A stretch of 64,000 bases of DNA from Comamonadaceae bacterium (lineage in GTDB: Bacteria > Pseudomonadota > Gammaproteobacteria > Burkholderiales > Burkholderiaceae_C), in the NCBI GenBank assembly GCA_027485235.1, contig JAIXRJ010000046.1:1-64000 (forward strand). The letters run 5' to 3'. The position numbers were made by a program, and so were the translations under genes. Shown here in pieces: positions 1-64,000 of this stretch; within the stretch, counting starts at the first letter, position 1, and every line of letters starts with the position of its first letter. Below the pieces are notes generated by a model. That model saw only the letters and a program-made list of their open reading frames with translations, ran no database searches and was not told the DNA's origin.

Positions 1-2346
1 CGACAAATCGCCGAGGTTACTTTTGCTGCGGCCATCAAGCGAGGCGATGCAGGCTTTGAAGGTAAGCCAGCGGTGATCCTGGGCGTTCAAAAGCAACCCA
101 CGGCTGACACCACCAGCTTGACCAAATCCATCGAAGAAGCCATTTCGGACCTCAAGGCTTCCCTGCCCGCAGGGATGGAAGCCCCACGTGTGACATTCCG
201 TCAGGCCAGCTTCATCGAGGCGTCGATCTCGACACTACAAGGCAAGCTGATCGGCGCGTCGGTGTTTGTGGCCGCGATCCTTTTCTTCTTCCTGGGGACG
301 GTGCGCCCCACCATCATCGCGCTCACCGCCATACCGGTATCGATTTTCATCACGGCACTGGTGTTCAAGTACTTCGGCCTGTCGATCAACACCATGACGC
401 TGGGTGGACTGGCCATCGCCATCGGTGGACTGGTGGACGACGCCGTGGTGGATGTGGAGAACATCCTGCGCCGTCTCAAAGAAGACCGTGCCAAGGATGC
501 CAGCCAACGCCAGCCGCTGCTCTCGCTTGTAGCCAAGGCGTCCATGGAGGTCCGGTCGGCCATCCTCTATGCGACAGTGATTATTGTTCTGGTCTTTCTA
601 CCCCTGTTTGCGTTGCCGGGGCTGGAGGGCAAGCTGTTTGTACCGCTGGGCATCGCTTTCATCATCTCGACACTGGCCTCATTGCTCGTATCGGTGACGA
701 TGACCCCTGTGCTGAGCTACTACCTGCTGCCCCGGATGAAGAATCTGGACCATGGTGACACCAAGATGCTCACCTGGCTCAAGCAACGGTACAAGAGCAG
801 CTTGCAGGTGGTTCTGGAGAAGCCTCGCGTGGCCATGGCCAGCGCAGGGGTTGCGGTCCTGCTGGCAGCCACAGCTGTCCCATTCTTCCCCACCACGTTC
901 TTGCCCCCCTTCAATGAGGGCACGCTGCTCGTGGGCCTGCGACTGAACCCAGGCGTCACGCTGACTGAATCGTCTGCCTTGGCGCGCCAGGCCGAAGTGT
1001 TGGTCAAGCAAGTACCGGAAGTGGTGCACGTTGGCAGGCGCAGTGGACGCGCTGAGCTCGATGAGCACGCCGAGGGCGTTCATGTGAGCGAACTGGATGT
1101 GGGGATCAAACCCTCAGGAGAGCTGACTCGCTCGATGGATGAGGTTCGTGCAGATATTCGTACGCGACTGGCCAATTTGCCAGCCTCCATCGAGGTGGGA
1201 CAGCCGATCTCTCACCGGATCGATAACATGCTCTCGGGCGTTCGTTCACAAATCGCTATCAAGATTTTCGGCGAAGACCTGGATGTGCTTCGAGGGCAAG
1301 CCGACACCTTGCGCTCCCGACTTGCAGGTATCCAAGGCATCGCCGATCTGCAAATTGAAAAGCAAGTTCTTGCGCCGCAAATCAAGGTTCGGTTGGACTA
1401 CGCTGCGGTAGCCCAATACGGACTGTCGGGCGCACAAGTGCTTTCGACACTGCAAGCATTGGCCGAAGGCGAACGTGTCACTCAGATCATGGAAGAAGGT
1501 CGACGCTTTGCGCTGGTCGTGCGCTTGCCAGAGTCTGCCCGTTCGCTTGAAGGCCTTGGCCAGATATTGATCGAAACGCCCTTGGGCAGGGTGCCTTTGT
1601 CCAAGCTTGCCACGATTGAAGACGCTGATGGGCCGAACCAGATTAGCCGGGACAACGGCAAGCGTCGCATCGTGATCTCCGCCAACGCTTCTGGTCGGCC
1701 GCTCTCGGAGATCGTGGCCGACATTCGCAAGGTCACGGCGGAGTCTCGACTGCCCGAGGGCTACTTCATCACCCTTGGGGGGCAATTCCAAGCACAGGAA
1801 GAAGCGTCGCGCCTGATTTCTTTGCTTTCGGTTGTCTCTGTGGTGTTGATGTTTGTGGTGCTCTACAGCCGCTACAAGTCCACCGTTTTGTCGGCCTTGA
1901 TCATGGTGAACATTCCCCTCGCGCTCGTGGGTGCAGTGTTGGGACTGTGGCTGTCAGGACAACCCTTGTCGGTGGCAGCCCTGATTGGCTTTATCACCCT
2001 GGCGGGTATTTCAGTGCGTAACGGGATTTTGAAGGTTAGCCACTACATCAACCTCATGCGCTTTGAGGGAGAGTCCTTCAACACGCAGATGATCCTGCGC
2101 GGATCACTGGAGCGTTTAAGTCCCGTCTTGATGACCGCGTTGGTGACTGCGTTTGCACTGGCACCTTTGCTCTTCGAGGCCGAGCGCCCGGGCACCGAGA
2201 TCTTGCATCCGGTGGCTGTGGTGATCTTCTCTGGCTTGATCAGTTCCACGTTGCTCGACACATTTCTGACGCCTGCGATGTTTTGGCTCTTTGGTCGCAA
2301 GCCCGCCGAGGCGCTTTTACAAGACAAGGACGCCGAGGCGTTCTGA
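1..2346 (+). CDS. RND efflux transporter inner-membrane pump, heavy-metal (CusA/CzcA-like) type, 5' truncated
   Basis: The reading frame is open from base 1, so the N-terminal part of the gene lies outside the window; about 781 of the usual 1,030-1,080 residues are present. The first in-frame start codon (GTG at 73) is internal. Large hydrophobic blocks separated by a long periplasmic stretch show the RND fold. The segment IGGLVDDAVVDVEN sits where heavy-metal RND pumps carry their charged membrane-helix motif, but it does not match the classical CusA or CzcA version closely enough to name the metal. Such pumps export cations or drugs from the periplasm with a membrane-fusion protein and an outer-membrane channel, presumably encoded upstream. 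The small periplasmic protein gene starts 36 bases after the stop. Confidence 0.88.
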   Translation, partial: RQIAEVTFAAAIKRGDAGFEGKPAVILGVQKQPTADTTSLTKSIEEAISDLKASLPAGMEAPRVTFRQASFIEASISTLQGKLIGASVFVAAILFFFLGTVRPTIIALTAIPVSIFITALVFKYFGLSINTMTLGGLAIAIGGLVDDAVVDVENILRRLKEDRAKDASQRQPLLSLVAKASMEVRSAILYATVIIVLVFLPLFALPGLEGKLFVPLGIAFIISTLASLLVSVTMTPVLSYYLLPRMKNLDHGDTKMLTWLKQRYKSSLQVVLEKPRVAMASAGVAVLLAATAVPFFPTTFLPPFNEGTLLVGLRLNPGVTLTESSALARQAEVLVKQVPEVVHVGRRSGRAELDEHAEGVHVSELDVGIKPSGELTRSMDEVRADIRTRLANLPASIEVGQPISHRIDNMLSGVRSQIAIKIFGEDLDVLRGQADTLRSRLAGIQGIADLQIEKQVLAPQIKVRLDYAAVAQYGLSGAQVLSTLQALAEGERVTQIMEEGRRFALVVRLPESARSLEGLGQILIETPLGRVPLSKLATIEDADGPNQISRDNGKRRIVISANASGRPLSEIVADIRKVTAESRLPEGYFITLGGQFQAQEEASRLISLLSVVSVVLMFVVLYSRYKSTVLSALIMVNIPLALVGAVLGLWLSGQPLSVAALIGFITLAGISVRNGILKVSHYINLMRFEGESFNTQMILRGSLERLSPVLMTALVTAFALAPLLFEAERPGTEILHPVAVVIFSGLISSTLLDTFLTPAMFWLFGRKPAEALLQDKDAEAF

Positions 2347-2382
2347 CCTAGTTTTCTATCTCAACCCTAAAAAGGAAATCTC

Positions 2383-2757
2383 ATGAAATTCCGCACTTTC
2401 CTAATTACTTCGTCGCTGCTGCTGAGCGGACTCGCTTGGGCTGGCCCCAATGATGCCGACCACAAACCCATGCACGGAGGCGTTCTGACGACAGTCAAGG
2501 ACATCGACTACGAACTAGTTGCCAACCCCACAACGCTACGTCTTTATGTCCGAGACCATGGCAAGGCAGTCGATGTGTCCAAAGCCTCAGCCAAATTGAC
2601 GCTGCTGACCGGCGCTGAAAAGCAAGAGGTCGATCTCAGGCCGAGCGGAGACAAACTTGAAGCCACCGGAAGTTTCAAAGTCGTTTCTGGTGCCAAGGCC
2701 GTGGCTGTTCTCTCAATCGGAGGCAAGCAGTCCACGGCAAGATTCGTTCTCAAATGA
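2383..2757 (+). CDS. Small predicted periplasmic protein next to the RND pump
   Basis: This 124-residue protein has a clear Sec signal peptide (positive start, hydrophobic core, cleavage probably after AWA near residue 20). The mature part begins with Asp, His and Asn residues (DADHKPMHGG), compatible with weak metal binding, and continues as an apparent beta-rich domain. An AAAAAGGAA ribosome binding site precedes the ATG. It lies 36 bases behind the RND pump gene on the same strand, so co-transcription is likely. Proteins of this kind often accompany heavy-metal efflux operons. A role in periplasmic metal handling is inferred from position, and I know of no assigned function. Confidence 0.75.
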   Translation: MKFRTFLITSSLLLSGLAWAGPNDADHKPMHGGVLTTVKDIDYELVANPTTLRLYVRDHGKAVDVSKASAKLTLLTGAEKQEVDLRPSGDKLEATGSFKVVSGAKAVAVLSIGGKQSTARFVLK

Positions 2758-2927
2758 CTGGCATTCTGGCGATGGGTTGCGCTGCCGGTACATGATGACA
2801 TCGGTCGTTGGAGTGCATGAATCCAATGACCGGTTCAGGTCGAAAGGGCAAAGTGGGGCAACCTATCAGGTTCTAATTCCGGAGCACTCAGCAAAGATGT
2901 TCTGAAAACTCTCGGTAAAAGAAGATG
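2758..2927. other. Non-coding stretch behind the efflux operon
   Basis: I see no convincing gene, RNA or terminator here. Short open frames overlap the preceding gene out of phase and look random. The stretch ends at the first copy of the 98-base repeat. Confidence 0.5.
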
Positions 2928-3025
2928 TCTCAACATTTAGAATGATGAACTGGACCCCAAGTTCTTGATCGGCTTGCCCTTGGGTGATTTAGGCGGTTTG
3001 CGATCTGGCATCTTCTAGCCCGCCA
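2928..3025 (+). repeat. 98-bp direct repeat, copy 1
   Basis: This segment recurs at 5742-5839 in the same orientation with about six mismatches and no gaps. It starts TCTCAACATTTAG and ends TAGCCCGCCA. On the minus strand it contains a 24-codon frame from an ATG near 3013 (begins MPDRKPPKS and ends in Phe before TAA), open in both copies although copy 2 lacks the ATG. It could be the tail of a lost mobile-element gene. Together with copy 2 it brackets the TonB receptor and the broken helix-turn-helix gene. Confidence 0.85.
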
Positions 3026-3096
3026 AGACTATTTCGAACTTATTCCAAGTCGTTCGAACGATTTACAACCCGTTCGGGGCCTCCTTGGGTGCGCTC

Positions 3097-3429
3097 CTAG
3101 AACACTTTCCGGATCAGACAGGCTTCTTCATAGGCCTCAATGTCTTTGAGCCGGTACAAGACCTTCCCCACAATCTTCAAGTACTGCGGGCCCTCGCCGA
3201 CGGTGCGCCAGCGCTGAAGTCGCGCGACTCAACACACCCAACGATCGGCGAGCATTATTTCGGTCAGTAGCTCGCGTTTAGGTTCGGCCGGGACCTCTGG
3301 TACCAGGTGTTGGGGCTCGAGCTTGGATTCTCTGGCTGCGCTTTTAGCGATGCCGCTGGACAGGGCGTCCAGCACGTCACCCATTTTTTCAGCCCGGGGA
3401 TTCGAAGATGAGATGTGGTTAGTAGCCAT
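3097..3429 (-). pseudogene. Helix-turn-helix DNA-binding protein gene (AlpA/excisionase-like), interrupted by an in-frame stop
   Basis: The frame starts at an ATG at 3429 behind a good AAGGAG site and runs 66 codons to a TGA at 3229-3231. In the same frame it stays open for 43 more codons to a TAG at 3097. The sequence behind the stop, with LQRWRTVGEGP, YLKIVGKVLYR and a DIEAY ending, is typical of the second half of the small helix-turn-helix domain of AlpA-like regulators and excisionases. The stop falls in the turn of that domain, right after ADRWVC. A single substitution explains the break, so the gene is young as a pseudogene, or the stop is read through. It lies just beside repeat copy 1, and proteins of this kind usually belong to mobile elements. 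Confidence 0.72.
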
Positions 3430-3545
3430 GGTCTTTCTCCTTGATGCCTGTATGCAGTAATTTCATATAGGTTCATACCAGTTGGCCTGGCATTTTTTCT
3501 CAGGTGACAAGTTGGCGGGTCATGGTTACACCAATATAAAAAATT

Positions 3546-5618
3546 TCAGAACTGGAATCTCGTCGTCAACCTGATGGTTCTTGGTTCTGCCGGGTGCACA
3601 TGCATCCCGTCCACGCCCCCTAGCGGCTCGCCCGCGACACGCGAGGTGTAGTAGTAGCTGATATCGTTGTTCTTGCGATCGGCCAAATTCAGAACATCCA
3701 GCGCCAAGGTGATGTCGTTGGATATCTTCTTGGTCACACGCAGGTTGGTCGTCAAACTTGAGGTAGAGCGAACGCTGTTGTTTTCGATCAATGGGGCTGA
3801 CCCGATGTACCGGACACCCAGTGATCCAGACCAAGGCCCCAGATTCCTGGGTGCAAACGTGAGATTCGCAACTCGCTGGGTTGCATTGACGATGTAGTTT
3901 CCAACTGGGTCAGCATCCACATATCGGGGTCTGGTCCATGCCAGATTTACGTCCATCAGGAAGTGCTCTCCCGGCGTCCAATGGTTGCTCCACTCGATGC
4001 CGTTACGTTTGCTGTGCCTGCCAGCCTCGGTATTGCCTGCGTCTCCCACATAGACCAGTTCCGAGTCAAAGTCCAGGCGCCACAGGGCGAACGCGCTTTG
4101 CAGATTCGGAATGACTTCGGTCTTGAATCCGATTTCTTGCCCACGGGAACTGACCAAACCAGGGACTCGATCGATTGGCAGCCCCGTCTTGGGATCAACA
4201 CGGGCGGTCATGCCACGCGCATCGTTGCTGTGAAACCCGTTACCAGCGTTTAGGAAAAACTCCGTCTTGTTCCACGGGCCAAAGATGAAAGACATCTTGG
4301 GCGACAGTTTGAAGGCGCTGGCTTTTCCAGAGTTCTCACTCAGCGAGTGACTTGTCACGTTGACGTTGAGCCGGTCAGCCCTCAGGCCTGCGATTGTTCG
4401 CAACCAGGTGTTCCAACTGATCTCGTTTTGACCATAGACGCCGAGCATGGACTGACGAACCTGATCGTCCCGCACGGTAGCCTGAATTTGCCGCTGCGCA
4501 GTGTCGTAAAGGCCCACTCGAATATCGTCCTGCCTCAACTGGACGCAAACCGTATTGGACATCGTCCGGCTAGGCCCCAGTTCAGTGATCCAGGTTCTGA
4601 AAGCCTTGCCACCCATCACCGTCCGATGATCTGTCTGCGCAAATTGATCGGTTGGTCGCTCCAGGGCGTAGGTGAAGTTGGAGTACAGGTCGAGATCGTA
4701 TTTGAGGGCGTACCACTGGACCGCTGTGATCTGATTGTTCTCCGATCGTCTCCAATTGCCCGACAGGCTGACGCGACTTGTATTGGCACCGCCACTTGGA
4801 TCAAGACTGTCAAACCGCCCGAACGGCTGTCCTTGATAGCTGCCGGCATCAATCAGGCGCTGCGGCACTTGGTCTGTCGAGTTCCAACTGGCTGAATAGG
4901 CTGAAAGGCTGGTGCTCCAGTTTTCTCGAGGTGTCCCGCCGCTGAGGGTAAACAGTGCATTGAGTTTCCGGATGCCCTCAGGGACGGTCCAGGGGCCGTC
5001 GTTTTTCATTCTCTCGACAGCGGTCAGCAGTGAGACCCCCTCGGAGACTTCTCGCGAACCAGCGGCTAGGCCGCGAACATAGCCCCGTTGCCCCAAGGTC
5101 ACTGAGGCGAAGGGCTTATCCAGTTGTGTCTGGTAAATGATGTTGGCCGAGCCCGCGGAAGAAAAGTCACCCTCAGAAGCAAAGTAGGGGCCTTTGCGGT
5201 ATTCGACTCGACTGACCAATTCAGGGATCAGGATGTTCAGATCGCTGTAGCCATGGCCATGCGCGTGTGTCGGCATGTTGATCGGCACGCCATTGATCGT
5301 GGTGGCGAAGTCGGTGCCGTGGTCAAGGTTCATACCTCGCAGGAAGTACTGATTGGCCTTGCCATCGCCAGAATGCTGTGTCACGACCATGCCCGGGATG
5401 AACTCTAGGACTTCGGCAGGTCGCAGCAAGGCGCTGTTGCGCAGAAGTTCGGATCCAATAACACCCTGGCTCGCCGCATCGCTTGAGCCTACGGAGTTGT
5501 CGTAATGCCCCGTCACGACGACCGGAGCAAGGCTGGGCACTCCGTCATGAGCATGAACCCACCCCGTGATACAAAACAGAGCAAAGCTGGTCAGGAGAGA
5601 TTTGTGGCGGACTGTCAT
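3546..5618 (-). CDS. TonB-dependent outer-membrane receptor
   Basis: The 690-residue protein has a signal peptide (cleavage near WVHA-HD), an N-terminal plug domain to about residue 150 and a C-terminal 22-strand-type beta barrel ending in RFQF, with the terminal Phe needed for outer-membrane insertion. The plug has the usual PAEVLEFIPG, YFLRGMNLDHGTD and INGVPIN blocks. A His-rich loop, THAHGHGY, follows. No clear TonB box precedes the plug other than APVVVTG. Such receptors import metal complexes, siderophores or cobalamin with energy from TonB-ExbBD. A metal ligand is inferred from the His cluster and the nearby efflux genes, and the substrate cannot be fixed. The gene stands alone between the two 98-bp repeats. 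Confidence 0.9.
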   Translation of the reverse strand: MTVRHKSLLTSFALFCITGWVHAHDGVPSLAPVVVTGHYDNSVGSSDAASQGVIGSELLRNSALLRPAEVLEFIPGMVVTQHSGDGKANQYFLRGMNLDHGTDFATTINGVPINMPTHAHGHGYSDLNILIPELVSRVEYRKGPYFASEGDFSSAGSANIIYQTQLDKPFASVTLGQRGYVRGLAAGSREVSEGVSLLTAVERMKNDGPWTVPEGIRKLNALFTLSGGTPRENWSTSLSAYSASWNSTDQVPQRLIDAGSYQGQPFGRFDSLDPSGGANTSRVSLSGNWRRSENNQITAVQWYALKYDLDLYSNFTYALERPTDQFAQTDHRTVMGGKAFRTWITELGPSRTMSNTVCVQLRQDDIRVGLYDTAQRQIQATVRDDQVRQSMLGVYGQNEISWNTWLRTIAGLRADRLNVNVTSHSLSENSGKASAFKLSPKMSFIFGPWNKTEFFLNAGNGFHSNDARGMTARVDPKTGLPIDRVPGLVSSRGQEIGFKTEVIPNLQSAFALWRLDFDSELVYVGDAGNTEAGRHSKRNGIEWSNHWTPGEHFLMDVNLAWTRPRYVDADPVGNYIVNATQRVANLTFAPRNLGPWSGSLGVRYIGSAPLIENNSVRSTSSLTTNLRVTKKISNDITLALDVLNLADRKNNDISYYYTSRVAGEPLGGVDGMHVHPAEPRTIRLTTRFQF

Positions 5619-5741
5619 GCAAAACGTATTTACTTCTTAAGCAGTCTATCGCCTGTTTCAAAATAAATTTGAATTCCGCTGGTGATGAAACCTTAATCTG
5701 ACCACAACTGACGAGCCTAAAACTCATGCGACATGAGCCTT

Positions 5742-5839
5742 TCTCAACATTTAGAATAATGAATTGGACCCCAAGTGCTTGATCGGCTTGCCCTTGGGAG
5801 ATTTAGGCGGTTTGCGATCTGGTATCTTCTAGCCCGCCA
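5742..5839 (+). repeat. 98-bp direct repeat, copy 2
   Basis: This is the second copy of the repeat at 2928-3025, same length and orientation, with a few substitutions (for example AATAATGAATT against AATGATGAACT). It lies about 120 bases upstream of the TonB receptor start. Sequence outside the repeat differs between the copies on both sides, so the repeat borders are sharp. Confidence 0.85.
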
Positions 5840-6112
5840 GTGCAAAGACCTCAAACCTGCTCAGCAGGCCTTGAGGCAGCCTCAGGCCCCGCTCCACGCG
5901 GGGCTTTTTGCTTGGGGCCCCTGGTTGCGACCTTCAGCAAAGGCCCTGGAAAGGCGACTCAAACCCCGCTTGTCTCAGAACCTCATGACTTTTTTTGGAC
6001 TTGGTTCCGGACCGTGAATATGCAGATTTCGGCCAAACCAGCTTTGAACCTTGCTGAATGAGTCTTCGTTGTTCAGAGTGTTTTGATTGCCCTTTTCGTG
6101 GGGGACTGAGCC
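5840..6112. other. Gene-free spacer with an orphan terminator
   Basis: Between repeat copy 2 and the end of the nucleotidyltransferase gene I find no supported gene. Two overlapping plus-strand frames of 70-80 codons have no ribosome binding site or recognisable domain. The only clear element is the hairpin at 5886-5909. Confidence 0.5.
5886..5909 (+). terminator. Rho-independent terminator without an obvious gene
   Basis: A perfect 7-bp stem (GCCCCGC / GCGGGGC) with a 5-base loop is followed by five T residues on the plus strand. No plus-strand gene lies directly upstream, so it may be a relic of a lost gene or insulate against read-through. Confidence 0.65.
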
Positions 6113-7525
6113 CTATGCCCCGGCGCTGAACCAGCGCATGTGGACTGGAATTGGACTGTCCAGCGCCGCTGTGACGCCGCGAAATGTATAGGAGAACCCG
6201 ACGGCCTCGACAAAACGATCTGACAGCAGGGGCTTGTAGATCGCCCACTTGAAGGTGGCAAGCCTTGCATCATCGGCGCTGTTGGGGGTGGATCGCTGTC
6301 TCATCCCCAGCAGCATGCCGGGCAGGTTGAATATAGCAATGGCTGTCTCAGCTTGGGCCGGGGTCGCAAAGCGCGCCTGCACCTCGAGAATCCACCATTC
6401 ATCATGGCCCCGATGCATCGGCACAGGTGCCCAACTCACTTCCGCAGTCGAGGCCAGGCTGCTCTTCAGTGCGGCAACGGGTTCCGGGGACATGCGCGAT
6501 GGCCTCAACAACGGCTTGCCTCGGGTCGCGCGCCGCAAGGCCATGGCGCTGGCCGCGGCTGCTTCACCTGCGTGAAGATGATTGGCGCTGGAGGTGTACA
6601 TGCGCAGTTCGCGTTCCTGCTCGCTGTCTGTTTCTGCCGTCAGCGCGCTGATGAGCCAATCGGGAATGCGCTTGTCCAAGGCCTCTCGCAAATAGCGTAA
6701 GCCGGCGCAAACGATGACTTGGACACATCGCAAGCGTGCCTCCTGAAAAAAAATTTCCCAATCCACCTCGCCGCCATCGATCAGAGCACTGGCGTCAATG
6801 GTCCAGTCTGCATCGTTGTCCAGCGACCAGCGCACGCCGTGGATCAGCGCGATCAGCAGCGCATCGGTCGCGCAGGGCACGCGAATGGGCACGCCGCGCC
6901 AGGTCAGCACCTGCGAGCGCACCCAAAGTCCGTCGTCATCGCCCTTGAGCCGGTTCAGGTGATTGGAGAAATGATGCAGGTCCATTTCAGCCTTGCCTTT
7001 GCGCAGTGACCAAGCGTGGTGACCGGCCACTGGTGCGAGCTTGCGCAAGTTCAGCTGCCAGGGCAAGTCGACGATCTCCCAGCCTGCTTGCTCAAGCGTT
7101 TTAAAAGCGGCCAGCTCACGACCGAGCGGCACCAGCACATCGACATCGCGGATCAGTCGTTCCTGCGCAGTGGAAGCGTCCCGCGCAATTCGCGCCGCGC
7201 CCTTGAAGACAAGGGTAGGCATGTCGGCCCGCGCCAGCGCGGCCAGGCCGGTCAGGCCTTGCTGCAAACAGATCTGGCTTTGCACCCATAAGAACTTGCG
7301 AATACCCAGCACACGTGCCCGTATGGGCGAGTCGACTTCGAGCTCGTCAATACGCGCGGCCACCGCGCCCAGCATGCGCACCTCGTTCCAGGGCGTGGTG
7401 TCAATGTCACGCTCGCGCCGCCATGCCTGCCAGGCCAGACGCGCCTGCGCGGTGGGCGCAAGCGCGGCCCGCGCCAGCAAGTCCAGCGATCCCGTCGGAG
7501 TGCCCAGAAGCTTGTCCCCGCTCAT
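6113..7525 (-). CDS. Nucleotidyltransferase-fold protein (NTP_transf_5-like)
   Basis: The 470-residue protein resembles the uncharacterised nucleotidyltransferase family found beside PqqD-like and HPr-kinase-like genes. A KGA motif near residue 108 and RDVDVLV at 126-132 correspond to the active-site region of the polymerase-beta-like fold, where the two Asp residues would bind metal. The rest is a long, mostly helical extension without a domain I can name. It is the last gene of the operon. Its ATG overlaps the stop of the preceding glycosyltransferase gene in an ATGA arrangement, which indicates translational coupling. The family is expected to transfer a nucleotide to a small molecule or protein, and the acceptor is unknown. 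Confidence 0.78.
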   Translation of the reverse strand: MSGDKLLGTPTGSLDLLARAALAPTAQARLAWQAWRRERDIDTTPWNEVRMLGAVAARIDELEVDSPIRARVLGIRKFLWVQSQICLQQGLTGLAALARADMPTLVFKGAARIARDASTAQERLIRDVDVLVPLGRELAAFKTLEQAGWEIVDLPWQLNLRKLAPVAGHHAWSLRKGKAEMDLHHFSNHLNRLKGDDDGLWVRSQVLTWRGVPIRVPCATDALLIALIHGVRWSLDNDADWTIDASALIDGGEVDWEIFFQEARLRCVQVIVCAGLRYLREALDKRIPDWLISALTAETDSEQERELRMYTSSANHLHAGEAAAASAMALRRATRGKPLLRPSRMSPEPVAALKSSLASTAEVSWAPVPMHRGHDEWWILEVQARFATPAQAETAIAIFNLPGMLLGMRQRSTPNSADDARLATFKWAIYKPLLSDRFVEAVGFSYTFRGVTAALDSPIPVHMRWFSAGA

Positions 7526-8208
7526 GTCGCTTCACGCCTTCGCGCGATCGCCAGACGCGCGACTTGCAGCAAGGCTCCGTGGCGGGCTGCCTGACTCATA
7601 CTCAAAGAGGCCGGATGAAGCCGGCGCCGCATGACCACCCGCTGGTGCTCGCCAAAACTCGCTCCGGCGCGGCGCGCCCGGTCTACCCAGTCAATCCAGC
7701 AGCCCAGGCGCAATGTCGGATTGAACAGACCAGTCTGGTTAAAAACCGCCCGCCGCACCAGAGTGGCACCTGAAAGCCAGGCTGTCTGTGGCGGGCGTGG
7801 ACGCAAGCGTGCGGCATCTGCGCTGCCAAGGCTGGGGCAGACAAACTCCGTCACGCCACCAACACAGGCATCCAGGCCAGGATTCGCTGAAACATGCGCA
7901 AGCTGGATTTGCAGGCAGTCGGCCTCCCACAAGTCATCGGCATCCAGAAAGGCGAGCCAGTCACCTTGGGCCACCGCCAGACCGGCGTTCATGGCACTGG
8001 CCACGCCGTTGTTGGTCAGCCGGATCAGCTCGCTGCCCGCCAAAGCCCCAGCTTCGGCAACGGCAGCGGTGTCGTCGGTCGAGCCGTCGTCCACCACAAT
8101 GATTTGCACGGGCGCCAAGCTTTGTGTCTGAATGCTGTCCAGCGTTGCCGCCAGGGTGCGACCGGCGTTGAAGGCTGGCACGATCACAGAGACAAGGTTC
8201 TGGTTCAA
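7522..8208 (-). CDS. Family 2 glycosyltransferase (first of two in cassette, by coordinate)
   Basis: The 228-residue protein is a minimal GT-A glycosyltransferase: VSVIVPAFNAG at the start, VVDDGSTDDT near residue 40 and the nucleotide-sugar/metal site FLDADDLW near residue 90. There is no membrane helix, so it should act in the cytosol. The likely start is a TTG at 8208 with a GGAG site about eight bases upstream; it overlaps the stop of the upstream gene by TTGA. Its stop overlaps the nucleotidyltransferase start by ATGA. The sugar and acceptor cannot be read from the sequence. The operon context suggests modification of a peptide or a surface molecule. Confidence 0.85.
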   Translation of the reverse strand: MNQNLVSVIVPAFNAGRTLAATLDSIQTQSLAPVQIIVVDDGSTDDTAAVAEAGALAGSELIRLTNNGVASAMNAGLAVAQGDWLAFLDADDLWEADCLQIQLAHVSANPGLDACVGGVTEFVCPSLGSADAARLRPRPPQTAWLSGATLVRRAVFNQTGLFNPTLRLGCWIDWVDRARRAGASFGEHQRVVMRRRLHPASLSMSQAARHGALLQVARLAIARRREAT

Positions 8209-8951
8209 GACAAGGGCTCCAGGTAGCTCGCGAAGTCCCGCAGCGGCAGGGCCAGGGTGCCCGCGGCCCGTCGGCGCTGCATTGATTTGAGGGCAGCCAG
8301 CCGAAAGTCGGAATCCTTGCGCGGGTGGGGCACCGCCATCATCGAGGCCGCATGCTGGCGGTAAAAAAGCTCGACGCTACGCAAAATCGTGAAAGGCACC
8401 CCCTGCTCGCGCACGCGCAGCAGCAAGTCGACATCTTCGGCATAAAGCAAGTCCGGGTCGAAGGCGGCACCAAGCCTGCTGAAGACCTCCCTGCGGTAAA
8501 GGCAGGCGCCCACATGCACATGAAAGATCCGCTCGGTGCGCGAACCCGCGGCGGGCGCAAGACCGCTGGCGTCTGCCGTGTCGAAGTAGCCAACGTAACC
8601 CGAGACCATGTCAACTTCGGGCGCGACCGCAAGTCGACGCAGCTGTCTTTCCAACTTACCGGCGGGCCACAGGTCGTCCGGGTCCAGAAAGGCGATCAGA
8701 TCGCCAGTGGCCTGGGCGATGCCGCTGTTGCGCGCCAACCCAGGCCTGCCGGGTGGATGCTCCAGCAGCCGGATGGGTAGCCCGGCCTGCTGGTGCTTGC
8801 GCACGATCGCGTGGGTTTCGTCGGTGGAGCCCGCATCTATCAAGACGATTTCATGCGCGGCGACGCTCTGTTGGGCGACAGAACGCAGGGCCGCGTCAAT
8901 GAAGGACCCCATATTCAGGCTGGGCATGATCACCGAAACCCGTGCGGTCAT
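8205..8951 (-). CDS. Family 2 glycosyltransferase (second of two in cassette, by coordinate)
   Basis: The 248-residue protein carries VSVIMPSLNMG at the N-terminus, LIDAGSTDET near residue 35 and FLDPDDLW near residue 87, all typical of GT2 enzymes. It is a diverged paralogue of the neighbouring glycosyltransferase. A longer in-frame extension upstream is open, but the ATG at 8951 is preferred: it places residue 1 just before the conserved first beta strand and overlaps the stop of the kinase-like gene as ATGA. No signal peptide or membrane helix is seen. The donor sugar and acceptor are unknown. Confidence 0.85.
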   Translation of the reverse strand: MTARVSVIMPSLNMGSFIDAALRSVAQQSVAAHEIVLIDAGSTDETHAIVRKHQQAGLPIRLLEHPPGRPGLARNSGIAQATGDLIAFLDPDDLWPAGKLERQLRRLAVAPEVDMVSGYVGYFDTADASGLAPAAGSRTERIFHVHVGACLYRREVFSRLGAAFDPDLLYAEDVDLLLRVREQGVPFTILRSVELFYRQHAASMMAVPHPRKDSDFRLAALKSMQRRRAAGTLALPLRDFASYLEPLS

Positions 8952-10051
8952 GTCGGATCTGCCTGGGCTTGCAAGAAGGTGCGCAGGACTTGCGCCGCCG
9001 CGGCCGGCTCGGTGCCGAGTTCGAGTCGGTACGTCGGCACGGTTCGCACCAGACTGGCCACCTTGGCCAGGGTGCTCGATTCGCGACCCCTCAGCAAAAA
9101 TACGGTGGGTGGTGCGATGGCCCTGAGCAGCGCCGAGGCTGGCTGCGGCATGATCCTGGTCGAATCGGCGCCCGTGATGACGCACTGCACCAGCCCGGCC
9201 AGCGGCGCCTGCAGGGCCAGGCCCTGCGGTTCGACGTCGCTGTAACGCACCAGCCGCTTTTTGCCGCATGGCCACCAGGGGGCCGCCAGCAAGCGGGATG
9301 GGATCGCAATGGCACCTTCTGGCTCGAGTTTGAGCGCGTCATAAAGCGCGTGCGCATACCAGCCCTCTGTGGCCCGCTCGGCCAGCACCAAGTCGTCACC
9401 GCACACCTGCATGCCAACCTCAAAACAGGCGGCCACCGTGGTCGACTTGCCCGAGCCGCCAGGACCTACCAGCATCAGCGCGCGCCCGGCATCCACCACC
9501 ACGCCGCCGTGCAGCATGGACACGGGCTGATCCGATAAGAACCAATTGATCAGGGTTTTGAAAGGCGCGGCAGCCTCCCAAAACGGCACGTCCTGCGCAT
9601 CGGCCAGCCACAACAATGCCTCACCTGCTGCATGGTCCAGGATGAGCCAGAAGCGACGGTCGTGGTCATAAAACGCGCTGATCGATCCCTGTGGGCAAAG
9701 ATGCAAGCGCTCGAGATGGCGCTCGTCGGTGTGCGGCAGGTTCCACGGCGGGGGCGCCTGAGCCGAGATGGTCGAGCCGCACAAGACGTGAACGGTCAAG
9801 TCAGCTTGCCTGGATTCTGGACCGGTCTCATGCGGCAACATGCAGTGCGTCAGCCAGCGTCCTAGGGCAGCATCGTTGGCGCGCACCTCGCACGCCAGGG
9901 GGCCCATGCGGTGCGCGGAATGGTGGGACAGTGCACCCGCCACGAGCGCGATACCTTGTCGCAGAAGGGCCTTCAGTGCCTGCGTCGACTGCTCATGCGC
10001 ACCCACCAGATCGACCGACGCAGCAGCAAGCCCTTGCACGTCAGGCGACAT
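8948..10051 (-). CDS. HPr-kinase-like serine kinase (P-loop protein)
   Basis: From the ATG at 10051 the protein has 367 residues. The C-terminal half follows the HPr kinase layout: MLHGG with a conserved His at 181, Walker A GPGGSGKST at 196-204 and CGDD at 218-220 in the place of the second acidic motif. The N-terminal half (1-150) has no domain I recognise. An earlier ATG at 10093 is in frame, but the later one has a GGCGGGA site at proper distance and overlaps the PqqD-like gene by only 11 bases. Relatives in RiPP clusters phosphorylate precursor peptides, for example on a C-terminal Ser in some lasso peptide pathways. Real HPr phosphorylation is unlikely, because the protein is outside the ptsH/hprK context. 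Confidence 0.8.
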   Translation of the reverse strand: MSPDVQGLAAASVDLVGAHEQSTQALKALLRQGIALVAGALSHHSAHRMGPLACEVRANDAALGRWLTHCMLPHETGPESRQADLTVHVLCGSTISAQAPPPWNLPHTDERHLERLHLCPQGSISAFYDHDRRFWLILDHAAGEALLWLADAQDVPFWEAAAPFKTLINWFLSDQPVSMLHGGVVVDAGRALMLVGPGGSGKSTTVAACFEVGMQVCGDDLVLAERATEGWYAHALYDALKLEPEGAIAIPSRLLAAPWWPCGKKRLVRYSDVEPQGLALQAPLAGLVQCVITGADSTRIMPQPASALLRAIAPPTVFLLRGRESSTLAKVASLVRTVPTYRLELGTEPAAAAQVLRTFLQAQADPT

Positions 10052-10469
10052 CCGGAAATCCCGCCGGGCGCATCGGCCAGCCGCCCGCGGCATCCACTTC
10101 GTGGACCGGATCGATCGCTATCAGTTCGGCGAGGTCGGAAAAAACTTGCAGTACCGGCGCCTGAAAATGGCTTGAAGCAAAGATCAGCGGCGACAGCGTT
10201 GTGCTGTCGACCTGTGGCGCGCTCACGAGCAGTCCGTGCGCCTGCATCTGTGCCATCGTGTTCTGCAATGCCTCTGGATCGGCCCCCTGAAGGCTGCGCA
10301 TCATCGCGGCCACAACAGCCTCAGGCTCACGAGCCGGTGTGAATGAGCGCCAAAGCTCAGCAGCCGTGCCCGCCAGACTGAAATAAAGCCCGTTCTCGAC
10401 GTCGATCAGAACGGTTTCACCATCGAACTCCTCGGCAAAAACGCGTGTGTTGGCTTGAAGGAAATCCAT
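10041..10469 (-). CDS. PqqD-like peptide-binding protein with a substrate-like C-terminal tail
   Basis: Residues 1-87 form a PqqD/RRE-type domain: LIDVENGLYFSLAGTAAELW is the hallmark strand and helix, followed by a winged-helix half ending LQAHGLLV-like. Residues 88-142 form an extra tail absent from plain PqqD. It contains APVLQVFSDLAELIAID and the acidic HEVDAAGGWP stretch, then a Pro-rich end. The layout PxLxxF-x-DLxxL recalls leader motifs of lasso-type precursor peptides that bind RRE domains. It is the first gene of the five-gene operon. No separate precursor gene is visible upstream, so the tail itself may be the substrate (inference). The ribosome binding site is weak. Confidence 0.8.
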   Translation of the reverse strand: MDFLQANTRVFAEEFDGETVLIDVENGLYFSLAGTAAELWRSFTPAREPEAVVAAMMRSLQGADPEALQNTMAQMQAHGLLVSAPQVDSTTLSPLIFASSHFQAPVLQVFSDLAELIAIDPVHEVDAAGGWPMRPAGFPDVA

Positions 10470-10549
10470 CGTTACTTTGATTAATGCCGTAATGCGTGGT
10501 CTGGGGTTAAATTCAAAAGAGCAATCGTCTTGCTGTGTAGATGAAAAAA

Positions 10550-10555
10550 ATTATA
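10550..10555 (-). promoter_or_regulatory. Probable -10 element of the PqqD-kinase-glycosyltransferase operon
   Basis: On the minus strand a perfect TATAAT lies about 80 bases upstream of the PqqD-like gene start. No convincing -35 hexamer is seen at 16-18 bases spacing. It is the only good candidate between the operon and the integrase remnant. Confidence 0.4.
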
Positions 10556-10576
10556 CGGGACTCCGGGTACAGCAAG

Positions 10577-11177
10577 TTAGGGCTTGAGTGCTCACTTCAG
10601 GACCGGCACAGGGTTTGTTCGATGCGTCCTGTTTGTAATGCGTAACGGAAGACCTGCCCGGCCATTTGCTGCAAGTCTTGTGCTGTGCTCAATAGCCCTT
10701 TGGTCTTCAACTTGTGCAGTTCGCTCAATGCGTCTTTTGCTTTGAGGGCGGCGATAGCCTTGTCGCCATGCGTTGGGAAAGGGTGAAGCGCATTCTTGCG
10801 TAAGCACTTGCTTGCGTGAGCCTCGCTCCATCCACCAGCCTTCACGCCGTGATACTCGTGGGCCAGGGTTTCACAGGTGTTGGCTGCCGCCTGTTTCGCA
10901 GCCTTTTTTTCTTCCTGCTTCGCGGTGCTGGGTTCTACCCCCTTTTGCCAAAATCTCTTTTGCTTTATCCCTGCCCGCGCGAAACTCCTTGAGGGACACG
11001 ACTGGGCAGGTGCCGAGGGACAGCGTCTTTTGCTTGCCGTGCATCCCTTAGTTCATGCGCAATTTTCCCAGATGCCGTCGCGTAAAGGTAAAGCCCTCCA
11101 CCATCGCTGTGCTTGTCGCCTGCGGATTTGCCGATGTGTTGTGTGCCGTTTTTGATGAAGGTGTCGTTCAGTGCCAC
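10577..11177 (-). pseudogene. Tyrosine-type site-specific integrase (P4-like), truncated and frameshifted
   Basis: Pieces of one integrase are spread over several frames. The start MALNDTFIK and SDGGGLYL are the arm-binding N-terminal domain. Then come fragments reading GKQKTLSLGT, VSLKEFRAGRDKAKEIL and PSTAKQEEKKAAKQAAANT. The core-binding domain follows with KAGGWSEAHASKCLRKNALH and AQDLQQMAGQVFRYALQTGR. Several frameshifts and stops separate the fragments, and all of the C-terminal catalytic domain with the Arg-His-Arg-Tyr residues is missing. The gene points away from the adjacent tRNA-Gly gene, whose 3' end is about 190 bases from the integrase start. This is the usual arrangement for an element inserted in a tRNA gene. 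It cannot be active. Confidence 0.87.
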
Positions 11178-11297
11178 ATTTCCACCCTTGTTTGTAAAAA
11201 TCAGGGTTGTGGGTAGAGGGTTGATGCCATTGGATACCAGCTTTTATACCAACAAGCCGTCGGTGTGTCCTGCGACGTGGTGCAGTGACATGAGGTA

Positions 11298-11331
11298 ACA
11301 AAAAACCCGCTCTGCTAGAAGGCAGACGGGT
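11298..11331 (-). terminator. Rho-independent terminator of tRNA-Gly
   Basis: On the minus strand the stem CCCGTCTGC pairs with GCAGAGCGGG around a short loop and is followed by six T residues. It sits about 35 bases beyond the tRNA 3' end. Confidence 0.75.
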
Positions 11332-11365
11332 CGTGATACTTCGTGATGAGGTCTGACTTGACCTT

Positions 11366-11440
11366 TTGGAGCGGGTGATGGGAATCGAACCCACGTTGTT
11401 TGCTTGGGAAGCAAGAGTCCTACCATTGAACGACACCCGC
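11366..11440 (-). tRNA. tRNA-Gly (anticodon CCC)
   Basis: The 75-nucleotide gene folds into a full cloverleaf. The acceptor stem is GCGGGTG/CACCCGC, the D arm contains GTTCAATGGTAGGAC, the anticodon loop is TTCCCAA, the T arm contains GGTTCGATTCC, and CCA is encoded. The CCC anticodon reads GGG codons. A decayed integrase gene begins about 190 bases from the 3' end, so this tRNA probably served as an integration site. Confidence 0.95.
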
Positions 11441-11449
11441 GAGCCCTAG

Positions 11450-11455
11450 ATTGTA
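11450..11455 (-). promoter_or_regulatory. Probable -10 element of tRNA-Gly
   Basis: TACAAT on the minus strand ends ten bases before the tRNA 5' end, at the distance expected for a stable-RNA promoter. A -35 element is not obvious. Confidence 0.4.
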
Positions 11456-11591
11456 CGTTGCGTCGGTTCAGGCGGTTGTGCGGCAGCCAGTCTCACGGGT
11501 GACGAATTTGAGGCCTTCATCGCGCTTACCCGGTGGACGAGCCATGCAGCTTCGCTTAAGTTGGTGTTTTTTCCCATGAAGGTGGTTCATC

Positions 11592-12623
11592 ATGCTCAAC
11601 AAAGATCAGTGTGCCGTGTCGGTGGTCGAATCGCGCAGTGCGCGGCGACGTCAAACCCTTCAGGGGATGGCCGGAATTTTGGCCGCCATGGGTGCTCCTG
11701 CGCTCATGAGCAGCAAGGTTTGGGCGCAGAGCGCATTTCCCAACAAGGCCATCACATTGATCGCGCCTTGGCCGCCGGGTGGCAGCAGCGATGCCGTCAT
11801 GCGGGCTTTTGCCGAAAGTGCCTCCCGCTCATTGGGCGTGTCGGTGATTGTGGAAAACCGCCCTGGCGCCGGGGGCACCTTGGGCGCCACAGCCATGGTC
11901 AACGCTCGGCCTGACGGCTACTTGCTCACGCAATTGCCGCTGGGTGTTTACCGCTTGCCGCACATGCAAAAGATGGCGTTTGACCCGGTCAAGGACTTGA
12001 CCCACATCGCTTGCCTGACCGGCTACACCTTTGGCTTGGTGGCGACCATGGATGCGCCCTTCAAGACGCTCAAAGAGATGGTGGCTTATGCCAAGGCCAA
12101 TCCGGGCAAGGTCGAGTACGGCAGCACCGGCACCGGCACCACGCCTCACTTGGCCATCGAGGAGTTTTCGCAAAAAGCAGGCATCGAGCTCAACCACATT
12201 CCCTACAAAGGCTCGGCCGAGTTGATGCAGGCGATTTTGGGTGGGCACATTCGCGTGATGAGTGGCACCACCGAATTTGCACCGCTGGTCAAAGAAGGCA
12301 AGCTGCGTTTGCTGGCCACCCTGGGGCGCAACCGCACCAAAGCGTTTCCGGACATTTCCACCGTCAAGGAAAGCGGCTGGGACACGATCACCGAGTCGCC
12401 GTTCGGCATTGGCGGCCCCAAGGGCATGGACCCGGCCGTGGTGCGTGTGCTGCACGACGCTTTCAAGAAAACACTGGAAGACCCCAAGGTGCTGGAAGCG
12501 TTGGACCGGTTCTTCCAACCCGTGATTTACATGGGCACGGAGGAGTACACCCGCTACGCTGCCCGCACATTTGAGGCCGAACGCAGCACCATTGAGCGTT
12601 TGGGTTTGGCCAAAAAATCATGA
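11592..12623 (+). CDS. Bug-family extracytoplasmic solute receptor (tripartite tricarboxylate transporter receptor type)
   Basis: The 343-residue protein begins with a twin-Arg-like signal region (RRRQTLQGM followed by a hydrophobic stretch, probable cleavage after VWAQ). The mature part shows the family marks: FPNKAITLIAPWPPGG near the N-terminus, VENRPGAGG, GSTGTGTTPH and a late FPDI motif. Bug receptors bind small carboxylates or related compounds in the periplasm. Most have no linked TctA/TctB permease, and none is seen here either, so the ligand cannot be inferred. The gene stands alone, with a double hairpin behind it. An AAGGTGG site lies upstream of the ATG. Confidence 0.92.
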   Translation: MLNKDQCAVSVVESRSARRRQTLQGMAGILAAMGAPALMSSKVWAQSAFPNKAITLIAPWPPGGSSDAVMRAFAESASRSLGVSVIVENRPGAGGTLGATAMVNARPDGYLLTQLPLGVYRLPHMQKMAFDPVKDLTHIACLTGYTFGLVATMDAPFKTLKEMVAYAKANPGKVEYGSTGTGTTPHLAIEEFSQKAGIELNHIPYKGSAELMQAILGGHIRVMSGTTEFAPLVKEGKLRLLATLGRNRTKAFPDISTVKESGWDTITESPFGIGGPKGMDPAVVRVLHDAFKKTLEDPKVLEALDRFFQPVIYMGTEEYTRYAARTFEAERSTIERLGLAKKS

Positions 12624-12628
12624 AAAAA

Positions 12629-12690
12629 GGCACCCAAGGGTGCCTTGAATGTGATGCATCAAAAGCCGTCCGCCTGGCGGGCGGCTTTTT
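12629..12690. terminator. Double hairpin terminator between convergent genes
   Basis: A first hairpin (GGCACCC/GGGTGCC, 12629-12644) lies five bases after the Bug receptor stop. A second, stronger one (GCCGTCCG with CGGGCGGC, 12665-12685) is followed by TTTTT on the plus strand and preceded by AAAA, so it can stop transcription from both sides. It separates the Bug receptor gene from gabD. Confidence 0.82.
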
Positions 12691-12702
12691 CGTTGGAGAC
12701 AG

Positions 12703-14184
12703 TCATTTCAGGATGTCGCCCATACAGAGGAATTTGATCTCCACATAGTCTTCAATGCCGTGGCTGGAGCCTTCGCGGCCCAAGCCCGACTGTTTGACGC
12801 CGCCAAAGGGCACGTGTTCGGTGGCCAAAATGCCCACGTTGATGCCCACCATGCCGTATTCCAGCGCTTCGCTCACGCGAAAGATGCGCCCCACGTCGCG
12901 GCTGTAGAAATAGCTGGCCAGACCAAACTCGGTGTTGTTGGCCGCATCAATCGCTTCCTGTTCGGTCTTGAATTTGAAAATCGGTGCGAAGGGTCCAAAG
13001 GTCTCTTCTTTGGCGCAGACCATGTCGGCGGTCGCATCGGCGATCACGGTGGGCTCAAAGAATTGGCCCTTCAGGCGCTTGCCGCCCACCACAACCCGGC
13101 CGCCTTTGGCGATGGCGTCTTTCACGTGGCGTTCAACTTTCTCCAGCGCAGCAGGCTCGATCAGCGGGCCTTGGTTCACGCCATCGGCAAAGCCGTTGCC
13201 CACTTTGGCAGTGGTCTGGACTTTCGCGGCGAACTTTTGCACAAACGCTTCGTACACGGCTTCTTGCACGTAAATGCGGTTGGAGCACACGCAGGTCTGG
13301 CCCGCGTTGCGGTACTTGCTGGCGAAGGCCCCTTCGACAGCGCTGTCGATGTCAGCGTCTTCGAACACGATGAAGGGGGCGTTACCGCCCAGTTCAAGCG
13401 ACATTTTTTTCACGGTGGGGGCCGATTGCGCCATCAGGATGCGGCCGACTTCGGTGGAGCCGGTGAAGCTGATGTGGCGCACCACGTCGCTGGCGCACAG
13501 CACTTTGCCCACGGCAATCGAGTTGTCGCTGTCGGCGGTGACCATGTTGAGCACGCCTGCCGGGATGCCCGCACGGATGGCCAACTCGGCCGCGGCCAAG
13601 GCGGTGAGCGGCGTCAGCTCTGCGGGCTTGATGATGACGGGGCAACCCGCAGCCAAGGCGGGTGCGACTTTGCGCGTGATCATCGCCAGCGGAAAGTTCC
13701 ACGGCGTGATGGCCGCGCACACACCAATGGGTTGCTTCAGCACCAAGAGGCGACGGTTGTTGTCAAACTGGGGCAGGGTCTCGCCGTTGATGCGTTTAGC
13801 TTCTTCGGCAAACCACTCGACAAAGCTGGCACCGTAGGCCACTTCGCCTTTGGCCTCGGGCAAGGGCTTGCCTTGCTCGGCGGTCATGATGCGGCCCAAA
13901 TCGTCTTGGTTGGCCATCAGCAGGTCGTACCACTTGCGCAGGATGATGCTGCGCTCTTTGGCGGTTTTGGCTTTCCAGGCGGGCCAGGCAGCGTTGGCGG
14001 CGGCAATGGCTTGTTCGGCTTCGACTGGCCCGAGGTTGGCCACATTCGCCAGGTGCATGCCAGTGGCCGGGTCGGTCACGGCAAAACGGCTGCTGCCGGC
14101 CACCCATTGGCCGTTGATCAGGGCGTCGGTCTTGAGCAGGCTGGGGTCGTTCAGCTGGGCGAGGGGCGAGGTCTTCATGTCCAT
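12703..14184 (-). CDS. gabD: Succinate-semialdehyde dehydrogenase (NADP-type)
   Basis: The 493-residue aldehyde dehydrogenase oxidises succinate semialdehyde to succinate, the last step of GABA degradation, in the cytosol. The sequence shows the coenzyme loop ITPWNFPLAM (about 159-168), FTGSTEVG (about 240-247), the general base Glu264 in MSLELGGNAPF and the nucleophile Cys298 in NAGQTCVCSNR. The double Cys two residues apart is typical of the GabD subfamily. No gabT or GABA permease is adjacent. A closely related semialdehyde substrate such as glutarate semialdehyde remains possible. The start is the ATG at 14184, shortly before the MKTSPLAQL sequence. Confidence 0.9.
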   Translation of the reverse strand: MDMKTSPLAQLNDPSLLKTDALINGQWVAGSSRFAVTDPATGMHLANVANLGPVEAEQAIAAANAAWPAWKAKTAKERSIILRKWYDLLMANQDDLGRIMTAEQGKPLPEAKGEVAYGASFVEWFAEEAKRINGETLPQFDNNRRLLVLKQPIGVCAAITPWNFPLAMITRKVAPALAAGCPVIIKPAELTPLTALAAAELAIRAGIPAGVLNMVTADSDNSIAVGKVLCASDVVRHISFTGSTEVGRILMAQSAPTVKKMSLELGGNAPFIVFEDADIDSAVEGAFASKYRNAGQTCVCSNRIYVQEAVYEAFVQKFAAKVQTTAKVGNGFADGVNQGPLIEPAALEKVERHVKDAIAKGGRVVVGGKRLKGQFFEPTVIADATADMVCAKEETFGPFAPIFKFKTEQEAIDAANNTEFGLASYFYSRDVGRIFRVSEALEYGMVGINVGILATEHVPFGGVKQSGLGREGSSHGIEDYVEIKFLCMGDILK

Positions 14185-14318
14185 CGAAATTTCCTGAAAC
14201 TGTTGGTTTTGTTGCGTGAATGGTCAGATGGTTTGAAGCATAGCGCAGGCTTTGGGGCCTGTCTGTCACCCCAACGCTCAGCCCCAAGGCGACGGCCTAA
14301 GGCACCGAGGCGCAAACT

Positions 14319-14324
14319 TATAAT
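14319..14324 (+). promoter_or_regulatory. Probable -10 element of alaS
   Basis: A perfect TATAAT lies 30 bases upstream of the preferred alaS ATG, in the 170-base gap between the divergent gabD and alaS genes. No good -35 is seen. Confidence 0.45.
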
Positions 14325-14354
14325 TCACGGTTGCATTTGAAAGCTGTCAAAACC

Positions 14355-17006
14355 ATGAGCTCCTCCGTCATTTCCGTTGCCGACGTCCGCAAGACCTTTT
14401 TGGATTTTTTTGAGTCCAAGGGCCACACCGTGGTGGCGTCCAGCCCCTTGGTGCCGGGCAACGACCCCACCTTGATGTTCACCAACTCGGGCATGGTCCA
14501 GTTCAAGGACGTGTTTTTGGGTTCGGACAAGCGTTCTTATGTGCGCGCCGCTTCGGTTCAGGCCTGTCTTCGGGCGGGGGGCAAGCACAACGATCTGGAA
14601 AACGTGGGCTACACCGCACGCCACCACACTTTCTTTGAGATGCTGGGCAACTGGTCGTTTGGTGACTATTTCAAGCGCGAATCGCTGGAGTGGGCGTGGG
14701 AGCTGCTGACTCAGGTCTACAAACTGCCCGCCGACAAGTTGTACGCCACGGTGTACATGGAAGATGACGAAGCCCATGCCATTTGGGAAGGCATTTTTGT
14801 CAAAGCCGGCTGGACGCCTGAGCGCATCAAGCACGAGAACCGCATCATCCGCATTGGCGATAACAAAGGCGGCCGTTACAAGTCAGACAACTTCTGGATG
14901 ATGGCCGATACCGGTCCTTGCGGTCCTTGCTCCGAGATCTTTTACGACCACGGCGCCCACATTCCCGGCGGCCCACCCGGTAGCCCCGATGAAGACGGTG
15001 ACCGCTTCATCGAAATCTGGAACAACGTGTTCATGCAGTTCAACATGGACGAAACCGGCGCCGTTACGCCGCTGCCCGCGCCTTGCGTGGACACCGGCAT
15101 GGGCCTGGAGCGCCTGGCTGCCATCTTGCAGCACGTTCACAGCAACTATGAGATCGACATTTTTGACGCGCTGATCAAGGCCGCATCGCGCGAAACCGGC
15201 TGCACCGACCTGAACAACAAGTCGTTGCGCGTGATCGCCGACCACATTCGCGCCACTTCCTTCTTGGTGAGCGATGGCGTGGTGCCGAGCAACGAAGGCC
15301 GCGGCTATGTGCAGCGCCGCATCGTGCGCCGCGCCATTCGCCACGGTTATTTGCTGGGCCAAAAGACCCCGTTCTTCCACAAGCTGGTGCCCGATCTGGT
15401 CAAGCTCATGGGCGCGGCGTACCCCCACATGGCCGATCAGGCCGATCGCATTGCCGACATCTTGCGCATCGAAGAAGAGCGCTTTTTTGAAACGCTGCAA
15501 AGCGGCATGCAGATTCTGGACGCGGCCTTGGAAGGCGGCGTGAAAGTGCTGCCCGGCGAAGTGGCCTTCAAGCTGCACGACACCTACGGCTTCCCGCTTG
15601 ATTTGTCAGCCGACGTTTGCCGCGAGCGCGGCCTCAGTGTGGACGAAGCCGGTTTTGCCACCGCCATGGAAAAGCAAAAGGCCCAGGCCCGCGCAGCGGG
15701 CAAGTTCAAGATGGACAAGGCGCTCGATTACACCGGCGCGGGCAACGACTTTGTGGGCTATGAAGACCTGACGGCCAACGCCAAAGTGTTGGCTTTGTAC
15801 GCCGACGGCAACGCTGTGACCGAACTGAAAGCCGGTCAGTCAGCCGTGGTCGTGCTGGACACGACCCCGTTCTACGCAGAATCTGGTGGCCAAGTGGGCG
15901 ACCAGGGCACGATCCACAACGCGGGCGGCCAGTTCAACGTGTTGGATACGCTCAAGATCAAGGCCGATGTGTTTGGCCACCACGGCGAAGTCAAATCCGG
16001 CAGCCTGAAGGTGGGCGATGCGGTGCAAGCCCATGTGGACTTGGGCCTGCGCGCCGCCACCGTGCGCAACCACAGCGCCACCCACTTGATGCACAGAGCC
16101 CTGCGCGAAGTGCTGGGCAGCCATGTGCAGCAAAAGGGCAGCTTGGTCAATGCCGAGCGCACCCGTTTTGACTTTGCGCACAACGCGCCCGTGACCGACG
16201 CCGAGATCCGCCAGATCGAAGCCCAAGTCAACGCCGAAATTTTGGCCAACGCCGCGGCGCAAGCGCGTGTGATGGACATCGAAAGCGCCCAGAAAACCGG
16301 CGCGATGATGCTGTTTGGCGAGAAGTACGGCGAGACTGTGCGCGTGCTCGACATCGGCTCCAGCCGTGAGCTTTGCGGTGGCACCCACGTCAAAGCCACG
16401 GGCGACATTGGTTTGTTCAAGATCGTGAGCGAAGGCGGCGTGGCTGCAGGCGTGCGACGCATTGAAGCCGTCACAGGCGCGAACGCTTTGGCTTATTTGC
16501 AGTCGCTCGAAGACACCGTGACCCAAGCCGCGGGCACGCTCAAGGCCCAACCGGCCGAGCTCAACGCCCGCATTGCGCAGGTGCTGGACCAGGTCAAGGC
16601 GCTGGAAAAAGAACTGGCCGCTGCCAAAGGCAAGCTGGCTTCCGCCCGGGGCGATGAGCTGATGACGCAAGCGGTGGACGTCAAAGGCATCAAGTTGCTG
16701 GTGGCCAAGCTCGAAGGGGCCGACGCCAAGACCTTGCGCGACACCATGGACAAGCTCAAAGACAAGATGAAAACCGCCGTGATCGTGCTCACCGCAGTGG
16801 ACGGCGACAAGGTGCAGATTGCTGCGGGCGTGACCGCCGACACCGTGGGCAAAGTCAAAGCCGGTGAGCTGGCCAGCTTTGTGGCAGGCCAGGTGGGTGG
16901 CAAAGGCGGCGGCAAGCCCGACATGGCCATGGCCGGGGGCACCAATCCTGCGGCCTTGCCAGCCGCATTGGCCGGTGTGCAAGCTTGGGTGGCTGAGCGG
17001 GTTTGA
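14355..17006 (+). CDS. alaS: Alanyl-tRNA synthetase
   Basis: The 883-residue class II synthetase charges tRNA-Ala with alanine. N-terminal catalytic motifs are intact ([42 protein letters not shown]). The editing domain has the zinc/hydrolysis motif HSATHLMH and the CGGTH motif. The C-terminal C-Ala domain ends with a Gly-rich segment ([15 protein letters not shown]). The frame is open from 14331, but the ATG at 14355 (MSSSV) matches family starts better. It is monocistronic: the next gene is convergent. Length is normal for the family. Confidence 0.97.
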
Positions 17007-17189
17007 TGAAGGATCAATCGCTCATTTTCTGTTTGATGGTGTTTGAATTCAGGGCATGGATTCATGGGTGTTGCGCTCAGCGCGCGATGAGAACGCTTGT
17101 GGTTTGCAGGACATCGCGCACGAGGTGCTGCCCCCACTTCACTTTCGCCCTCCCGGCCCCGTGACCGGTTGCCCCCCCCCGCGCCGGCC
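17007..17189. other. Gap between alaS and the epimerase gene
   Basis: The stretch contains a run of ten C residues (about 17172-17180) and a GGCCTCAGGCC inverted repeat close to the epimerase stop. No gene or clear terminator with a T run is present. Confidence 0.4.
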
Positions 17190-18203
17190 TCAGGCCGGTT
17201 TGTCGAGCGGGTCCCATTCTTGCAACCAATTGACAAACTGGCTGAGGCCCGCTTCGAGTGGTGTGTCCGGCCATTGCCCGATCATGCTGAGCAGGCGGGT
17301 TTCGCTGGCGCAAGTCAGTTTGACATCGGCTTTTTGCATGGGTGCGTAGGTGATGACGGGGGCCAGGCGCAATTGGTCTGCCAGACATGTCACAAAATGG
17401 TTCACGCTCACCGGTCGATGGTGTCCCACATTGACCACCGTGGCACCCTCCCAGTTGGCTTCGGGGCCAGCCAAGGCCGCAACGGCGGCGACCGTGTCAT
17501 CCACGTAGGTGAAATCCCGGAGCAGTTCGCCCTTGGCAAACAAGGTGATGGGTTCTTGTCTGCGAATGGCTTGTGCAAAAAGAAAGGGGGCCATGTCGGG
17601 ACGACCTCTGGGGCCGTAAACCGTGAAAAAGCGCATGCCCAAGCTGCGCAAGCCATATTGCGCGTGATAGGCCATCGCCATGGCTTCGTTGGCTTGTTTG
17701 GTGGCAGCATAAAAAGACTCTGGACGGTCTGTGCGGTCTTCCTCCAAAAACGGCGCACTCTCGCGCATGCCATAAACGCTGGACGAGCTCGCATAAAGCA
17801 AGCGCCTGACCCCTTGCCGATGGCAGGCATCTAGCACATGGGCAAAACCAATCAAGTTGGGCGCCACAAAGTCGAGCGGGGCTTGCATCGAGTGGCGAAC
17901 CCCCGCCTGTGCAGCCAAGTGGATGACCACATCGGGCTGGCATTTTGCAGCCCATGCTGAAAAAGCGCCAGGCTCTGCCAAATCAAAGTGGGACAGGTGG
18001 ACTCCCGGCGTTTGCGCCAAGATGCGCAAGCGCTCAACTCGGAGTCTTGCTGGTGTGCTGTCGGATGGGTTGTCCAGGGGGGTGCAGCCGGTGGGGTCTG
18101 CCCAATCGCAGGCATGCACTTGGTGGCCTTGTCGGGCCAAAAAGAGGGCTAAACTCGAACCGATGAATCCTGCCGCACCTGTGACGGCAATTTGAATTGT
18201 CAT
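17190..18203 (-). CDS. NAD-dependent sugar epimerase, UDP-glucuronate 4-epimerase-like
   Basis: The 337-residue short-chain dehydrogenase has the NAD-binding VTGAAGFIGS at residues 7-16, HLAAQAGVRHS, the SSSSVYG strand with catalytic Ser, the YAATK Tyr/Lys pair, and FFTVYGPRGRPDMA, the block characteristic of UDP-glucuronate 4-epimerases that make UDP-galacturonate. The start at 18203 (MTIQIAVTG) is chosen because the conserved fold begins there. The open frame extends further upstream but would overlap the divergent neighbour. The gene diverges from a four-gene cluster of PAP2 phosphatases and polyprenyl-linked glycosyltransferases, and its product could supply their sugar. Confidence 0.86.
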   Translation of the reverse strand: MTIQIAVTGAAGFIGSSLALFLARQGHQVHACDWADPTGCTPLDNPSDSTPARLRVERLRILAQTPGVHLSHFDLAEPGAFSAWAAKCQPDVVIHLAAQAGVRHSMQAPLDFVAPNLIGFAHVLDACHRQGVRRLLYASSSSVYGMRESAPFLEEDRTDRPESFYAATKQANEAMAMAYHAQYGLRSLGMRFFTVYGPRGRPDMAPFLFAQAIRRQEPITLFAKGELLRDFTYVDDTVAAVAALAGPEANWEGATVVNVGHHRPVSVNHFVTCLADQLRLAPVITYAPMQKADVKLTCASETRLLSMIGQWPDTPLEAGLSQFVNWLQEWDPLDKPA

Positions 18204-18286
18204 AAATGTATGTTCCCATCTGAGGCAGATTATCGTCTTTGTGCGAGGCAGTTGTTCGAGATCAGCACTACCCGGGGGAGCATGCG

Positions 18287-19078
18287 ATGACAAAAGTACA
18301 CAGGCGCTGTGGTTTCGTGGCCTTGCTGTGCATGGCTTGTGGCTGGTATCTGCATGGCTCGCCCCTGAACCAACAATGGCTCATATGGGGTCACCGCCAC
18401 AGTGGGTTGCCGGATCAGTTTTGGTTGTTTGTGACGACGTGGGGAGATGCCGCGCAAGCCTTGTTGCTGATGCTGGCCTTGTTCATGCAGAACCCTGTCA
18501 GATTGGCATGGGTCCTCAAAACATGGCTGATGGGCTTGATTGCCTCGCCCTTGCTCAAAGCGGCTTGGGATACCCCACGCCCCTTGTCGGTGTTGGACCC
18601 GCAATGGCTGCACGCCATTGGATTGACCCCTAACGGGGGACACTCGATGCCATCGGGTCATTCATTGACAGCTGGTTCAATGGCGGCCTTGCTGTTTTTT
18701 GCTTTCGACCGTGACCGTTTTTTATCGTTGGGGGCGGTGTGCTTGGGCGGCCTGATCGCTTTGTCCCGTTTGGCGGTGGGCGCACATTGGCCTGCTGACG
18801 TTTTGGTGGGCCTGGGTTTGGGCGTGTTGCTGGTGCTGTTGGCCCAGCTTTGGGAGCATGCACAGCCATGGGCGACGCATTTGTCATCGGCGCGTGCGCA
18901 GTCACTGGTGGCGGTGCTGATGTTGGTGCTGCTGTACGCGGTTTGGCATTCGCCTTCGGAAGGTTGGGGCATGACGGTGGCTCGCCTTGCACTTTCCGTG
19001 GGCGTGTTGGTGGTCTTGACGCGAAATCTTTACACCCAGCGCATGCGACAAAGGGGCTCAGGCGGTTTGAATGGCTGA
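18287..19078 (+). CDS. PAP2-family membrane phosphatase (first copy)
   Basis: The 263-residue protein has several membrane helices and the three PAP2 active-site blocks: KAAWDTPRP, MPSGHS and SRLAVGAHWPAD (catalytic His residues in the last two). Members remove phosphate from lipid A, undecaprenyl diphosphate or phosphatidyl lipids on the periplasmic side of the inner membrane. An earlier in-frame start (18239) exists, but the ATG at 18287 has a GGGGGAG site. The gene starts the PAP2-GT2-GT83-PAP2 cluster. Undecaprenyl diphosphate phosphatase and lipid A phosphatase are both possible. Confidence 0.85.
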   Translation: MTKVHRRCGFVALLCMACGWYLHGSPLNQQWLIWGHRHSGLPDQFWLFVTTWGDAAQALLLMLALFMQNPVRLAWVLKTWLMGLIASPLLKAAWDTPRPLSVLDPQWLHAIGLTPNGGHSMPSGHSLTAGSMAALLFFAFDRDRFLSLGAVCLGGLIALSRLAVGAHWPADVLVGLGLGVLLVLLAQLWEHAQPWATHLSSARAQSLVAVLMLVLLYAVWHSPSEGWGMTVARLALSVGVLVVLTRNLYTQRMRQRGSGGLNG

Positions 19079-19212
19079 GGCCTTGTACCCTGAGCCTGAG
19101 CATCCAATTCCTATGGGCGTTCCTTGTTTTGGGCGGTGGTGTTGGGTTTGTTGCTGTGCGTTTTTGCACCATGTGGAACGCACGGAAGATTTGAAATGAC
19201 AAAGGATGATGA

Positions 19213-20238
19213 ATGCAAGAAGTACCCAAGGATCTTTTGACCCGCCCGATGCCTGCGCATCGACTGTCGGTGGTGGTGCCCATGTACAACGAAGAAGAGT
19301 TGGCCCACGATTTGATCGATGCGGTGAACAAGGCCTTGTCCGATTACCCTCAACCTTGGGAGCTGGTGGTGGTCGATGACGGCAGCCGAGACAAGACATG
19401 GCCACGGCTCAAAGAACGCGCCAAAGAAGTCGGGCCGCACATCCGTGTGGTGCGTTTGTTGCGCAATTTTCGGCAAACCGCAGCCATGCAAGCGGGCATC
19501 GATGCGGCACGGGGCGATGTGATTGTGACCATGGATGGCGACTTGCAAAACGACCCGAAAGACATCCCTTTGCTGGTGCGCAAGCTGCTGGAAGACGACT
19601 TGGATCTGGTGGCAGGATGGCGTCAAAACAGGCAGGACGGCTTCTTTCTGCGCAAGTTGCCCTCGCGCATGGCCAACCACTTGATTCGCCGTGTGAGTGG
19701 CTTGGAGTTTCAGGACTTGGGCTGCAGCCTCAAGGCATTTCGAACCGAGGTGTTGCGAAAAATCCGCTTGTATGGCGAGATGCACCGATTCATACCGGCC
19801 TGGATGGCCACCGTCACTTCGCCGGACCGCATGGCCGAAGTGGCGGTCAGCCACTATGCGCGGACCAAAGGCCAATCGAAATACGGCCTGTCTCGCACCC
19901 TGCGTGTCTTGGTGGACTTGCTGTCCATCCACTTTTTCTTGCGCTTTGGCACACGACCCGGTCACTTTTTTGGAGGTCTGGGCTTGTTGGTGGGTGGGGC
20001 AGGGACCTTGATGTTGGCCTACATGGCCGTGCTCAAACTCATGGGCGAATCCATTGGCACGAGGCCCATGATGTTTCTGGGTTTTTTCTGTCTGGTTGCA
20101 GGTCTGCAGTTCCTCACCACAGGGGTTTTGTCAGAGTTGTTGATGCGCACCTATTTCGACGGTGGTCGGTCCATGGCCTACCACACAAGTGCACAAAAGA
20201 TACCTGACGATGCTGAAGCTTGGCATGTCAAGTCCTGA
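19213..20238 (+). CDS. Polyprenyl-phosphate glycosyltransferase (GT2, ArnC/GtrB/DPM1-like)
   Basis: The 341-residue protein has an N-terminal GT-A domain with SVVVPMYNEEE, VVDDGSRD and the family-typical MDGDLQNDP, then LGCSLKAFR, and two C-terminal membrane helices (roughly residues 245-275 and 280-310). Such enzymes load a sugar from a nucleotide donor onto undecaprenyl phosphate at the cytosolic face. The lipid-linked sugar is then used outside by a GT83 enzyme such as the next gene product. An AAGGA site lies just before the ATG. The sugar is not determined. The nearby epimerase makes galacturonic acid a reasonable guess. Confidence 0.88.
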   Translation: MQEVPKDLLTRPMPAHRLSVVVPMYNEEELAHDLIDAVNKALSDYPQPWELVVVDDGSRDKTWPRLKERAKEVGPHIRVVRLLRNFRQTAAMQAGIDAARGDVIVTMDGDLQNDPKDIPLLVRKLLEDDLDLVAGWRQNRQDGFFLRKLPSRMANHLIRRVSGLEFQDLGCSLKAFRTEVLRKIRLYGEMHRFIPAWMATVTSPDRMAEVAVSHYARTKGQSKYGLSRTLRVLVDLLSIHFFLRFGTRPGHFFGGLGLLVGGAGTLMLAYMAVLKLMGESIGTRPMMFLGFFCLVAGLQFLTTGVLSELLMRTYFDGGRSMAYHTSAQKIPDDAEAWHVKS

Positions 20239-21820
20239 TTTGACTTTGCACACGTCGAGCCGGCCGATGTCTGCACGCCCACCAACCTGGATGTGGCCCT
20301 TGGCCTTGTGCCTGCTGCTGTTGTTGCTGACGGGCTTGGGGCGAGTCCCCCTGTTTGATGTCGATGAGGGCGCTTTTTCTGAGGCCACGCGTGAAATGCT
20401 CAGCTCGGGCGATTGGGGGCACACCACCTTGAATGGCACCGATCGTTTCGATAAACCCATCGGTGTTTACTGGCTGCAATCGCTCAGTGCCCTGATTTTT
20501 GGCGTGAACGAGTTCTCGATGCGCTTGCCTTCGGCGCTGGCCACATGGCTGGCTGCTTTGGCGGCCAGTGGCTTTGTGGCGCCCCGCTGGGGATGGCGTG
20601 CGGCAGCCATGGCCGCTGTCATCCATGTCACCAGTTTTGGCAGCTGGGCCATGGCCCATGCGGCCACTGCCGATGCCCTGTTGGGCCTTTTTTTGATGCT
20701 CAGTGCTTTGGACCTTTGGCGTTACCTGGAGAGCGGCCAAGTGTCATCACTTCGCCGTCTGGCCGCTTGGGTGGGGTTGGGCCTGCTCGTCAAAGGGCCT
20801 GTGGCGGTGTTGATTCCATCGGCGGTGTTGTTGCTGGCCTGCCTGACAGAGGGGCAGTGGCGACGGCTGCGTCAGGCATTGGTGGATCTGAAGGCTTGGG
20901 CCATTTTGTTGGTGATCGCTTTGCCCTGGTATGCGTACGCCTTGTGGCGTCATGGTCAGGCCTTTGTGGACGGGTTCATCTTGCGGCACAACATCGATCG
21001 CTTTGCGGCACCGATGGAGGGGCATTCGGGTGGGTGGTTTTATTTTGTGCTGGTGGCGCCCTTGCTGTGGATGCCCTGGACACCTTTGTTGCTGGTGTGG
21101 CGGCATCGGGTCGGGCTCATTTGGCGCGATGACGCGGTCCGGCGTGCCTTGATTTGGATTGCGTTTGTATTGGTGTTTTTCAGCCTGTCCAGTACCAAGT
21201 TGCCGCACTACGGCATTTACGCGGCGCCAGGCATGGTGGTGTTGCTGGTCGCGGGGCTGGGGCATTTGCGGTATTGGCAAGGCCTGTTGTGTGGTTTCAT
21301 GTTGGTGCTGTGGCACACCTTGATGTTGGCGCTGCCCCTGGTTTGGCTTCAAAAGACGCAGGGCATTCATGTCGGCTTCACTTGGAGTGAGCCTTTGCAG
21401 CTCTACACCGCCCAGTTGTGGCCTGTGGCCTTGATCTGGGGCGTTTTGCTGACCCCCTTGGTGCTTTGGCCGAGAGCCCGTCAAGCTCTTGGTGCTGTGG
21501 GCTTGTTGTCGGCGATGGCGGGCATTCACGCGCTGGTGTTGACGCTGTTCATCTGGCCTTGGTGGGCCAACAGTTTGCAAGGACCCGTCAAAACACTGGG
21601 CCTTGCAGCGCGTGATTGGACTGGCGCGGTGGCTCAGGTGGGAGGGAACTGGCCCTCATTCGCTTTTTACCGGCAAGAATCGATGGTCAAAGAGCTCAGG
21701 CAGGCGGACATGGTGCTGATACCCGTTCAGCGTGCCACTGAATTTGCCCATTGGGAAACTTTGGCAACAGTTCAAGGCATGGCTTTGCTGCGTCGACCCA
21801 TGGAGGCAGGCAAGCCATGA
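20225..21820 (+). CDS. ArnT-like glycosyltransferase of family 83 (lipid-linked sugar to lipid A or glycan)
   Basis: The roughly 530-residue polytopic membrane protein has the GT83/GT39 first periplasmic loop with the catalytic acidic pair in DVDEGAFSEATREML, then FDKPIGVYWLQ and AHAATADALL, followed by about ten more hydrophobic helices. It would move a sugar from undecaprenyl phosphate onto lipid A or another envelope acceptor in the periplasm. The start is uncertain: ATGs at 20210, 20225 and 20267 are all plausible, and the first two overlap the upstream GT2 gene. Its stop overlaps the next gene as ATGA. No arnA, arnB or arnD is nearby, so aminoarabinose is not supported. Confidence 0.85.
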   Translation: MSSPDLTLHTSSRPMSARPPTWMWPLALCLLLLLLTGLGRVPLFDVDEGAFSEATREMLSSGDWGHTTLNGTDRFDKPIGVYWLQSLSALIFGVNEFSMRLPSALATWLAALAASGFVAPRWGWRAAAMAAVIHVTSFGSWAMAHAATADALLGLFLMLSALDLWRYLESGQVSSLRRLAAWVGLGLLVKGPVAVLIPSAVLLLACLTEGQWRRLRQALVDLKAWAILLVIALPWYAYALWRHGQAFVDGFILRHNIDRFAAPMEGHSGGWFYFVLVAPLLWMPWTPLLLVWRHRVGLIWRDDAVRRALIWIAFVLVFFSLSSTKLPHYGIYAAPGMVVLLVAGLGHLRYWQGLLCGFMLVLWHTLMLALPLVWLQKTQGIHVGFTWSEPLQLYTAQLWPVALIWGVLLTPLVLWPRARQALGAVGLLSAMAGIHALVLTLFIWPWWANSLQGPVKTLGLAARDWTGAVAQVGGNWPSFAFYRQESMVKELRQADMVLIPVQRATEFAHWETLATVQGMALLRRPMEAGKP

Positions 21821-22539
21821 GGGGACGCTACCTCCCGAGCGCGATGTGGGCGGCCTGTTTTGTGCTGGCTTGTGGCATCTTTTTGGTGTGGCCAGAATTG
21901 GATTTGTGGGTGGCCACCCGTTTCTACGATCAAGCGGGCCACTTTCCCGCGAATCAGTGGCTTGCCGTCAAGGCCGTTTATGTGTGGGCGCCTCTTTTGG
22001 CATGGTTGTTGACCGCATGGGCATTGGTGGTGCTGGTCATCCGTTGGCTCAGGCCTGAACGCATCTCGCGAGGACTTTGGCGCAAATGCATGGCCTGGAT
22101 CTTGGTGACCGTTTTGGGCAATGGACTGCTGGTGCATGAGGGTCTGAAAAACCAAGTGGGTCGCCCTCGACCCAGCCAGATTCAGGAAATGGGTGGCACA
22201 CATCCATTTGTGCCAGCGTTGCAGGTGAGTCAATCGTGTTCCCGCAATTGCTCTTTTGTCAGCGGTCACGCCGCCATTGGTTTCAGTTTCTTTGCATTTG
22301 GCATGTGGGTTCCGCGTCGGGAGCGCAGGCGATGGCTGGTGACCGGGCTGCTGTTGGGCAGCGCCATTGGTTGGGTCCGCATGGCTCAGGGGGGACACTT
22401 TTTGAGTGACATTGTTTTTGTATTTTTGGCCATTTGGGGCAGCACCCTTGCCATTCAGCAAGTGTGGTTGCGTTGGCGATACTGGCGCCTTGAGCGCGGT
22501 GCTGCGCAACGGCGGATTCACAAGGTCAGCTGCAACTGA
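21817..22539 (+). CDS. PAP2-family membrane phosphatase (second copy, LpxE-like)
   Basis: The 240-residue membrane protein carries KNQVGRPRP, SFVSGHAA and RMAQGGHFLSD, the three PAP2 active-site blocks, with a spacing like lipid A 1-phosphatases. A Cys-rich loop (SQSCSRNCSF) lies directly before the second block. The start overlaps the stop of the GT83 gene by ATGA, so the two are translationally coupled. This links the phosphatase to sugar transfer. The 3' end overlaps the convergent pseudouridine synthase gene by 22 bases. It is only distantly similar to the first PAP2 protein of the cluster, so the substrates probably differ. Confidence 0.85.
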   Translation: MRGRYLPSAMWAACFVLACGIFLVWPELDLWVATRFYDQAGHFPANQWLAVKAVYVWAPLLAWLLTAWALVVLVIRWLRPERISRGLWRKCMAWILVTVLGNGLLVHEGLKNQVGRPRPSQIQEMGGTHPFVPALQVSQSCSRNCSFVSGHAAIGFSFFAFGMWVPRRERRRWLVTGLLLGSAIGWVRMAQGGHFLSDIVFVFLAIWGSTLAIQQVWLRWRYWRLERGAAQRRIHKVSCN

Positions 22540-23423
22540 CTTTCAAACAGGCGATCTTGTCCTGTGTGGGGATCTTGGAACCGCACCGACTGGGCCAGCA
22601 ACTGCAAGGGATGGCTGAAGTCTTCGGGCGCATCGGGTCCGTTCAAGACGACGGGATAGAATCGGTCACCCTCAATGGGGAGACCCAAAGCGTTCATGTG
22701 AACCCGAAGCTGGTGGCGTTTTCCGGTCACGGGTTCGAGCTGGTACAGCGCCCGCAGGCCCTCGGTTTTCAAGACTCGGATGCGTGTTTCGCTGTTCGGT
22801 ATGCCGGGCACCTCCATCGTCCTGAAAAAAGGCTGACCGGGAACCAAGCGGCTGGTGTAGCAAGCAGGCAACTCAAGAACCCGCGCTGCCGCCACGGCAT
22901 GGTAAATCTTGTGGATGCCTTTGTCGCGAAACAGGGCGTGGTATGCGTCGCGCTCTTGTCGGCGTTTGCCCAACAACACCAGCCCAGCGGTTTCGCGGTC
23001 TATGCGGTGCAGTGGGACCAAATCGGCGCAGCCCGTCAGGCGTTTGAGTTGCACCAACAGGCTTTGCTGGACATAAGGGCCCGATGGCGTAACCGGCATG
23101 AAATGTGGCTTGTCGGCCACCATCAGATGGTCGTCTTCAAACAGGACTTGTGCCTGAAAAGGCAACACCGGTTCATTGGCCAGGTGACGGTAGTAATAAA
23201 GGCGTTGCCCCGGATGACAAGTCGCATCGGCAAAGGCGGGGCGCCCATTTTCGAGCAAGACAGCGCCTTGCGCCAAGCGATCGGCCCACTCCTGGCGCGA
23301 AATGCCGGGCATGCGCTGGGCCAAAAAATCGAGCAGATTGGCGGCACCTTGGGCCACCGACACCACACTGGCGCTGACGCCATTGCGCATGGTCAACGGA
23401 ACTGCGTGCCCTGAATCACCCAT
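22518..23423 (-). CDS. RluA-family RNA pseudouridine synthase
   Basis: The 301-residue protein converts specific uridines of rRNA or tRNA to pseudouridine. The active-site HRIDRETAG motif with the catalytic Asp is at about residues 143-151. The RluA blocks for uracil binding (KIYHAV, GKRHQLRVHM) follow. An N-terminal S4-like segment (about 25-75) is present. Closest in layout are the RluA/RluC/TruC relatives without assigned target. It sits one base behind trmB on the same strand, so the two are an RNA-modification operon. The convergent PAP2 gene overlaps its 3' end. Confidence 0.9.
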   Translation of the reverse strand: MGDSGHAVPLTMRNGVSASVVSVAQGAANLLDFLAQRMPGISRQEWADRLAQGAVLLENGRPAFADATCHPGQRLYYYRHLANEPVLPFQAQVLFEDDHLMVADKPHFMPVTPSGPYVQQSLLVQLKRLTGCADLVPLHRIDRETAGLVLLGKRRQERDAYHALFRDKGIHKIYHAVAAARVLELPACYTSRLVPGQPFFRTMEVPGIPNSETRIRVLKTEGLRALYQLEPVTGKRHQLRVHMNALGLPIEGDRFYPVVLNGPDAPEDFSHPLQLLAQSVRFQDPHTGQDRLFESQLQLTL

Positions 23424-23424
23424 A

Positions 23425-24174
23425 TCAGATGCGGCGAAACACCAGGTCCCACACGCCGTGACCCAGCTTCAGGCCCCGGTTTTCAAACTTGGTCAGCGGC
23501 CGGTAGTCGGGTTTGGCGGCAAAGCCGTTGGCCTCATCGCTGGTGTTCACCAACAAGGGCTCGGCGCGCAGCACCCCCATCATTTGCTCGGCATAAGGCT
23601 GCCAGTCGGTGGCCAGGTGCAGGTAGCCGCCAGGTTGGATGTGCTCGGCCAAGCGCTGGATGAAAGGGGGCTGGATCAAGCGGCGTTTGTGATGCCGACT
23701 TTTATGCCAAGGGTCCGGAAAAAAAATGTGTACCCCGTCCAGGCTGTCTTTGCCCAGCATGTGGTCCATGACCTCGATGGCGTCGTGCCGGACGATGCGG
23801 ATGTTGCTGATCTGCTCTTCCCCGCAGCGCTTGAGCAAGGCGCCGACACCCGGTTCATGCACTTCGCAGCACAGAAAATTGTCATTTGGACGAACCTGCG
23901 CGATCTTGGCCGTGGCGTCGCCCATGCCAAACCCGATTTCCAAAATCAACGGTGCGCTGCGACCAAATGCAAGCGCTGCATCCAGCCGCGCTGAGTTGTA
24001 CGGGATCAAATACTGGGGTCCGAATTGCGCATACGCTCGCACTTGGCCTGAACCCATGCGTCCGGCGCGCAGCACATAGGTCTTGATGGTGCGCATGAAA
24101 GGAGCGTCATTGGCATGGTGGGCCTCAGAGGCTTCGATCGCCTGGGGGGGGGAGTTGTCTTCAGGCTTGATCAT
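23425..24174 (-). CDS. trmB: tRNA (guanine-N7-)-methyltransferase
   Basis: The 249-residue enzyme methylates G46 in the variable loop of tRNA with S-adenosylmethionine. The SAM site LEIGFGMGDAT, the CEVHEPGVG strand end and the substrate block FFPDPWHKSRHHKRR are conserved. The open frame runs far upstream through the gluQ gene, but the ATG at 24174 (MIKPED) gives the normal length with the usual variable N-terminus. The pseudouridine synthase gene follows one base after the stop. gluQ ends 55 bases upstream, so the three tRNA-related genes may be co-transcribed. Confidence 0.95.
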   Translation of the reverse strand: MIKPEDNSPPQAIEASEAHHANDAPFMRTIKTYVLRAGRMGSGQVRAYAQFGPQYLIPYNSARLDAALAFGRSAPLILEIGFGMGDATAKIAQVRPNDNFLCCEVHEPGVGALLKRCGEEQISNIRIVRHDAIEVMDHMLGKDSLDGVHIFFPDPWHKSRHHKRRLIQPPFIQRLAEHIQPGGYLHLATDWQPYAEQMMGVLRAEPLLVNTSDEANGFAAKPDYRPLTKFENRGLKLGHGVWDLVFRRI

Positions 24175-24229
24175 GGATGGGCAGGCGGTGGGTGCAAAAC
24201 CAAAGATTATCGCGGCGAGGGCGCAGACC

Positions 24230-25132
24230 TCAGAAAAGGCCGGTGTGGGACCGGACCAGGAGCGTCCACTTTGCCAGCGCTTGCGCAACGCTCGTTTGCA
24301 CAGACACCCTTGGCAGGCCCAGCACATGCGCCGCAGCGTGGAGTGCCGACAGTGCGGTTTCTGGGGTTTGCAAGTCGAGTGCCAAAGCCCCGTTTTGTTT
24401 GCTGAGCTTTTCGCCATTGGCACCCCGCACCAAGGGCGTGTGCAGGTACTCGGGGGTGGGCAGCCCCAAGGCGCGCTGCAGCACGATTTGACGTACCGTG
24501 TTGTCGGCCAGGTCTTGGCCACGCACCACATGGCTGATGCCCTGCGCGGCGTCGTCCACCACCACCGCCAGTTGGTAGGCCCACAGGCCGTCTGCGCGAT
24601 GCAGCACAAAGTCGCCCACTTCCTGGCTCAGGTTTTGCTGCTGTGGCCCTAGGCGGCGGTCCTTCCAATGTGTGACAGCGGGCAGCCCCAGAGCGGCTTG
24701 CACGGCCTGCACGTTCAAGCGCCAAGCGCGTGCCGCCTTTCCCTTCAGGCCCTCTCGGCAGGTGCCCGGGTAAACGGTGACATGGTGCCGTGCTGTGGCT
24801 TGGGTGGATTCAATGTCTTTGCGCGAGCAGCCGCAGGGGTAGGCCCAACCTTTTTCAAGCAAGCCTTGCAAGGCGGCTGCATAGGCAGCGCCTCTTTGGC
24901 TTTGCCACAACACGGGGCCATCGGGTGTCAGGCCACAGGCTGCCAGTTGTTGCAAGATGGCTTGGTCGGCCTGAGGCACGCAGCGGGGTGTGTCGACGTC
25001 TTCGATGCGCACCAGCCACTGCCCGCCGTGGGTGCGGGCGTCTAGCCAACTGGCCAGCGCCGCCACCAGCGAGCCAGCATGCAAAAGGCCGGTTGGCGAG
25101 GGCGCGAACCGGCCTGTGTAAACCTCAGCCAT
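24230..25132 (-). CDS. gluQ: Glutamyl-Q tRNA(Asp) synthetase
   Basis: The 300-residue protein is a shortened glutamyl-tRNA synthetase that glutamylates queuosine in tRNA-Asp. It has [15 protein letters not shown] with the class I signature HAGS, the RIEDVDTPR block, the zinc-site start YPCGCSRKD and the KLSKQN signature. The anticodon-binding domain of GltX is absent, as is normal for GluQ-RS. The upstream renalase-like gene ends 20 bases before its start on the same strand. Confidence 0.95.
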
Positions 25133-25152
25133 GCAGGGTCAGCATTGGGGGA

Positions 25153-26199
25153 TCAGCGCTTTTTGAGCACTGCCAAGGCCAACTCAAGGCCCGAGACAAA
25201 AGCGTCCTCCACCCGGTGGCCCAAGCACCAGTCGCCGCACAGGCCAATGCCTTGTTCCTTGAACCACAGGTGGCTCTCGCCCAAGGGGCGGGCGGTCTTG
25301 GCGTACAGCCAGCGGTGCACCTCGGCCAGGTCTGGGGTGACACGGATGCCGGTGATCTCGGCAAAAGCCTTGATGAGTTTGCCTTTGACGCGATCGGGTG
25401 TGTCGTTGACATGCTCGGCCGACCAAGGGGCGCTGGCCTGCACGGTCCAACGTTCGATGCGCTCGCGTCCAGGCTTGGACGATTCGCGGGCCATCCAGGC
25501 GATGCGGTGGTGCGTGCTGCGGGCCGCGTTCCACTGCGGGCCGATGGTGATCAGACCGGGTTGAACGGCCTGGGGGTAGGCCAGCATCAGCGTCCAGCAG
25601 GGGTCGACACGCACCTCGCTCAGGGGCTCGGCCAGTGCGCTTTGACCCGAAGCCTGAAGCAAGGCCTGCGTCTGTGCGGGTGGAATGGCCAGGATGACTT
25701 TGTCAAAACCGGCATAGATGTGCTGGCCGCCGTCGTCGCTTTCGGTGTGCAGTTGCCAGCCGTTTTTTTTCAGGGGGTCGGGCGAGATGTGCGTCACGCG
25801 GGTTTGCAGTTGCACATGGCCGTCTTCGACCAAGGGGGCGGCCCAGGCTTTGACCAAGCCATTCATGCCTGGGGTGGCCACCCAATGACGCTCGCCGCCA
25901 GGCAGGCCGGCTTCTGTCACGCGGCCATTGGGGTCCAGCACGCGCACGGCGTTGGCGCTCCAGGGTTTGCACACGCCGGGGGCGGTGTTGATGGCCAGCT
26001 CAAAGCGCGGATCGCGCACGGTGAAGTACTGCGCGCCGTGGTCAAAGTTGCCAAAGGCGCTGGCGCGGGTGGACATGCGGCCACCCAGACTCCGACTTTT
26101 CTCGAACAAAGTGACGTTGTAACCTGCTTGTCGCAAAGTGCGAGCACAGGTGACGCCGGCCATGCCGACTCCGATGATGGCGATGTGTGGTGTGTTCAT
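25153..26199 (-). CDS. FAD-dependent renalase-like oxidoreductase
   Basis: The 348-residue flavoprotein starts with the FAD-binding IAIIGVGMAGVTCARTL (about 6-22), FEKSRSLGGRMSTR and DHGAQYFTVRD. It ends with GLCGDWCLGHRVEDAFVSG, the second FAD contact. This combination is typical of bacterial renalase-like NAD(P)-binding proteins, some of which oxidise misreduced NAD(P)H isomers. It could also act as an unassigned amine oxidase. The protein has no signal peptide. It precedes gluQ by 20 bases and may share its promoter; a functional link is not evident. Confidence 0.83.
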   Translation of the reverse strand: MNTPHIAIIGVGMAGVTCARTLRQAGYNVTLFEKSRSLGGRMSTRASAFGNFDHGAQYFTVRDPRFELAINTAPGVCKPWSANAVRVLDPNGRVTEAGLPGGERHWVATPGMNGLVKAWAAPLVEDGHVQLQTRVTHISPDPLKKNGWQLHTESDDGGQHIYAGFDKVILAIPPAQTQALLQASGQSALAEPLSEVRVDPCWTLMLAYPQAVQPGLITIGPQWNAARSTHHRIAWMARESSKPGRERIERWTVQASAPWSAEHVNDTPDRVKGKLIKAFAEITGIRVTPDLAEVHRWLYAKTARPLGESHLWFKEQGIGLCGDWCLGHRVEDAFVSGLELALAVLKKR

Positions 26200-26275
26200 G
26201 ACTTCACTTTAGCCGAGAAAAGAGGTTTTATACGGCCCGGGTGGGTTATCCCCGAGGGCTGCTTTGTAGACGTTT

Positions 26276-27214
26276 TCACACACGGTGCGCAGGTCGCAAC
26301 AGGGCCTCGCGCGTGGTGGTCCGCTCCAGCTGCGTCAGCCACCACCGCAGCGCTTGCCCGGCGGGCGTTTGTGGCGTGTCTCGCCAGGCGAGGTGGCAGG
26401 TGTTTCGGCGTGGGGTGTGAACCTGCTTGGTCACCAGCAGGCCTTGGTCGATGTAAGGCCTGGCCAGCGATTCGGGTAAAAAACCACCCCCCAGACCGCT
26501 CAGTTGGGCTTCGAGTTTGCTGGGCATGTCGGGCACGGTGAACACGTCCTGCCCGCCTTGCAGGCCAATGGTCAGTCCCGTGCCCCGGGTGACCGAGTCG
26601 GCCACGGCCACGGCGCGGTGCTGCAGCAAGTTGGCGTCTGTCAGCGGCTCAGGGGCCTGGGCCAGCGGGTGCTGTGGGGCCACGGCAAACACAAAATCGA
26701 TCTCGCCCAGCACCGCGTGCCGGAGATCGGTTTTCAGGCCGGGCTCCATCACCACACCCAGTGCCAGATCGGCCTGGCCCGAGGTGAGCGCGGCCAGCGT
26801 GCCCGACAAGGTTTCATAGCGCAGCCGCAATCGGGTGGGTGCACCGAGCGCCAGGAAACTGGCGCACAGGTCCATGACAACGCTGCGCGAGACGATGCTG
26901 TCCAAGGCCACGGTGAAGACCGCTTCCCAGCCTGTGGCCACGCGGCGCACGCGGTTGGCCACGGCGTCCATGTCATCCAGCAAACGGCTGGCTTCGCGCA
27001 ACAACTCGCGGCCTGCAGCTGTGGGCACCGCTTGGCGGGCGCTGCGGTCAAACAGCAGTACATCGAGCGCGTCTTCGATCTGACGCACCCGGTAAGTCAG
27101 TGCGCTGGGCACCAGGTTCAGGGCGCGGGCGGCGGCGGCAAAGCTGCCCCGTTGCTCAATGGTCTGGAGCATGAACAAGGCTTCGGGCGTCAGCCAGTCG
27201 CGGGGTGTTTGCAT
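26276..27214 (-). CDS. LysR-family transcriptional regulator
   Basis: The 312-residue protein has the N-terminal winged helix-turn-helix (residues about 8-66; LQTIEQRGSFAAAARALNL, then VRQIEDALDVLLFDRSAR) and a C-terminal ligand-binding domain. It diverges from the pirin and quinone oxidoreductase genes. A near-perfect inverted repeat lies 13 bases upstream of its start codon, a typical place for autoregulation. It probably senses a redox-active or aromatic compound and controls the divergent pair, an inference from arrangement only. Confidence 0.92.
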   Translation of the reverse strand: MQTPRDWLTPEALFMLQTIEQRGSFAAAARALNLVPSALTYRVRQIEDALDVLLFDRSARQAVPTAAGRELLREASRLLDDMDAVANRVRRVATGWEAVFTVALDSIVSRSVVMDLCASFLALGAPTRLRLRYETLSGTLAALTSGQADLALGVVMEPGLKTDLRHAVLGEIDFVFAVAPQHPLAQAPEPLTDANLLQHRAVAVADSVTRGTGLTIGLQGGQDVFTVPDMPSKLEAQLSGLGGGFLPESLARPYIDQGLLVTKQVHTPRRNTCHLAWRDTPQTPAGQALRWWLTQLERTTTREALLRPAHRV

Positions 27215-27226
27215 GGTTATGGCTCA

Positions 27227-27249
27227 ATCGTTCAAATGGTTTGAATGAT
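27227..27249. promoter_or_regulatory. Palindrome in the LysR-pirin intergenic region, likely LysR operator
   Basis: ATCGTTCAAA and TTTGAATGAT face each other around a TGG spacer; nine of ten positions pair. It is 13 bases from the regulator start codon and 89 bases from the pirin start, so it can overlap the regulator promoter and act as activator site for the divergent genes. Confidence 0.6.
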
Positions 27250-27337
27250 GCCAGCAAATCATGGCAACTTTCAAAATGTCCCGTGGGGCTAAAGTTCACC
27301 CAGGCATTCACCTTCAAGACCCCCAAAGGACCCCCCC

Positions 27338-28051
27338 ATGCTGAACATCCGCAAATCCTCCGAACGCGGTTACGCCGACCACGGCTGGCTGAAGTCGTTT
27401 CACAGCTTTTCATTTGCCAACTACTTTGACCCGGCGCACATGGGCTTTGGCAATCTGCGCGTCATCAACGAAGACCGCATTGACCCCGGTACCGGTTTTG
27501 GCACACACGGCCACCGCGACATGGAAATCATCAGCTACGTGCTCTCGGGCAATCTGGCCCACAAGGACAGCATGGGCAATGTGAAGGGCATTCCGCCCGG
27601 CGATGTGCAGCGCATGAGCGCAGGCAGTGGCGTGCAGCACAGTGAGTTCAACCATGCCCAAGGTGAGCAGACCCATTTTTTACAGATTTGGATCGAGCCC
27701 AATGTGAAGGGCATCGACCCCGGTTACGAGCAAAAGTCCGTGCCCGAGAGCGCCAAGCGTGGGCAACTGGCTTTGGTGGCTGCGCCTGCATCGGACGAAC
27801 ATGCCGCCGCGCACACGGTTGAAATCCACGCCGATGCCCGCATGTACTCAGGCCTGTTCAATGGTCCTGAAAACGCCGTTCTGCCTTTGAATCCGTCCCG
27901 CAAAGCCTATGTTTTTTTGGTGCGCGGTGCGCTGCAGGTCAATGGCCAAGCACTCAATGCGGGCGACGCGGCCATGCTGCAAGCCGAGTCTTCTTTGGCC
28001 TTGAGCGAGGGACAGGACGCCGAAGTCCTGGTGTTCGATCTGGCCGCCTGA
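27338..28051 (+). CDS. Pirin family protein (possible quercetin dioxygenase-like)
   Basis: The 237-residue bicupin has the pirin N-terminal block SFSFANYFDPAHMGFGNLRV, then GTGFGTHGHRDMEIISYV with metal-binding His residues and AGSGVQHSEFNH with further ligands. E. coli YhhW, of the same length, has quercetinase activity in vitro. The gene is followed 39 bases later by a WrbA-like quinone oxidoreductase and is divergent from a LysR gene. This trio is common in Burkholderiales and suggests a response to quinones or electrophiles. Confidence 0.92.
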   Translation: MLNIRKSSERGYADHGWLKSFHSFSFANYFDPAHMGFGNLRVINEDRIDPGTGFGTHGHRDMEIISYVLSGNLAHKDSMGNVKGIPPGDVQRMSAGSGVQHSEFNHAQGEQTHFLQIWIEPNVKGIDPGYEQKSVPESAKRGQLALVAAPASDEHAAAHTVEIHADARMYSGLFNGPENAVLPLNPSRKAYVFLVRGALQVNGQALNAGDAAMLQAESSLALSEGQDAEVLVFDLAA

Positions 28052-28090
28052 ATTTTTCACCCACTGTCTTTTTATTGAAGGAGTTTTCTC

Positions 28091-28624
28091 ATGGCTAAAA
28101 CCGTTGTTGTCTACCATTCTGGCTACGGCCACACCCAGCGCGTGGCCCAATTCGTAGCCCAAGGCGCCAACGCCCAAGTGATCGCCATCGACGCCGATGG
28201 CAACATCACCGACGCCGACTGGACCGCATTGGATGCGGCCGACGCGATCATCTTCGGCTCGCCCACTTACATGGGCATGGCCTCCTGGCAATTCAAGAAG
28301 TTTGCCGACGCCACGTCCAAGCGTTGGTTCACCAGCGCCTGGAAAGACAAAGTCGCTGGTGGCTTCACCATCTCGGCCAGCCCCAGTGGTGACAAGCTGT
28401 CCACCCTCCAGTACTTCATCACCTTGTCCCAGCAGCAAGGCATGATTTGGGTGGGCCAACCCGCCCTGAACGACGGCACCATCAACCGCATCGGCTCCAA
28501 CTCGGGGGTGATGGCGCAAGTGGGTCCGACCAGTCCAGCTGAAGATATTCCCCAAGGCGACCTGGACACCGCCAAAGCCTACGGCGAGCGCATCGCAGGT
28601 GTGGCTGCCAAGCTGCGCGGTTGA
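28091..28624 (+). CDS. Flavodoxin-like NAD(P)H:quinone oxidoreductase (WrbA-like)
   Basis: The 177-residue flavodoxin-fold protein begins with VVVYHSGYGHTQRVA, the FMN phosphate loop, and has FGSPTYMGMASWQFKKF for the isoalloxazine ring. It is shorter than classical WrbA (about 198 residues) but of the same type, and reduces quinones by two electrons to limit redox cycling. A strong GAAGGAG site precedes the ATG. It is the second gene of the pirin operon under the probable control of the divergent LysR protein. Confidence 0.9.
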   Translation: MAKTVVVYHSGYGHTQRVAQFVAQGANAQVIAIDADGNITDADWTALDAADAIIFGSPTYMGMASWQFKKFADATSKRWFTSAWKDKVAGGFTISASPSGDKLSTLQYFITLSQQQGMIWVGQPALNDGTINRIGSNSGVMAQVGPTSPAEDIPQGDLDTAKAYGERIAGVAAKLRG

Positions 28625-28687
28625 TCGCCCTTTAGTGGGTGGGGCAAGCTCTCGCAAACGCGGCCCCACCTCGGTTAGCATGGCCGG

Positions 28688-29383
28688 ATGAAAATCATCA
28701 CCATGCTGCCCTGGCCCGATTGGCTGGCCCTGATCACTTTTTTTGCTTTGTGGGTGGGTTATGCCTGGCTGGCCAAGGTGCGCGGACTGCGCGACCAGAG
28801 CCTGATCGCCAACACCAACCGCTATCGCCAATTGTGGATGATGCAAGCCACGCGGCGTGACCCACGGGTGCTGGACGGCGTGATCACCCAGAATCTGTCG
28901 CAAACCCCGGCCTTTTTCTCGTCCACCAGCATCATCATCATTGGTGGTCTGTTTGCGCTGTTGGGCACCACCGACAAAGCCGCCGAGTTGGTAGGCGAGA
29001 TCCCGTTTGCCCAGCCCACACCTTTGCTGGTCTTTGAACTCAAGATCTTGGTGATGGTGGGCATCTTTGTGTACGCCTTTTTCCGGTTCTCCTGGTCCAT
29101 GCGTCAATACACTTTTGTGGCACTGGTGATTGGGGCCATGCCTTCCCCTGAAGATTTTGATGCCAAGTTGTATGACCGCCAGCACTTTGCCGAGCGTGCG
29201 GGCAATTTGGTCAGTGCCGCTGCCGAAACCTTCAATGACGGCTTGAGGGCTTATTACTTTTCTTTTGCCGCCATGGCCTGGTTTTTCTCGCCCATGGCCC
29301 TGGTGTTGGCCACGGCTTTGGTCGTCCTGATTTTGTACGGGCGCGAGTTTCGCTCGGAGGTCCTGCAGGTTTTGCGCGACTGA
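28688..29383 (+). CDS. DUF599 family membrane protein
   Basis: The 231-residue protein has about four predicted membrane helices (approximately residues 8-28, 75-95, 115-135 and 190-220) and typical DUF599 features: an N-terminal membrane helix followed by RGLRDQSLIANTNRYRQLWM, then ERAGNLVSAAAETFNDGLRA. Function of the family is unknown. The gene lies between the WrbA-like gene and dnaE, 46 bases before dnaE, and may be read with it. Confidence 0.85.
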   Translation: MKIITMLPWPDWLALITFFALWVGYAWLAKVRGLRDQSLIANTNRYRQLWMMQATRRDPRVLDGVITQNLSQTPAFFSSTSIIIIGGLFALLGTTDKAAELVGEIPFAQPTPLLVFELKILVMVGIFVYAFFRFSWSMRQYTFVALVIGAMPSPEDFDAKLYDRQHFAERAGNLVSAAAETFNDGLRAYYFSFAAMAWFFSPMALVLATALVVLILYGREFRSEVLQVLRD

Positions 29384-29429
29384 AAAAGCATTCCTTTTGC
29401 CGCAGGGTGACCTTCTACAATGACAGGCT

Positions 29430-32400
29430 ATGTTTGTTCACCTGCGCCTTCACACCGAATTTTCCGTCGTTGACGCCACTTGCCGCATCGACGATGTGGT
29501 CAAGATCGCAGCCAAAGACGCCCAGCCTGCGCTGGCCATCACCGACCTGAGCAACATCTTCGGGACCGTCAAGTTTTACAAAGAGGGCAGGGGCCAAGGC
29601 GTCAAACCCATCATCGGTGCCGAGATCAACCTTGAAGGCCTGGGTGGCGATGCCGGCGCCACCAGCCGGGTGGTGCTGTTGGTGCAAAACCACCGGGGTT
29701 ACTTGCACCTGTGCGAGCTGCTGACCCGTGCCTGGACACAGAACGTGCTCAAAGGCGTCGCTGTGGTCAAGCTGGCTTGGCTGCAAGAACTGTCGGAAGG
29801 CCTGATTTTGTTGTCGGGCGCGCAAGCCGGGCCAGTGGGACAAGCCCTTGTGCAAGGCGACACCGACAAAGCGGCCGACGTGGCGCTGCAGTTGGGCTCG
29901 ATCTTTCCGCACCGTTTTTACCTGGAGCTGCAACGCGCAGGCCGCCCTGAAGACGAGCCGCAAGTGGCAGGTGCCGTGGCCTTGGCCGCACGTTTGGGTC
30001 TGCCGGTGGTGGCCACGCACCCAGTGCAGTTCCATGTGCCTGACGATTACGAAGCCCACGAAGCGCGGGTGTGCATCTCGGAGGGCGAAATCCTGGCCAA
30101 CCAGCGCCGGGTGCGCCGCTTCACTCGCGAGCAGTATTTCAAGTCCACAGCGCAAATGTGCGCCTTGTTTGCCGATGTGCCCAGCGCGTTGGCCAACACG
30201 CTCGAGATCGCCAAACGTTGCAACCTGACTTTGGTCTTGGGCAAGCCTCAATTGCCAGACTTCCCGATTCCCCAAGTGAACGGCGTGGTCATGTCGGTCG
30301 AAGACTATTTTCGCCACATGTCGTTCGAGGGTCTTGAGGCGCGTTTGCTTCACCTGTATCCCATCGAAGCCAAGCGCAACGAGGAACGCCCGCGTTATGT
30401 GGAGCGGCTGGAATTTGAGCTCCATACCATCTTGAAGATGGGTTTTCCGGGCTACTTCCTGATCGTGGGGGACTTCATCCAGTGGGCCAAGGCCAATGCT
30501 TGCCCAGTCGGCCCGGGCCGGGGTTCGGGTGCGGGCTCGCTGGTGGCTTATGCACTCAAGATCACCGATCTGGATCCCTTGCAATACAAGCTGTTGTTTG
30601 AGCGCTTCTTGAACCCCGAGCGGGTGTCCATGCCCGACTTCGACATCGATTTTTGCCAAGGCAACCGCGACCGGGTGATCGATTACGTCAAGGACAAATA
30701 TGGCCGTGACGCCGTCAGTCAAATCGTGACCTTTGGCACCATGGCCGCGCGTGCGGCCATTCGCGATGTGGGCCGCGTGCTCGATATGAGCTACACCTTT
30801 TGTGACGGCATCAGCAAGCTGATTCCCAACAAGCCGGGCATGTCGGTCACCTTGCAATACCCGCCTGCCACGCCCAAAGAGGGTGACAAAAACAATTACG
30901 CGATTGCCATGGAGCCCATCTTGGCCGAACGCATTGAGCGAGAAGAAGATGTCAGGACCTTGATCGAGTTGGCGCAAAAGCTCGAAGGCATGACCCGCAA
31001 CGTGGGCATGCACGCCGGGGGCGTGTTGATTGCACCGGGCAAGCTGACCGACTTTTGCCCGTTGTATCAGCAGCCGGGCAGCGAATCGGCGGTGAGCCAG
31101 TACGACAAAGACGACGTGGAGGCTGCGGGTCTCGTCAAGTTCGACTTTTTGGGTCTGGCCACGCTGACGATCTTGGAGATCGCCCGCGAATTCATCATCC
31201 AGCGGCACAAAGGCCAGGAAAACTTCGCCTTTGAGAACATCGCGCTTGACGATGCGCCGACCTACAAGCTGTTTTCGGATGGCAAGACCGAGGCCGTGTT
31301 CCAGTTTGAAAGCCGCGGCATGCAAGGCATGCTGCGCGATGCGCGGCCCAGCCGACTGGAAGACCTGATCGCCCTGAACGCGCTGTACCGGCCAGGACCC
31401 ATGGACTTGATCCCCAGCTTTGTGGCGCGCAAGCACGGGCGCGAGGTGGTGGAGTACCCGCACCCTGCGGTGGCCGAAATGCTCTCCGAGACCTACGGCA
31501 TCATGGTTTATCAGGAGCAGGTGATGCAGACGGCGCAGATCCTGGGCGGCTACTCGCTCGGTGGTGCCGACTTGCTGCGCCGCGCCATGGGCAAGAAAAA
31601 GGCCGAGGAAATGGCCGAGCACCGCGAGAAGTTCCGCGCGGGCGCATTGGCCACGCACAACATCCCGCAGGACAAGGCCGATGAGGTCTTTGACCTGATG
31701 GAAAAGTTCGCGGGCTACGGCTTCAACAAGTCGCACGCTGCCGCTTACTCTTTGTTGGCCTACCACACGGGTTGGCTCAAGGTGCACTACACCGCCGAGT
31801 TCTTCTGCGCCAACATGACGGTGGAAATGGACGACACCGACAAACTCAAGGTGCTTTACGAAGACGCCTTGAAGTTCGGCATCACCTTCGACCCACCTGA
31901 CGTGAACCGGGGCACACACCGCTTTGAGCCGGTGACCGACAAGGTCATTCGCTACGGTCTGGGTGCCATCAAGGGCACGGGTCAGCAAGCGATCGACGCC
32001 ATCGTGGCAGCCCGCTCTGAGGGCGGCCCCTTCAGCAGTTTGTTCGACTTTGCCGTTCGCGTGGACCGCACCCGCATCAACAAGCGCACGGTGGATGCGC
32101 TGATCAAGGCCGGGGCCTTTGATTCGCTGCACATGAACCGCGCGGCCCTGTCGGCCAGCATTGACCGGGCGTTTGAATTTTCCAACGCCACCACGGCCAA
32201 CGCCAACCAAGGCGGCCTGTTTGACATGCTGGGCGACGACTCGCACGGCTCCAGCACGCAAGAGCCGGAGTTGGTCGAGGTCATTCCTTGGGGCATCAAG
32301 GAGCGCTTGCTGCTCGAAAAAACCGCTGTGGGCTTCTTCCTGTCGGGCCATTTGTTTGACGCGGTCGAACGCGAGGTGCGGCAGTTTGCCCGCCGCAAGA

Positions 32401-32957
32401 TCGATGAACTGATCGACAGCCGCGAGTCCATGGTGCTGGCAGGCATTGTGACGGATTTGCGCATCATCAACGGCCAGCGCGGCAAGGTGGCCATCTTCAA
32501 GATCGATGACAAATCGGGCGTGATGGAAGCCACGGCAGACGAAAGCCTGATCCATTCGGCCAAGCACTTGCTGAAAGACGATGAACTCATCATCGTGACG
32601 GCCAAGATGCAGGCTGACCGGTTTTCGGGCGGTTTCCGCTTGAAGATGGAGCAGATCATGGATCTGGGCGCTGCACGTTGCCGTTACGGCAAGTATTTGC
32701 GCGTGAACGTGAACGGTCGTGCCCCCGACATTGCCCGTTTGGTACGGGATTTTCCGGCGCAGCGTGAGCAAACCGAGCAAGGCGATTTGCTGCGCGGCTT
32801 GCCTGTGCGTTTGGTCGTGGAGCGGCGTCGCGATGCTTGGGGGGCCCAGGCCGAGTTGGCTTTGGGTGAGGCCGCCAAGTTTTTCCCCAGCGATGCAGCC
32901 TTGGCCAGTTGGATGTCGCAAGCCGATCAAGGGCAGGCGCGGATTGTCTACGATTGA
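29430..32957 (+). CDS. dnaE: DNA polymerase III alpha subunit
   Basis: The 1,175-residue catalytic subunit of the replicase has the N-terminal PHP domain (HLRLHTEFSVVD and later His/Asp sites), the palm with catalytic carboxylates in MPDFDIDFC near residue 400, the finger region (GVLIAPGKLTDFCPLYQQ), a helix-hairpin-helix region (GYGFNKSHAAAYS), and a C-terminal OB-fold domain. Length and all blocks are normal for the DnaE1 type. TACAAT near 29416 may be the -10 of its own promoter. A very long antisense frame opposite it is a coding shadow. Confidence 0.98.
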   Translation: MFVHLRLHTEFSVVDATCRIDDVVKIAAKDAQPALAITDLSNIFGTVKFYKEGRGQGVKPIIGAEINLEGLGGDAGATSRVVLLVQNHRGYLHLCELLTRAWTQNVLKGVAVVKLAWLQELSEGLILLSGAQAGPVGQALVQGDTDKAADVALQLGSIFPHRFYLELQRAGRPEDEPQVAGAVALAARLGLPVVATHPVQFHVPDDYEAHEARVCISEGEILANQRRVRRFTREQYFKSTAQMCALFADVPSALANTLEIAKRCNLTLVLGKPQLPDFPIPQVNGVVMSVEDYFRHMSFEGLEARLLHLYPIEAKRNEERPRYVERLEFELHTILKMGFPGYFLIVGDFIQWAKANACPVGPGRGSGAGSLVAYALKITDLDPLQYKLLFERFLNPERVSMPDFDIDFCQGNRDRVIDYVKDKYGRDAVSQIVTFGTMAARAAIRDVGRVLDMSYTFCDGISKLIPNKPGMSVTLQYPPATPKEGDKNNYAIAMEPILAERIEREEDVRTLIELAQKLEGMTRNVGMHAGGVLIAPGKLTDFCPLYQQPGSESAVSQYDKDDVEAAGLVKFDFLGLATLTILEIAREFIIQRHKGQENFAFENIALDDAPTYKLFSDGKTEAVFQFESRGMQGMLRDARPSRLEDLIALNALYRPGPMDLIPSFVARKHGREVVEYPHPAVAEMLSETYGIMVYQEQVMQTAQILGGYSLGGADLLRRAMGKKKAEEMAEHREKFRAGALATHNIPQDKADEVFDLMEKFAGYGFNKSHAAAYSLLAYHTGWLKVHYTAEFFCANMTVEMDDTDKLKVLYEDALKFGITFDPPDVNRGTHRFEPVTDKVIRYGLGAIKGTGQQAIDAIVAARSEGGPFSSLFDFAVRVDRTRINKRTVDALIKAGAFDSLHMNRAALSASIDRAFEFSNATTANANQGGLFDMLGDDSHGSSTQEPELVEVIPWGIKERLLLEKTAVGFFLSGHLFDAVEREVRQFARRKIDELIDSRESMVLAGIVTDLRIINGQRGKVAIFKIDDKSGVMEATADESLIHSAKHLLKDDELIIVTAKMQADRFSGGFRLKMEQIMDLGAARCRYGKYLRVNVNGRAPDIARLVRDFPAQREQTEQGDLLRGLPVRLVVERRRDAWGAQAELALGEAAKFFPSDAALASWMSQADQGQARIVYD

Positions 32958-33011
32958 GCTGCGCCACAACGTGTTCCCACTTTTTTCCAATGACAGTCTA
33001 GGAGTTCTTTC

Positions 33012-33998
33012 ATGAAAGCAGCCTGGTACACCCAAAACGGTGAAGCCGATGACGTGATGCAAGTGGGTGATTTACCCACCCCCAGCCCTCAGGCGGGTGA
33101 AGTGCTGGTGCGCTTGGCAAGCTCTGGGGTCAATCCCTCGGACGTCAAATCGCGTCGTGCGCGCCCTTTGACCGATCCCTTGGTGGTTCCCCACAGCGAC
33201 GGTGCGGGCGTGATTGAAGCCGTGGGCGAGGGCGTTTCAGCTGGGCGACTCGGCCAAAGGGTGTGGATCTGGAACGGCCAGTGGCAGCGCGCCATGGGCA
33301 CCTGTGCGCAGTACATGGCCTTGCCCGAAGCGCAAGCAGTCGCACTGCCCGAGGGGGTCGATTTTGCTGCAGGGGCGTGCATGGGTATTCCCGGCCTCAC
33401 GGCCATGCAAGCGGTGATCCTGGCCGAAAGGTTGTCGGGTGATTTGCGCGGGCAAACCGTGTTGGTCTCAGGGGCTTCATCGGCCGTGGGGCACTACATC
33501 ACGCAGATGGTGTGCTTGGTCGGTGGACGCGTGATTGGCACGGTTGGCTCTGAGGCCAAAGCCGCTCACGCCCGTGCGGGTGGCATGCAAGAGGCGGTGT
33601 TCTACAAAACCGAATCGGTGCCCGAGCGCGTCAAGGCTTTGACGCAAGGCCGAGGTGCAGACGTGATCATCGACATGGATTTTTCGACCACGGCACGTTG
33701 GGCTGCTGAGGGCGCATTGGCAGCTCACGGACAAGTGGTGTGTTACGGCTCCAACGCACTCGAAGTGAATTTGCCCTTTCGGCCTTGGTTGTTTCACTCC
33801 ATGGGCGTGAAATTCTTTCTGGTCTATGACCTGAGCCCTGCAGACCGCCTGAATGCTTTGGCCCGTTTGACGGACTTGTTGTCGCGCCAACAGCTTGTGC
33901 ACAGCATCGGGGCACGCTTTTCTTTGGATCAGATCGCGCAAGCTCACCGCACCGTGGAAGCGGGGCAGACGGTGGGCAATGTGGTTGTAGAACTGTAA
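33012..33998 (+). CDS. Zinc-independent alcohol dehydrogenase/NADPH:quinone reductase-like protein
   Basis: The 328-residue medium-chain dehydrogenase has the N-terminal GroES-like fold (VLVRLASSGVNPSDVKSR), the NADPH loop VLVSGASSAVGHYI near residue 155 and YGSNALEVNLPF. The Cys/His zinc ligands of alcohol dehydrogenases are not conserved, which points to the QOR/crotonyl-reductase side of the family. Substrate unknown. An AGGAG site lies before the ATG. The gene converges on tolA with a gap of only 15 bases, so it occupies the place where tolB would normally follow. Confidence 0.88.
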   Translation: MKAAWYTQNGEADDVMQVGDLPTPSPQAGEVLVRLASSGVNPSDVKSRRARPLTDPLVVPHSDGAGVIEAVGEGVSAGRLGQRVWIWNGQWQRAMGTCAQYMALPEAQAVALPEGVDFAAGACMGIPGLTAMQAVILAERLSGDLRGQTVLVSGASSAVGHYITQMVCLVGGRVIGTVGSEAKAAHARAGGMQEAVFYKTESVPERVKALTQGRGADVIIDMDFSTTARWAAEGALAAHGQVVCYGSNALEVNLPFRPWLFHSMGVKFFLVYDLSPADRLNALARLTDLLSRQQLVHSIGARFSLDQIAQAHRTVEAGQTVGNVVVEL

Positions 33999-34013
33999 AT
34001 GCGGCGGTCAACC

Positions 34014-34967
34014 TCAGTCGTGAGGCCTGAAACCCAGCACGATCACCGAGGGTACGCGTCCATCGGTGTCTTTGGGGAAAACCTCGGTCTTGTCAATGGC
34101 GCGCAACACGGCATCGTCCCAAGCGCGGTTGCCGCTGGACTGCACAATGCGTCGGCTCAAGATGGTGCCATCGGGGCTGACCTTCACTTCCACTTCGGCG
34201 CGCGGGTTGCCCGTCACTTCGCCGGGGTAAGTGATGTTGGGTTTGATGCGGCCGACCAAACGACCCGCGTAACTGGACGACGGGCCTGATGATTTGAGCG
34301 CGGTGCCTGCGGCATTTTCGCCGCCAGACGCGCCCGCCATCCCTTGCATGCGTTTGAGGTTTTCGTTGCGCATGGCATCCATCCGTGCAGCATCGGCTTT
34401 GGCCTCGGCCTCTTTTCTGGCCTCCTCTTGCTTGCGTTTTTTAGAATCAGCCTCGGCTTTGTCTGCTGCCTTTTTCTTTTCGAGTGCCTTGTCGGTCTTT
34501 TCCTTGGCGGCTTTTTCAACTTTTTCGCGCTCTTTGCGCTTGAGCTCGGCTTTTTCCTTTTCCAGCTTTTCAGTGTCCTTTTTCTTGTCCAGTGGCTTTT
34601 GCTTTTCGAGCGCAATCTGCGCATCTCGGCGCTCGATTGCTGGATCGGGTGCGGGTGGTGGTGGCGGTGTGGGTTTGGCCTTGGGTTCAGGTTTGGGAGG
34701 CTCGGGCTCAGGCTGTGGCACAGGTGGCGGCAAAGTTGGCGGTTCTTGCAAGCGGGGGGCGGCAGCCTGCGGTGTGGCTGACCACAATTCGGCATCGGCT
34801 TGAACGGTCTGGGGCTGGGTTCGCCACTGGGTGGCCAGTGCCAAGGCCAAGAAGAGGGCTGCGTGCGCTGCGATCGCGATCAGCAAGGAACGCTGTCGCC
34901 CTTCCGGTGGAGGCGGCGCAAATTCCAGGTGTGGAGCAGGGCGTAGGCTCACAACCGAATGCCTCAT
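34014..34967 (-). CDS. tolA: Cell envelope integrity protein TolA
   Basis: The 317-residue protein has a single membrane helix near residues 30-45, a Pro-rich segment (about 75-105), a long charged helical stretch rich in Lys, Glu and Ala (about 110-215), and a C-terminal globular domain (about 225-317) like that of TonB/TolA, with YPGEVTGNPRAEV and AWDDAVLRAI. It links the inner-membrane TolQR motor to the outer membrane. It is translated from the tolQRA operon. tolB and pal, which normally follow, are absent here. Confidence 0.92.
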   Translation of the reverse strand: MRHSVVSLRPAPHLEFAPPPPEGRQRSLLIAIAAHAALFLALALATQWRTQPQTVQADAELWSATPQAAAPRLQEPPTLPPPVPQPEPEPPKPEPKAKPTPPPPPAPDPAIERRDAQIALEKQKPLDKKKDTEKLEKEKAELKRKEREKVEKAAKEKTDKALEKKKAADKAEADSKKRKQEEARKEAEAKADAARMDAMRNENLKRMQGMAGASGGENAAGTALKSSGPSSSYAGRLVGRIKPNITYPGEVTGNPRAEVEVKVSPDGTILSRRIVQSSGNRAWDDAVLRAIDKTEVFPKDTDGRVPSVIVLGFRPHD

Positions 34968-34974
34968 TCAGACT

Positions 34975-35394
34975 TCAAGGTGCCAATTGGACCGACAGGC
35001 CCACACGTGCAACGCCTGCGCGCTGCAGGCTGTCCATGACTTTCACCACGGTTTCGTACTTCACCGCGCGGTCGGCGCTGATGACCACAGCGGTGTTGTC
35101 GTCTGATCCGATGGTGTTTTTCACACTGGCCGCGACGCTGCTCAGGTTGGTGTTGTCGGTTTTGCCATCCCTGATCAATTTCAAGCGCTCGTCTTTTTGA
35201 ATCACGATTTGGATCACTTTGTCGGGCTGTTTGGCGGCTTTGCCGACGCTGGGCAGGTTGACCATGCTGGGCGTGATCATGGGGGCGGTCACCATGAAGA
35301 TGATGAGCAATACCAACATCACGTCGATGAAGGGCACCATGTTGATTTCGGCAATGGTGCGACGACCACGGCCCCGTGATGAAACGGCAGGCAT
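34975..35394 (-). CDS. tolR: Tol-Pal energy transducer TolR (ExbD family)
   Basis: The 139-residue protein has one membrane helix with the proton-conducting Asp24 in PFIDVMLVLLIIFMVTAP and a small periplasmic domain. TolR couples the proton motive force, together with TolQ, to TolA. It is 12 bases behind tolQ and 7 bases before tolA. Confidence 0.95.
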   Translation of the reverse strand: MPAVSSRGRGRRTIAEINMVPFIDVMLVLLIIFMVTAPMITPSMVNLPSVGKAAKQPDKVIQIVIQKDERLKLIRDGKTDNTNLSSVAASVKNTIGSDDNTAVVISADRAVKYETVVKVMDSLQRAGVARVGLSVQLAP

Positions 35395-35406
35395 CTGTCG
35401 CTCCCT

Positions 35407-36111
35407 TCAGTGGCCAGAGGCCGAGCTGCTGGTCCCAGCCGAACCCAGGCTGCGTTGCAAGATGTTCGAGAACTCTTCGATGAAGGTTTCCATCTTGATG
35501 GCGATGCGGTCCACGTCGTGCGAGAAACTGTTGTAAGCCAATACGGCTGGGATGGCCGCAAACAGACCAATCGCGGTGGCCACCAGGGCTTCGGCAATAC
35601 CGGGCGCCACGGTGGCCAGAGTCACTTGCTGCAAGCTGGCCAGTCCGGTGAAGGCGTGCATGATGCCCCACACGGTGCCAAACAAGCCGACATAAGGCGA
35701 GATGGAGCCCACCGAGGCCAGAAAGGCCAGTTGGGATTCGGCCACGTCCATTTCCCGCTGAAAGCTGGCCCGCATGGCGCGGCGAGCGCCATCGAGCAAA
35801 GTGCCTGCATCGCTGATGCGGCGTTCGCGCAGTTTTTGGTATTCGCGCATGCCGCTGGCAAAAATGCGCTCCATCGGGCCCGACATCTTGGCGTTTTGTG
35901 TGGCCGCATTGAACAGTTCATTCAAACTGGTGCCCGACCAAAAGACACGCTCGAACTCTTCGTTGAGGTTTTTGATCCGTTTGATCGCAGAGAGTTTGCG
36001 CGCAATGGCCGCCCAACTGGTGACCGAGATGCCCAGCAAGATGAGCACCACCAACTGGACCACAAAGCTGGCGTGCAGTAACAGCGAGACGATGGACATG
36101 TCTTGGTTCAT
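35407..36111 (-). CDS. tolQ: Tol-Pal energy transducer TolQ (ExbB family)
   Basis: The 234-residue inner-membrane protein has three membrane helices (about 10-35, 135-160 and 170-195), with the conserved ISPYVGLFGTVWGIMHAF block and the TVAPGIAEALVATAIGL helix that forms the ion channel with TolR. The start at 36111 (MNQDMSIVSLL) is chosen: its ATG overlaps the ybgC stop as ATGA. The open frame upstream belongs to ybgC sequence. Confidence 0.95.
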   Translation of the reverse strand: MNQDMSIVSLLLHASFVVQLVVLILLGISVTSWAAIARKLSAIKRIKNLNEEFERVFWSGTSLNELFNAATQNAKMSGPMERIFASGMREYQKLRERRISDAGTLLDGARRAMRASFQREMDVAESQLAFLASVGSISPYVGLFGTVWGIMHAFTGLASLQQVTLATVAPGIAEALVATAIGLFAAIPAVLAYNSFSHDVDRIAIKMETFIEEFSNILQRSLGSAGTSSSASGH

Positions 36112-36524
36112 GTGAGAGCTTCCAATACGGGAGCCGGAATGCGGCTTGGTTTCAAATTTTGGCTGTCGACCCAACCGAGACGAATGGTACCTTCGGCCAG
36201 CAGCCGATCGGCGTGACCCGAGGTCAGTAGGTAGGCGCTTTGGGCAATGGTCAGGCTGGCTTTGCCGCCGGTCTGAAGTTGGGCCGTGACCATCAAGGTG
36301 TCATCCAATCGCGCTGGCGAATGGTATTTGACGGCGGTTTCACTCACCACAAACATGCCGCCCGATTGGTCGCGCAGCACCTGCTGGCCAAAGCCCAGGG
36401 TGCGCAGCCATTCGGTGCGTGCGCGTTCAAAAAACTTGAGGTAATTGGCATAAAAGACGATGCCGCCCGCGTCGGTGTCTTCCCAGTAAATGCGTATCGG
36501 GAACTGAAAGGGTGACTTGTCCAT
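36108..36524 (-). CDS. ybgC: Tol-Pal associated acyl-CoA thioesterase
   Basis: The 138-residue hot-dog thioesterase begins PIRIYWEDTDAGGIVFYANYLKFFERARTEWL-like (written here in part: WEDTDAGGIVFYANYLKF), with the catalytic Asp of the 4-hydroxybenzoyl-CoA thioesterase type. YbgC hydrolyses short-chain acyl-CoA or acyl-ACP and is typically the first gene of the tol operon. The ATG at 36524 overlaps the aminotransferase stop by one base (TGATG), and the stop overlaps tolQ as ATGA. Confidence 0.94.
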   Translation of the reverse strand: MDKSPFQFPIRIYWEDTDAGGIVFYANYLKFFERARTEWLRTLGFGQQVLRDQSGGMFVVSETAVKYHSPARLDDTLMVTAQLQTGGKASLTIAQSAYLLTSGHADRLLAEGTIRLGWVDSQNLKPSRIPAPVLEALT

Positions 36525-37711
36525 CAAGGTTCCAACCAGGTTTTCAGGCGTGCAATGGCCGTTTGCAATTCGGCCATCGAGTTGGCGGTAGAAAAACGCA
36601 CAAAGCGCGCGGCCTGGTCGTTGCCAAAGTCGCGCCCGGGCGTGATGGCCACATGGGCGTGTTCCAGCGCGGCAAAGGCAAAGTCCCAACTGTCTTTGAG
36701 GCCCATTTTTTGGCAGGCGGCTGTGCAGTCGGCCCAGGCGTAAAAAGCACCATCGGGAGGCACGGGGACGGTCAGGCCAAGCGCATTCAACGCCGGGATG
36801 AAGTAGTCTCGGCGGGCCTTGAACTCGGTGCGGCGGCGCTCGTATTCGGCCAGGCTCTCGGGTTCAAAGCATGCCAACGCGGCTTGCTGGGCCACGGCGC
36901 TGGCACAGATGAAGAGGTTTTGCGTCAAGCGCTCGATCACCGGCACCAAGGCCTCGGGCACCACCAGCCAGCCCAGACGCCAGCCGGTCATGTTGAAGTA
37001 TTTGCTGAAGCTGTTGATGCTGATGACGTCGTCGCCCAGGGCCAGGGCACTTTGGCCGAAAGCGCCATCGTGGCTCAGGCCCAGGTAAATTTCGTCGATC
37101 AGGGTGATGCCGCCGTGGCTGCGCACGACGTCGACGAGGCGGGCCAGCTCGCCCAGGTCAATCGAGGTGCCCGTGGGGTTGGAGGGCGAGGCCAGCAAGA
37201 CGCCCCGGGTATGCGACCCCCAGGCGGCGGCGACTTGGGCGGCACTGAGCTGAAAGCGGTCTTCGGCGGTGGTGGGCAGCAGCACAGCCGTGCCCTCGGC
37301 TGCACTGACAAAATGCCGGTTGCAGGGGTAGCTGGGGTCGGGCATCAGGATTTCATCGCCCCGGTCAATCAGGGCCAGACAAGCCAGTTGCAGGGCCGCA
37401 GATGCGCCCGCCGTGACCACGATGCGGCTGGCAGGGACTTGTATGCCAAACCGCTGTGTGTACCAGTCGCTGATGGCTTGGCGCAATGCATCCAGGCCCA
37501 AAGCGGCTGTGTACTGGGTTTGTCCTCGACTGATGGCGCTTTGTGCGGCTTGTTGTACCCGGGAGGGGGCGGTGAAATCAGGCTCGCCGATGTTCAAAAA
37601 AACCACGGGACGGTCGGTGTGCGCGACTTCGCGTGCCTTGTGCAAAGCGGCTTTGGCCACTTCCATCACGTAAAACGGCGCGATGCGCTCGGCGCGTTGG
37701 GAGGTGCGCAT
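36524..37711 (-). CDS. Pyridoxal-phosphate-dependent aminotransferase (class I/II)
   Basis: The 395-residue enzyme has the fold-type I marks: TAGASAALQLACLA, LLASPSNPTGT, TLIDEIYLGLSH and the PLP-binding Lys in SINSFSKYFNMTGWRLGW. Conserved Arg for the substrate carboxylate is in RFVRFSTANS. It resembles aspartate/alanine-type aminotransferases of Burkholderiales, and the substrate cannot be chosen from the sequence. It precedes ybgC with a one-base overlap, and nusB ends 11 bases upstream, so riboflavin, nusB and tol genes may form one long transcript. Confidence 0.9.
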   Translation of the reverse strand: MRTSQRAERIAPFYVMEVAKAALHKAREVAHTDRPVVFLNIGEPDFTAPSRVQQAAQSAISRGQTQYTAALGLDALRQAISDWYTQRFGIQVPASRIVVTAGASAALQLACLALIDRGDEILMPDPSYPCNRHFVSAAEGTAVLLPTTAEDRFQLSAAQVAAAWGSHTRGVLLASPSNPTGTSIDLGELARLVDVVRSHGGITLIDEIYLGLSHDGAFGQSALALGDDVISINSFSKYFNMTGWRLGWLVVPEALVPVIERLTQNLFICASAVAQQAALACFEPESLAEYERRRTEFKARRDYFIPALNALGLTVPVPPDGAFYAWADCTAACQKMGLKDSWDFAFAALEHAHVAITPGRDFGNDQAARFVRFSTANSMAELQTAIARLKTWLEP

Positions 37712-37722
37712 ACGGTCCGGTT

Positions 37723-38247
37723 TTACTTGATCCGGCCAGATTGGCGGTCGGCTCGCACTTCTGCAGCACGCAGCTCGGGTGCCAAACCGTTGAGTACCGC
37801 ATTCACATATTTGTGGCCATCGGTGCCACCAAAATCTTTGGCCAGTTCAATGCATTCGTTCAGTACGACACGCCACGGCACGTCCAGGCAGTGTTGGAAC
37901 TCGTAAACACCGATCCACATGATGGCGTGTTCCACCGGGGAGATTTCGGCAAAGCTGCGGTCCAACTTCGGGCCAATCCAACCATCCAGTGCTTGGGCTT
38001 GTTCGGTGCAACCGTAAAGCAAAGCATCGTAGTGCGCAGAGTCGGCTTTGTGAAAGCCCGACAGTTCGCGCGTGAAGATGTCGATGTCTGCGGCTTCGTT
38101 TCGGCCCACGATGTGCTGATAAAGCGCCTGCAATGCAAACTCGCGCGAGCGGCTTCGGGCAGATTTTGCCGAGGATTTGCGCGTCCCGACTGCGGCCGTT
38201 GGCGTGCCTTCAGCCGTGGTCTTGGATGGGCTGGTCGACGCCATCAT
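37723..38247 (-). CDS. nusB: Transcription antitermination factor NusB
   Basis: The 174-residue all-helical protein binds boxA RNA with S10 in ribosomal antitermination. The NusB core begins [17 protein letters not shown] near residue 32 and ends with [16 protein letters not shown]. An N-terminal Ser/Thr/Ala-rich extension of about 30 residues is longer than in E. coli but common in this group. Its ATG overlaps the ribH stop as ATGA, the classic ribH-nusB coupling. Confidence 0.95.
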
Positions 38248-38753
38248 CGCGCAGAAGCTTCTTCGTTATTTTCGTCGGTCAGTTCAGCCAGATCGGCCGA
38301 CAGGTCGTCCATGATGCAGGCCATCTCGACCGCCACGCGGGCTGCGTCGCGTCCTTTGTCGGTCTGGCGCGCGATGGCTTGTTCGAGGTTTTCGGTGGTC
38401 AAAATCGCGTTGGCGATCGGCAAGTTGTAGTCGAGCGACACTCGGCTCACGCCGGCCCCGGACTCGTTGGCCACCAGCTCGAAGTGGTACGTTTCGCCGC
38501 GGATGATGCACCCCAGCGCGATCAAGGCGTCGTATTCGGCGCGCTCGGCCATGGCTTGCAAGGCGACCGGAACTTCCAGCGCACCTGGCACCATGACATG
38601 GTCAATGCTGGTGACGCCAAGGGCTTCGAGTTCTGCGATGCAGGCCTTGGCCAGCGAATGGGTGATGTCTTCGTTGAAACGGGCTTGGACGATACCGATG
38701 TGCAGAAATTGACCGTCGAGTTCTTCGGCTTGGCCTTTGTTGGCTTCGAGCAT
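38244..38753 (-). CDS. ribH: 6,7-dimethyl-8-ribityllumazine synthase
   Basis: The 169-residue enzyme condenses the pyrimidine and butanone phosphate intermediates to lumazine, the penultimate step in riboflavin synthesis. [33 protein letters not shown] and the catalytic His in that block are conserved. The ATG at 38753 is preferred over an upstream in-frame codon because the upstream part is ribBA sequence. It begins two bases after the ribBA stop. Confidence 0.96.
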
Positions 38754-38755
38754 GT

Positions 38756-39883
38756 TTATTCCTTGGGGATGTAGCCGGTGATTTCCAGGCCGTAGCCGGT
38801 CATGCTGGGCATGCGGCGGGGTTGGCCCATGAGTTTCATTTTGTGTACGCCGCATTCACGCAAAATTTGTGCGCCGACGCCATAAGTGCGCAGGTCCATC
38901 TTGCCGCGCTCAGGCGCTTGCGCCGAGCGGGCGCGGCCTTCAAATTGAGCCAACAACTGCTCGGCCGTTTCGCCGCAGTTGAGCAAAACGGCCACGCCGC
39001 TGCCTTGAGCGTGGATGTATTTCAGGCTGGCGTCCAGATTCCAGGAGTGCATGGCGCGGTTGACTTCCAGGGCGTCAAGCACGGACAGGGGCTCGTGCAC
39101 CCGCACGGCCACTTCTGAATCGGGCGCCCATTGACCTTTGACCAAGGCCATGTGCACAGATTGGTTGGTTTGGTCACGAAACGCGTGCGCCGTGAATTCA
39201 CCGTGCGCAGTTTGCAATGGGCGGCTGCCGATCCGTTCGACCAGAGATTCGTTGCGACTGCGGTACTCGATCAGGTCGGCGATGGTGCCAATTTTCAGGC
39301 CGTGCTCGGCGGCAAACAGTTGTAAGTCAGGCAAACGGGCCATGGTGCCATCGTCTTTCATGATCTCGCAGATCACAGACGATGCACTGCAACCGGCCAT
39401 GGCGGCCAAATCGCAACCGGCTTCGGTATGACCCGCGCGCATGAGCACGCCACCATCCACCGCTTGCAAGGGGAAGATATGACCGGGTTGCACCAGGTCG
39501 GTGGGTTGGGTGCCGCGCGCCACGGCCACTTGCACGGTCTTGGCGCGGTCAGCTGCCGAGATGCCGGTCGTCACGCCCTCAGCCGCTTCGATGGACACAG
39601 TGAAGGCGGTGCTGTAGAAAGTGCCGTTGCGAGCCGCCATGGGCGGGAGTTTCAAAAATTCGCAGCGTTCACGGGTGAGCGTCAGGCAAATCAGGCCCCG
39701 GCCAAATCGGGCCATGAAGTTGATGGCTTCGGGCGTAACGTGGTCAGAGGCCAGCACCAGATCGCCTTCGTTTTCGCGGTCTTCTTCGTCGACCAGGATC
39801 ACAATGCGACCGGCTTTCATTTCGGCCACGATCTCTTCGACGGGCGAGATCGCCACGGGTGTCCGCTGCGCTGGGGCGTTCAT
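38756..39883 (-). CDS. ribB: 3,4-dihydroxy-2-butanone 4-phosphate synthase with degenerate GTP cyclohydrolase II domain (RibBA/RibBX type)
   Basis: Residues 1-210 are a complete butanone-phosphate synthase: [13 protein letters not shown] with catalytic acids, TGISAADRA and [12 protein letters not shown]. Residues 215-375 are related to GTP cyclohydrolase II, but the metal-binding part is lost. Where RibA has RVHSEC followed by a Cys-x-Cys pair, this protein has [10 protein letters not shown] (261-270) and no Cys. The RQEGRG block is replaced by [10 protein letters not shown]. Only [12 protein letters not shown] is well kept. The protein should therefore make dihydroxybutanone phosphate, and the organism needs a separate ribA. 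Hybrid proteins of this kind (RibBX) are known in proteobacteria. Confidence 0.9.
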
Positions 39884-40518
39884 GCTTTGTCTTTCTGGAT
39901 CAGGCCGGCGCTGAGCATGCGCTCCACATATCGAGCCACAGTGTCGATTTCAAGGTTGACGGGACTGCCCTCTGTCAGGCTGCCCAAGGCGGTGTTTTCT
40001 ACGGTGTGGGGGATCAGGTTGATGCTGATCTCACAGCCATCGGCCAGATCGTCCACGCGGTTGACTGTGAGACTCACCCCGTTGACGGTAATCGACCCTT
40101 TGTAGGCCAGGTATTTGGCCAGGGTGTGCGGAGCCAAGATGCGCAACTCCCAACTCTCACCGATTTGCTCGAAATGGCTGATGTGGCCCACGCCATCCAC
40201 ATGACCGGAGACGATGTGTCCGCCCAGGCGGTCGTGGGCGCGCAGCGCTTTTTCGAGGTTGACAGTGCCTTCTTGGTCGAGACCGCTGGTCTTGTCCAGT
40301 GATTCGGCGGAGATGTCGATGGTGAACTGGCGGCTCTCGGGGTTGAAGGTGGTGACGGTCATGCAAGCGCCGTTCAGGGCGATGCTGTCGCCCAGGCCGA
40401 CATCGTCAAGGTACCCGGCGGGGGCCTCGATGGTGAGGCGCTTGCCGTGGTGTAAAGAGCGACCCAGGTCGTGGGTGGCGACGATTCGCCCCACGCCGGT
40501 GATGATTCCGGTGAACAT
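39880..40518 (-). CDS. ribE: Riboflavin synthase alpha subunit
   Basis: The 212-residue enzyme dismutates two lumazine molecules to riboflavin. It has two internal repeats, the first starting [12 protein letters not shown] and containing [11 protein letters not shown], the second with [10 protein letters not shown] and [12 protein letters not shown]. The ATG at 40518 begins exactly at the family start MFTG; an ATG two codons earlier is less likely. It is the first gene of the ribE-ribBA-ribH-nusB operon. ribD is not present. I see no conserved FMN riboswitch upstream. Confidence 0.95.
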
Positions 40519-40712
40519 AACCACCTATTCTGGCAGGTATTGAACGCTGATCGGGTGACCGAGGCATAAAAAACCTTGTTTCCTGACGATTGAGGCCGTT
40601 TTCAAGACCATTTGCGCGGGTAAACAGGGATGGGTCCTGGTGAGCGCTTGTCTAAAATGAACTTGGCAGCGCAGCACCCTCTGGCGCTGCCGAGCATCGA
40701 TTGGAGCGCCCC

Positions 40713-41282
40713 GTGCAGACCACCGAAACTTCCAGCGCAACGCCAGCAGACAGTGCGCCTGCCGACGGTTTGCCCCGAACCATAAAAAAATACCCCAACC
40801 GCCGCTTGTATGACACACAAACCTCGGCGTATGTCACCTTGGCGGAAATCAAAAAGATGGTGATGAGCGGCGATCCGATGGTCGTGCGTGATGCCAAAAC
40901 CGGAGAAGATCTGACCCGTGCCATCTTGCTTCAGATCATTTTGGAAGAAGAATCTGCCGGCGCGCCGATGTTCAGCGAGGCCGTGTTGTCCAACATCATC
41001 CGTTTTTATGGACACACCATGCAAGCCTTCATGGGCTCTTATTTGGAAAACCATGTCCAATCTTTCATGGACTGGCAGTCTCGTCTTGGGTCCAACAGTC
41101 AACCCCTGAGCCCTGAAGTGTGGGCGCAATTCATGCAGTGGCAATACCCTTTGATGCAAAACATGTTTTCTGGCTTGGCCCATCCCCCACAAACCATGGT
41201 CTCGCAGATGCAAGAACAGTTGCAAAAACAGATTCAAAAAAACACCGAACAGATGTTGGGTGTCTTTGGTTTGAGGACTTGA
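40713..41282 (+). CDS. phaR: Polyhydroxyalkanoate synthesis repressor PhaR
   Basis: The roughly 189-residue protein has the conserved DNA/PHA-binding N-terminal domain with IKKYPNRRLYDTQTSAYVTL, then DAKTGEDLTRAIL and an amphipathic Gln-rich C-terminal part. PhaR represses phasin genes and binds polyhydroxybutyrate granules. The start is a GTG at 40713, with a GGAG six bases upstream; a TTG at 40701 is in frame but has no such site. No pha biosynthesis gene lies nearby. The gene diverges from ribE. Confidence 0.93.
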   Translation: MQTTETSSATPADSAPADGLPRTIKKYPNRRLYDTQTSAYVTLAEIKKMVMSGDPMVVRDAKTGEDLTRAILLQIILEEESAGAPMFSEAVLSNIIRFYGHTMQAFMGSYLENHVQSFMDWQSRLGSNSQPLSPEVWAQFMQWQYPLMQNMFSGLAHPPQTMVSQMQEQLQKQIQKNTEQMLGVFGLRT

Positions 41283-41339
41283 TGGGGCCTGCATGCTCTT
41301 TTGTCACATGGCAGACGTTTTTGCAGAGACAATGGGGCC

Positions 41340-42728
41340 ATGAGTGAAATGATTTCCATACCGGCCCCCAAAGTGGGCTTTGTCAGTTTGGGTTGCCCCA
41401 AGGCACTGACCGACTCCGAACTGATCCTGACCCAACTGAGCGCAGAGGGTTACCAGACTTCCAAAACCTTTGACGGGGCCGATTTGGTCATTGTCAACAC
41501 CTGCGGCTTCATCGACGATGCCATCAAGGAGAGCTTGGACACGATTGCCGAAGCCCTCCATGAAAACGGCAAGGTCATCGTGACAGGCTGCTTGGGTGCC
41601 AAGTTGGGCGAGGGGGGCGGCAACATGATCCGCGAGTTGCACCCCAGCGTGTTGGCTGTGACCGGCCCGCACGCCACGCAAGAAGTGATGGATGCGGTCC
41701 ATACCCATTTGCCCAAACCGCATGACCCTTTTATGGATTTGGTGCCTGGCGGCTTTGGCGAAGCGGGCCTCAAGCTCACGCCACGCCACTATGCCTACTT
41801 GAAGATCAGTGAAGGCTGCAACCACCGCTGCACTTTTTGCATCATCCCATCTATGCGCGGCGACCTGGTGTCTCGACCCATTGGCGATGTGCTGAAAGAA
41901 GCCAAGGCTTTGTTTGAAGGCGGGGTCAAGGAGCTGTTGGTCATCAGCCAAGACACTTCTGCCTACGGCGTGGATGTCAAATACATCACCGGTTTTTGGG
42001 AGGGCAAACCGGTCAAAACCCGCATGCTGGAGTTGGTCAAAGCTTTGGGTGAAATGGCCCACGATCACAGTGCTTGGGTTCGCTTGCACTATGTTTACCC
42101 TTACCCCAGCGTTGACGACATCATTCCTCTGATGGCTCAGGGTTTGGTTTTACCCTATCTGGATGTGCCATTTCAGCACAGCCATCCCGATGTGCTCAAG
42201 CGCATGAAGCGCCCGGCCAGCGGAGAGAAAAACCTGGAGCGTATCCAGCGTTGGCGTGAGCTGTGTCCCGAGTTAGTGATTCGTAGCACTTTCATCGCCG
42301 GTTTTCCGGGCGAGACCGAAGAGGAGTTTGAGCACCTGATGGGTTTTTTGCGCGAAGCGCAGATTGATCGCGCCGGGTGTTTTGCCTACAGTCCCGTCAA
42401 AGGTGCCACCGCCAACGAGTTGCCTGGGATGTTGCCCGAGGCACTGCGCGAAGAGCGCCGTGCCCGATTCATGGCGGTTGCCGAAGAGGTGTCGATTGCC
42501 CGTTTGCATCAACGCGTGGGCTCCACCATGCAGGTTTTGGTGGACTCGGCGCCGGCCATGGGGCGTCGTGGTGGTGTAGGCCGCAGTTTTGGCGATGCGC
42601 CCGAGATCGACGGTGTGGTGCGCTTGTTACCTCCCGAAAAATTGAGCAAGACACTCAAAGCAGGTGAGTTCACACGCGCACGCATTGTGAGTGTGGAAGG
42701 CCACGATTTGGTGGGAGTTCCCGTTTGA
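41340..42728 (+). CDS. rimO: Ribosomal protein S12 methylthiotransferase
   Basis: The 462-residue radical-SAM enzyme methylthiolates an Asp of ribosomal protein S12. Three Cys of the first iron-sulfur cluster are at 19, 55 and 84 ([26 protein letters not shown]). The radical SAM cluster is CNHRCTFC at 160-167. A C-terminal TRAM domain follows. The start at 41340 (MSEMISIP) is the first ATG close to the domain start. The gene is 57 bases behind phaR and could be read with it. Confidence 0.96.
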
Positions 42729-42805
42729 TGTGGCTCGGTGCCATGCTGGACAGCCTTGGTGCTGTGTGCAAGGGCCACGTTGTCTGCGCTTTTGAAGCGC
42801 ACAAC

Positions 42806-42835
42806 AAAAAAGCCGTTGATCGGATATCAGCGGCT
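42806..42835 (-). terminator. Rho-independent terminator of tRNA-Leu
   Basis: On the minus strand AGCCGCTGAT pairs with ATCAACGGCT (one G-T) around a short loop and runs into a T stretch. It lies about 35 bases beyond the tRNA 3' end. Confidence 0.75.
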
Positions 42836-42869
42836 TGTGGTGATGTTGACCAGTCTGTGTCGGTCATAT

Positions 42870-42954
<85 letters not shown>

Positions 42955-42970
42955 GCCTCAGGAATAAAGG

Positions 42971-42976
42971 ATTCTA
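42971..42976 (-). promoter_or_regulatory. Possible -10 element of tRNA-Leu
   Basis: TAGAAT on the minus strand ends 17 bases before the tRNA 5' end. No clear -35 is seen. The element overlaps the presumed leader of rnr on the other strand. Confidence 0.3.
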
Positions 42977-43004
42977 TATCAAAAAAGTAGCGCCACCCAG
43001 CGGC

Positions 43005-45290
43005 TTGCTGGAAGAATTTGAAGGCAGTGTTCAAGGACACAGGGACGGTCATGGCTTCTTAATTCGCGACAACGGCGAATCAGACGTTTACCTCTCTCCC
43101 AATGAAATGCGTGCTGTGCTGCACAAGGATCGGGTCAAAGTCCGGATCGTTCGTCAAGATCGAAAGGGCCGTCCGGAGGGCCGAATTGTGGAAATCGTCG
43201 AGCGCCCCGAGCAGCCCATCATTGGGCGCTTGCTGCACGAAGGCGGTTTGTGGCTGGTGGCGCCCGAAGACAAGCGCTACGGCCAGGACGTGATGATTCC
43301 CAAAGGGGCGACCGGCACGGCCAAAACGGGCCAAGTGGTGGTGGTGGAATTGACCGAGCCACCCGCCTTGTTTGGGCAACCCGTTGGTCGCGTGAAAGAA
43401 GTGCTGGGCGAGATCGATGACCCGGGCATGGAGATCGAAATTGCCGTACGTAAATACAGCGTACCGCACGAATTTTCAGCCGCGTGTCTTGACCAAGCCA
43501 AAGGCTTGCCTGACAAAGTGTTGGCCAAGGATCTCAAGGACCGGGTGGATTTGCGGGATGTGTCTTTGGTCACCATCGATGGTGAAGACGCACGCGATTT
43601 TGACGATGCGGTGTATTGCGAACCGGCCAAAGTAGGCCGTGGCAAGGGTTGGCGCTTGTTGGTGGCCATTGCCGACGTGAGCCACTATGTTCAAACCGGC
43701 AGTGCCATCGACATCGATGCCTACGACCGCGCCACCAGCGTTTATTTTCCTCGCCGCGTGATCCCCATGCTGCCCGAAAAATTGTCCAACGGCCTGTGTT
43801 CACTCAACCCGGATGTCGACCGTTTGTGCATGGTGTGTGACATGTTGGTCAACGCCAAAGGCGATGTGCACGCCTACCAGTTTTACCCGGCAGTCATGCA
43901 CAGCCATGCGCGCTTTACTTACACCGAGGTGGCCGCCATTTTGGGCAATACCCGAGGTCCGGAAGCGGCCAAACGCCAAGCCCGTGTGACCGATCTGATG
44001 AATTTGCAGGACGTGTACAAAGCTTTGCTCTCTTCGCGTGCGGTACGCGGTGCGGTGGACTTTGAAACCACCGAAACCCAAATCGTCTGCGACGAGAGCG
44101 GTCGCATTGAGAAAATCGTTCCGCGTGTACGCAATGAAGCGCACCGCCTGATCGAAGAGGCCATGTTGGCGGCCAATGTCTGCAGTGCCGATTTCATTCA
44201 GCAGGGCAAGCACCCCGGTTTGTTTCGCGTGCACGAGGGCCCCACGGCCGAGAAAAAAGACATCCTGCGCAATTACCTCAAGGCGCTGGGTTTGGGCATG
44301 AGCATCAGCGACGATCCGCATACCAGTGAGTTTCAAAAAATCGCTCAAGCAACAAAGGACCGACCGGACGCTCAGCAGATCCACACCATGCTGCTGCGCT
44401 CCATGCAGCAGGCCATTTACACCCCTGTCAACAGCGGGCACTTTGGACTTGCATATGAGGCCTATACGCACTTCACCAGTCCGATCCGCCGTTACCCAGA
44501 TTTGCTGGTGCACCGGGTCATCAAGTCGATTTTGCTCGGCCGAAAATACACGCTTCCCAGCTTGCCCGTACCGGGAGAGGCCCAGGCCAAGCTGACCAAA
44601 CGCCTTGAGAAAGGCCGTGCGGCCAAGGGAGATGCGCCCGATTCGTCTGCGCCACGGGTGCGCATGTCGGCCGCAGACCAACGCGCTTGGGAGGCTGCTG
44701 GTTTGCATTGCAGCGCCAACGAACGTCGCGCCGACGAGGCCAGCCGCGATGTCGAAGCCTGGCTCAAATGCAAATACATGCGTGAGCATCTGGGTGAAGA
44801 ATACGGTGGGGTGGTCTCTGCGGCCACCAGCTTTGGCATTTTTGTCACGCTGGACAGTTTGTATGTGGAGGGTTTGGTCCACATCACCGAGTTGGGTGGC
44901 GAGTACTATCGCTTTGACGAACTGCGGCAGGAATTGCGCGGCGAGCGCACGGGTATTCGTTATGCAATCGGAACACGTGTACAAGTGCAGGTCAGCCGTG
45001 TGGACTTGGATGGTCGCAAGATTGATTTCCGCTTGGTGAATCCGAGTGATGATGTGTTGACCCGTGCCCTGCGCGAAAAAGGAATTTCGGCGCCAGCATC
45101 GGGTGATGTCGTCAAGGGGAAGGGCCGCGGCGGTGCGGCGCGTGGTGATCGCGCAGCTGATCGCCGAATGGCCGATGCCGAACGCAACCGCTCGCCGATT
45201 CAGGCCCTGAAGGCTTCGGTCAAGAAAACCGCGACCAAAAAGGCGGGCGCCAAGAGCAAAGGCCCACGCAGCACCAAATCTCGTCGCTGA
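43005..45290 (+). CDS. rnr: Ribonuclease R (exoribonuclease, VacB)
   Basis: The roughly 761-residue 3'-5' exoribonuclease has cold-shock domains starting EFEGSVQGHRDGHGFLIRDN, the catalytic RNB domain with TIDGEDARDFDDAV near residue 190, an S1 domain (about 595-680; EEYGGVVSAATSFGIFV) and a basic, Lys-rich tail. The frame is open from 42927, but that part runs through the tRNA-Leu gene. The first start outside it is a TTG at 43005 (a CTG follows). There is no room for the N-terminal helix-turn-helix domain of E. coli RNase R. The start is therefore uncertain. Confidence 0.9.
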   Translation: MLEEFEGSVQGHRDGHGFLIRDNGESDVYLSPNEMRAVLHKDRVKVRIVRQDRKGRPEGRIVEIVERPEQPIIGRLLHEGGLWLVAPEDKRYGQDVMIPKGATGTAKTGQVVVVELTEPPALFGQPVGRVKEVLGEIDDPGMEIEIAVRKYSVPHEFSAACLDQAKGLPDKVLAKDLKDRVDLRDVSLVTIDGEDARDFDDAVYCEPAKVGRGKGWRLLVAIADVSHYVQTGSAIDIDAYDRATSVYFPRRVIPMLPEKLSNGLCSLNPDVDRLCMVCDMLVNAKGDVHAYQFYPAVMHSHARFTYTEVAAILGNTRGPEAAKRQARVTDLMNLQDVYKALLSSRAVRGAVDFETTETQIVCDESGRIEKIVPRVRNEAHRLIEEAMLAANVCSADFIQQGKHPGLFRVHEGPTAEKKDILRNYLKALGLGMSISDDPHTSEFQKIAQATKDRPDAQQIHTMLLRSMQQAIYTPVNSGHFGLAYEAYTHFTSPIRRYPDLLVHRVIKSILLGRKYTLPSLPVPGEAQAKLTKRLEKGRAAKGDAPDSSAPRVRMSAADQRAWEAAGLHCSANERRADEASRDVEAWLKCKYMREHLGEEYGGVVSAATSFGIFVTLDSLYVEGLVHITELGGEYYRFDELRQELRGERTGIRYAIGTRVQVQVSRVDLDGRKIDFRLVNPSDDVLTRALREKGISAPASGDVVKGKGRGGAARGDRAADRRMADAERNRSPIQALKASVKKTATKKAGAKSKGPRSTKSRR

Positions 45291-45346
45291 ATGGATCCTG
45301 CTTGATCATGGACACCCCTTTGGACATGGCCGCTGATTGGGGTCAG

Positions 45347-46837
45347 TCAACAGAGCGCTTGTGCCAGCCGCTGTGCTGTCAGGGCTTGTTGTGCAGGCCA
45401 AGTGTCTGCAAGTTGACCATGTTGGTGGACCGCTGAGCACGCAGCCGACCATGCGCTCATGCCTTGTGCCATCCGAGCGCCAATGAGGCCTGCCAAAACG
45501 TCGCCATTGCCGCCGATGGCGAGCTTGCCGCAGCCACTGGTGTTGATGCGGGGTGTTTGACCTGGCGCTGTGATCACGGTGCCGGAACCCTTGAGAACGA
45601 CGACACAGTTGAAAGTCTCGGCCAGCGCCTGGGCTGACTCAAGCCGATGGTGTTGCACGTGTTGTGTGTCTTTTTTTAACAGCCGAGCCGCCTCAAGGGG
45701 GTGTGGGGTGATGACAGTCGTTTGTTGAAACCCACGCTGGCGCAGGGCTTGTGCCCATGCCTCTTCCTGGGCAGTGGCGTTCAGCCCGTCAGCGTCGAGC
45801 ACCAGATGGTCACTCCGCGCCAAAACATCATCCAGCACTGTCTTCACCGTTTGTCCACCACCGCAGCCACAAACCACAACCAGATGCTCCAATTCAAGTT
45901 GTGTCCATGGGCGTTGCATGAGGTCGGGCGCTAGGGTGTTTGTGCAGTCGCCCAGCAGGCTCAAGAAAACCCGACCAGCGCCTGCGTGCAGGGCGGCCGT
46001 TGCGGCCAAAATGGCGGCACCACTCATGCCCATGCCGTGCAAGGCCATGGATTCTCCGCCAATGATGGCGACATCGTCATGCTGGCCTTTGTGGCTTGCG
46101 TGATGCCGGTGGCGGTGTTCAGTAGGCACGTTCAGCCATGCTTGCGGCGAACATGGAGGCTGGAGATCTTTGCCATCGTCGTCCAGATTTGCACACCAGA
46201 TTTCTCCGCAAGCATCTCGGCCATGTCCCATGAACAAACCGGCTTTGGCGGCCAAGAAAGTCAAGGTGTGGTCCGCTTGCACAGCGCTTGCGGTGGGTGA
46301 CCGACTTAGCCATTGCCCTGATTCAGGGTGGAGTCCTGTGGGCACGTCCAATGCCAATACCTGCGCCTTGGATTGGTTGATGGCGTTGATCCAGTTTTGA
46401 ACCTCAGGACTCTGTGTCCGATTTGCACCCAATCCCAACAGGGCATCAATGCACAAATCTTGGGGGCTCATCAGTGCAAGCCAATCGCTGGGCAAATCGT
46501 TTTGAACGGGCACTCCCGCTTTCAAAGCGCGGTCCAAGGCAGCTTGCGCATCGGCGGCTTTTTTGTTGGGGTTGACCATCAGGCTGACCCGCACTGATTT
46601 TCCAGACAAGTGCAACTGCCTGGCGGTTTCCAGACCATCTCCGCCATTGTTGCCCGGTCCTGCAGCGATCCAAATGCGTTGTGCATGCGGGGCTATGGCA
46701 TTCGCCAGGTGGGCCGCGGCCAAGCCGGCCTTTTGCATCAAGGGCGTTTGGCTTTGGGCCTGAAGTCTTCGCTCCAAACATTTGATGCCCTTTGTCGTGT
46801 AAACGGGCCATTCGGAAGCGGTGACCAAGCGCTGCAT
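45347..46837 (-). CDS. nnr: Bifunctional NAD(P)H-hydrate repair enzyme (epimerase and dehydratase)
   Basis: The 496-residue protein fuses a YjeF N-terminal epimerase domain (about 1-215; GPGNNGGDGLETARQL, ALDVPTGLHP) to an ADP-dependent dehydratase domain (about 225-496; GAGRVFLS, LDADGLNA, TPHPLEAARLL, GNGDVLAGLIGA). It restores hydrated NADH and NADPH. The start at 46837 (MQRLVTASEWPVY) fits the domain, and the upstream open frame overlaps the amidase. The gene is five bases behind the amidase gene on the same strand. Confidence 0.93.
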   Translation of the reverse strand: MQRLVTASEWPVYTTKGIKCLERRLQAQSQTPLMQKAGLAAAHLANAIAPHAQRIWIAAGPGNNGGDGLETARQLHLSGKSVRVSLMVNPNKKAADAQAALDRALKAGVPVQNDLPSDWLALMSPQDLCIDALLGLGANRTQSPEVQNWINAINQSKAQVLALDVPTGLHPESGQWLSRSPTASAVQADHTLTFLAAKAGLFMGHGRDACGEIWCANLDDDGKDLQPPCSPQAWLNVPTEHRHRHHASHKGQHDDVAIIGGESMALHGMGMSGAAILAATAALHAGAGRVFLSLLGDCTNTLAPDLMQRPWTQLELEHLVVVCGCGGGQTVKTVLDDVLARSDHLVLDADGLNATAQEEAWAQALRQRGFQQTTVITPHPLEAARLLKKDTQHVQHHRLESAQALAETFNCVVVLKGSGTVITAPGQTPRINTSGCGKLAIGGNGDVLAGLIGARMAQGMSAWSAACSAVHQHGQLADTWPAQQALTAQRLAQALC

Positions 46838-46842
46838 ACCGA

Positions 46843-48198
46843 TCAGGCTTTGCGAAGAAGGGGTTCGAGCAGCAAGGCCAATTGCAAAATGGTGTCGTCG
46901 TGCATGGCGCCGTGCCATGCCATCAGACCGACTGGCAATTCGCCCGCCTCATGACAGGGCAGGCTGATCCCGCAGCCGTCCAATGTGTTGACGGCTGCCG
47001 TGTTTCTGAGCAACAGAGCGTTGACCCTAAAGAATTCAGCATTGCGTTCGGCCCCAGGCGCGACGTCTTTCCAGCGTGGTGAGACGATGGGGGTGGTGGG
47101 CGACAGCACGGCATCATGGTGTCGCAAGGCGCTCTCTATGCGCCGGATCCATTCGGCGCGTGCCTGCAGCAAGTCAATGTATTCATGGGCCATCATGCCG
47201 GCACCCAGTTGGATGCGTTGTGCGACTCGGGGGTCATAGTGGTCTGCATGTTTTGCCAGAAGTTGCCTGTGCCAAGCGTAACTCTCGGATGGACTGAAAC
47301 CTCCGGACTTCAGCATGGGCCCCATTTCCAGCAGTTCAGGCAGGTCTATGTCTTCTATTTGGGCGCCTGCAGTGCGCAGTGTTTGCAGGCTGCGCTCAAA
47401 GACGCGACTGACATGTTCATCCAAGTCGTCTTGCATGAAGTCCCGAACCACAGCAAGCCTGTAGCTTGCCAAGGGTTTGTCGGTTTTGGGCACGGTGCGA
47501 GCCGACAGGATTTCGTGTGCAAGAACCGTGTCCCGAACGGACCGTGTCATGGCGCAAACAGTGTCCAGCGTGGTCGACAAGGGCAGGGCACCTTGTGTGG
47601 GCACAAGGCGTGCTGTGTTTTTGAAGCCCACCAATCCATTGAGTGCTGCCGGAATTCGTATTGACCCCCCGGTGTCAGACCCTAGCCCAATAAATGCAGC
47701 CCCAGTGGCCACGGAAACGGCTGCGCCCGAACTGGACCCACCGGGCACTCGGGCTTCATTGGGCGCACCGACTGGCGAGTTGGTGAGTGCATCCCATGCA
47801 GCTGGGGTGCCATAGTGTGGATTGATGCCCACGCCTGAAAATGCAAACTCCACCATATTGCTGCGTCCGATGAGCCCGGCACCCGCATCGCGCAAACGCG
47901 CTACGGCATATGCGTCGTGCTTGGCAGGGGGCTGCTCGTTCAAAACCACCGACCCCGCTTTGGTCACTTGCCCTTGCACATCAAACAAGTCCTTGACCGA
48001 AACCGCCAGACCGCTCAACGGCGAAACTTTGGCACTGGCTTGCTTGGCCGTGTGCATGAGGGAGTCGGGAGTCAGCAACAGAAACGCGTCTTGGCAGCTT
48101 GAGCCACTTGCAATGTCCAGGCAGGCTTGAGCAACGGCTTGTGGGTGGATTCGGCCATCCAAAATGGCTTGGCGTGTGGCGATCAGGTCTTGTTTCAT
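46843..48198 (-). CDS. Amidase (amidase signature family)
   Basis: The 451-residue enzyme has the Ser-Ser-Lys triad of the amidase signature family: Lys69 in SVKDLFDV, Ser of PGGSSSGAA (155-157) and Ser179 in GSDTGGSIRIP. It resembles small-molecule amidases rather than GatA, whose partners GatC and GatB are not nearby. Substrate unknown. It precedes nnr by five bases and probably shares its transcript. Confidence 0.88.
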   Translation of the reverse strand: MKQDLIATRQAILDGRIHPQAVAQACLDIASGSSCQDAFLLLTPDSLMHTAKQASAKVSPLSGLAVSVKDLFDVQGQVTKAGSVVLNEQPPAKHDAYAVARLRDAGAGLIGRSNMVEFAFSGVGINPHYGTPAAWDALTNSPVGAPNEARVPGGSSSGAAVSVATGAAFIGLGSDTGGSIRIPAALNGLVGFKNTARLVPTQGALPLSTTLDTVCAMTRSVRDTVLAHEILSARTVPKTDKPLASYRLAVVRDFMQDDLDEHVSRVFERSLQTLRTAGAQIEDIDLPELLEMGPMLKSGGFSPSESYAWHRQLLAKHADHYDPRVAQRIQLGAGMMAHEYIDLLQARAEWIRRIESALRHHDAVLSPTTPIVSPRWKDVAPGAERNAEFFRVNALLLRNTAAVNTLDGCGISLPCHEAGELPVGLMAWHGAMHDDTILQLALLLEPLLRKA

Positions 48199-48232
48199 GG
48201 TCTTTTGCCCAGTTTGGCCGGTATCGGGATGC

Positions 48233-48238
48233 TATAAT
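48233..48238 (+). promoter_or_regulatory. Probable -10 element of rpsB
   Basis: A perfect TATAAT lies 165 bases upstream of the rpsB ATG, on the far side of the structured leader. A TTTGGCC sequence upstream is not at consensus spacing for a -35. Confidence 0.5.
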
Positions 48239-48322
48239 CCTAAGGCTTTGTTGAGCTAAAAGTCTGTTTATCAGGTCGCTGATCCAAGATAAAAGACTCC
48301 TGCGAACCAAGCTCATCCGCGA

Positions 48323-48376
48323 ACCCGTCACATCAAGGTGTTGCGCCAATCTGATTGGTGCGATCAGTGGACGGGT
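48323..48376 (+). promoter_or_regulatory. Structured rpsB leader, candidate S2 autoregulatory element
   Basis: An outer stem ACCCGTC (48323-48329) with GACGGGT (48370-48376) encloses a hairpin GCGCCAAT/ATTGGTGC (48343-48361, with one G-T pair) in a 150-base leader ahead of rpsB. Ribosomal protein S2 controls its own mRNA through a leader structure in enterobacteria. Whether this one binds S2 is an inference from position and foldability. Confidence 0.5.
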
Positions 48377-48402
48377 TTTAGACACAACCTTTGGAGTACT
48401 TT

Positions 48403-49152
48403 ATGTCCGTCACCATGCGTGAAATGCTGGAAGCCGGTGTCCACTTTGGCCACCAAACCCGTTTCTGGAACCCCAAGATGTCCCCGTTCATCTTTGGCCA
48501 CCGTAACAAAATTCACATCATCAACCTGGAAAAGTCGCTGCCGATGTTCCAGGATGCGATCAAATTTGCCAAGCAGTTGTCTGCCAACCGCGGCAACATC
48601 CTGATGGTTGGCACCAAGCGCCAAGCTCGTGAGTTGGTCGCTGCAGAAGCCCAACGCGCTGGCGTGCCTTTCGTCGATCAGCGCTGGTTGGGTGGCATGT
48701 TGACCAATTTCAAAACCGTCAAAACTTCGATCAAACGTTTGAAGGACATGAAGGCCCAGCAAGAAATCGGCCTTGACAGCCTCAGCAAAAAAGAGCAATT
48801 GATGTTCAAGCGCGAGATGGAAAAGCTCGAAAAAGACATCGGCGGCATCCAAGACATGGCCACTTTGCCTGACGCGATTTTTGTCATTGACGTCGGTTAC
48901 CACAAGATCGCCATCGCAGAAGCGAAGAAATTGGGCATCCCTTTGATTGGTGTGGTGGACTCCAACCACTCGCCAGAAGGCATCGACTACATCATCCCCG
49001 GCAACGACGATTCGGCCAAGGCGGTTGCTCTGTATGCCCGTGGCATCGCTGACGCGATCATCGAAGGCCGCGCCAATGCGGTCAACGATGTGGTCAAGGC
49101 CGTGTCCGAAGGTGAAGACGAATTTGTTGAAGAAGCCAACGCTTCTGCCTGA
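48403..49152 (+). CDS. rpsB: 30S ribosomal protein S2
   Basis: The 249-residue protein begins [22 protein letters not shown], the usual S2 start, after a GGAG site. [21 protein letters not shown] and GVVDSNHSP are conserved. The C-terminus is acidic. It is the first gene of the rpsB-tsf-pyrH-frr operon, preceded by a structured leader and followed by an attenuator. Confidence 0.98.
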
Positions 49153-49169
49153 GCCCTCAAGACTCGTTG

Positions 49170-49197
49170 AAAGGGGCTTCATTGCCCCTTTTTTTTA
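49170..49197 (+). terminator. Attenuator between rpsB and tsf
   Basis: AAAGGGGC and GCCCCTTT pair around TTCATT and are followed by a run of T residues, forming a clear rho-independent terminator 18 bases behind the rpsB stop. It reduces, and need not abolish, transcription of tsf; a similar rpsB-tsf attenuator is known in E. coli. Confidence 0.88.
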
Positions 49198-49229
49198 ATC
49201 TGACTTTTAGACTGAATACGGAGAAAAAA

Positions 49230-50123
49230 ATGGCTGTAATTACCGCAAGCATGGTCGCTGAACTGCGCGCAAAAACCGATGCCCCCATGATGGAATGCAA
49301 AAAAGCATTGACCGAAGCCGAAGGCGACATGGTCAAAGCCGAAGAGTTGCTGCGCGTCAAACTGGGCACCAAAGCAGGCAAAGCCGCTTCGCGCGTGACG
49401 GCCGAAGGCGTGGTCACCAGCTTTGTCAGTGGCACCACAGGCGCCATGATCGAAGTCAACTGCGAAACCGATTTTGTGACCAAGAACGACAGCTTCTTGG
49501 CTCTAGCCAATGCCGCCGCCAAGTTGGTTGCTGAACACAACCCAGCCGACCTGGTGGCCTTGGGCGAGTTGCCTTACAGCCAAGACAGTTTTGGTCCCAC
49601 TTTGGAAGAAGTGCGCAAGGGCTTGATCGGCAAAATCGGTGAAAACATGAGCTTTCGCCGCTTCAAACGCGCCTCTGGTGGCGCCCAAATTGCCAATTAC
49701 CTGCACGGCACCCGCATTGGTGTGTTGGTGGAATATGCCGGCAACGAAACAGCAGCCAAAGATGTGGCCATGCATGTGGCGGCCATGAAGCCCGTGTCGT
49801 TGACCAGCGCCGAAGTGCCTGCTGACCTGATCGAAAAAGAACGTTCGGTCGCTGCAGCCAAGGCACTGGAGTCGGGCAAGCCTGCGGACATCGCCACCAA
49901 AATGGTGGAGGGTGCCGTGCAAAAGTACCTGAAAGAGGTGTCCTTGTTCAACCAGACCTTCGTCAAGAACGACAAGCAAACGGTTGAGCAGATGCTCAAG
50001 GCCACCGATACGACGGTTCAATCCTTCACTCTGTTCGTGGTCGGAGAAGGGATTGAAAAGAAAGTCGACGACTTTGCAGCTGAAGTGGCGGCCCAAGTGG
50101 CGGCCGCACAAAACGCGGCTTGA
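49230..50123 (+). CDS. tsf: Elongation factor Ts
   Basis: The 297-residue nucleotide exchange factor of EF-Tu begins [20 protein letters not shown] after a GGAGAAAAAA site, with the UBA-like domain (about 1-55) including the CKKAL motif, then the core with [13 protein letters not shown] and HVAAMKP. The open frame starts earlier but the ATG at 49230 is the family start. Confidence 0.98.
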
Positions 50124-50181
50124 TTCCCCGTCCCCACGTCTGAATGGCCTTTTTCCCCAAATGATTTCCAAGGAGTCCCCC

Positions 50182-50904
50182 ATGACCTCAGCCAAGCCAG
50201 CCTACAAGCGCATTTTGCTCAAGCTGTCTGGCGAGGCCTTGATGGGCGATGACGCCTTTGGCATTAACCGCGCGACCATTGTTCGCATGGTTCAAGAGAT
50301 CGCCGAAGTCACACGTTTGGGCGTCCAAGTGGCGGTGGTCATCGGTGGAGGGAATATTTTCAGGGGCGTGGCGGGAGGCTCTGTGGGCATGGACCGCGCC
50401 ACAGCCGATTACATGGGCATGTTGGCCACCGTCATGAACTCTCTGGCTTTGGCCGATGCGATGGACAAAGCGGGTTTAACTGCGCGTGTCATGTCGGCCA
50501 TTGGCATTGACCAGGTGGTCGAACCCTATGTACGCCCCAAAGCCTTGCAATACCTCGAAGAGGGCAAAGTTGTGGTGTTTGCTGCGGGTACGGGCAATCC
50601 TTTTTTCACCACTGACACCGCTGCTGCGTTGCGGGGGGCGGAGATTGGTGCAGAGATGGTGCTCAAAGCCACCAAAGTGGATGGTGTGTATTCTGCCGAT
50701 CCGCACCTGGATCCTACGGCCACCCGTTACAGCGAAATCAGTTTTGACGAAGCCATCTCGCGCAATTTGGGCATCATGGATGCCACTGCGTTTGCGCTGT
50801 GCCGTGACCAAAAGCTGCCCATCAAGGTGTTTTCGATCATCAAAAACGGTGCCTTGAGGCGCGTGGTGATGGGCGAAGACGAAGGCACTCTCGTCTACGC
50901 TTGA
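50182..50904 (+). CDS. pyrH: UMP kinase
   Basis: The 240-residue amino-acid-kinase-fold enzyme phosphorylates UMP. It has [35 protein letters not shown] and VDGVYSADP. The ATG at 50182 has an AAGGAG six bases upstream and gives the usual start; an ATG seven codons earlier lies in the ribosome binding site. Confidence 0.97.
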
Positions 50905-50927
50905 TTTCGTTTGAAGAGGAGAACCCC

Positions 50928-51488
50928 ATGACGATTTCTGACATCAAAAAAACAGCTGAAACCAAGATGGAACAATCCATTGCGGCTTTCAAAAACAACC
51001 TCACCAAAATTCGAACAGGGCGTGCCAACCCAGCTTTGCTGGACACGATCTATGTAGACTATTACGGTTCTCCCGTGCCCTTGTCGCAGGTGGCTAACTT
51101 GTCCTTGATCGACTCGCGCACCATTGGTGTCCAGCCTTGGGAAAAGAGCATGGCTGCGAAGATTGAAAAGGCCATTCGCGAAAGTGATTTGGGCTTGAAT
51201 CCCGCATCCATGGGTGACTTGATCCGTGTCCCCATGCCGCCCATGAGCGAAGAGCGCCGCAAAGAGATGACCAAGTTGGCGCGTACCGAGGGTGAAAATG
51301 GCAAGATTGCAATTCGCAACTTGCGTCGCGATGCCAATGAGGCGGTCAAAAAATTGGTCAAAGACAAACTGGCTTCTGAAGACGACCAAAAACGCGCTGA
51401 AGTTGATGTGCAAAAATTGACGGACAAACGGATGATGGAAATTGATCAATTGGTCACGGCCAAAGAGCAAGAGATCATGGCCGTCTGA
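50928..51488 (+). CDS. frr: Ribosome recycling factor
   Basis: The 186-residue protein splits the post-termination ribosome together with EF-G. The tRNA-mimic helix bundle has [29 protein letters not shown] and a terminal EIM segment. The start ATG at 50928 follows a GAGGAG site. A strong terminator follows 38 bases behind the stop, before cdsA. Confidence 0.97.
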
Positions 51489-51526
51489 GTCTGCGAACAC
51501 CGCCGTGGCGACCCACGGTCTGAATG

Positions 51527-51549
51527 GCCGCCATTTGGCGGCTTTTTTT
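51527..51549 (+). terminator. Rho-independent terminator behind frr
   Basis: GCCGCC pairs with GGCGGC around ATTT, followed by seven T residues. It separates frr from cdsA, at the place where uppS normally stands. The cdsA ATG follows 11 bases later, so cdsA must depend on read-through or on a promoter inside frr. Confidence 0.85.
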
Positions 51550-51560
51550 CTGGAGAATGC

Positions 51561-52409
51561 ATGCTCAAGCAACGAATCATCACCGCACTGGTCTTGCTGG
51601 CCTTGCTTTTGCCGGCTTTGTTTGCGGTCAACCCATGGCCATTCATGGCCTTGACGGCGGTGATGATGGCAACCGGTGCTTGGGAGTGGGGCCGCTTGAA
51701 TGCGATGGGTCCTTGGTGGTCTTGGGTTGGCGCGCTGTGGACCTTGGCGATGTGCGGCTTGACATGGCGCATGGGATGGGTTCATTCCACGCCGCCATTG
51801 CTTTGGTTGGTGGCCGGAGCAGGCTGGGTCTTACTGGGTGCCTGGATGATCCAGCGCGGTGTCTCTGGGTGGGCTGTGTGGTCCAAAATGTTGCGCTGGA
51901 GTGTGGGTCTGTTTTTGTTGGCCTTGGCCTGGCTGGCATTGGCAAAAGCCCATCTGCGCGGGGTTAATTTCTTGTTGTCGGTGCTGGTTCTGGTTTGGGT
52001 TGCGGATGTGTTTGCCTATTTCTTTGGCCGTGCCTTTGGTGGACGCTGGGTGGACGTGAAACTGGCGCCCAGCATCAGCCCCGGAAAGAGTTGGGAAGGG
52101 GTTTTTGGCGGGATGCTCGGTGTATTTGTGCTGGCCTTGATTTGGGTTGAGGTCGATCGCCACTGGGACCTGGCAGATATGAGTTTTTTTTCCTTGTTGT
52201 TCGCCAAAGGGGCGTGGCTGGCCTGGCCTGCCTTGCTCTTCATGTCGGCCATGAGCGTGGTGGGCGATTTGGTGGAGTCCCTAGTCAAGCGCAGTGCGGG
52301 CATGAAAGACAGCTCGGCCCTGTTGCCGGGCCATGGCGGCGTACTGGATCGCGTTGACGCATTGCTGCCGACATTGCCTTTGGCAATGATGTTGGTGTCT
52401 TGGATTTGA
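51561..52409 (+). CDS. cdsA: Phosphatidate cytidylyltransferase
   Basis: The 282-residue membrane enzyme makes CDP-diacylglycerol from phosphatidate and CTP. It has about eight membrane helices and the signature VKRSAGMKDSSALLPGHGG with LDRVD near the C-terminus. It begins 72 bases behind frr, just after a terminator. In most relatives uppS lies between the two. The stop overlaps the region of the dxr start. Confidence 0.96.
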   Translation: MLKQRIITALVLLALLLPALFAVNPWPFMALTAVMMATGAWEWGRLNAMGPWWSWVGALWTLAMCGLTWRMGWVHSTPPLLWLVAGAGWVLLGAWMIQRGVSGWAVWSKMLRWSVGLFLLALAWLALAKAHLRGVNFLLSVLVLVWVADVFAYFFGRAFGGRWVDVKLAPSISPGKSWEGVFGGMLGVFVLALIWVEVDRHWDLADMSFFSLLFAKGAWLAWPALLFMSAMSVVGDLVESLVKRSAGMKDSSALLPGHGGVLDRVDALLPTLPLAMMLVSWI

Positions 52410-52423
52410 TGGAGTTACTTCAC

Positions 52424-53620
52424 ATGCAGAGCAAAAAAACCATCACCATTTTGGGGTCGACGGGATCTATTGGAAAGAGCACTTTGGACGTTTTGGCACG
52501 CCACCCCGAGGCTTATTCAATCCATGCCTTGACCGCATCGGGTCAAGTGGATTTGATGTTGTCTCAATGCGCTCGATTTCGTCCTGCAGTTGCGGTCATG
52601 GCTCGGGAAGATGCGGGCCGCATGCTGGCAGACAAAGTCAAAGCAGAAGGCTTGCCGGTAGAGGTCCGTTGGGGCGCCGCGGCGCTGGACGAAGTGGCGA
52701 GCGCAGTGGAGGTCGATGCGGTCATGGCTGCGATCGTTGGCGCAGCCGGTCTCTCCCCATGCTTGGCGGCTGCCCGAGCGGGAAAGCGGTTGTTATTGGC
52801 CAATAAAGAAGCGCTTGTCGTAGGGGGTGAGGTGTTTTTGACCGCGGTGCGCGAAGGCGGCGCAACCTTGTTGCCGATCGACAGTGAGCATTCGGCCATC
52901 TTTCAGTCTTTGCCTGAAGACCCTCGTGCTTGGTCGCGCCGTGTTCACAAAATCATTTTGACTGCCTCGGGAGGGCCCTTCAGGGAGCGAGACCCGTCCA
53001 CCCTCAAAGACGTGACGCCCGAGCAGGCCTGTAGCCACCCGAATTGGGTGATGGGGCGAAAAATATCGGTGGACTCTGCAACCATGATGAACAAGGCGCT
53101 TGAGGTGATTGAGGCACGCTATTTGTTTGGCATGTCGCCAGATCAACTGGAGGTGGTCATTCATCCGCAAAGTGTCATTCACTCGATGGTTCAGTACAAA
53201 GACCATTCGGTTGTGGCTCAATTGGGCACACCGGACATGCGTGTGCCGATTGCCTATGGACTGAGTTGGCCTGAGCGCATGATTTCTGGCGCTGCTGCCT
53301 TGGATTTTCATGCCCTTGCCGCCATGACGTTTGAAGCCACAGACAGCCAAGGTCACCCTGAGCGCTTTCCCGGTCTCCATTTGGCCTGGGAAACCCTCAA
53401 GGGCGTGCCTGGCAGTTGTGCGGTGCTCAACGCGGCCAACGAGGTCGCTGTGGCGGCATTTTTGAATCGTGAGATACGATTTGATCAAATCCATGCGGTC
53501 AACCGGTCAACGCTGGATGCGTGGGCGGGTCCCGAGCCCCATAACTTATCTGACTTGTACGAGCTCGACCGCCGAGCCCGGGAGACAGCGACAGCCAAGC
53601 TTGCGCAACAGAGTGCTTGA
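52424..53620 (+). CDS. dxr: 1-deoxy-D-xylulose 5-phosphate reductoisomerase
   Basis: The 398-residue enzyme performs the second step of the MEP isoprenoid pathway. It has the NADPH loop ILGSTGSIGKSTLDVL at the N-terminus, LANKEALVVGG, the metal site DSEHSAIFQ, TASGGPFRE and VDSATMMNKALE. Starts at 52409 and 52424 are possible; 52424 has a GGAG ten bases upstream and starts near the conserved fold. rseP, which usually follows, is missing. Confidence 0.95.
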   Translation: MQSKKTITILGSTGSIGKSTLDVLARHPEAYSIHALTASGQVDLMLSQCARFRPAVAVMAREDAGRMLADKVKAEGLPVEVRWGAAALDEVASAVEVDAVMAAIVGAAGLSPCLAAARAGKRLLLANKEALVVGGEVFLTAVREGGATLLPIDSEHSAIFQSLPEDPRAWSRRVHKIILTASGGPFRERDPSTLKDVTPEQACSHPNWVMGRKISVDSATMMNKALEVIEARYLFGMSPDQLEVVIHPQSVIHSMVQYKDHSVVAQLGTPDMRVPIAYGLSWPERMISGAAALDFHALAAMTFEATDSQGHPERFPGLHLAWETLKGVPGSCAVLNAANEVAVAAFLNREIRFDQIHAVNRSTLDAWAGPEPHNLSDLYELDRRARETATAKLAQQSA

Positions 53621-53727
53621 ACGTTTGCAGCTTGGCGACCACATGGGCCAGTGGCTCACTTCCTTATGGCCTGCGATATGATGATCGGCGCTTTGAGAGA
53701 CGCTTTTTTATTACCATTGGGTCATCC

Positions 53728-56031
53728 ATGAATTTTCCTTTTACTGGCGCACGATTGAGCCCTGCAGTGATGGCTATTTTGGCGTCGGCCTTGGCTTTCA
53801 TGCCAGCCCGGGCGGCCGAGCCATTCACTGTTCGCGACATTCGGGTGGAAGGGCTGCAACGAATTGAGCCGGGCACGGTGTTTGCTTCTTTGCCTTTCCG
53901 TGTTGGTGATCAGTACACCGATGACAAAGGTGCAGCGGGAATTCGGGCTTTATTTGCATTGGGTTTGTTCAAAGATGTGCGTTTGGAGACCCTGGGTGAT
54001 GTGCTGGTGGTTGTCGTGGAAGAGCGGCCATCTGTGGCAGCCGTTGAGTTCATTGGCCTCAAGGAGTTTGACAAAGATGTCTTGTTCAGGGCTCTCAAAG
54101 AGGTGGGCTTGGCTGAAGGGCGTCCGTACGACAAAGCCTTGGCAGACAAGGCAGAGCAGGAGCTCAAACGTCAATACATCAGCCGCAGTCTTTATGGTGC
54201 AGAGGTGGTCACAACAGCGACGCCGATCGATCGAAACCGCGTCAATCTGAGCTTCACCATCACCGAGGGTGGCCCCGCCAAGATCAGTCAAATTGAAATC
54301 GTGGGCAATAAAGCGTTTTCTGCGGACACCTTGCGCGACCAGTTCAATCTGGACACGGGTGGTTGGATGAGTTGGTACACCAAATCTGACCGTTATTCGC
54401 GCACCAAACTCAATGGCGACCTGGAGGCCTTGCGATCGTTTTATCTGGCGCGCGGATTCTTGGAATTCCGGATCGATTCGACGCAAGTGGCCATGTCGCC
54501 GGACAAGCAACAAATGTCCCTGAGCATCAACATTCACGAAGGTGAGCGCTTCGTGGTCTCAGGTGTCAAACTCGAAGGCAATTACCTCGACAAGGATGAG
54601 GAATTCAAATCTTTGGTCAAAATTGTTGCGGGTGAGGCCTACAACGCAGAAACTGTGGCCGAGACCACCAAAGCCTTCACCGAGTATTTTGGCCGCTTTG
54701 GTTTTGCCTTTGCGCGGGTAGAAGCCAAGCCGATCATTGATCGTCAAAACAACCGTGTTCAATTCGTGTTGATGGCTGAACCCTCGCGCCGCGCTTACGT
54801 GCGCCGTATCCTTGTGGCTGGCAACAACCGCACCCGTGACCAAGTCATTCGCCGAGAATTCAGACAATTGGAAGCCGCATGGTACGACGGCGACAAGATC
54901 AGTTTGTCGCGTGACCGCGTCAATCGTTTGGGTTATTTCACCGAGGTCAACGTCGACACGCAAGAAATACCGGGGGCGCCTGATCAGGTCGACTTGGTGT
55001 TCAGCGTGGCTGAAAAGCCAACTGGCAGCGTCTCTCTCGGTGCGGGCTTCTCATCGGCCGAAAAAGTCTCTTTGAGTTTCGGTATCCAGCAGGAAAATGC
55101 GTTCGGATCCGGTAATTATTTGGCCGTCCAAGTCAATACCAGCAAATTCAACCGCAACTACGTGCTCAGTACGACCGACCCGTATTTCACTCAAAACGGG
55201 ATCTCCCGTTCTATCGACCTCTTCCATCGGACCACTCGACCTTATTTGGGTGATCTGAACGCTTACAGCTTGGTCAATTCTGGATTGGGTTTGCGTTTTG
55301 GCGTGCCCTTGACCGAAACAGACCGTATCTTTGTGGGAGCCAACATGGAGCAGACTCAAATCGTGTCTGGCACGGGCTTGCCTTTGGAGTATCAGAACTA
55401 CGCCAACAAATTTGGGGTCAAAAGCACAGCTTTGCCTTTGACTTTGGGCTGGGCCAGGGATGGGCGTGACAGTGCATTGGTGCCTACACGTGGAAGCATG
55501 CAAAGCTTTACCGCTGATGTGAGTGTGGCCGGCGATGTTCGATATGCCCGAACCAATTATAAATTCCAGCAGTACGTGCCATTGAGCAAAAAATACACCT
55601 TGGCCTTCAACACGGATTTGGGTTGGGGTCAGGGGCTGAAAGGGCAGGATTACCCGCTGTTCAAGAATTTTTACGTGGGGGGACTGGGCAGTGTGCGTGG
55701 ATTCGAGCAGTCCACACTGGGGCCCAAGTCCACCAACTCCGGCATTTACTTGGGTGGACCGAAAAAAATGGTTTTCAACGTCGAATTCATCACGCCATTT
55801 CCTGGGGCCGGCAACGATCGGACCTTGCGCATGTTTGCGTTCACTGACGTGGGACGAGCGTTTGGCCAGGATGAAACTGTGTCACTCAATGAATTGCGTG
55901 CCTCGGCAGGTGTCGGTTTGAGCTGGATTTCGCCCATGGGGCCATTGCGCTTTTCTTATGCCGTGCCTTTCCGCCAGCAGACAGGCGATAGAATCCAAAA
56001 ACTCCAATTCCAAATCGGAACTTCTTTCTAA
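53728..56031 (+). CDS. bamA: Outer membrane protein assembly factor BamA
   Basis: The 767-residue protein inserts beta-barrel proteins in the outer membrane. After a signal peptide (cleavage near ARA-AEPF) come five POTRA domains (about 24-430) and the 16-strand barrel with the VRGFEQ motif in loop 6. It ends in Phe. The ATG at 53728 is preferred because it opens the signal peptide. Its stop overlaps the skp start (TAATG). It follows dxr directly; a TATGAT at 53677 could be a -10 of its own. Confidence 0.97.
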   Translation: MNFPFTGARLSPAVMAILASALAFMPARAAEPFTVRDIRVEGLQRIEPGTVFASLPFRVGDQYTDDKGAAGIRALFALGLFKDVRLETLGDVLVVVVEERPSVAAVEFIGLKEFDKDVLFRALKEVGLAEGRPYDKALADKAEQELKRQYISRSLYGAEVVTTATPIDRNRVNLSFTITEGGPAKISQIEIVGNKAFSADTLRDQFNLDTGGWMSWYTKSDRYSRTKLNGDLEALRSFYLARGFLEFRIDSTQVAMSPDKQQMSLSINIHEGERFVVSGVKLEGNYLDKDEEFKSLVKIVAGEAYNAETVAETTKAFTEYFGRFGFAFARVEAKPIIDRQNNRVQFVLMAEPSRRAYVRRILVAGNNRTRDQVIRREFRQLEAAWYDGDKISLSRDRVNRLGYFTEVNVDTQEIPGAPDQVDLVFSVAEKPTGSVSLGAGFSSAEKVSLSFGIQQENAFGSGNYLAVQVNTSKFNRNYVLSTTDPYFTQNGISRSIDLFHRTTRPYLGDLNAYSLVNSGLGLRFGVPLTETDRIFVGANMEQTQIVSGTGLPLEYQNYANKFGVKSTALPLTLGWARDGRDSALVPTRGSMQSFTADVSVAGDVRYARTNYKFQQYVPLSKKYTLAFNTDLGWGQGLKGQDYPLFKNFYVGGLGSVRGFEQSTLGPKSTNSGIYLGGPKKMVFNVEFITPFPGAGNDRTLRMFAFTDVGRAFGQDETVSLNELRASAGVGLSWISPMGPLRFSYAVPFRQQTGDRIQKLQFQIGTSF

Positions 56032-56549
56032 TGAAAACTTGCCGTCAATTTGTTTCACTGGCTCTTCTGAGCGGTGTTCTTGCTTTTGCTCCTTTGATCC
56101 AGGCTCAGGAATTCAAGCTGGGCTTTGTGAACACAGAGCGGATTTTCCGTGAAGCCGCGACAGCCAAACAAGCGCAAGCCAAACTTGAGCAAGAGTTTTC
56201 GCGGCGTGAAAAGGAATTGGTTGATGCTGGCAACACTTTGAAGCAAGCCTCAGAAAAATTCGAACGTGAAGCGCCCACTTTGGCTGAGTCACAACGCAAT
56301 TCACGTCAAAAGCAGTTGATTGATCAAGACCGTGAATTTCAACGCAAACGCCGTGAGTTCCAAGAAGATTTGAACGCTCGTAAAAATGAAGAGCAACAAA
56401 TCGTGGTCGAGCGCGCCAACCGCGCCGTCAAGCAAGTGGCTGAGGCTGAAAGATACGATGTTATTTTTCAAGAAGCTGTGTACATCAACCCCAAACACGA
56501 CATCACTGAAAAAGTCATCAAGGCCCTCAACGCCTCGGTTGGCAAATAA
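56031..56549 (+). CDS. skp: Periplasmic chaperone Skp/OmpH
   Basis: The 172-residue periplasmic protein has a signal peptide (cleavage near IQAQE), then the trimer core [12 protein letters not shown] and a long charged helical coiled coil (about residues 45-125) that carries unfolded outer-membrane proteins to BamA. The ATG overlaps the bamA stop by one base. Confidence 0.94.
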
Positions 56550-56569
56550 CAGGTTTTGCCCTGTCCAAG

Positions 56570-57559
56570 ATGGCATCGTTGAAGCTGGGTTCCATCATCG
56601 AAGCTTTGGGTGGCCGCTTGCTGGGTGATGCCCAACTGCTGATTGTTGGCTTGGCGCCTTTGCAAACTGCCCAGCCAGATCAGATCAGTTTTCTCAGCCA
56701 CGCACGTTATGAAAGCCACTTGACCAACAGTTTGGCCGGATGCGTGATCGTGTCTCCTGCATTCGAGGCGGCAGTAACTGGGCGCATGGCTGCGATCGTG
56801 ACCGATGACCCCTACCTTTATTTCGCTCGCCTGACCCGTTTGTGGAAACGTGAACAGCGCCAGCCCCTGGGTCCGCGTATCCACCCGACGGCGGTGGTGG
56901 ACCCTGATGCTTCCATTGCAGAAGATGCGGTGATCGGGCCCTTGTGTGTGGTCGAGCGGGGCGCGCGGGTGGGTGCAGCGTCTGTGCTCAAGTCCCGAGT
57001 CACCTTGGGAGAAAATTGCAGCATCGGCGCACGTTGCATGGTGCATTCGGGCGTTGTGATCGGGGCCGACGGTTTTGGATTCGCTTTGCACCAGGGGCAA
57101 TGGGAAAAGATTGAGCAACTGGGAGCCGTTCGCATTGGTAACGATGTCGAAATCGGCGCCAACACCTGCGTTGACCGCGGTGCATTGGAAGACACGGTCA
57201 TCGAAGATGGTGTCAAACTCGACAACCTGATTCAGATTGGGCACAACGTGCACATCGGTCAGCACACGGCGATGGCGGGTTGCGCAGGTGTCGCGGGCAG
57301 TGCCCGCATCGGTGCGCATTGCACGGTGGGCGGGGGTGCTGTCGTTTTGGGGCATTTGACTTTGGCCGACCATGTCCACATTTCAGCCGCATCGGTGGTC
57401 ACGCGCTCCATACTGCAGCCTGGCCAGTACACAGGCATGTTCCCTTTGGACAGCAATGCCCATTGGGAAAAAAATGCCGCCAGCCTCAAACAACTTTCCC
57501 GCTTGCGTGAACGGATCAGAGCGCTGGAGTCGGGCATCCAAAATAATAAGGAAATCTGA
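56570..57559 (+). CDS. lpxD: UDP-3-O-(3-hydroxyacyl)glucosamine N-acyltransferase
   Basis: The 329-residue enzyme adds the second acyl chain in lipid A synthesis. It has the N-terminal uridine-binding domain (FLSHARYE, about 1-100) and a left-handed beta helix of hexapeptide repeats (about 100-290; [14 protein letters not shown] includes the catalytic His area, [10 protein letters not shown]). A C-terminal helix follows. Confidence 0.96.
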
Positions 57560-57561
57560 AC

Positions 57562-58011
57562 ATGATGGACATTCACCAAATCCTCAAACAATTGCCGCAC
57601 CGCTACCCCATCTTGCTTGTGGACAGGGTGCTGGAGTTGGAGAAGGGTGTCCGTATCAAGGCGCTCAAAAATGTCTCCATCAATGAACCCTATTTTTCAG
57701 GTCATTTTCCGCACCGCCCCGTGATGCCGGGGGTCTTGATGCTGGAGGCTTTGGCGCAGGCAGCCGCATTGTTGGCTTTTGATACTTTAGGTGAGACCCC
57801 GGATGATCAAACCGTTTATTACTTTGCCGGTATCGATGGTGCGCGCTTCAAGCGCCCGGTGGAGCCCGGTGATCAATTGATTCTGGAAGTGGAATTGGAC
57901 CGCATGAAGGCAGGCATTTTCAAATTCAAGGCGCGTGCCAAGGTGGGTGGTGAAATTGCCACTGAGGCTGAGTTGATGTGCACCATGCGGAAAATTCCTT
58001 TAGCGGCTTGA
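57562..58011 (+). CDS. fabZ: 3-hydroxyacyl-ACP dehydratase
   Basis: The 149-residue hot-dog enzyme dehydrates hydroxyacyl-ACP in fatty acid synthesis. It has [13 protein letters not shown], the catalytic His in [20 protein letters not shown] and [10 protein letters not shown]. It starts two bases after the lpxD stop. Confidence 0.97.
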
Positions 58012-58016
58012 GCACC

Positions 58017-58811
58017 ATGAGCAAAATTCATCCAACGGCCATCATCAGCTCGAGCGCTGAGATCGACAGTTCGGTAACCGTTGGGCCATACAGTGTGATT
58101 GGCCCGCATGTGCGCCTTGGTGAAGGCACCACAGTGGCCAGCCATTGCGTGATTGAAGGCCACACCACGATTGGTCGTGATAACCGTATTTTTCAGTTCA
58201 GTTCCTTGGGAGCGGTGCCACAGGACAAGAAATACAACAACGAGCCTTGTGAACTGGTCATCGGCGACCGCAATACCATCCGAGAGTTTTGCACCTTCAA
58301 CATTGGCTCTCCTGGTGATCGTGCGGTGACCTCGGTGGGCAACGACAACTGGATCATGGCTTATGTGCATTTGGCGCACGATTGCCAAGTGGGCAACCAC
58401 ACCATTTTTGCCAACAACACCCAATTGGCGGGACATGTGGTGGTCGATGACTGGGTCATTCTGGGTGGCTTCACGGTGGTGCATCAGTTTTGCCGTATTG
58501 GTGCACACAGCTTCACCGCCATGAATTCTTTGTTGTTTGCCGATCTGCCCCCTTTTGTGATGGCCCAAGGACAACCGGCTCAGGCACGCTCCATGAACTT
58601 TGAGGGTTTACGTCGTCGGGGTTTTTCGCCGGCAAGAATCGCTGCCGTCAAAGCCATGCACAAAACTCTTTACCGTGAGGGTCTGTCATTGGCTGAGGCC
58701 GTGACGCGCATGGCAGTTCTGATTGACTCAAGCCCCGAGGCCGCCGACGATGTGAAGATGATGTTGGACTTTTTGTCGACGGCTTCACCGCAACGCGGTA
58801 TTGTTCGTTGA
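58017..58811 (+). CDS. lpxA: UDP-N-acetylglucosamine acyltransferase
   Basis: The 264-residue enzyme starts lipid A synthesis. It is a left-handed beta helix with [38 protein letters not shown] with the catalytic His and a C-terminal helical part from about residue 190. The ATG at 58017 (MSKIHPTA) is the family start, five bases behind fabZ. Confidence 0.97.
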
Positions 58812-58817
58812 GTGTGG

Positions 58818-59993
58818 ATGCTCGATCCCATGACGCCACAGCAGCAAGCCCCTTCGGGGGCTTTGTCCTTTGGCATGGTGGCCGGAGAAGCATCCGGTGA
58901 TTTGTTGGCGGGTCTGCTGATTCAAGGGCTCAGGCAGCGTTGGCCACTGGCCCATGGCTTTGGCATCGGAGGCCCACGCATGGCCGATTTGGGCTTTGAT
59001 GCCTGGTGGCCGCATGAACGATTGGCGGTTCGCGGTTATGTGGAGGTGTTGCGCCATTACCGCGGCATTGTGGCGATCCGTGAGCAACTCAAGCAACGGC
59101 TTTTGGCCTCATCACCAGATATTTTCATTGGGGTGGATGCCCCTGATTTCAATCTGGATTTGGAAGCGCATCTCAAAGCAGCAGGCATTCCCACGGTTCA
59201 CTTTGTGTGTCCTTCGATTTGGGCTTGGCGGCCGGAGCGCATTGAAAAAATCAAACGCAGCGTCGACCACATGCTGTGTATTTTTCCATTTGAGCCCGAG
59301 TTGTTGGCGCGCGCCGGCATTGAAGCAAGCTATGTCGGGCATCCCCTGGCGCAAACCATTCCCATGGTGTCGGACCGCGCAGCGGCCAGGCAATCCCTGG
59401 GTGTGGCGACGGGCGTTCCTGTGGTTGCTTTACTGCCTGGCAGTCGCCAATCTGAGCTTGAGCATTTGGTGCCACGCTTTATCCAAGCGGCGCAGATCAT
59501 GCAACGGCAGCAGCCCAGTCTGCAGTTTGTCTTGCCCGCGATTCCTGGTTTGCAGGCGCTGGTTTTCAAGTTGGTGGCCGAGCAAGGGGTGCTGAAAGGA
59601 CTCAAAGTCCTGACAGGACAATCGCACTTGGCCTTGGCTGCCTGCGATGTCACATTGATCGCCAGCGGCACGGCCACGCTGGAGGCGGCTTTGTTCAAGC
59701 GGCCCATGGTGATTGCGTACCACATGAACTGGCTGACCTGGCAGATCATGAAACGCCAGCAACTGCAGCCTTGGGTGGGCTTGCCCAATATCCTCTGCCA
59801 GGACTTTCTGGTGCCCGAATTGCTGCAGGAACGCTGCACGCCCGCGGCCTTGGCCCAAGCTTGTTTGTCTTGGTTGTCCGCGCCTGACCGCGTCGACGCT
59901 TTGCAGGTCCATTTTGAACAATTGCACTTCACCTTGCAGCGCGACACGGCCCAACTCTCGACCCATGCCCTCGAAAAAGTTCTCTCGCGCTGA
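58818..59993 (+). CDS. lpxB: Lipid-A-disaccharide synthase
   Basis: The roughly 391-residue GT19 glycosyltransferase joins UDP-diacylglucosamine and lipid X. It has [42 protein letters not shown] and [13 protein letters not shown] at 58812 and ATGs at 58818 and 58830 are possible starts; the conserved fold begins after all three. The stop lies inside rnhB, which overlaps by 29 bases. Confidence 0.96.
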
Positions 59994-60582
59994 TCAGCCT
60001 GGTTTGCGTTTTGACGTCTCCGGTCTGGTGGCCGGGGTGGACGAGGCCGGACGTGGCCCGTTGGCGGGTCCGGTGGTCGCAGCAGCGGTGATCCTGGACG
60101 ATCTGAATCCCATTCGCGGACTGAACGACTCCAAAAAACTCACGGCCAAGCGCCGTGAGGCCTTGTTTGACGAGATCAGGTCTCGGGCTTTGTGTTTCGC
60201 CATCGCCGAGGCGACGGTGCAAGAGATTGACCAGATCAACATCTTGCAGGCCACGATGCTCGCCATGAAGCGTGCCGTGGAGTCCCTTCGCTTGCCGCCT
60301 AAGCTGGTTCTGGTCGACGGGAACCGTCTGCCCACTTTGTCGATTTACTCCGAAGCCATTGTCAACGGCGACGCGTTGGTGCCCGCCATCTCGGCGGCTT
60401 CCATTTTGGCCAAGGTGCACCGCGACCGTTTGTGCAAAGCCTTGCACCAACAGTACCCCTTGTATGGGTTTGAGCAACACAAGGGTTATGGCACAGCGCA
60501 GCATTTGGCCGCTTTGCAGGCCCATGGTCCCGCCGCCTGCCATCGCATGACATTTGCTCCTGTGGCCAGGAGTGTCCGATGA
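59965..60582 (+). CDS. rnhB: Ribonuclease HII
   Basis: The 205-residue enzyme cleaves RNA in RNA-DNA hybrids and single ribonucleotides. [17 protein letters not shown] has the catalytic DE pair at 26-27; the other acids are near VLVDGN and the VHRDR area. The ATG at 59965 is preferred, overlapping lpxB by 29 bases. Its stop overlaps the next gene by ATGA. Confidence 0.96.
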
Positions 60583-61352
60583 AAACGATCAGCTCACGCG
60601 ATAACCCACAGCTCAAAGCCTGGCGGCGATTGGCCCAGGACAGCACGGCTTACCGCAAAGCGGGGCAATTCTGGTTGGAGGGCGATCATCTGTGCCGTGC
60701 TGCGCTGGAGCGCGACGTGCGTCCGGTTCAGGTGGTGCTGACCGAGTCGTTTCAAGCCGAGCAGGGCGAACAATGGCTGGGGCTGACCGATCAGTTGTTT
60801 GTGGTGCCCGATGCCTTGTTTGCGAGCCTCAGTGGCTTGGAGTCACCTGGCCGGATGGGTTTTGTGGTGGCGTGGCAAGCCGCCCGTGAGGTGTTGCCAG
60901 ATGCCCCCACGGTGGTGCTGGACCGATTGCAGGACGCAGGCAATGTCGGCGCCATCCTGCGTTGTGCCTCGGCTTTTGGTTATCGCCAGGTACTGGCCAT
61001 CAAGGGCGCAGCGGCCTTGTGGTCGCCCAAGGTGCTTCGGGCCGGTATGGGGGCGCATTTTGGCCTCCATTTGGTCGAGTCGCTCAGTGAGGCCGATGTG
61101 GCCACTTTGCAGGTTCCCTTGCTGACCACCAGTTCCCACGAGGGGCCTTTTTTGCATGCCTTGCTTCAAGCGGGAGATTTGCCCAAAAATTGTGCATGGG
61201 TCTTCGGCCACGAAGGGCAGGGCGTGAGCGCCAATCTGATGGCCATGGCCCGACATCAGGTTCGCATTGCTCAGCCGGGCGGAGAAGAATCGCTCAATGT
61301 GGCCACCGCAGCGGCCATTTGTCTGCACGCGAGCGCAACCGCAGGGGCATGA
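60579..61352 (+). CDS. TrmH/SpoU-family RNA methyltransferase
   Basis: The 257-residue SPOUT methyltransferase has an N-terminal substrate-binding domain (about 1-95) and the knot domain with [29 protein letters not shown] and [15 protein letters not shown]. It methylates ribose in rRNA or tRNA, but the target cannot be told. Its start overlaps the rnhB stop by ATGA, and the pair is often found in this order in Burkholderiales. Confidence 0.91.
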
Positions 61353-61418
61353 GCGCTTGGCGGTTTGGCATCTGGGTCATGATGGGTGATTTGTCAGGGT
61401 TTACTAGTGGTCCTCGGC

Positions 61419-61424
61419 TACAAT
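61419..61424 (+). promoter_or_regulatory. Probable -10 element of carAB
   Basis: TACAAT lies in the 199-base gap before carA. TTGTCA upstream is too far away (22 bases) to be a standard -35. The leader downstream contains a small hairpin near 61497 (GAGAT/ATCTC). Confidence 0.35.
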
Positions 61425-61551
61425 AGTGGGCTTTCCCGCATCAACCTGTACGCCACAGTCCATCCCAGGCCCAATCCTCGAACAAGCAGCCAAAAAGAGA
61501 TCACATCTCTGGTGAGTGCTGAGGCGTACCCGAACTATTCCGGAGAACCCA

Positions 61552-62715
61552 GTGCTTTTGTCTCTTCAGGGAACCTTCCCGCCCGCCATCTTGGCGCTCG
61601 CAGACGGCACGGTCTTTATCGGCAACTCGATCGGAGCCACCGGCTCCACAGTCGGCGAAGTGGTGTTCAACACCTCGCTCACCGGCTACCAAGAAATCCT
61701 CACCGACCCCAGTTACTGCCAGCAGATCGTCACTTTGACGTACCCGCACATTGGCAACTATGGTGTCAATGCGGAAGACGTCGAAGCCGATCAAGTCCAC
61801 GCCGCTGGCTTGATCATCAAAGATCTGCCTTTGATCGCGAGCAACTTTCGATCTAACCAAACACTTTCCGCTTACCTGATCGACGCAGGTACGGTGGCCA
61901 TTGCCAACATTGACACCCGTCAACTCACACGCATCTTGCGCACCAAGGGCGCGCAAAACGGCGCGATTGTGGGCTTGGCCAAAGGCCAGGAAGTCACTCA
62001 GGCCGTGATCGACCAAGCGGTGGCCGCTGCCAAAGGTGCGCCCAACATGGCTGGCCTCGATCTGGCGCAAAAAGTCACCGTGTCCAATTCGTACGAGTGG
62101 ACTCAAACCGAGTGGACCTTGGGCGAAGGCTACGGCAACTTGACCGAGCCCAAGTTCCATGTGGTGGCGTACGACTTTGGCGTCAAGAAAAACATCTTGC
62201 GCATGTTGGCCGAGCGCGGTTGCAAAGTGACCGTGGTGCCTGCCAAGACACCTGCAGCGGATGTGCTCCAGTACAAGCCAGACGGCATTTTCTTGTCCAA
62301 CGGCCCTGGCGACCCACAACCTTGCGACTACGCGATTGCTGCGGCTGCCGAGTTGATCGAAACCGGCATCCCCACCTTTGGCATTTGCCTGGGTCACCAG
62401 ATCATGGCTTTGGCCAGCGGTGCCAAGACTTTCAAGATGAAGTTTGGCCACCACGGTGCCAACCATCCGGTGAAAGACCTCGACACCGGCCGCGTGTCCA
62501 TCACCAGCCAAAACCACGGTTTTGCAGTGGACGAAAAGTCTTTGTCCGCCAACTTGCGTGCCACACACGTGTCTTTGTTTGACGGCACCTTGCAGGGCCT
62601 GGCCCGCACCGACAAGCCCGCGTTCTGCTTCCAGGGTCACCCCGAGGCATCGCCTGGCCCCCACGACATTGCTTACCTCTTTGACCGCTTCATCCACCTG
62701 ATGGAGGCGAAATAA
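61552..62715 (+). CDS. carA: Carbamoyl-phosphate synthase small subunit (glutaminase)
   Basis: The 387-residue subunit releases ammonia from glutamine for carbamoyl phosphate, used in arginine and pyrimidine synthesis. Its class I amidotransferase domain has the nucleophile Cys279 in [10 protein letters not shown] and the His/Glu of [10 protein letters not shown]. The N-terminal domain begins [17 protein letters not shown]. The start is a GTG at 61552 with CGGAGA six bases upstream; no ATG is available at this place. carB starts one base after the stop. Confidence 0.97.
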
Positions 62716-62716
62716 C

Positions 62717-64000
62717 ATGCCAAAGCGCACAGACCTCAAAAGCATCCTCATCATTGGCGCCGGCCCGATCATCATTGGTCAGGCCTGCGAGTTCGACTAC
62801 TCCGGCGTGCAGGCTTGCAAAGCCTTGCGCGAAGAGGGCTACAAAGTCATCCTGATCAATAGCAACCCTGCCACGATCATGACCGACCCGGCCACGGCCG
62901 ACGTGACCTACATCGAGCCCATCACTTGGCAAACGGTCGAGAAGATCATTGCCAAAGAGCGCCCTGATGCGATCTTGCCGACCATGGGTGGCCAGACCGC
63001 GCTCAACTGCGCTTTGGACTTGTGGCACAACGGCGTGCTCGACAAGTACAAGGTGGAGCTGATTGGCGCGACACCTGAAGCCATCGACAAAGCCGAAGAC
63101 CGCTTGAAGTTCAAGGACGCCATGACCAAGATCGGTCTGGGATCGGCTCGCTCCGGCATCGCCCACAGCATGGAAGAAGCTTGGGACGTGCAAAAGACTT
63201 TGGGTTTCCCCACGGTCATTCGCCCCAGCTTCACGCTGGGCGGCACGGGCGGCGGTATTGCCTACAACCCAGAAGAGTTCGAAACCATTTGCAAACGCGG
63301 TCTGGAGGCATCGCCCACCACCGAGTTGTTGATTGAAGAGTCTTTGCTGGGTTGGAAAGAGTACGAGATGGAAGTGGTGCGCGACAAGGCGGACAACTGC
63401 ATCATCGTGTGCTCGATCGAAAACCTGGACCCCATGGGCGTGCACACCGGTGACTCGATCACCGTGGCCCCTGCCCAGACGCTGACCGACAAGGAATACC
63501 AGATTCTGCGCAACGCCTCTTTGGCCGTGCTGCGTGAGATCGGTGTGGACACCGGCGGCTCCAACGTGCAGTTCTCGATCAACCCTAAAGACGGCCGCAT
63601 GGTCGTCATTGAGATGAATCCCCGCGTGTCGCGTTCCTCGGCCTTGGCCTCCAAAGCCACGGGTTTCCCGATCGCCAAAGTCGCAGCCAAGCTGGCGGTG
63701 GGTTACACCCTCGACGAGTTGCGCAACGACATCACCGGTGGTGCCACGCCTGCTTCGTTCGAGCCTTCGATCGATTACGTCGTCACCAAGATCCCACGTT
63801 TTGCGTTCGAAAAATTCCCCACCGCCGACAGCCGTTTGACCACCCAAATGAAGTCGGTGGGCGAGGTGATGGCCATGGGCCGCACCTTCCAAGAGTCGTT
63901 CCAGAAAGCCCTGCGCGGTCTGGAAGTCGGCGTGGACGGCATGAACGAGAAAACCCAAGACCGCGAAGTGCTCGAGAAAGAACTGGGCGAGCCCGGTCCC
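62717..64000 (+). CDS. carB: Carbamoyl-phosphate synthase large subunit, 3' end outside window
   Basis: The first 428 residues of about 1,080 are present. The start [20 protein letters not shown] is typical, with the ATP-grasp carboxyphosphate domain ([17 protein letters not shown]) and [18 protein letters not shown]. The gene follows carA by one base. It is cut by the window edge, so integrity of the rest is not known. Confidence 0.97.

Follow-up and report, generated by a model that had tools for sequence, protein, structure and literature searches.

Background

RRE proteins, HprK-like kinases and nucleotidyltransferases have been brought together in lasso peptide pathways. In the literature on these pathways, an HprK-like kinase is reported to act on the lasso precursor with the assistance of an RRE, and the RRE protein BsfB1 to speed its kinase BsfK. 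In pseudomycoidin, phosphorylation by PsmK is reportedly followed by the addition of hexoses by the nucleotidyltransferase-like PsmN. A study of discrete RREs gives a separate leader as their normal partner (PMC7470986), and another describes PF05402-only proteins longer than 110 aa as RREs carrying extra unannotated sequence (PMC12710340). Here we describe, in a 64,000-nucleotide stretch of DNA from a Comamonadaceae bacterium (contig JAIXRJ010000046.1, positions 1 to 64,000; the window), what appears to be a small set of enzymes for adding phosphate and sugars to a peptide or carrier protein, kin to the lasso accessory enzymes and without the enzymes that make a lasso.

A compact and apparently mobile operon

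The operon occupies 10469..6113 on the minus strand and encodes, in transcription order, a PqqD-like RRE protein, an HprK-type kinase, two family 2 glycosyltransferases (GT2) and an NTP_transf_5 protein of nucleotidyltransferase fold (NTP5). The pqqD-like gene (10041..10469, minus; 142 aa) matches PF05402 at 31.2 bits (cut-off 23.4). The HprK-type, peptide-kinase-like gene (8948..10051, minus) encodes 367 aa from the ATG that we chose, which gives an 11-base overlap with pqqD; its longest reading frame, of 381 aa, starts at 10093, and the residue numbers of the kinase alignment follow that frame. The first GT2 gene (8205..8951, minus; 248 aa; PF00535, 91.8 bits) was set to start at the ATG within an ATGA overlap at 8951, the frame from 9275 being rejected as over-extended, and the second (7522..8208, minus; 228 aa; PF00535, 106.2 bits) starts with TTG. 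The NTP5 gene (6113..7525, minus; 470 aa) matches PF14907 at 73 bits, above the gathering cut-off of 31.2. Overlaps lie at all four junctions: 10041-10051 (11 bases), 8948-8951 (ATGA), 8205-8208 (TTGA) and 7522-7525 (ATGA). Reading frame coordinates, Pfam and NCBIfam scores and a reading of the sequence thus bear out the five families and four overlaps listed in the initial annotation. The pqqD and NTP5 genes are the sole matches to PF05402 and PF14907 in the window's genome. Two other identities were discarded: none of 50,697 phage records matched the kinase (E 1e-5), and no PADLOC-DB family of anti-phage defence matched any of the five proteins (E up to 0.01).

The cassette looks mobile. By blastn, the 93% identity between the window and locus L005 is confined to the five genes and about 120 bp, the common upstream stretch (10470..10591, minus) ending at 10591. 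We presume this stretch to be the cassette edge and to hold the promoter; no sigma-70-like site was found in it, and these 122 bp contain no reading frame of more than 36 codons. Beyond it lie the decayed remnants of a tyrosine integrase in two separate pieces (10597..11044, minus; Phage_int_M, 57.1 bits), with an Arm-DNA-bind_3 match of 24.5 bits that falls under the cut-off of 27. Finally, DNA homology with the related genomes G004 and G017 begins exactly at 11367, a synteny break at the 3' end of a tRNA-Gly (CCC) gene (11367..11440, minus; ARAGORN and Rfam) that is the probable integration site. What loci L004 and L005 have in common goes beyond the cassette: some 450 bp on its downstream side and, apart from these, 209 bp upstream, so that their two insertions may represent one older event. 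Scattered short pieces elsewhere in the tblastx lists were read as noise.

Distribution and neighbourhood

A scan of genome contigs with a kinase profile found at least 64 loci; together with one further kinase-picked locus and the window these form a set of 66, of which 16 stop less than 4.5 kb past the kinase. A pqqD gene lies upstream on the same strand in 60 of the 66. In 39 of the 66, from nine named phyla, that strand carries pqqD together with NTP5 and two or more GT2 domains, which excludes a chance association in a single strain. That the products form a set, as first read from the overlaps, is supported by gene order conserved across phyla, by GT-GT fusions and by PqqD-kinase fusions. 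A universal sixth partner, for which the initial annotation had proposed a search, was not found among the neighbours scanned.

The neighbours of several loci have a glycan-like character (GT4, an FkbM methyltransferase, SMP-30, a Wzt-sized ABC_tran protein, Amj), and they give some weight to an explanation that we regard as rather unlikely, namely that the genes are a surface-glycan accessory cassette in which the GT2 enzymes build a sugar or lipid-linked glycan that kinase and NTP5 take as their substrate. The RRE protein would then, on the same somewhat unlikely account, serve only as a scaffold, with its own strand occupying the groove. The GT expansion in L055, the GT4 neighbours and the sugar-modifying enzymes fit such a cassette, as do the Wzt-sized protein with one ABC_tran match in L056 and a gene of similar size in L057; gene size and the ABC_tran match in L056, and size in L057, suggest a Wzm/Wzt-like pair. 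An Amj gene 3' of NTP5 in Spirosoma and a PAPS-synthase-like gene in L102 point the same way. However, the recurrent neighbours showed no conserved priming transferase, polymerase or exporter, the stretch common to the window and L005 comprises only the five genes (the 450 bp noted above being shared by L004 and L005), and the RRE and the peptide-kinase-like kinase are left without explanation. Nor does a capsule or O-antigen exporter always accompany the genes, as it might have done were they its accessories: an ABCB-type exporter family adjoins the module in 10 of the 66 loci, no consistent polysaccharide exporter was seen in the neighbours scanned, and the window's cassette has none.

In a tree of the glycosyltransferases, the window's first GT2 clusters with the first-position enzymes of other modules, and its second belongs to a clade (support 99/97) in which 37 of the 44 rows are second-position enzymes. 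The two positions mostly correspond to two separate families with mirrored subgroups. The position labels are not strictly clades. In NTP5, the nucleotidyltransferase motif (KG, R, DxD) is conserved, with K108, G109, R123, D127, D129 and D244 retained in 87-100% of 53 module copies; a sequence search of the PDB with NTP5 gave only a chance-level match.

A leader-like strand and tail in the RRE protein

The PqqD protein consists of an RRE (about residues 1-84), a variable linker, a leader-like strand and a conserved C-terminal tail, a newly recognised feature that was absent from the initial annotation. Strand and tail (10044..10166, minus; residues 102-142, FQAPVLQVFSDLAELIAIDPVHEVDAAGGWP...) follow the consensus [FY]xxPxLxx[YF]xDLxELLxLDPxHxVxxxGWP, the opening of which resembles the lasso leader motif YxxPxL (F/Y-x-x-P-x-L). 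Across 92 aligned PqqDs, D120 and P121 are invariant, P105, D112, L116, H123, V125, G130, W131 and P132 are conserved in at least 90%, and several tail positions are better conserved than the RRE. The leader-like pattern as defined is missing in 12 of the 63 PqqDs of the loci, and in five (L035, L040, L049, L060 and L062) the tail stops short of its second half. At position 111, which looks like a helix cap, 78% of the 92 rows have S/T. No Ser or Thr of the tail is fully conserved in this alignment, so that the tail is only a candidate phosphate carrier.

In an AlphaFold model of the protein (mean pLDDT 86), residues 106-110 form an extra strand on the RRE, within a block of pLDDT about 95, and residues 111-142 are of low confidence (pLDDT 53-62). 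The best PDB matches of the model are TbiB1-leader complexes, TigE and NisB, with TbiB1 the nearest solved relative. Thirteen natural PqqD-tail-kinase fusions place the tail internally, N-terminal of the kinase, and the model of one (P0096) shows a second RRE-like stretch between tail and kinase. Modelling of the 13 fusion sequences (five models, mean pLDDT 54-75) gave the tail values mostly below 50 and no information on docking. The long pqqD frames of L031, L044 and L046 were set aside as over-extended rather than fused.

Against the loci, the tail profile matched only pqqD genes below E 0.6, and a tail search reached 11 stretches beyond the kinase-selected set, all with kinase and GT2 and 10 with NTP5. 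Across 52 module-bearing genomes, every match at E 1e-4 or better lay in a frame of 131 aa or longer, with weaker matches at E 0.046-0.5, and no tail-bearing small ORF was found within these limits.

Such a tail invites the thought that the enzymes act on the RRE protein itself, as a precursor in which leader and core are fused. Residues of its tail or linker would be phosphorylated and glycosylated, with the modified protein or the released tail as product. The register of the tail with a lasso precursor leader, the conservation of several tail positions above that of the RRE, the lack of any frame longer than 36 codons in the extra 122 bp of the cassette and the S/T-rich linker of many members are all consistent with this. 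We nevertheless consider it unlikely: the tail lacks a universal hydroxyl residue, some linkers are nearly S/T-free (as in L045), and in the 13 fusions, where the tail is internal, its release as a C-terminal core would split off the kinase.

Search for a substrate

Among 4586 small ORFs beside the modules, no free precursor was recognisable across clades, a survey that a fast-evolving precursor could escape. Small ORFs formed 14 cross-clade clusters of two to four members each; those of Spirosoma, L010 and L059, the clusters whose coordinates were compared, are antisense to larger genes and were rejected as precursors. Modification of a peptide, as originally suggested, retains the precedent of the lasso kinase and nucleotidyltransferase but gains no precursor. 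One could suppose a RiPP pathway with its precursor gene at another genomic site, the precursor peptide pushing the built-in strand aside as it binds the RRE, in keeping with the usual ligand of discrete RREs (PMC7470986) and with the lasso B1-K-N sets. Yet the tail-like peptides of the 52 genomes occurred, at E 1e-4 or better, only in the long frames already mentioned, a search that would miss a precursor with no more than a short YxxPxL motif, and we think this arrangement quite improbable.

Kinship with lasso enzymes in a genome without lasso peptidase or cyclase matches

The module kinases carry the lasso-precursor kinase motif H-G-G-G-K-S-D-D with its fixed spacing. In a 38-sequence alignment (381-aa numbering), H195, G210, G213, G215, K216, S217, D234 and K279 are invariant and D233 is conserved in at least 90% of rows; the motif columns H195, G210, G213, G215, K216, S217, D233 and D234 correspond to H148, G163, G166, G168, K169, S170, D186 and D187 of BsfK, which scores 67 bits against the module kinase profile. 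Pfam gives the window kinase only sub-cut-off P-loop matches and none to PF07475. A PDB sequence search with the kinase profile ranks HPr kinases first and then general P-loop proteins, the likeness to HPr kinases extending over about 50 residues around the P-loop. Membership of the HPr-rel-A family (NCBIfam HprK_rel_A, TIGR04352) was rejected at 34 bits, far under the curated cut-off of 200. That kinase family also adjoins a PqqD-like protein.

BsfB1 scores 52.7 bits against the module PqqD profile, and the leader of BsfA lines up with the tail in the same register, a weak match of 2.1 bits that 16 of 5000 shuffles equal or exceed. The window PqqD falls short of the NCBIfam lasso PqqD families, with scores of 24.5 and 23.7 bits under cut-offs of 80 and 70. 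The lack of a lasso cyclase and protease, noted at first for the operon, extends to the whole genome (95.85% complete), in which neither the lasso leader peptidase B2 (Transglut_core3, PF13471) nor the cyclase (PF00733, asparagine-synthetase-like C) has a match; a lasso pathway in the window's host was rejected on these grounds. In 51 other genomes PF13471 has 27 matches, in 19 genomes, and shares a contig with a tail-bearing pqqD only in G062, G065 and G067, the nearest at about 69 kb. Matches to PF00733 are found in most bacteria, and here in 23 of the 28 genomes searched, out of 54 that bear modules; where one shares a contig with the module (G044, G129), the nearest is a weak 23.9-bit piece about 40 kb away.

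A proposed mechanism

We tentatively propose, at somewhat less than even confidence, that the five genes form a mobile, self-contained module whose target, a peptide or protein, is phosphorylated and glycosylated with the RRE protein as scaffold. Its own leader-like C-terminal stretch would add a strand to the RRE and present the conserved tail (DxxxLLxLDPxHxVxxxGWP) as a docking site for the partner enzymes. The HprK-type kinase would phosphorylate a hydroxyl of the peptide or protein held by the RRE complex; NTP5, by analogy with the pseudomycoidin enzyme PsmN, would then place a sugar or nucleotide onto the phosphate. Both GT2 enzymes would extend it, and in some lineages an ABC exporter may carry the product out. 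The sequences themselves establish the gene content, the shared order and co-inheritance of the genes, the signs of mobility, the tail with its regular partners and the catalytic motifs; we infer the reactions, their order, the docking to the tail and the choice of a peptide or protein over a glycan as acceptor. The conserved gene order, the two largely separate GT2 families, the fusions, the constant company of the tail, the lasso-kinase motif spacing, the BsfK and BsfB1 scores, the BsfA register, the modelled strand and the B1-K-N precedent argue for such a module. Against it stand the substrate search, the want of a universal Ser or Thr in the tail, the weak BsfA match, the 12 of 63 PqqDs off the pattern, the five half-tails, the low pLDDT of residues 111-142 and the glycan-like neighbours. 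A further reading, which we hold to be fairly unlikely, is a novel RiPP-like or protein-modification logic: kinase, nucleotidyltransferase and glycosyltransferases would build a phosphoglycan on the scaffold itself, an RRE with built-in leader-like strand and carrier tail and no need of a separate precursor, encoded by a 4.5-kb cassette moving between phyla.

The trio of RRE, kinase and nucleotidyltransferase recurs here alongside two glycosyltransferases of its own, as a minimal and apparently mobile unit in a genome without a cyclase match, so that the chemistry could be tested in isolation. The conserved leader-like tail in cis, whose profile retrieves modules, is a handle for finding more of them, and it suggests how an RRE could work without a free precursor.

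Comparison with known systems

No description of the five-gene set or of the tail was recognised in the open-licence literature searched, including passages of PMC9266682, PMC12710340, PMC7470986 and PMC10368454. The PF05402-only RREs of more than 110 aa (PMC12710340) are alike in being long PqqD-type proteins with no second Pfam domain, although the sections available give no account of the present tail or gene set. HPr-rel-A shares an HprK-related kinase with the module and differs by the scores given above. HPr kinase/phosphorylase (PF07475) has in common with the window kinase the P-loop, the His and Asp pair and the best PDB sequence matches, but only over the short P-loop region. Another close parallel is with the lasso B1-K-N sets (bsf, paeninodin, pseudomycoidin), which likewise combine an RRE, an HprK-like kinase and a nucleotidyltransferase, share the identical kinase motif spacing and have the leader motif that the start of the tail resembles. 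The window's genome, in contrast, has no leader peptidase or cyclase family match and no separate precursor was found, whereas the module adds two GT2 enzymes and has its leader-like tail as part of the RRE polypeptide.

Organization and conservation of the module

ORF and family searches bore out the five-gene operon described in the initial annotation, which runs from 10469 to 6113 on the minus strand of the window with overlaps of 11 bases, ATGA, TTGA and ATGA at its four junctions. It encodes a pqqD-like product (PF05402, 31.2 bits), an HprK-type P-loop kinase scarcely detected by Pfam, two family 2 glycosyltransferases (GT2; both PF00535) and a nucleotidyltransferase, NTP5 (PF14907, NTP_transf_5, 73 bits). 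For two genes the longest ORF does not give the start: translation of the kinase most likely begins at 10051, and that of the first GT2 at 8951.

This module is real and conserved. A kinase profile built on a 38-sequence alignment and run against genome contigs returned at least 64 loci which, with one other locus and the window, make up a set of 66 kinase-bearing loci, 16 of them stopping less than 4.5 kb past the kinase. Among the matches listed, pqqD lies on the same strand upstream of the kinase in 60 of the 66, and 39 carry, all on the same strand, pqqD, NTP5 and two or more GT2 domains. These 39 represent nine named phyla (Pseudomonadota, Actinomycetota, Chloroflexota, Planctomycetota, Bacteroidota, Thermodesulfobacteriota, Verrucomicrobiota, Acidobacteriota and Gemmatimonadota) and also take in the window and one locus lacking a phylum label. 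Selection was by the kinase, and several loci nearly duplicate one another (L012-L017, L006/L007), so the figures should be taken as counts rather than frequencies; the labels of some MAGs also seem questionable (L037 "Klebsiella", L061 "Akkermansia").

In a tree of 126 GT2 domains, 37 of 45 second-position rows fall within one 44-row clade (support 99/97), and 37 of 58 first-position rows within a 42-row group (81/92) at an open fork. The position labels are not strictly monophyletic, with 17 and 14 changes against shuffled means of 42.2 and 36.9 (0/500 shuffles as low), and the first and second GT2 subgroups mirror one another, as joint inheritance of the whole set would predict. Fused GT-GT genes occur at L026, L036, L040 and L059.

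The initial annotation had also called for a search for a conserved sixth partner, and no universal one emerged among the 66 loci; likewise, no precursor-like small ORF recurring across clades was recognised. An ABCB-type exporter family adjoins the module at ten of the 66 loci (L018, L026, L031, where it is split, L034, L036, L038, L039, L041, L042 and L059), and Pfam scans of 35 selected neighbouring genes confirmed it at L038, L039 and L059. Among the scanned genes, other neighbours include GT4 enzymes, FkbM/radical SAM, SDR/GFO-IDH/SMP-30 and alpha-amylase proteins, a TPR-GT2 fusion and a separate 428-aa ABC_tran protein (both at L056) and, directly 3' of NTP5 in Spirosoma (L021:13414-14220), a member of the alternate lipid II flippase family Amj, with genes of equal size at L025 and L028. 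Sulfation is hinted at in one variant, where a gene for a bifunctional ATP-sulfurylase/APS kinase (L102:4585-6219) lies immediately 5' of a pqqD with the tail.

A leader-like tail on the PqqD protein

The C-terminus of the PqqD protein, separated from the RRE (peptide-recognition) domain by a variable linker, reads [FY]xxPx[LVI]xx[YFH]xD[LM]xxL[LI]x[LI]DP[IV]H[DE]VxxxGWP. Across 92 aligned PqqDs, D120 and P121 of this tail are invariant and P105, D112, L116, H123, V125, G130, W131 and P132 reach at least 90% conservation, a level attained in the RRE part of the same rows only at E18, G27, Y29 and W40, M1 aside. Five variants (L035, L040, L049, L060, L062) have shortened tails ending after "DPP" or similar.

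Within the loci, a tail profile matches nothing but the pqqD genes below E 0.6; in 52 module-bearing genomes it gives 63 matches at E ≤1e-4, every one inside an open frame of 131 aa or longer, with the following matches at E ≥0.046. Twelve stretches were taken around tail matches, one of which (L096) is the same place as L027, leaving 11. A kinase, separate or fused, and a GT2 are present in all 11 and NTP5 in 10, the exception (L097) ending shortly past the kinase; these stretches were chosen without regard to the kinase, yet for 8 of the 11 the genome had originally been picked up by its kinase. One stretch, L095, carries two tail-bearing PqqDs, one without a directly adjoining kinase gene.

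PMC10368454 describes a YxxPxL motif in lasso leaders (Tyr-17, Pro-14, Leu-12) as needed for B1 recognition. The related pattern [FYW]xxPx[LIVMF]xx[YFHW] is found in 51 of the 63 PqqDs from the loci and is missing from 12. BsfA, the single characterised precursor compared, aligns in register with the tail profile, though weakly (2.1 bits; 16/5000 shuffles as high).

An AlphaFold model from the 92 sequences (mean pLDDT 86) places strand 106-110, inside PVLQVF, in a block of pLDDT ~95, followed by a short helix (113-118) within the low-confidence residues 111-142 (53-62). The nearest solved structures are RREs, several of them leader-bound: TbiB1-TbiA (Foldseek E 3.4e-4), lasso B1, NisB-NisA and TigE. 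Alignment to NisB (4wd9) and TigE extends to model residue 111-112 and, on the 4wd9 side, to residue number 1018, which exceeds the length of NisB, so that the modelled strand may coincide with the NisA leader in the superposition.

At position 111, 78% of rows have S/T, but within the loci D, E or N is frequent in its place, a pattern more in keeping with a helix cap than with a phosphorylation site. In 13 proteins (P0096, P0191, P0108, P0192-P0201) PqqD, tail and kinase are fused; the tail is internal there, and is therefore unlikely to be a released core. The P0096 model has a second RRE-like group of strands and helices between tail and kinase.

Apparent mobility and probable insertion site

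The module is apparently mobile. Among sampled relatives, a kinase match occurs in 0 of 23 other same-genus genomes and 1 of 16 same-order genomes, and in a class-wide sample of 369, tail matches below 1e-15 occur in four genomes, the window's own included, a fifth having only a weak one (3.7e-4). The 93% DNA identity between the window and L005 is confined to 6113-10591, and L004 and L005 additionally have ~450 bp in common on the downstream side and, separately, 209 bp upstream. A variant on the cyanobacterial (Crinalium) plasmid pCRI9333.04 (L082, 5896-10295) reads PqqD, nucleotidyltransferase, HPr kinase, FkbM methyltransferase, GT2, with two GT genes.

Upstream of the cassette lie tyrosine integrase remnants (10597-11044; Phage_int_M 57.1 bits, Arm-DNA-bind_3 24.5 bits, below cut-off) and a tRNA-Gly(CCC) gene (11367-11440), at whose 3' end, exactly at 11367, DNA homology to two same-genus genomes (G004, G017) begins; window 1-11366 has no blastn match in the ~18 kb beyond their tRNA. 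No att-like repeat was recognised. Together, the decayed integrase, the tRNA gene and the synteny break against two relatives look like an old genomic-island site. Separately, 121-nt direct copies, 88% identical (2905-3025 and 5719-5839), lie on either side of the gene for a TonB-dependent receptor (3546-5618, minus strand) and are possibly mobile-element remnants.

Relation to lasso peptide systems

A lasso pathway in the window's genome was considered and rejected: neither the leader-peptidase family PF13471 nor Asn_synthase PF00733, the family containing lasso cyclases, has a match in this 95.85% complete genome, and both results strengthen the case against such a pathway. Of 51 other genomes, only G062, G065 and G067 have a PF13471 match on the contig of a pqqD with the tail, the nearest ~69 kb away.

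The enzymes carry conserved motifs. In the kinase (381-aa ORF numbering), H195, G210, G213, G215, K216, S217 and D234 are invariant and D233 nearly so, with the motif spacing reported for the lasso kinase BsfK; in NTP5, K108, G109, R123, D127, D129 and D244 are conserved in 87-100% of 53 copies. BsfK and the RRE protein BsfB1 score 67 and 52.7 bits against our profiles.

On sequence grounds, the most economical reading is that the module would phosphorylate and glycosylate a peptide or protein, with a leader-like tail built into its RRE; the main rival would make the acceptor a glycan rather than a peptide or protein. For peptide-directed modification there are reported precedents: BsfK phosphorylates BsfA much faster in the presence of BsfB1 (PMC10368454), and in pseudomycoidin PsmK phosphorylates the peptide, after which PsmN puts one or two hexoses on it, with nucleotidylation as a possible alternative (PMC9266682). 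Read as a peptide- or protein-directed machine, the module is kin to the accessory B1-K-N set found in gene clusters for phosphorylated lasso peptides.
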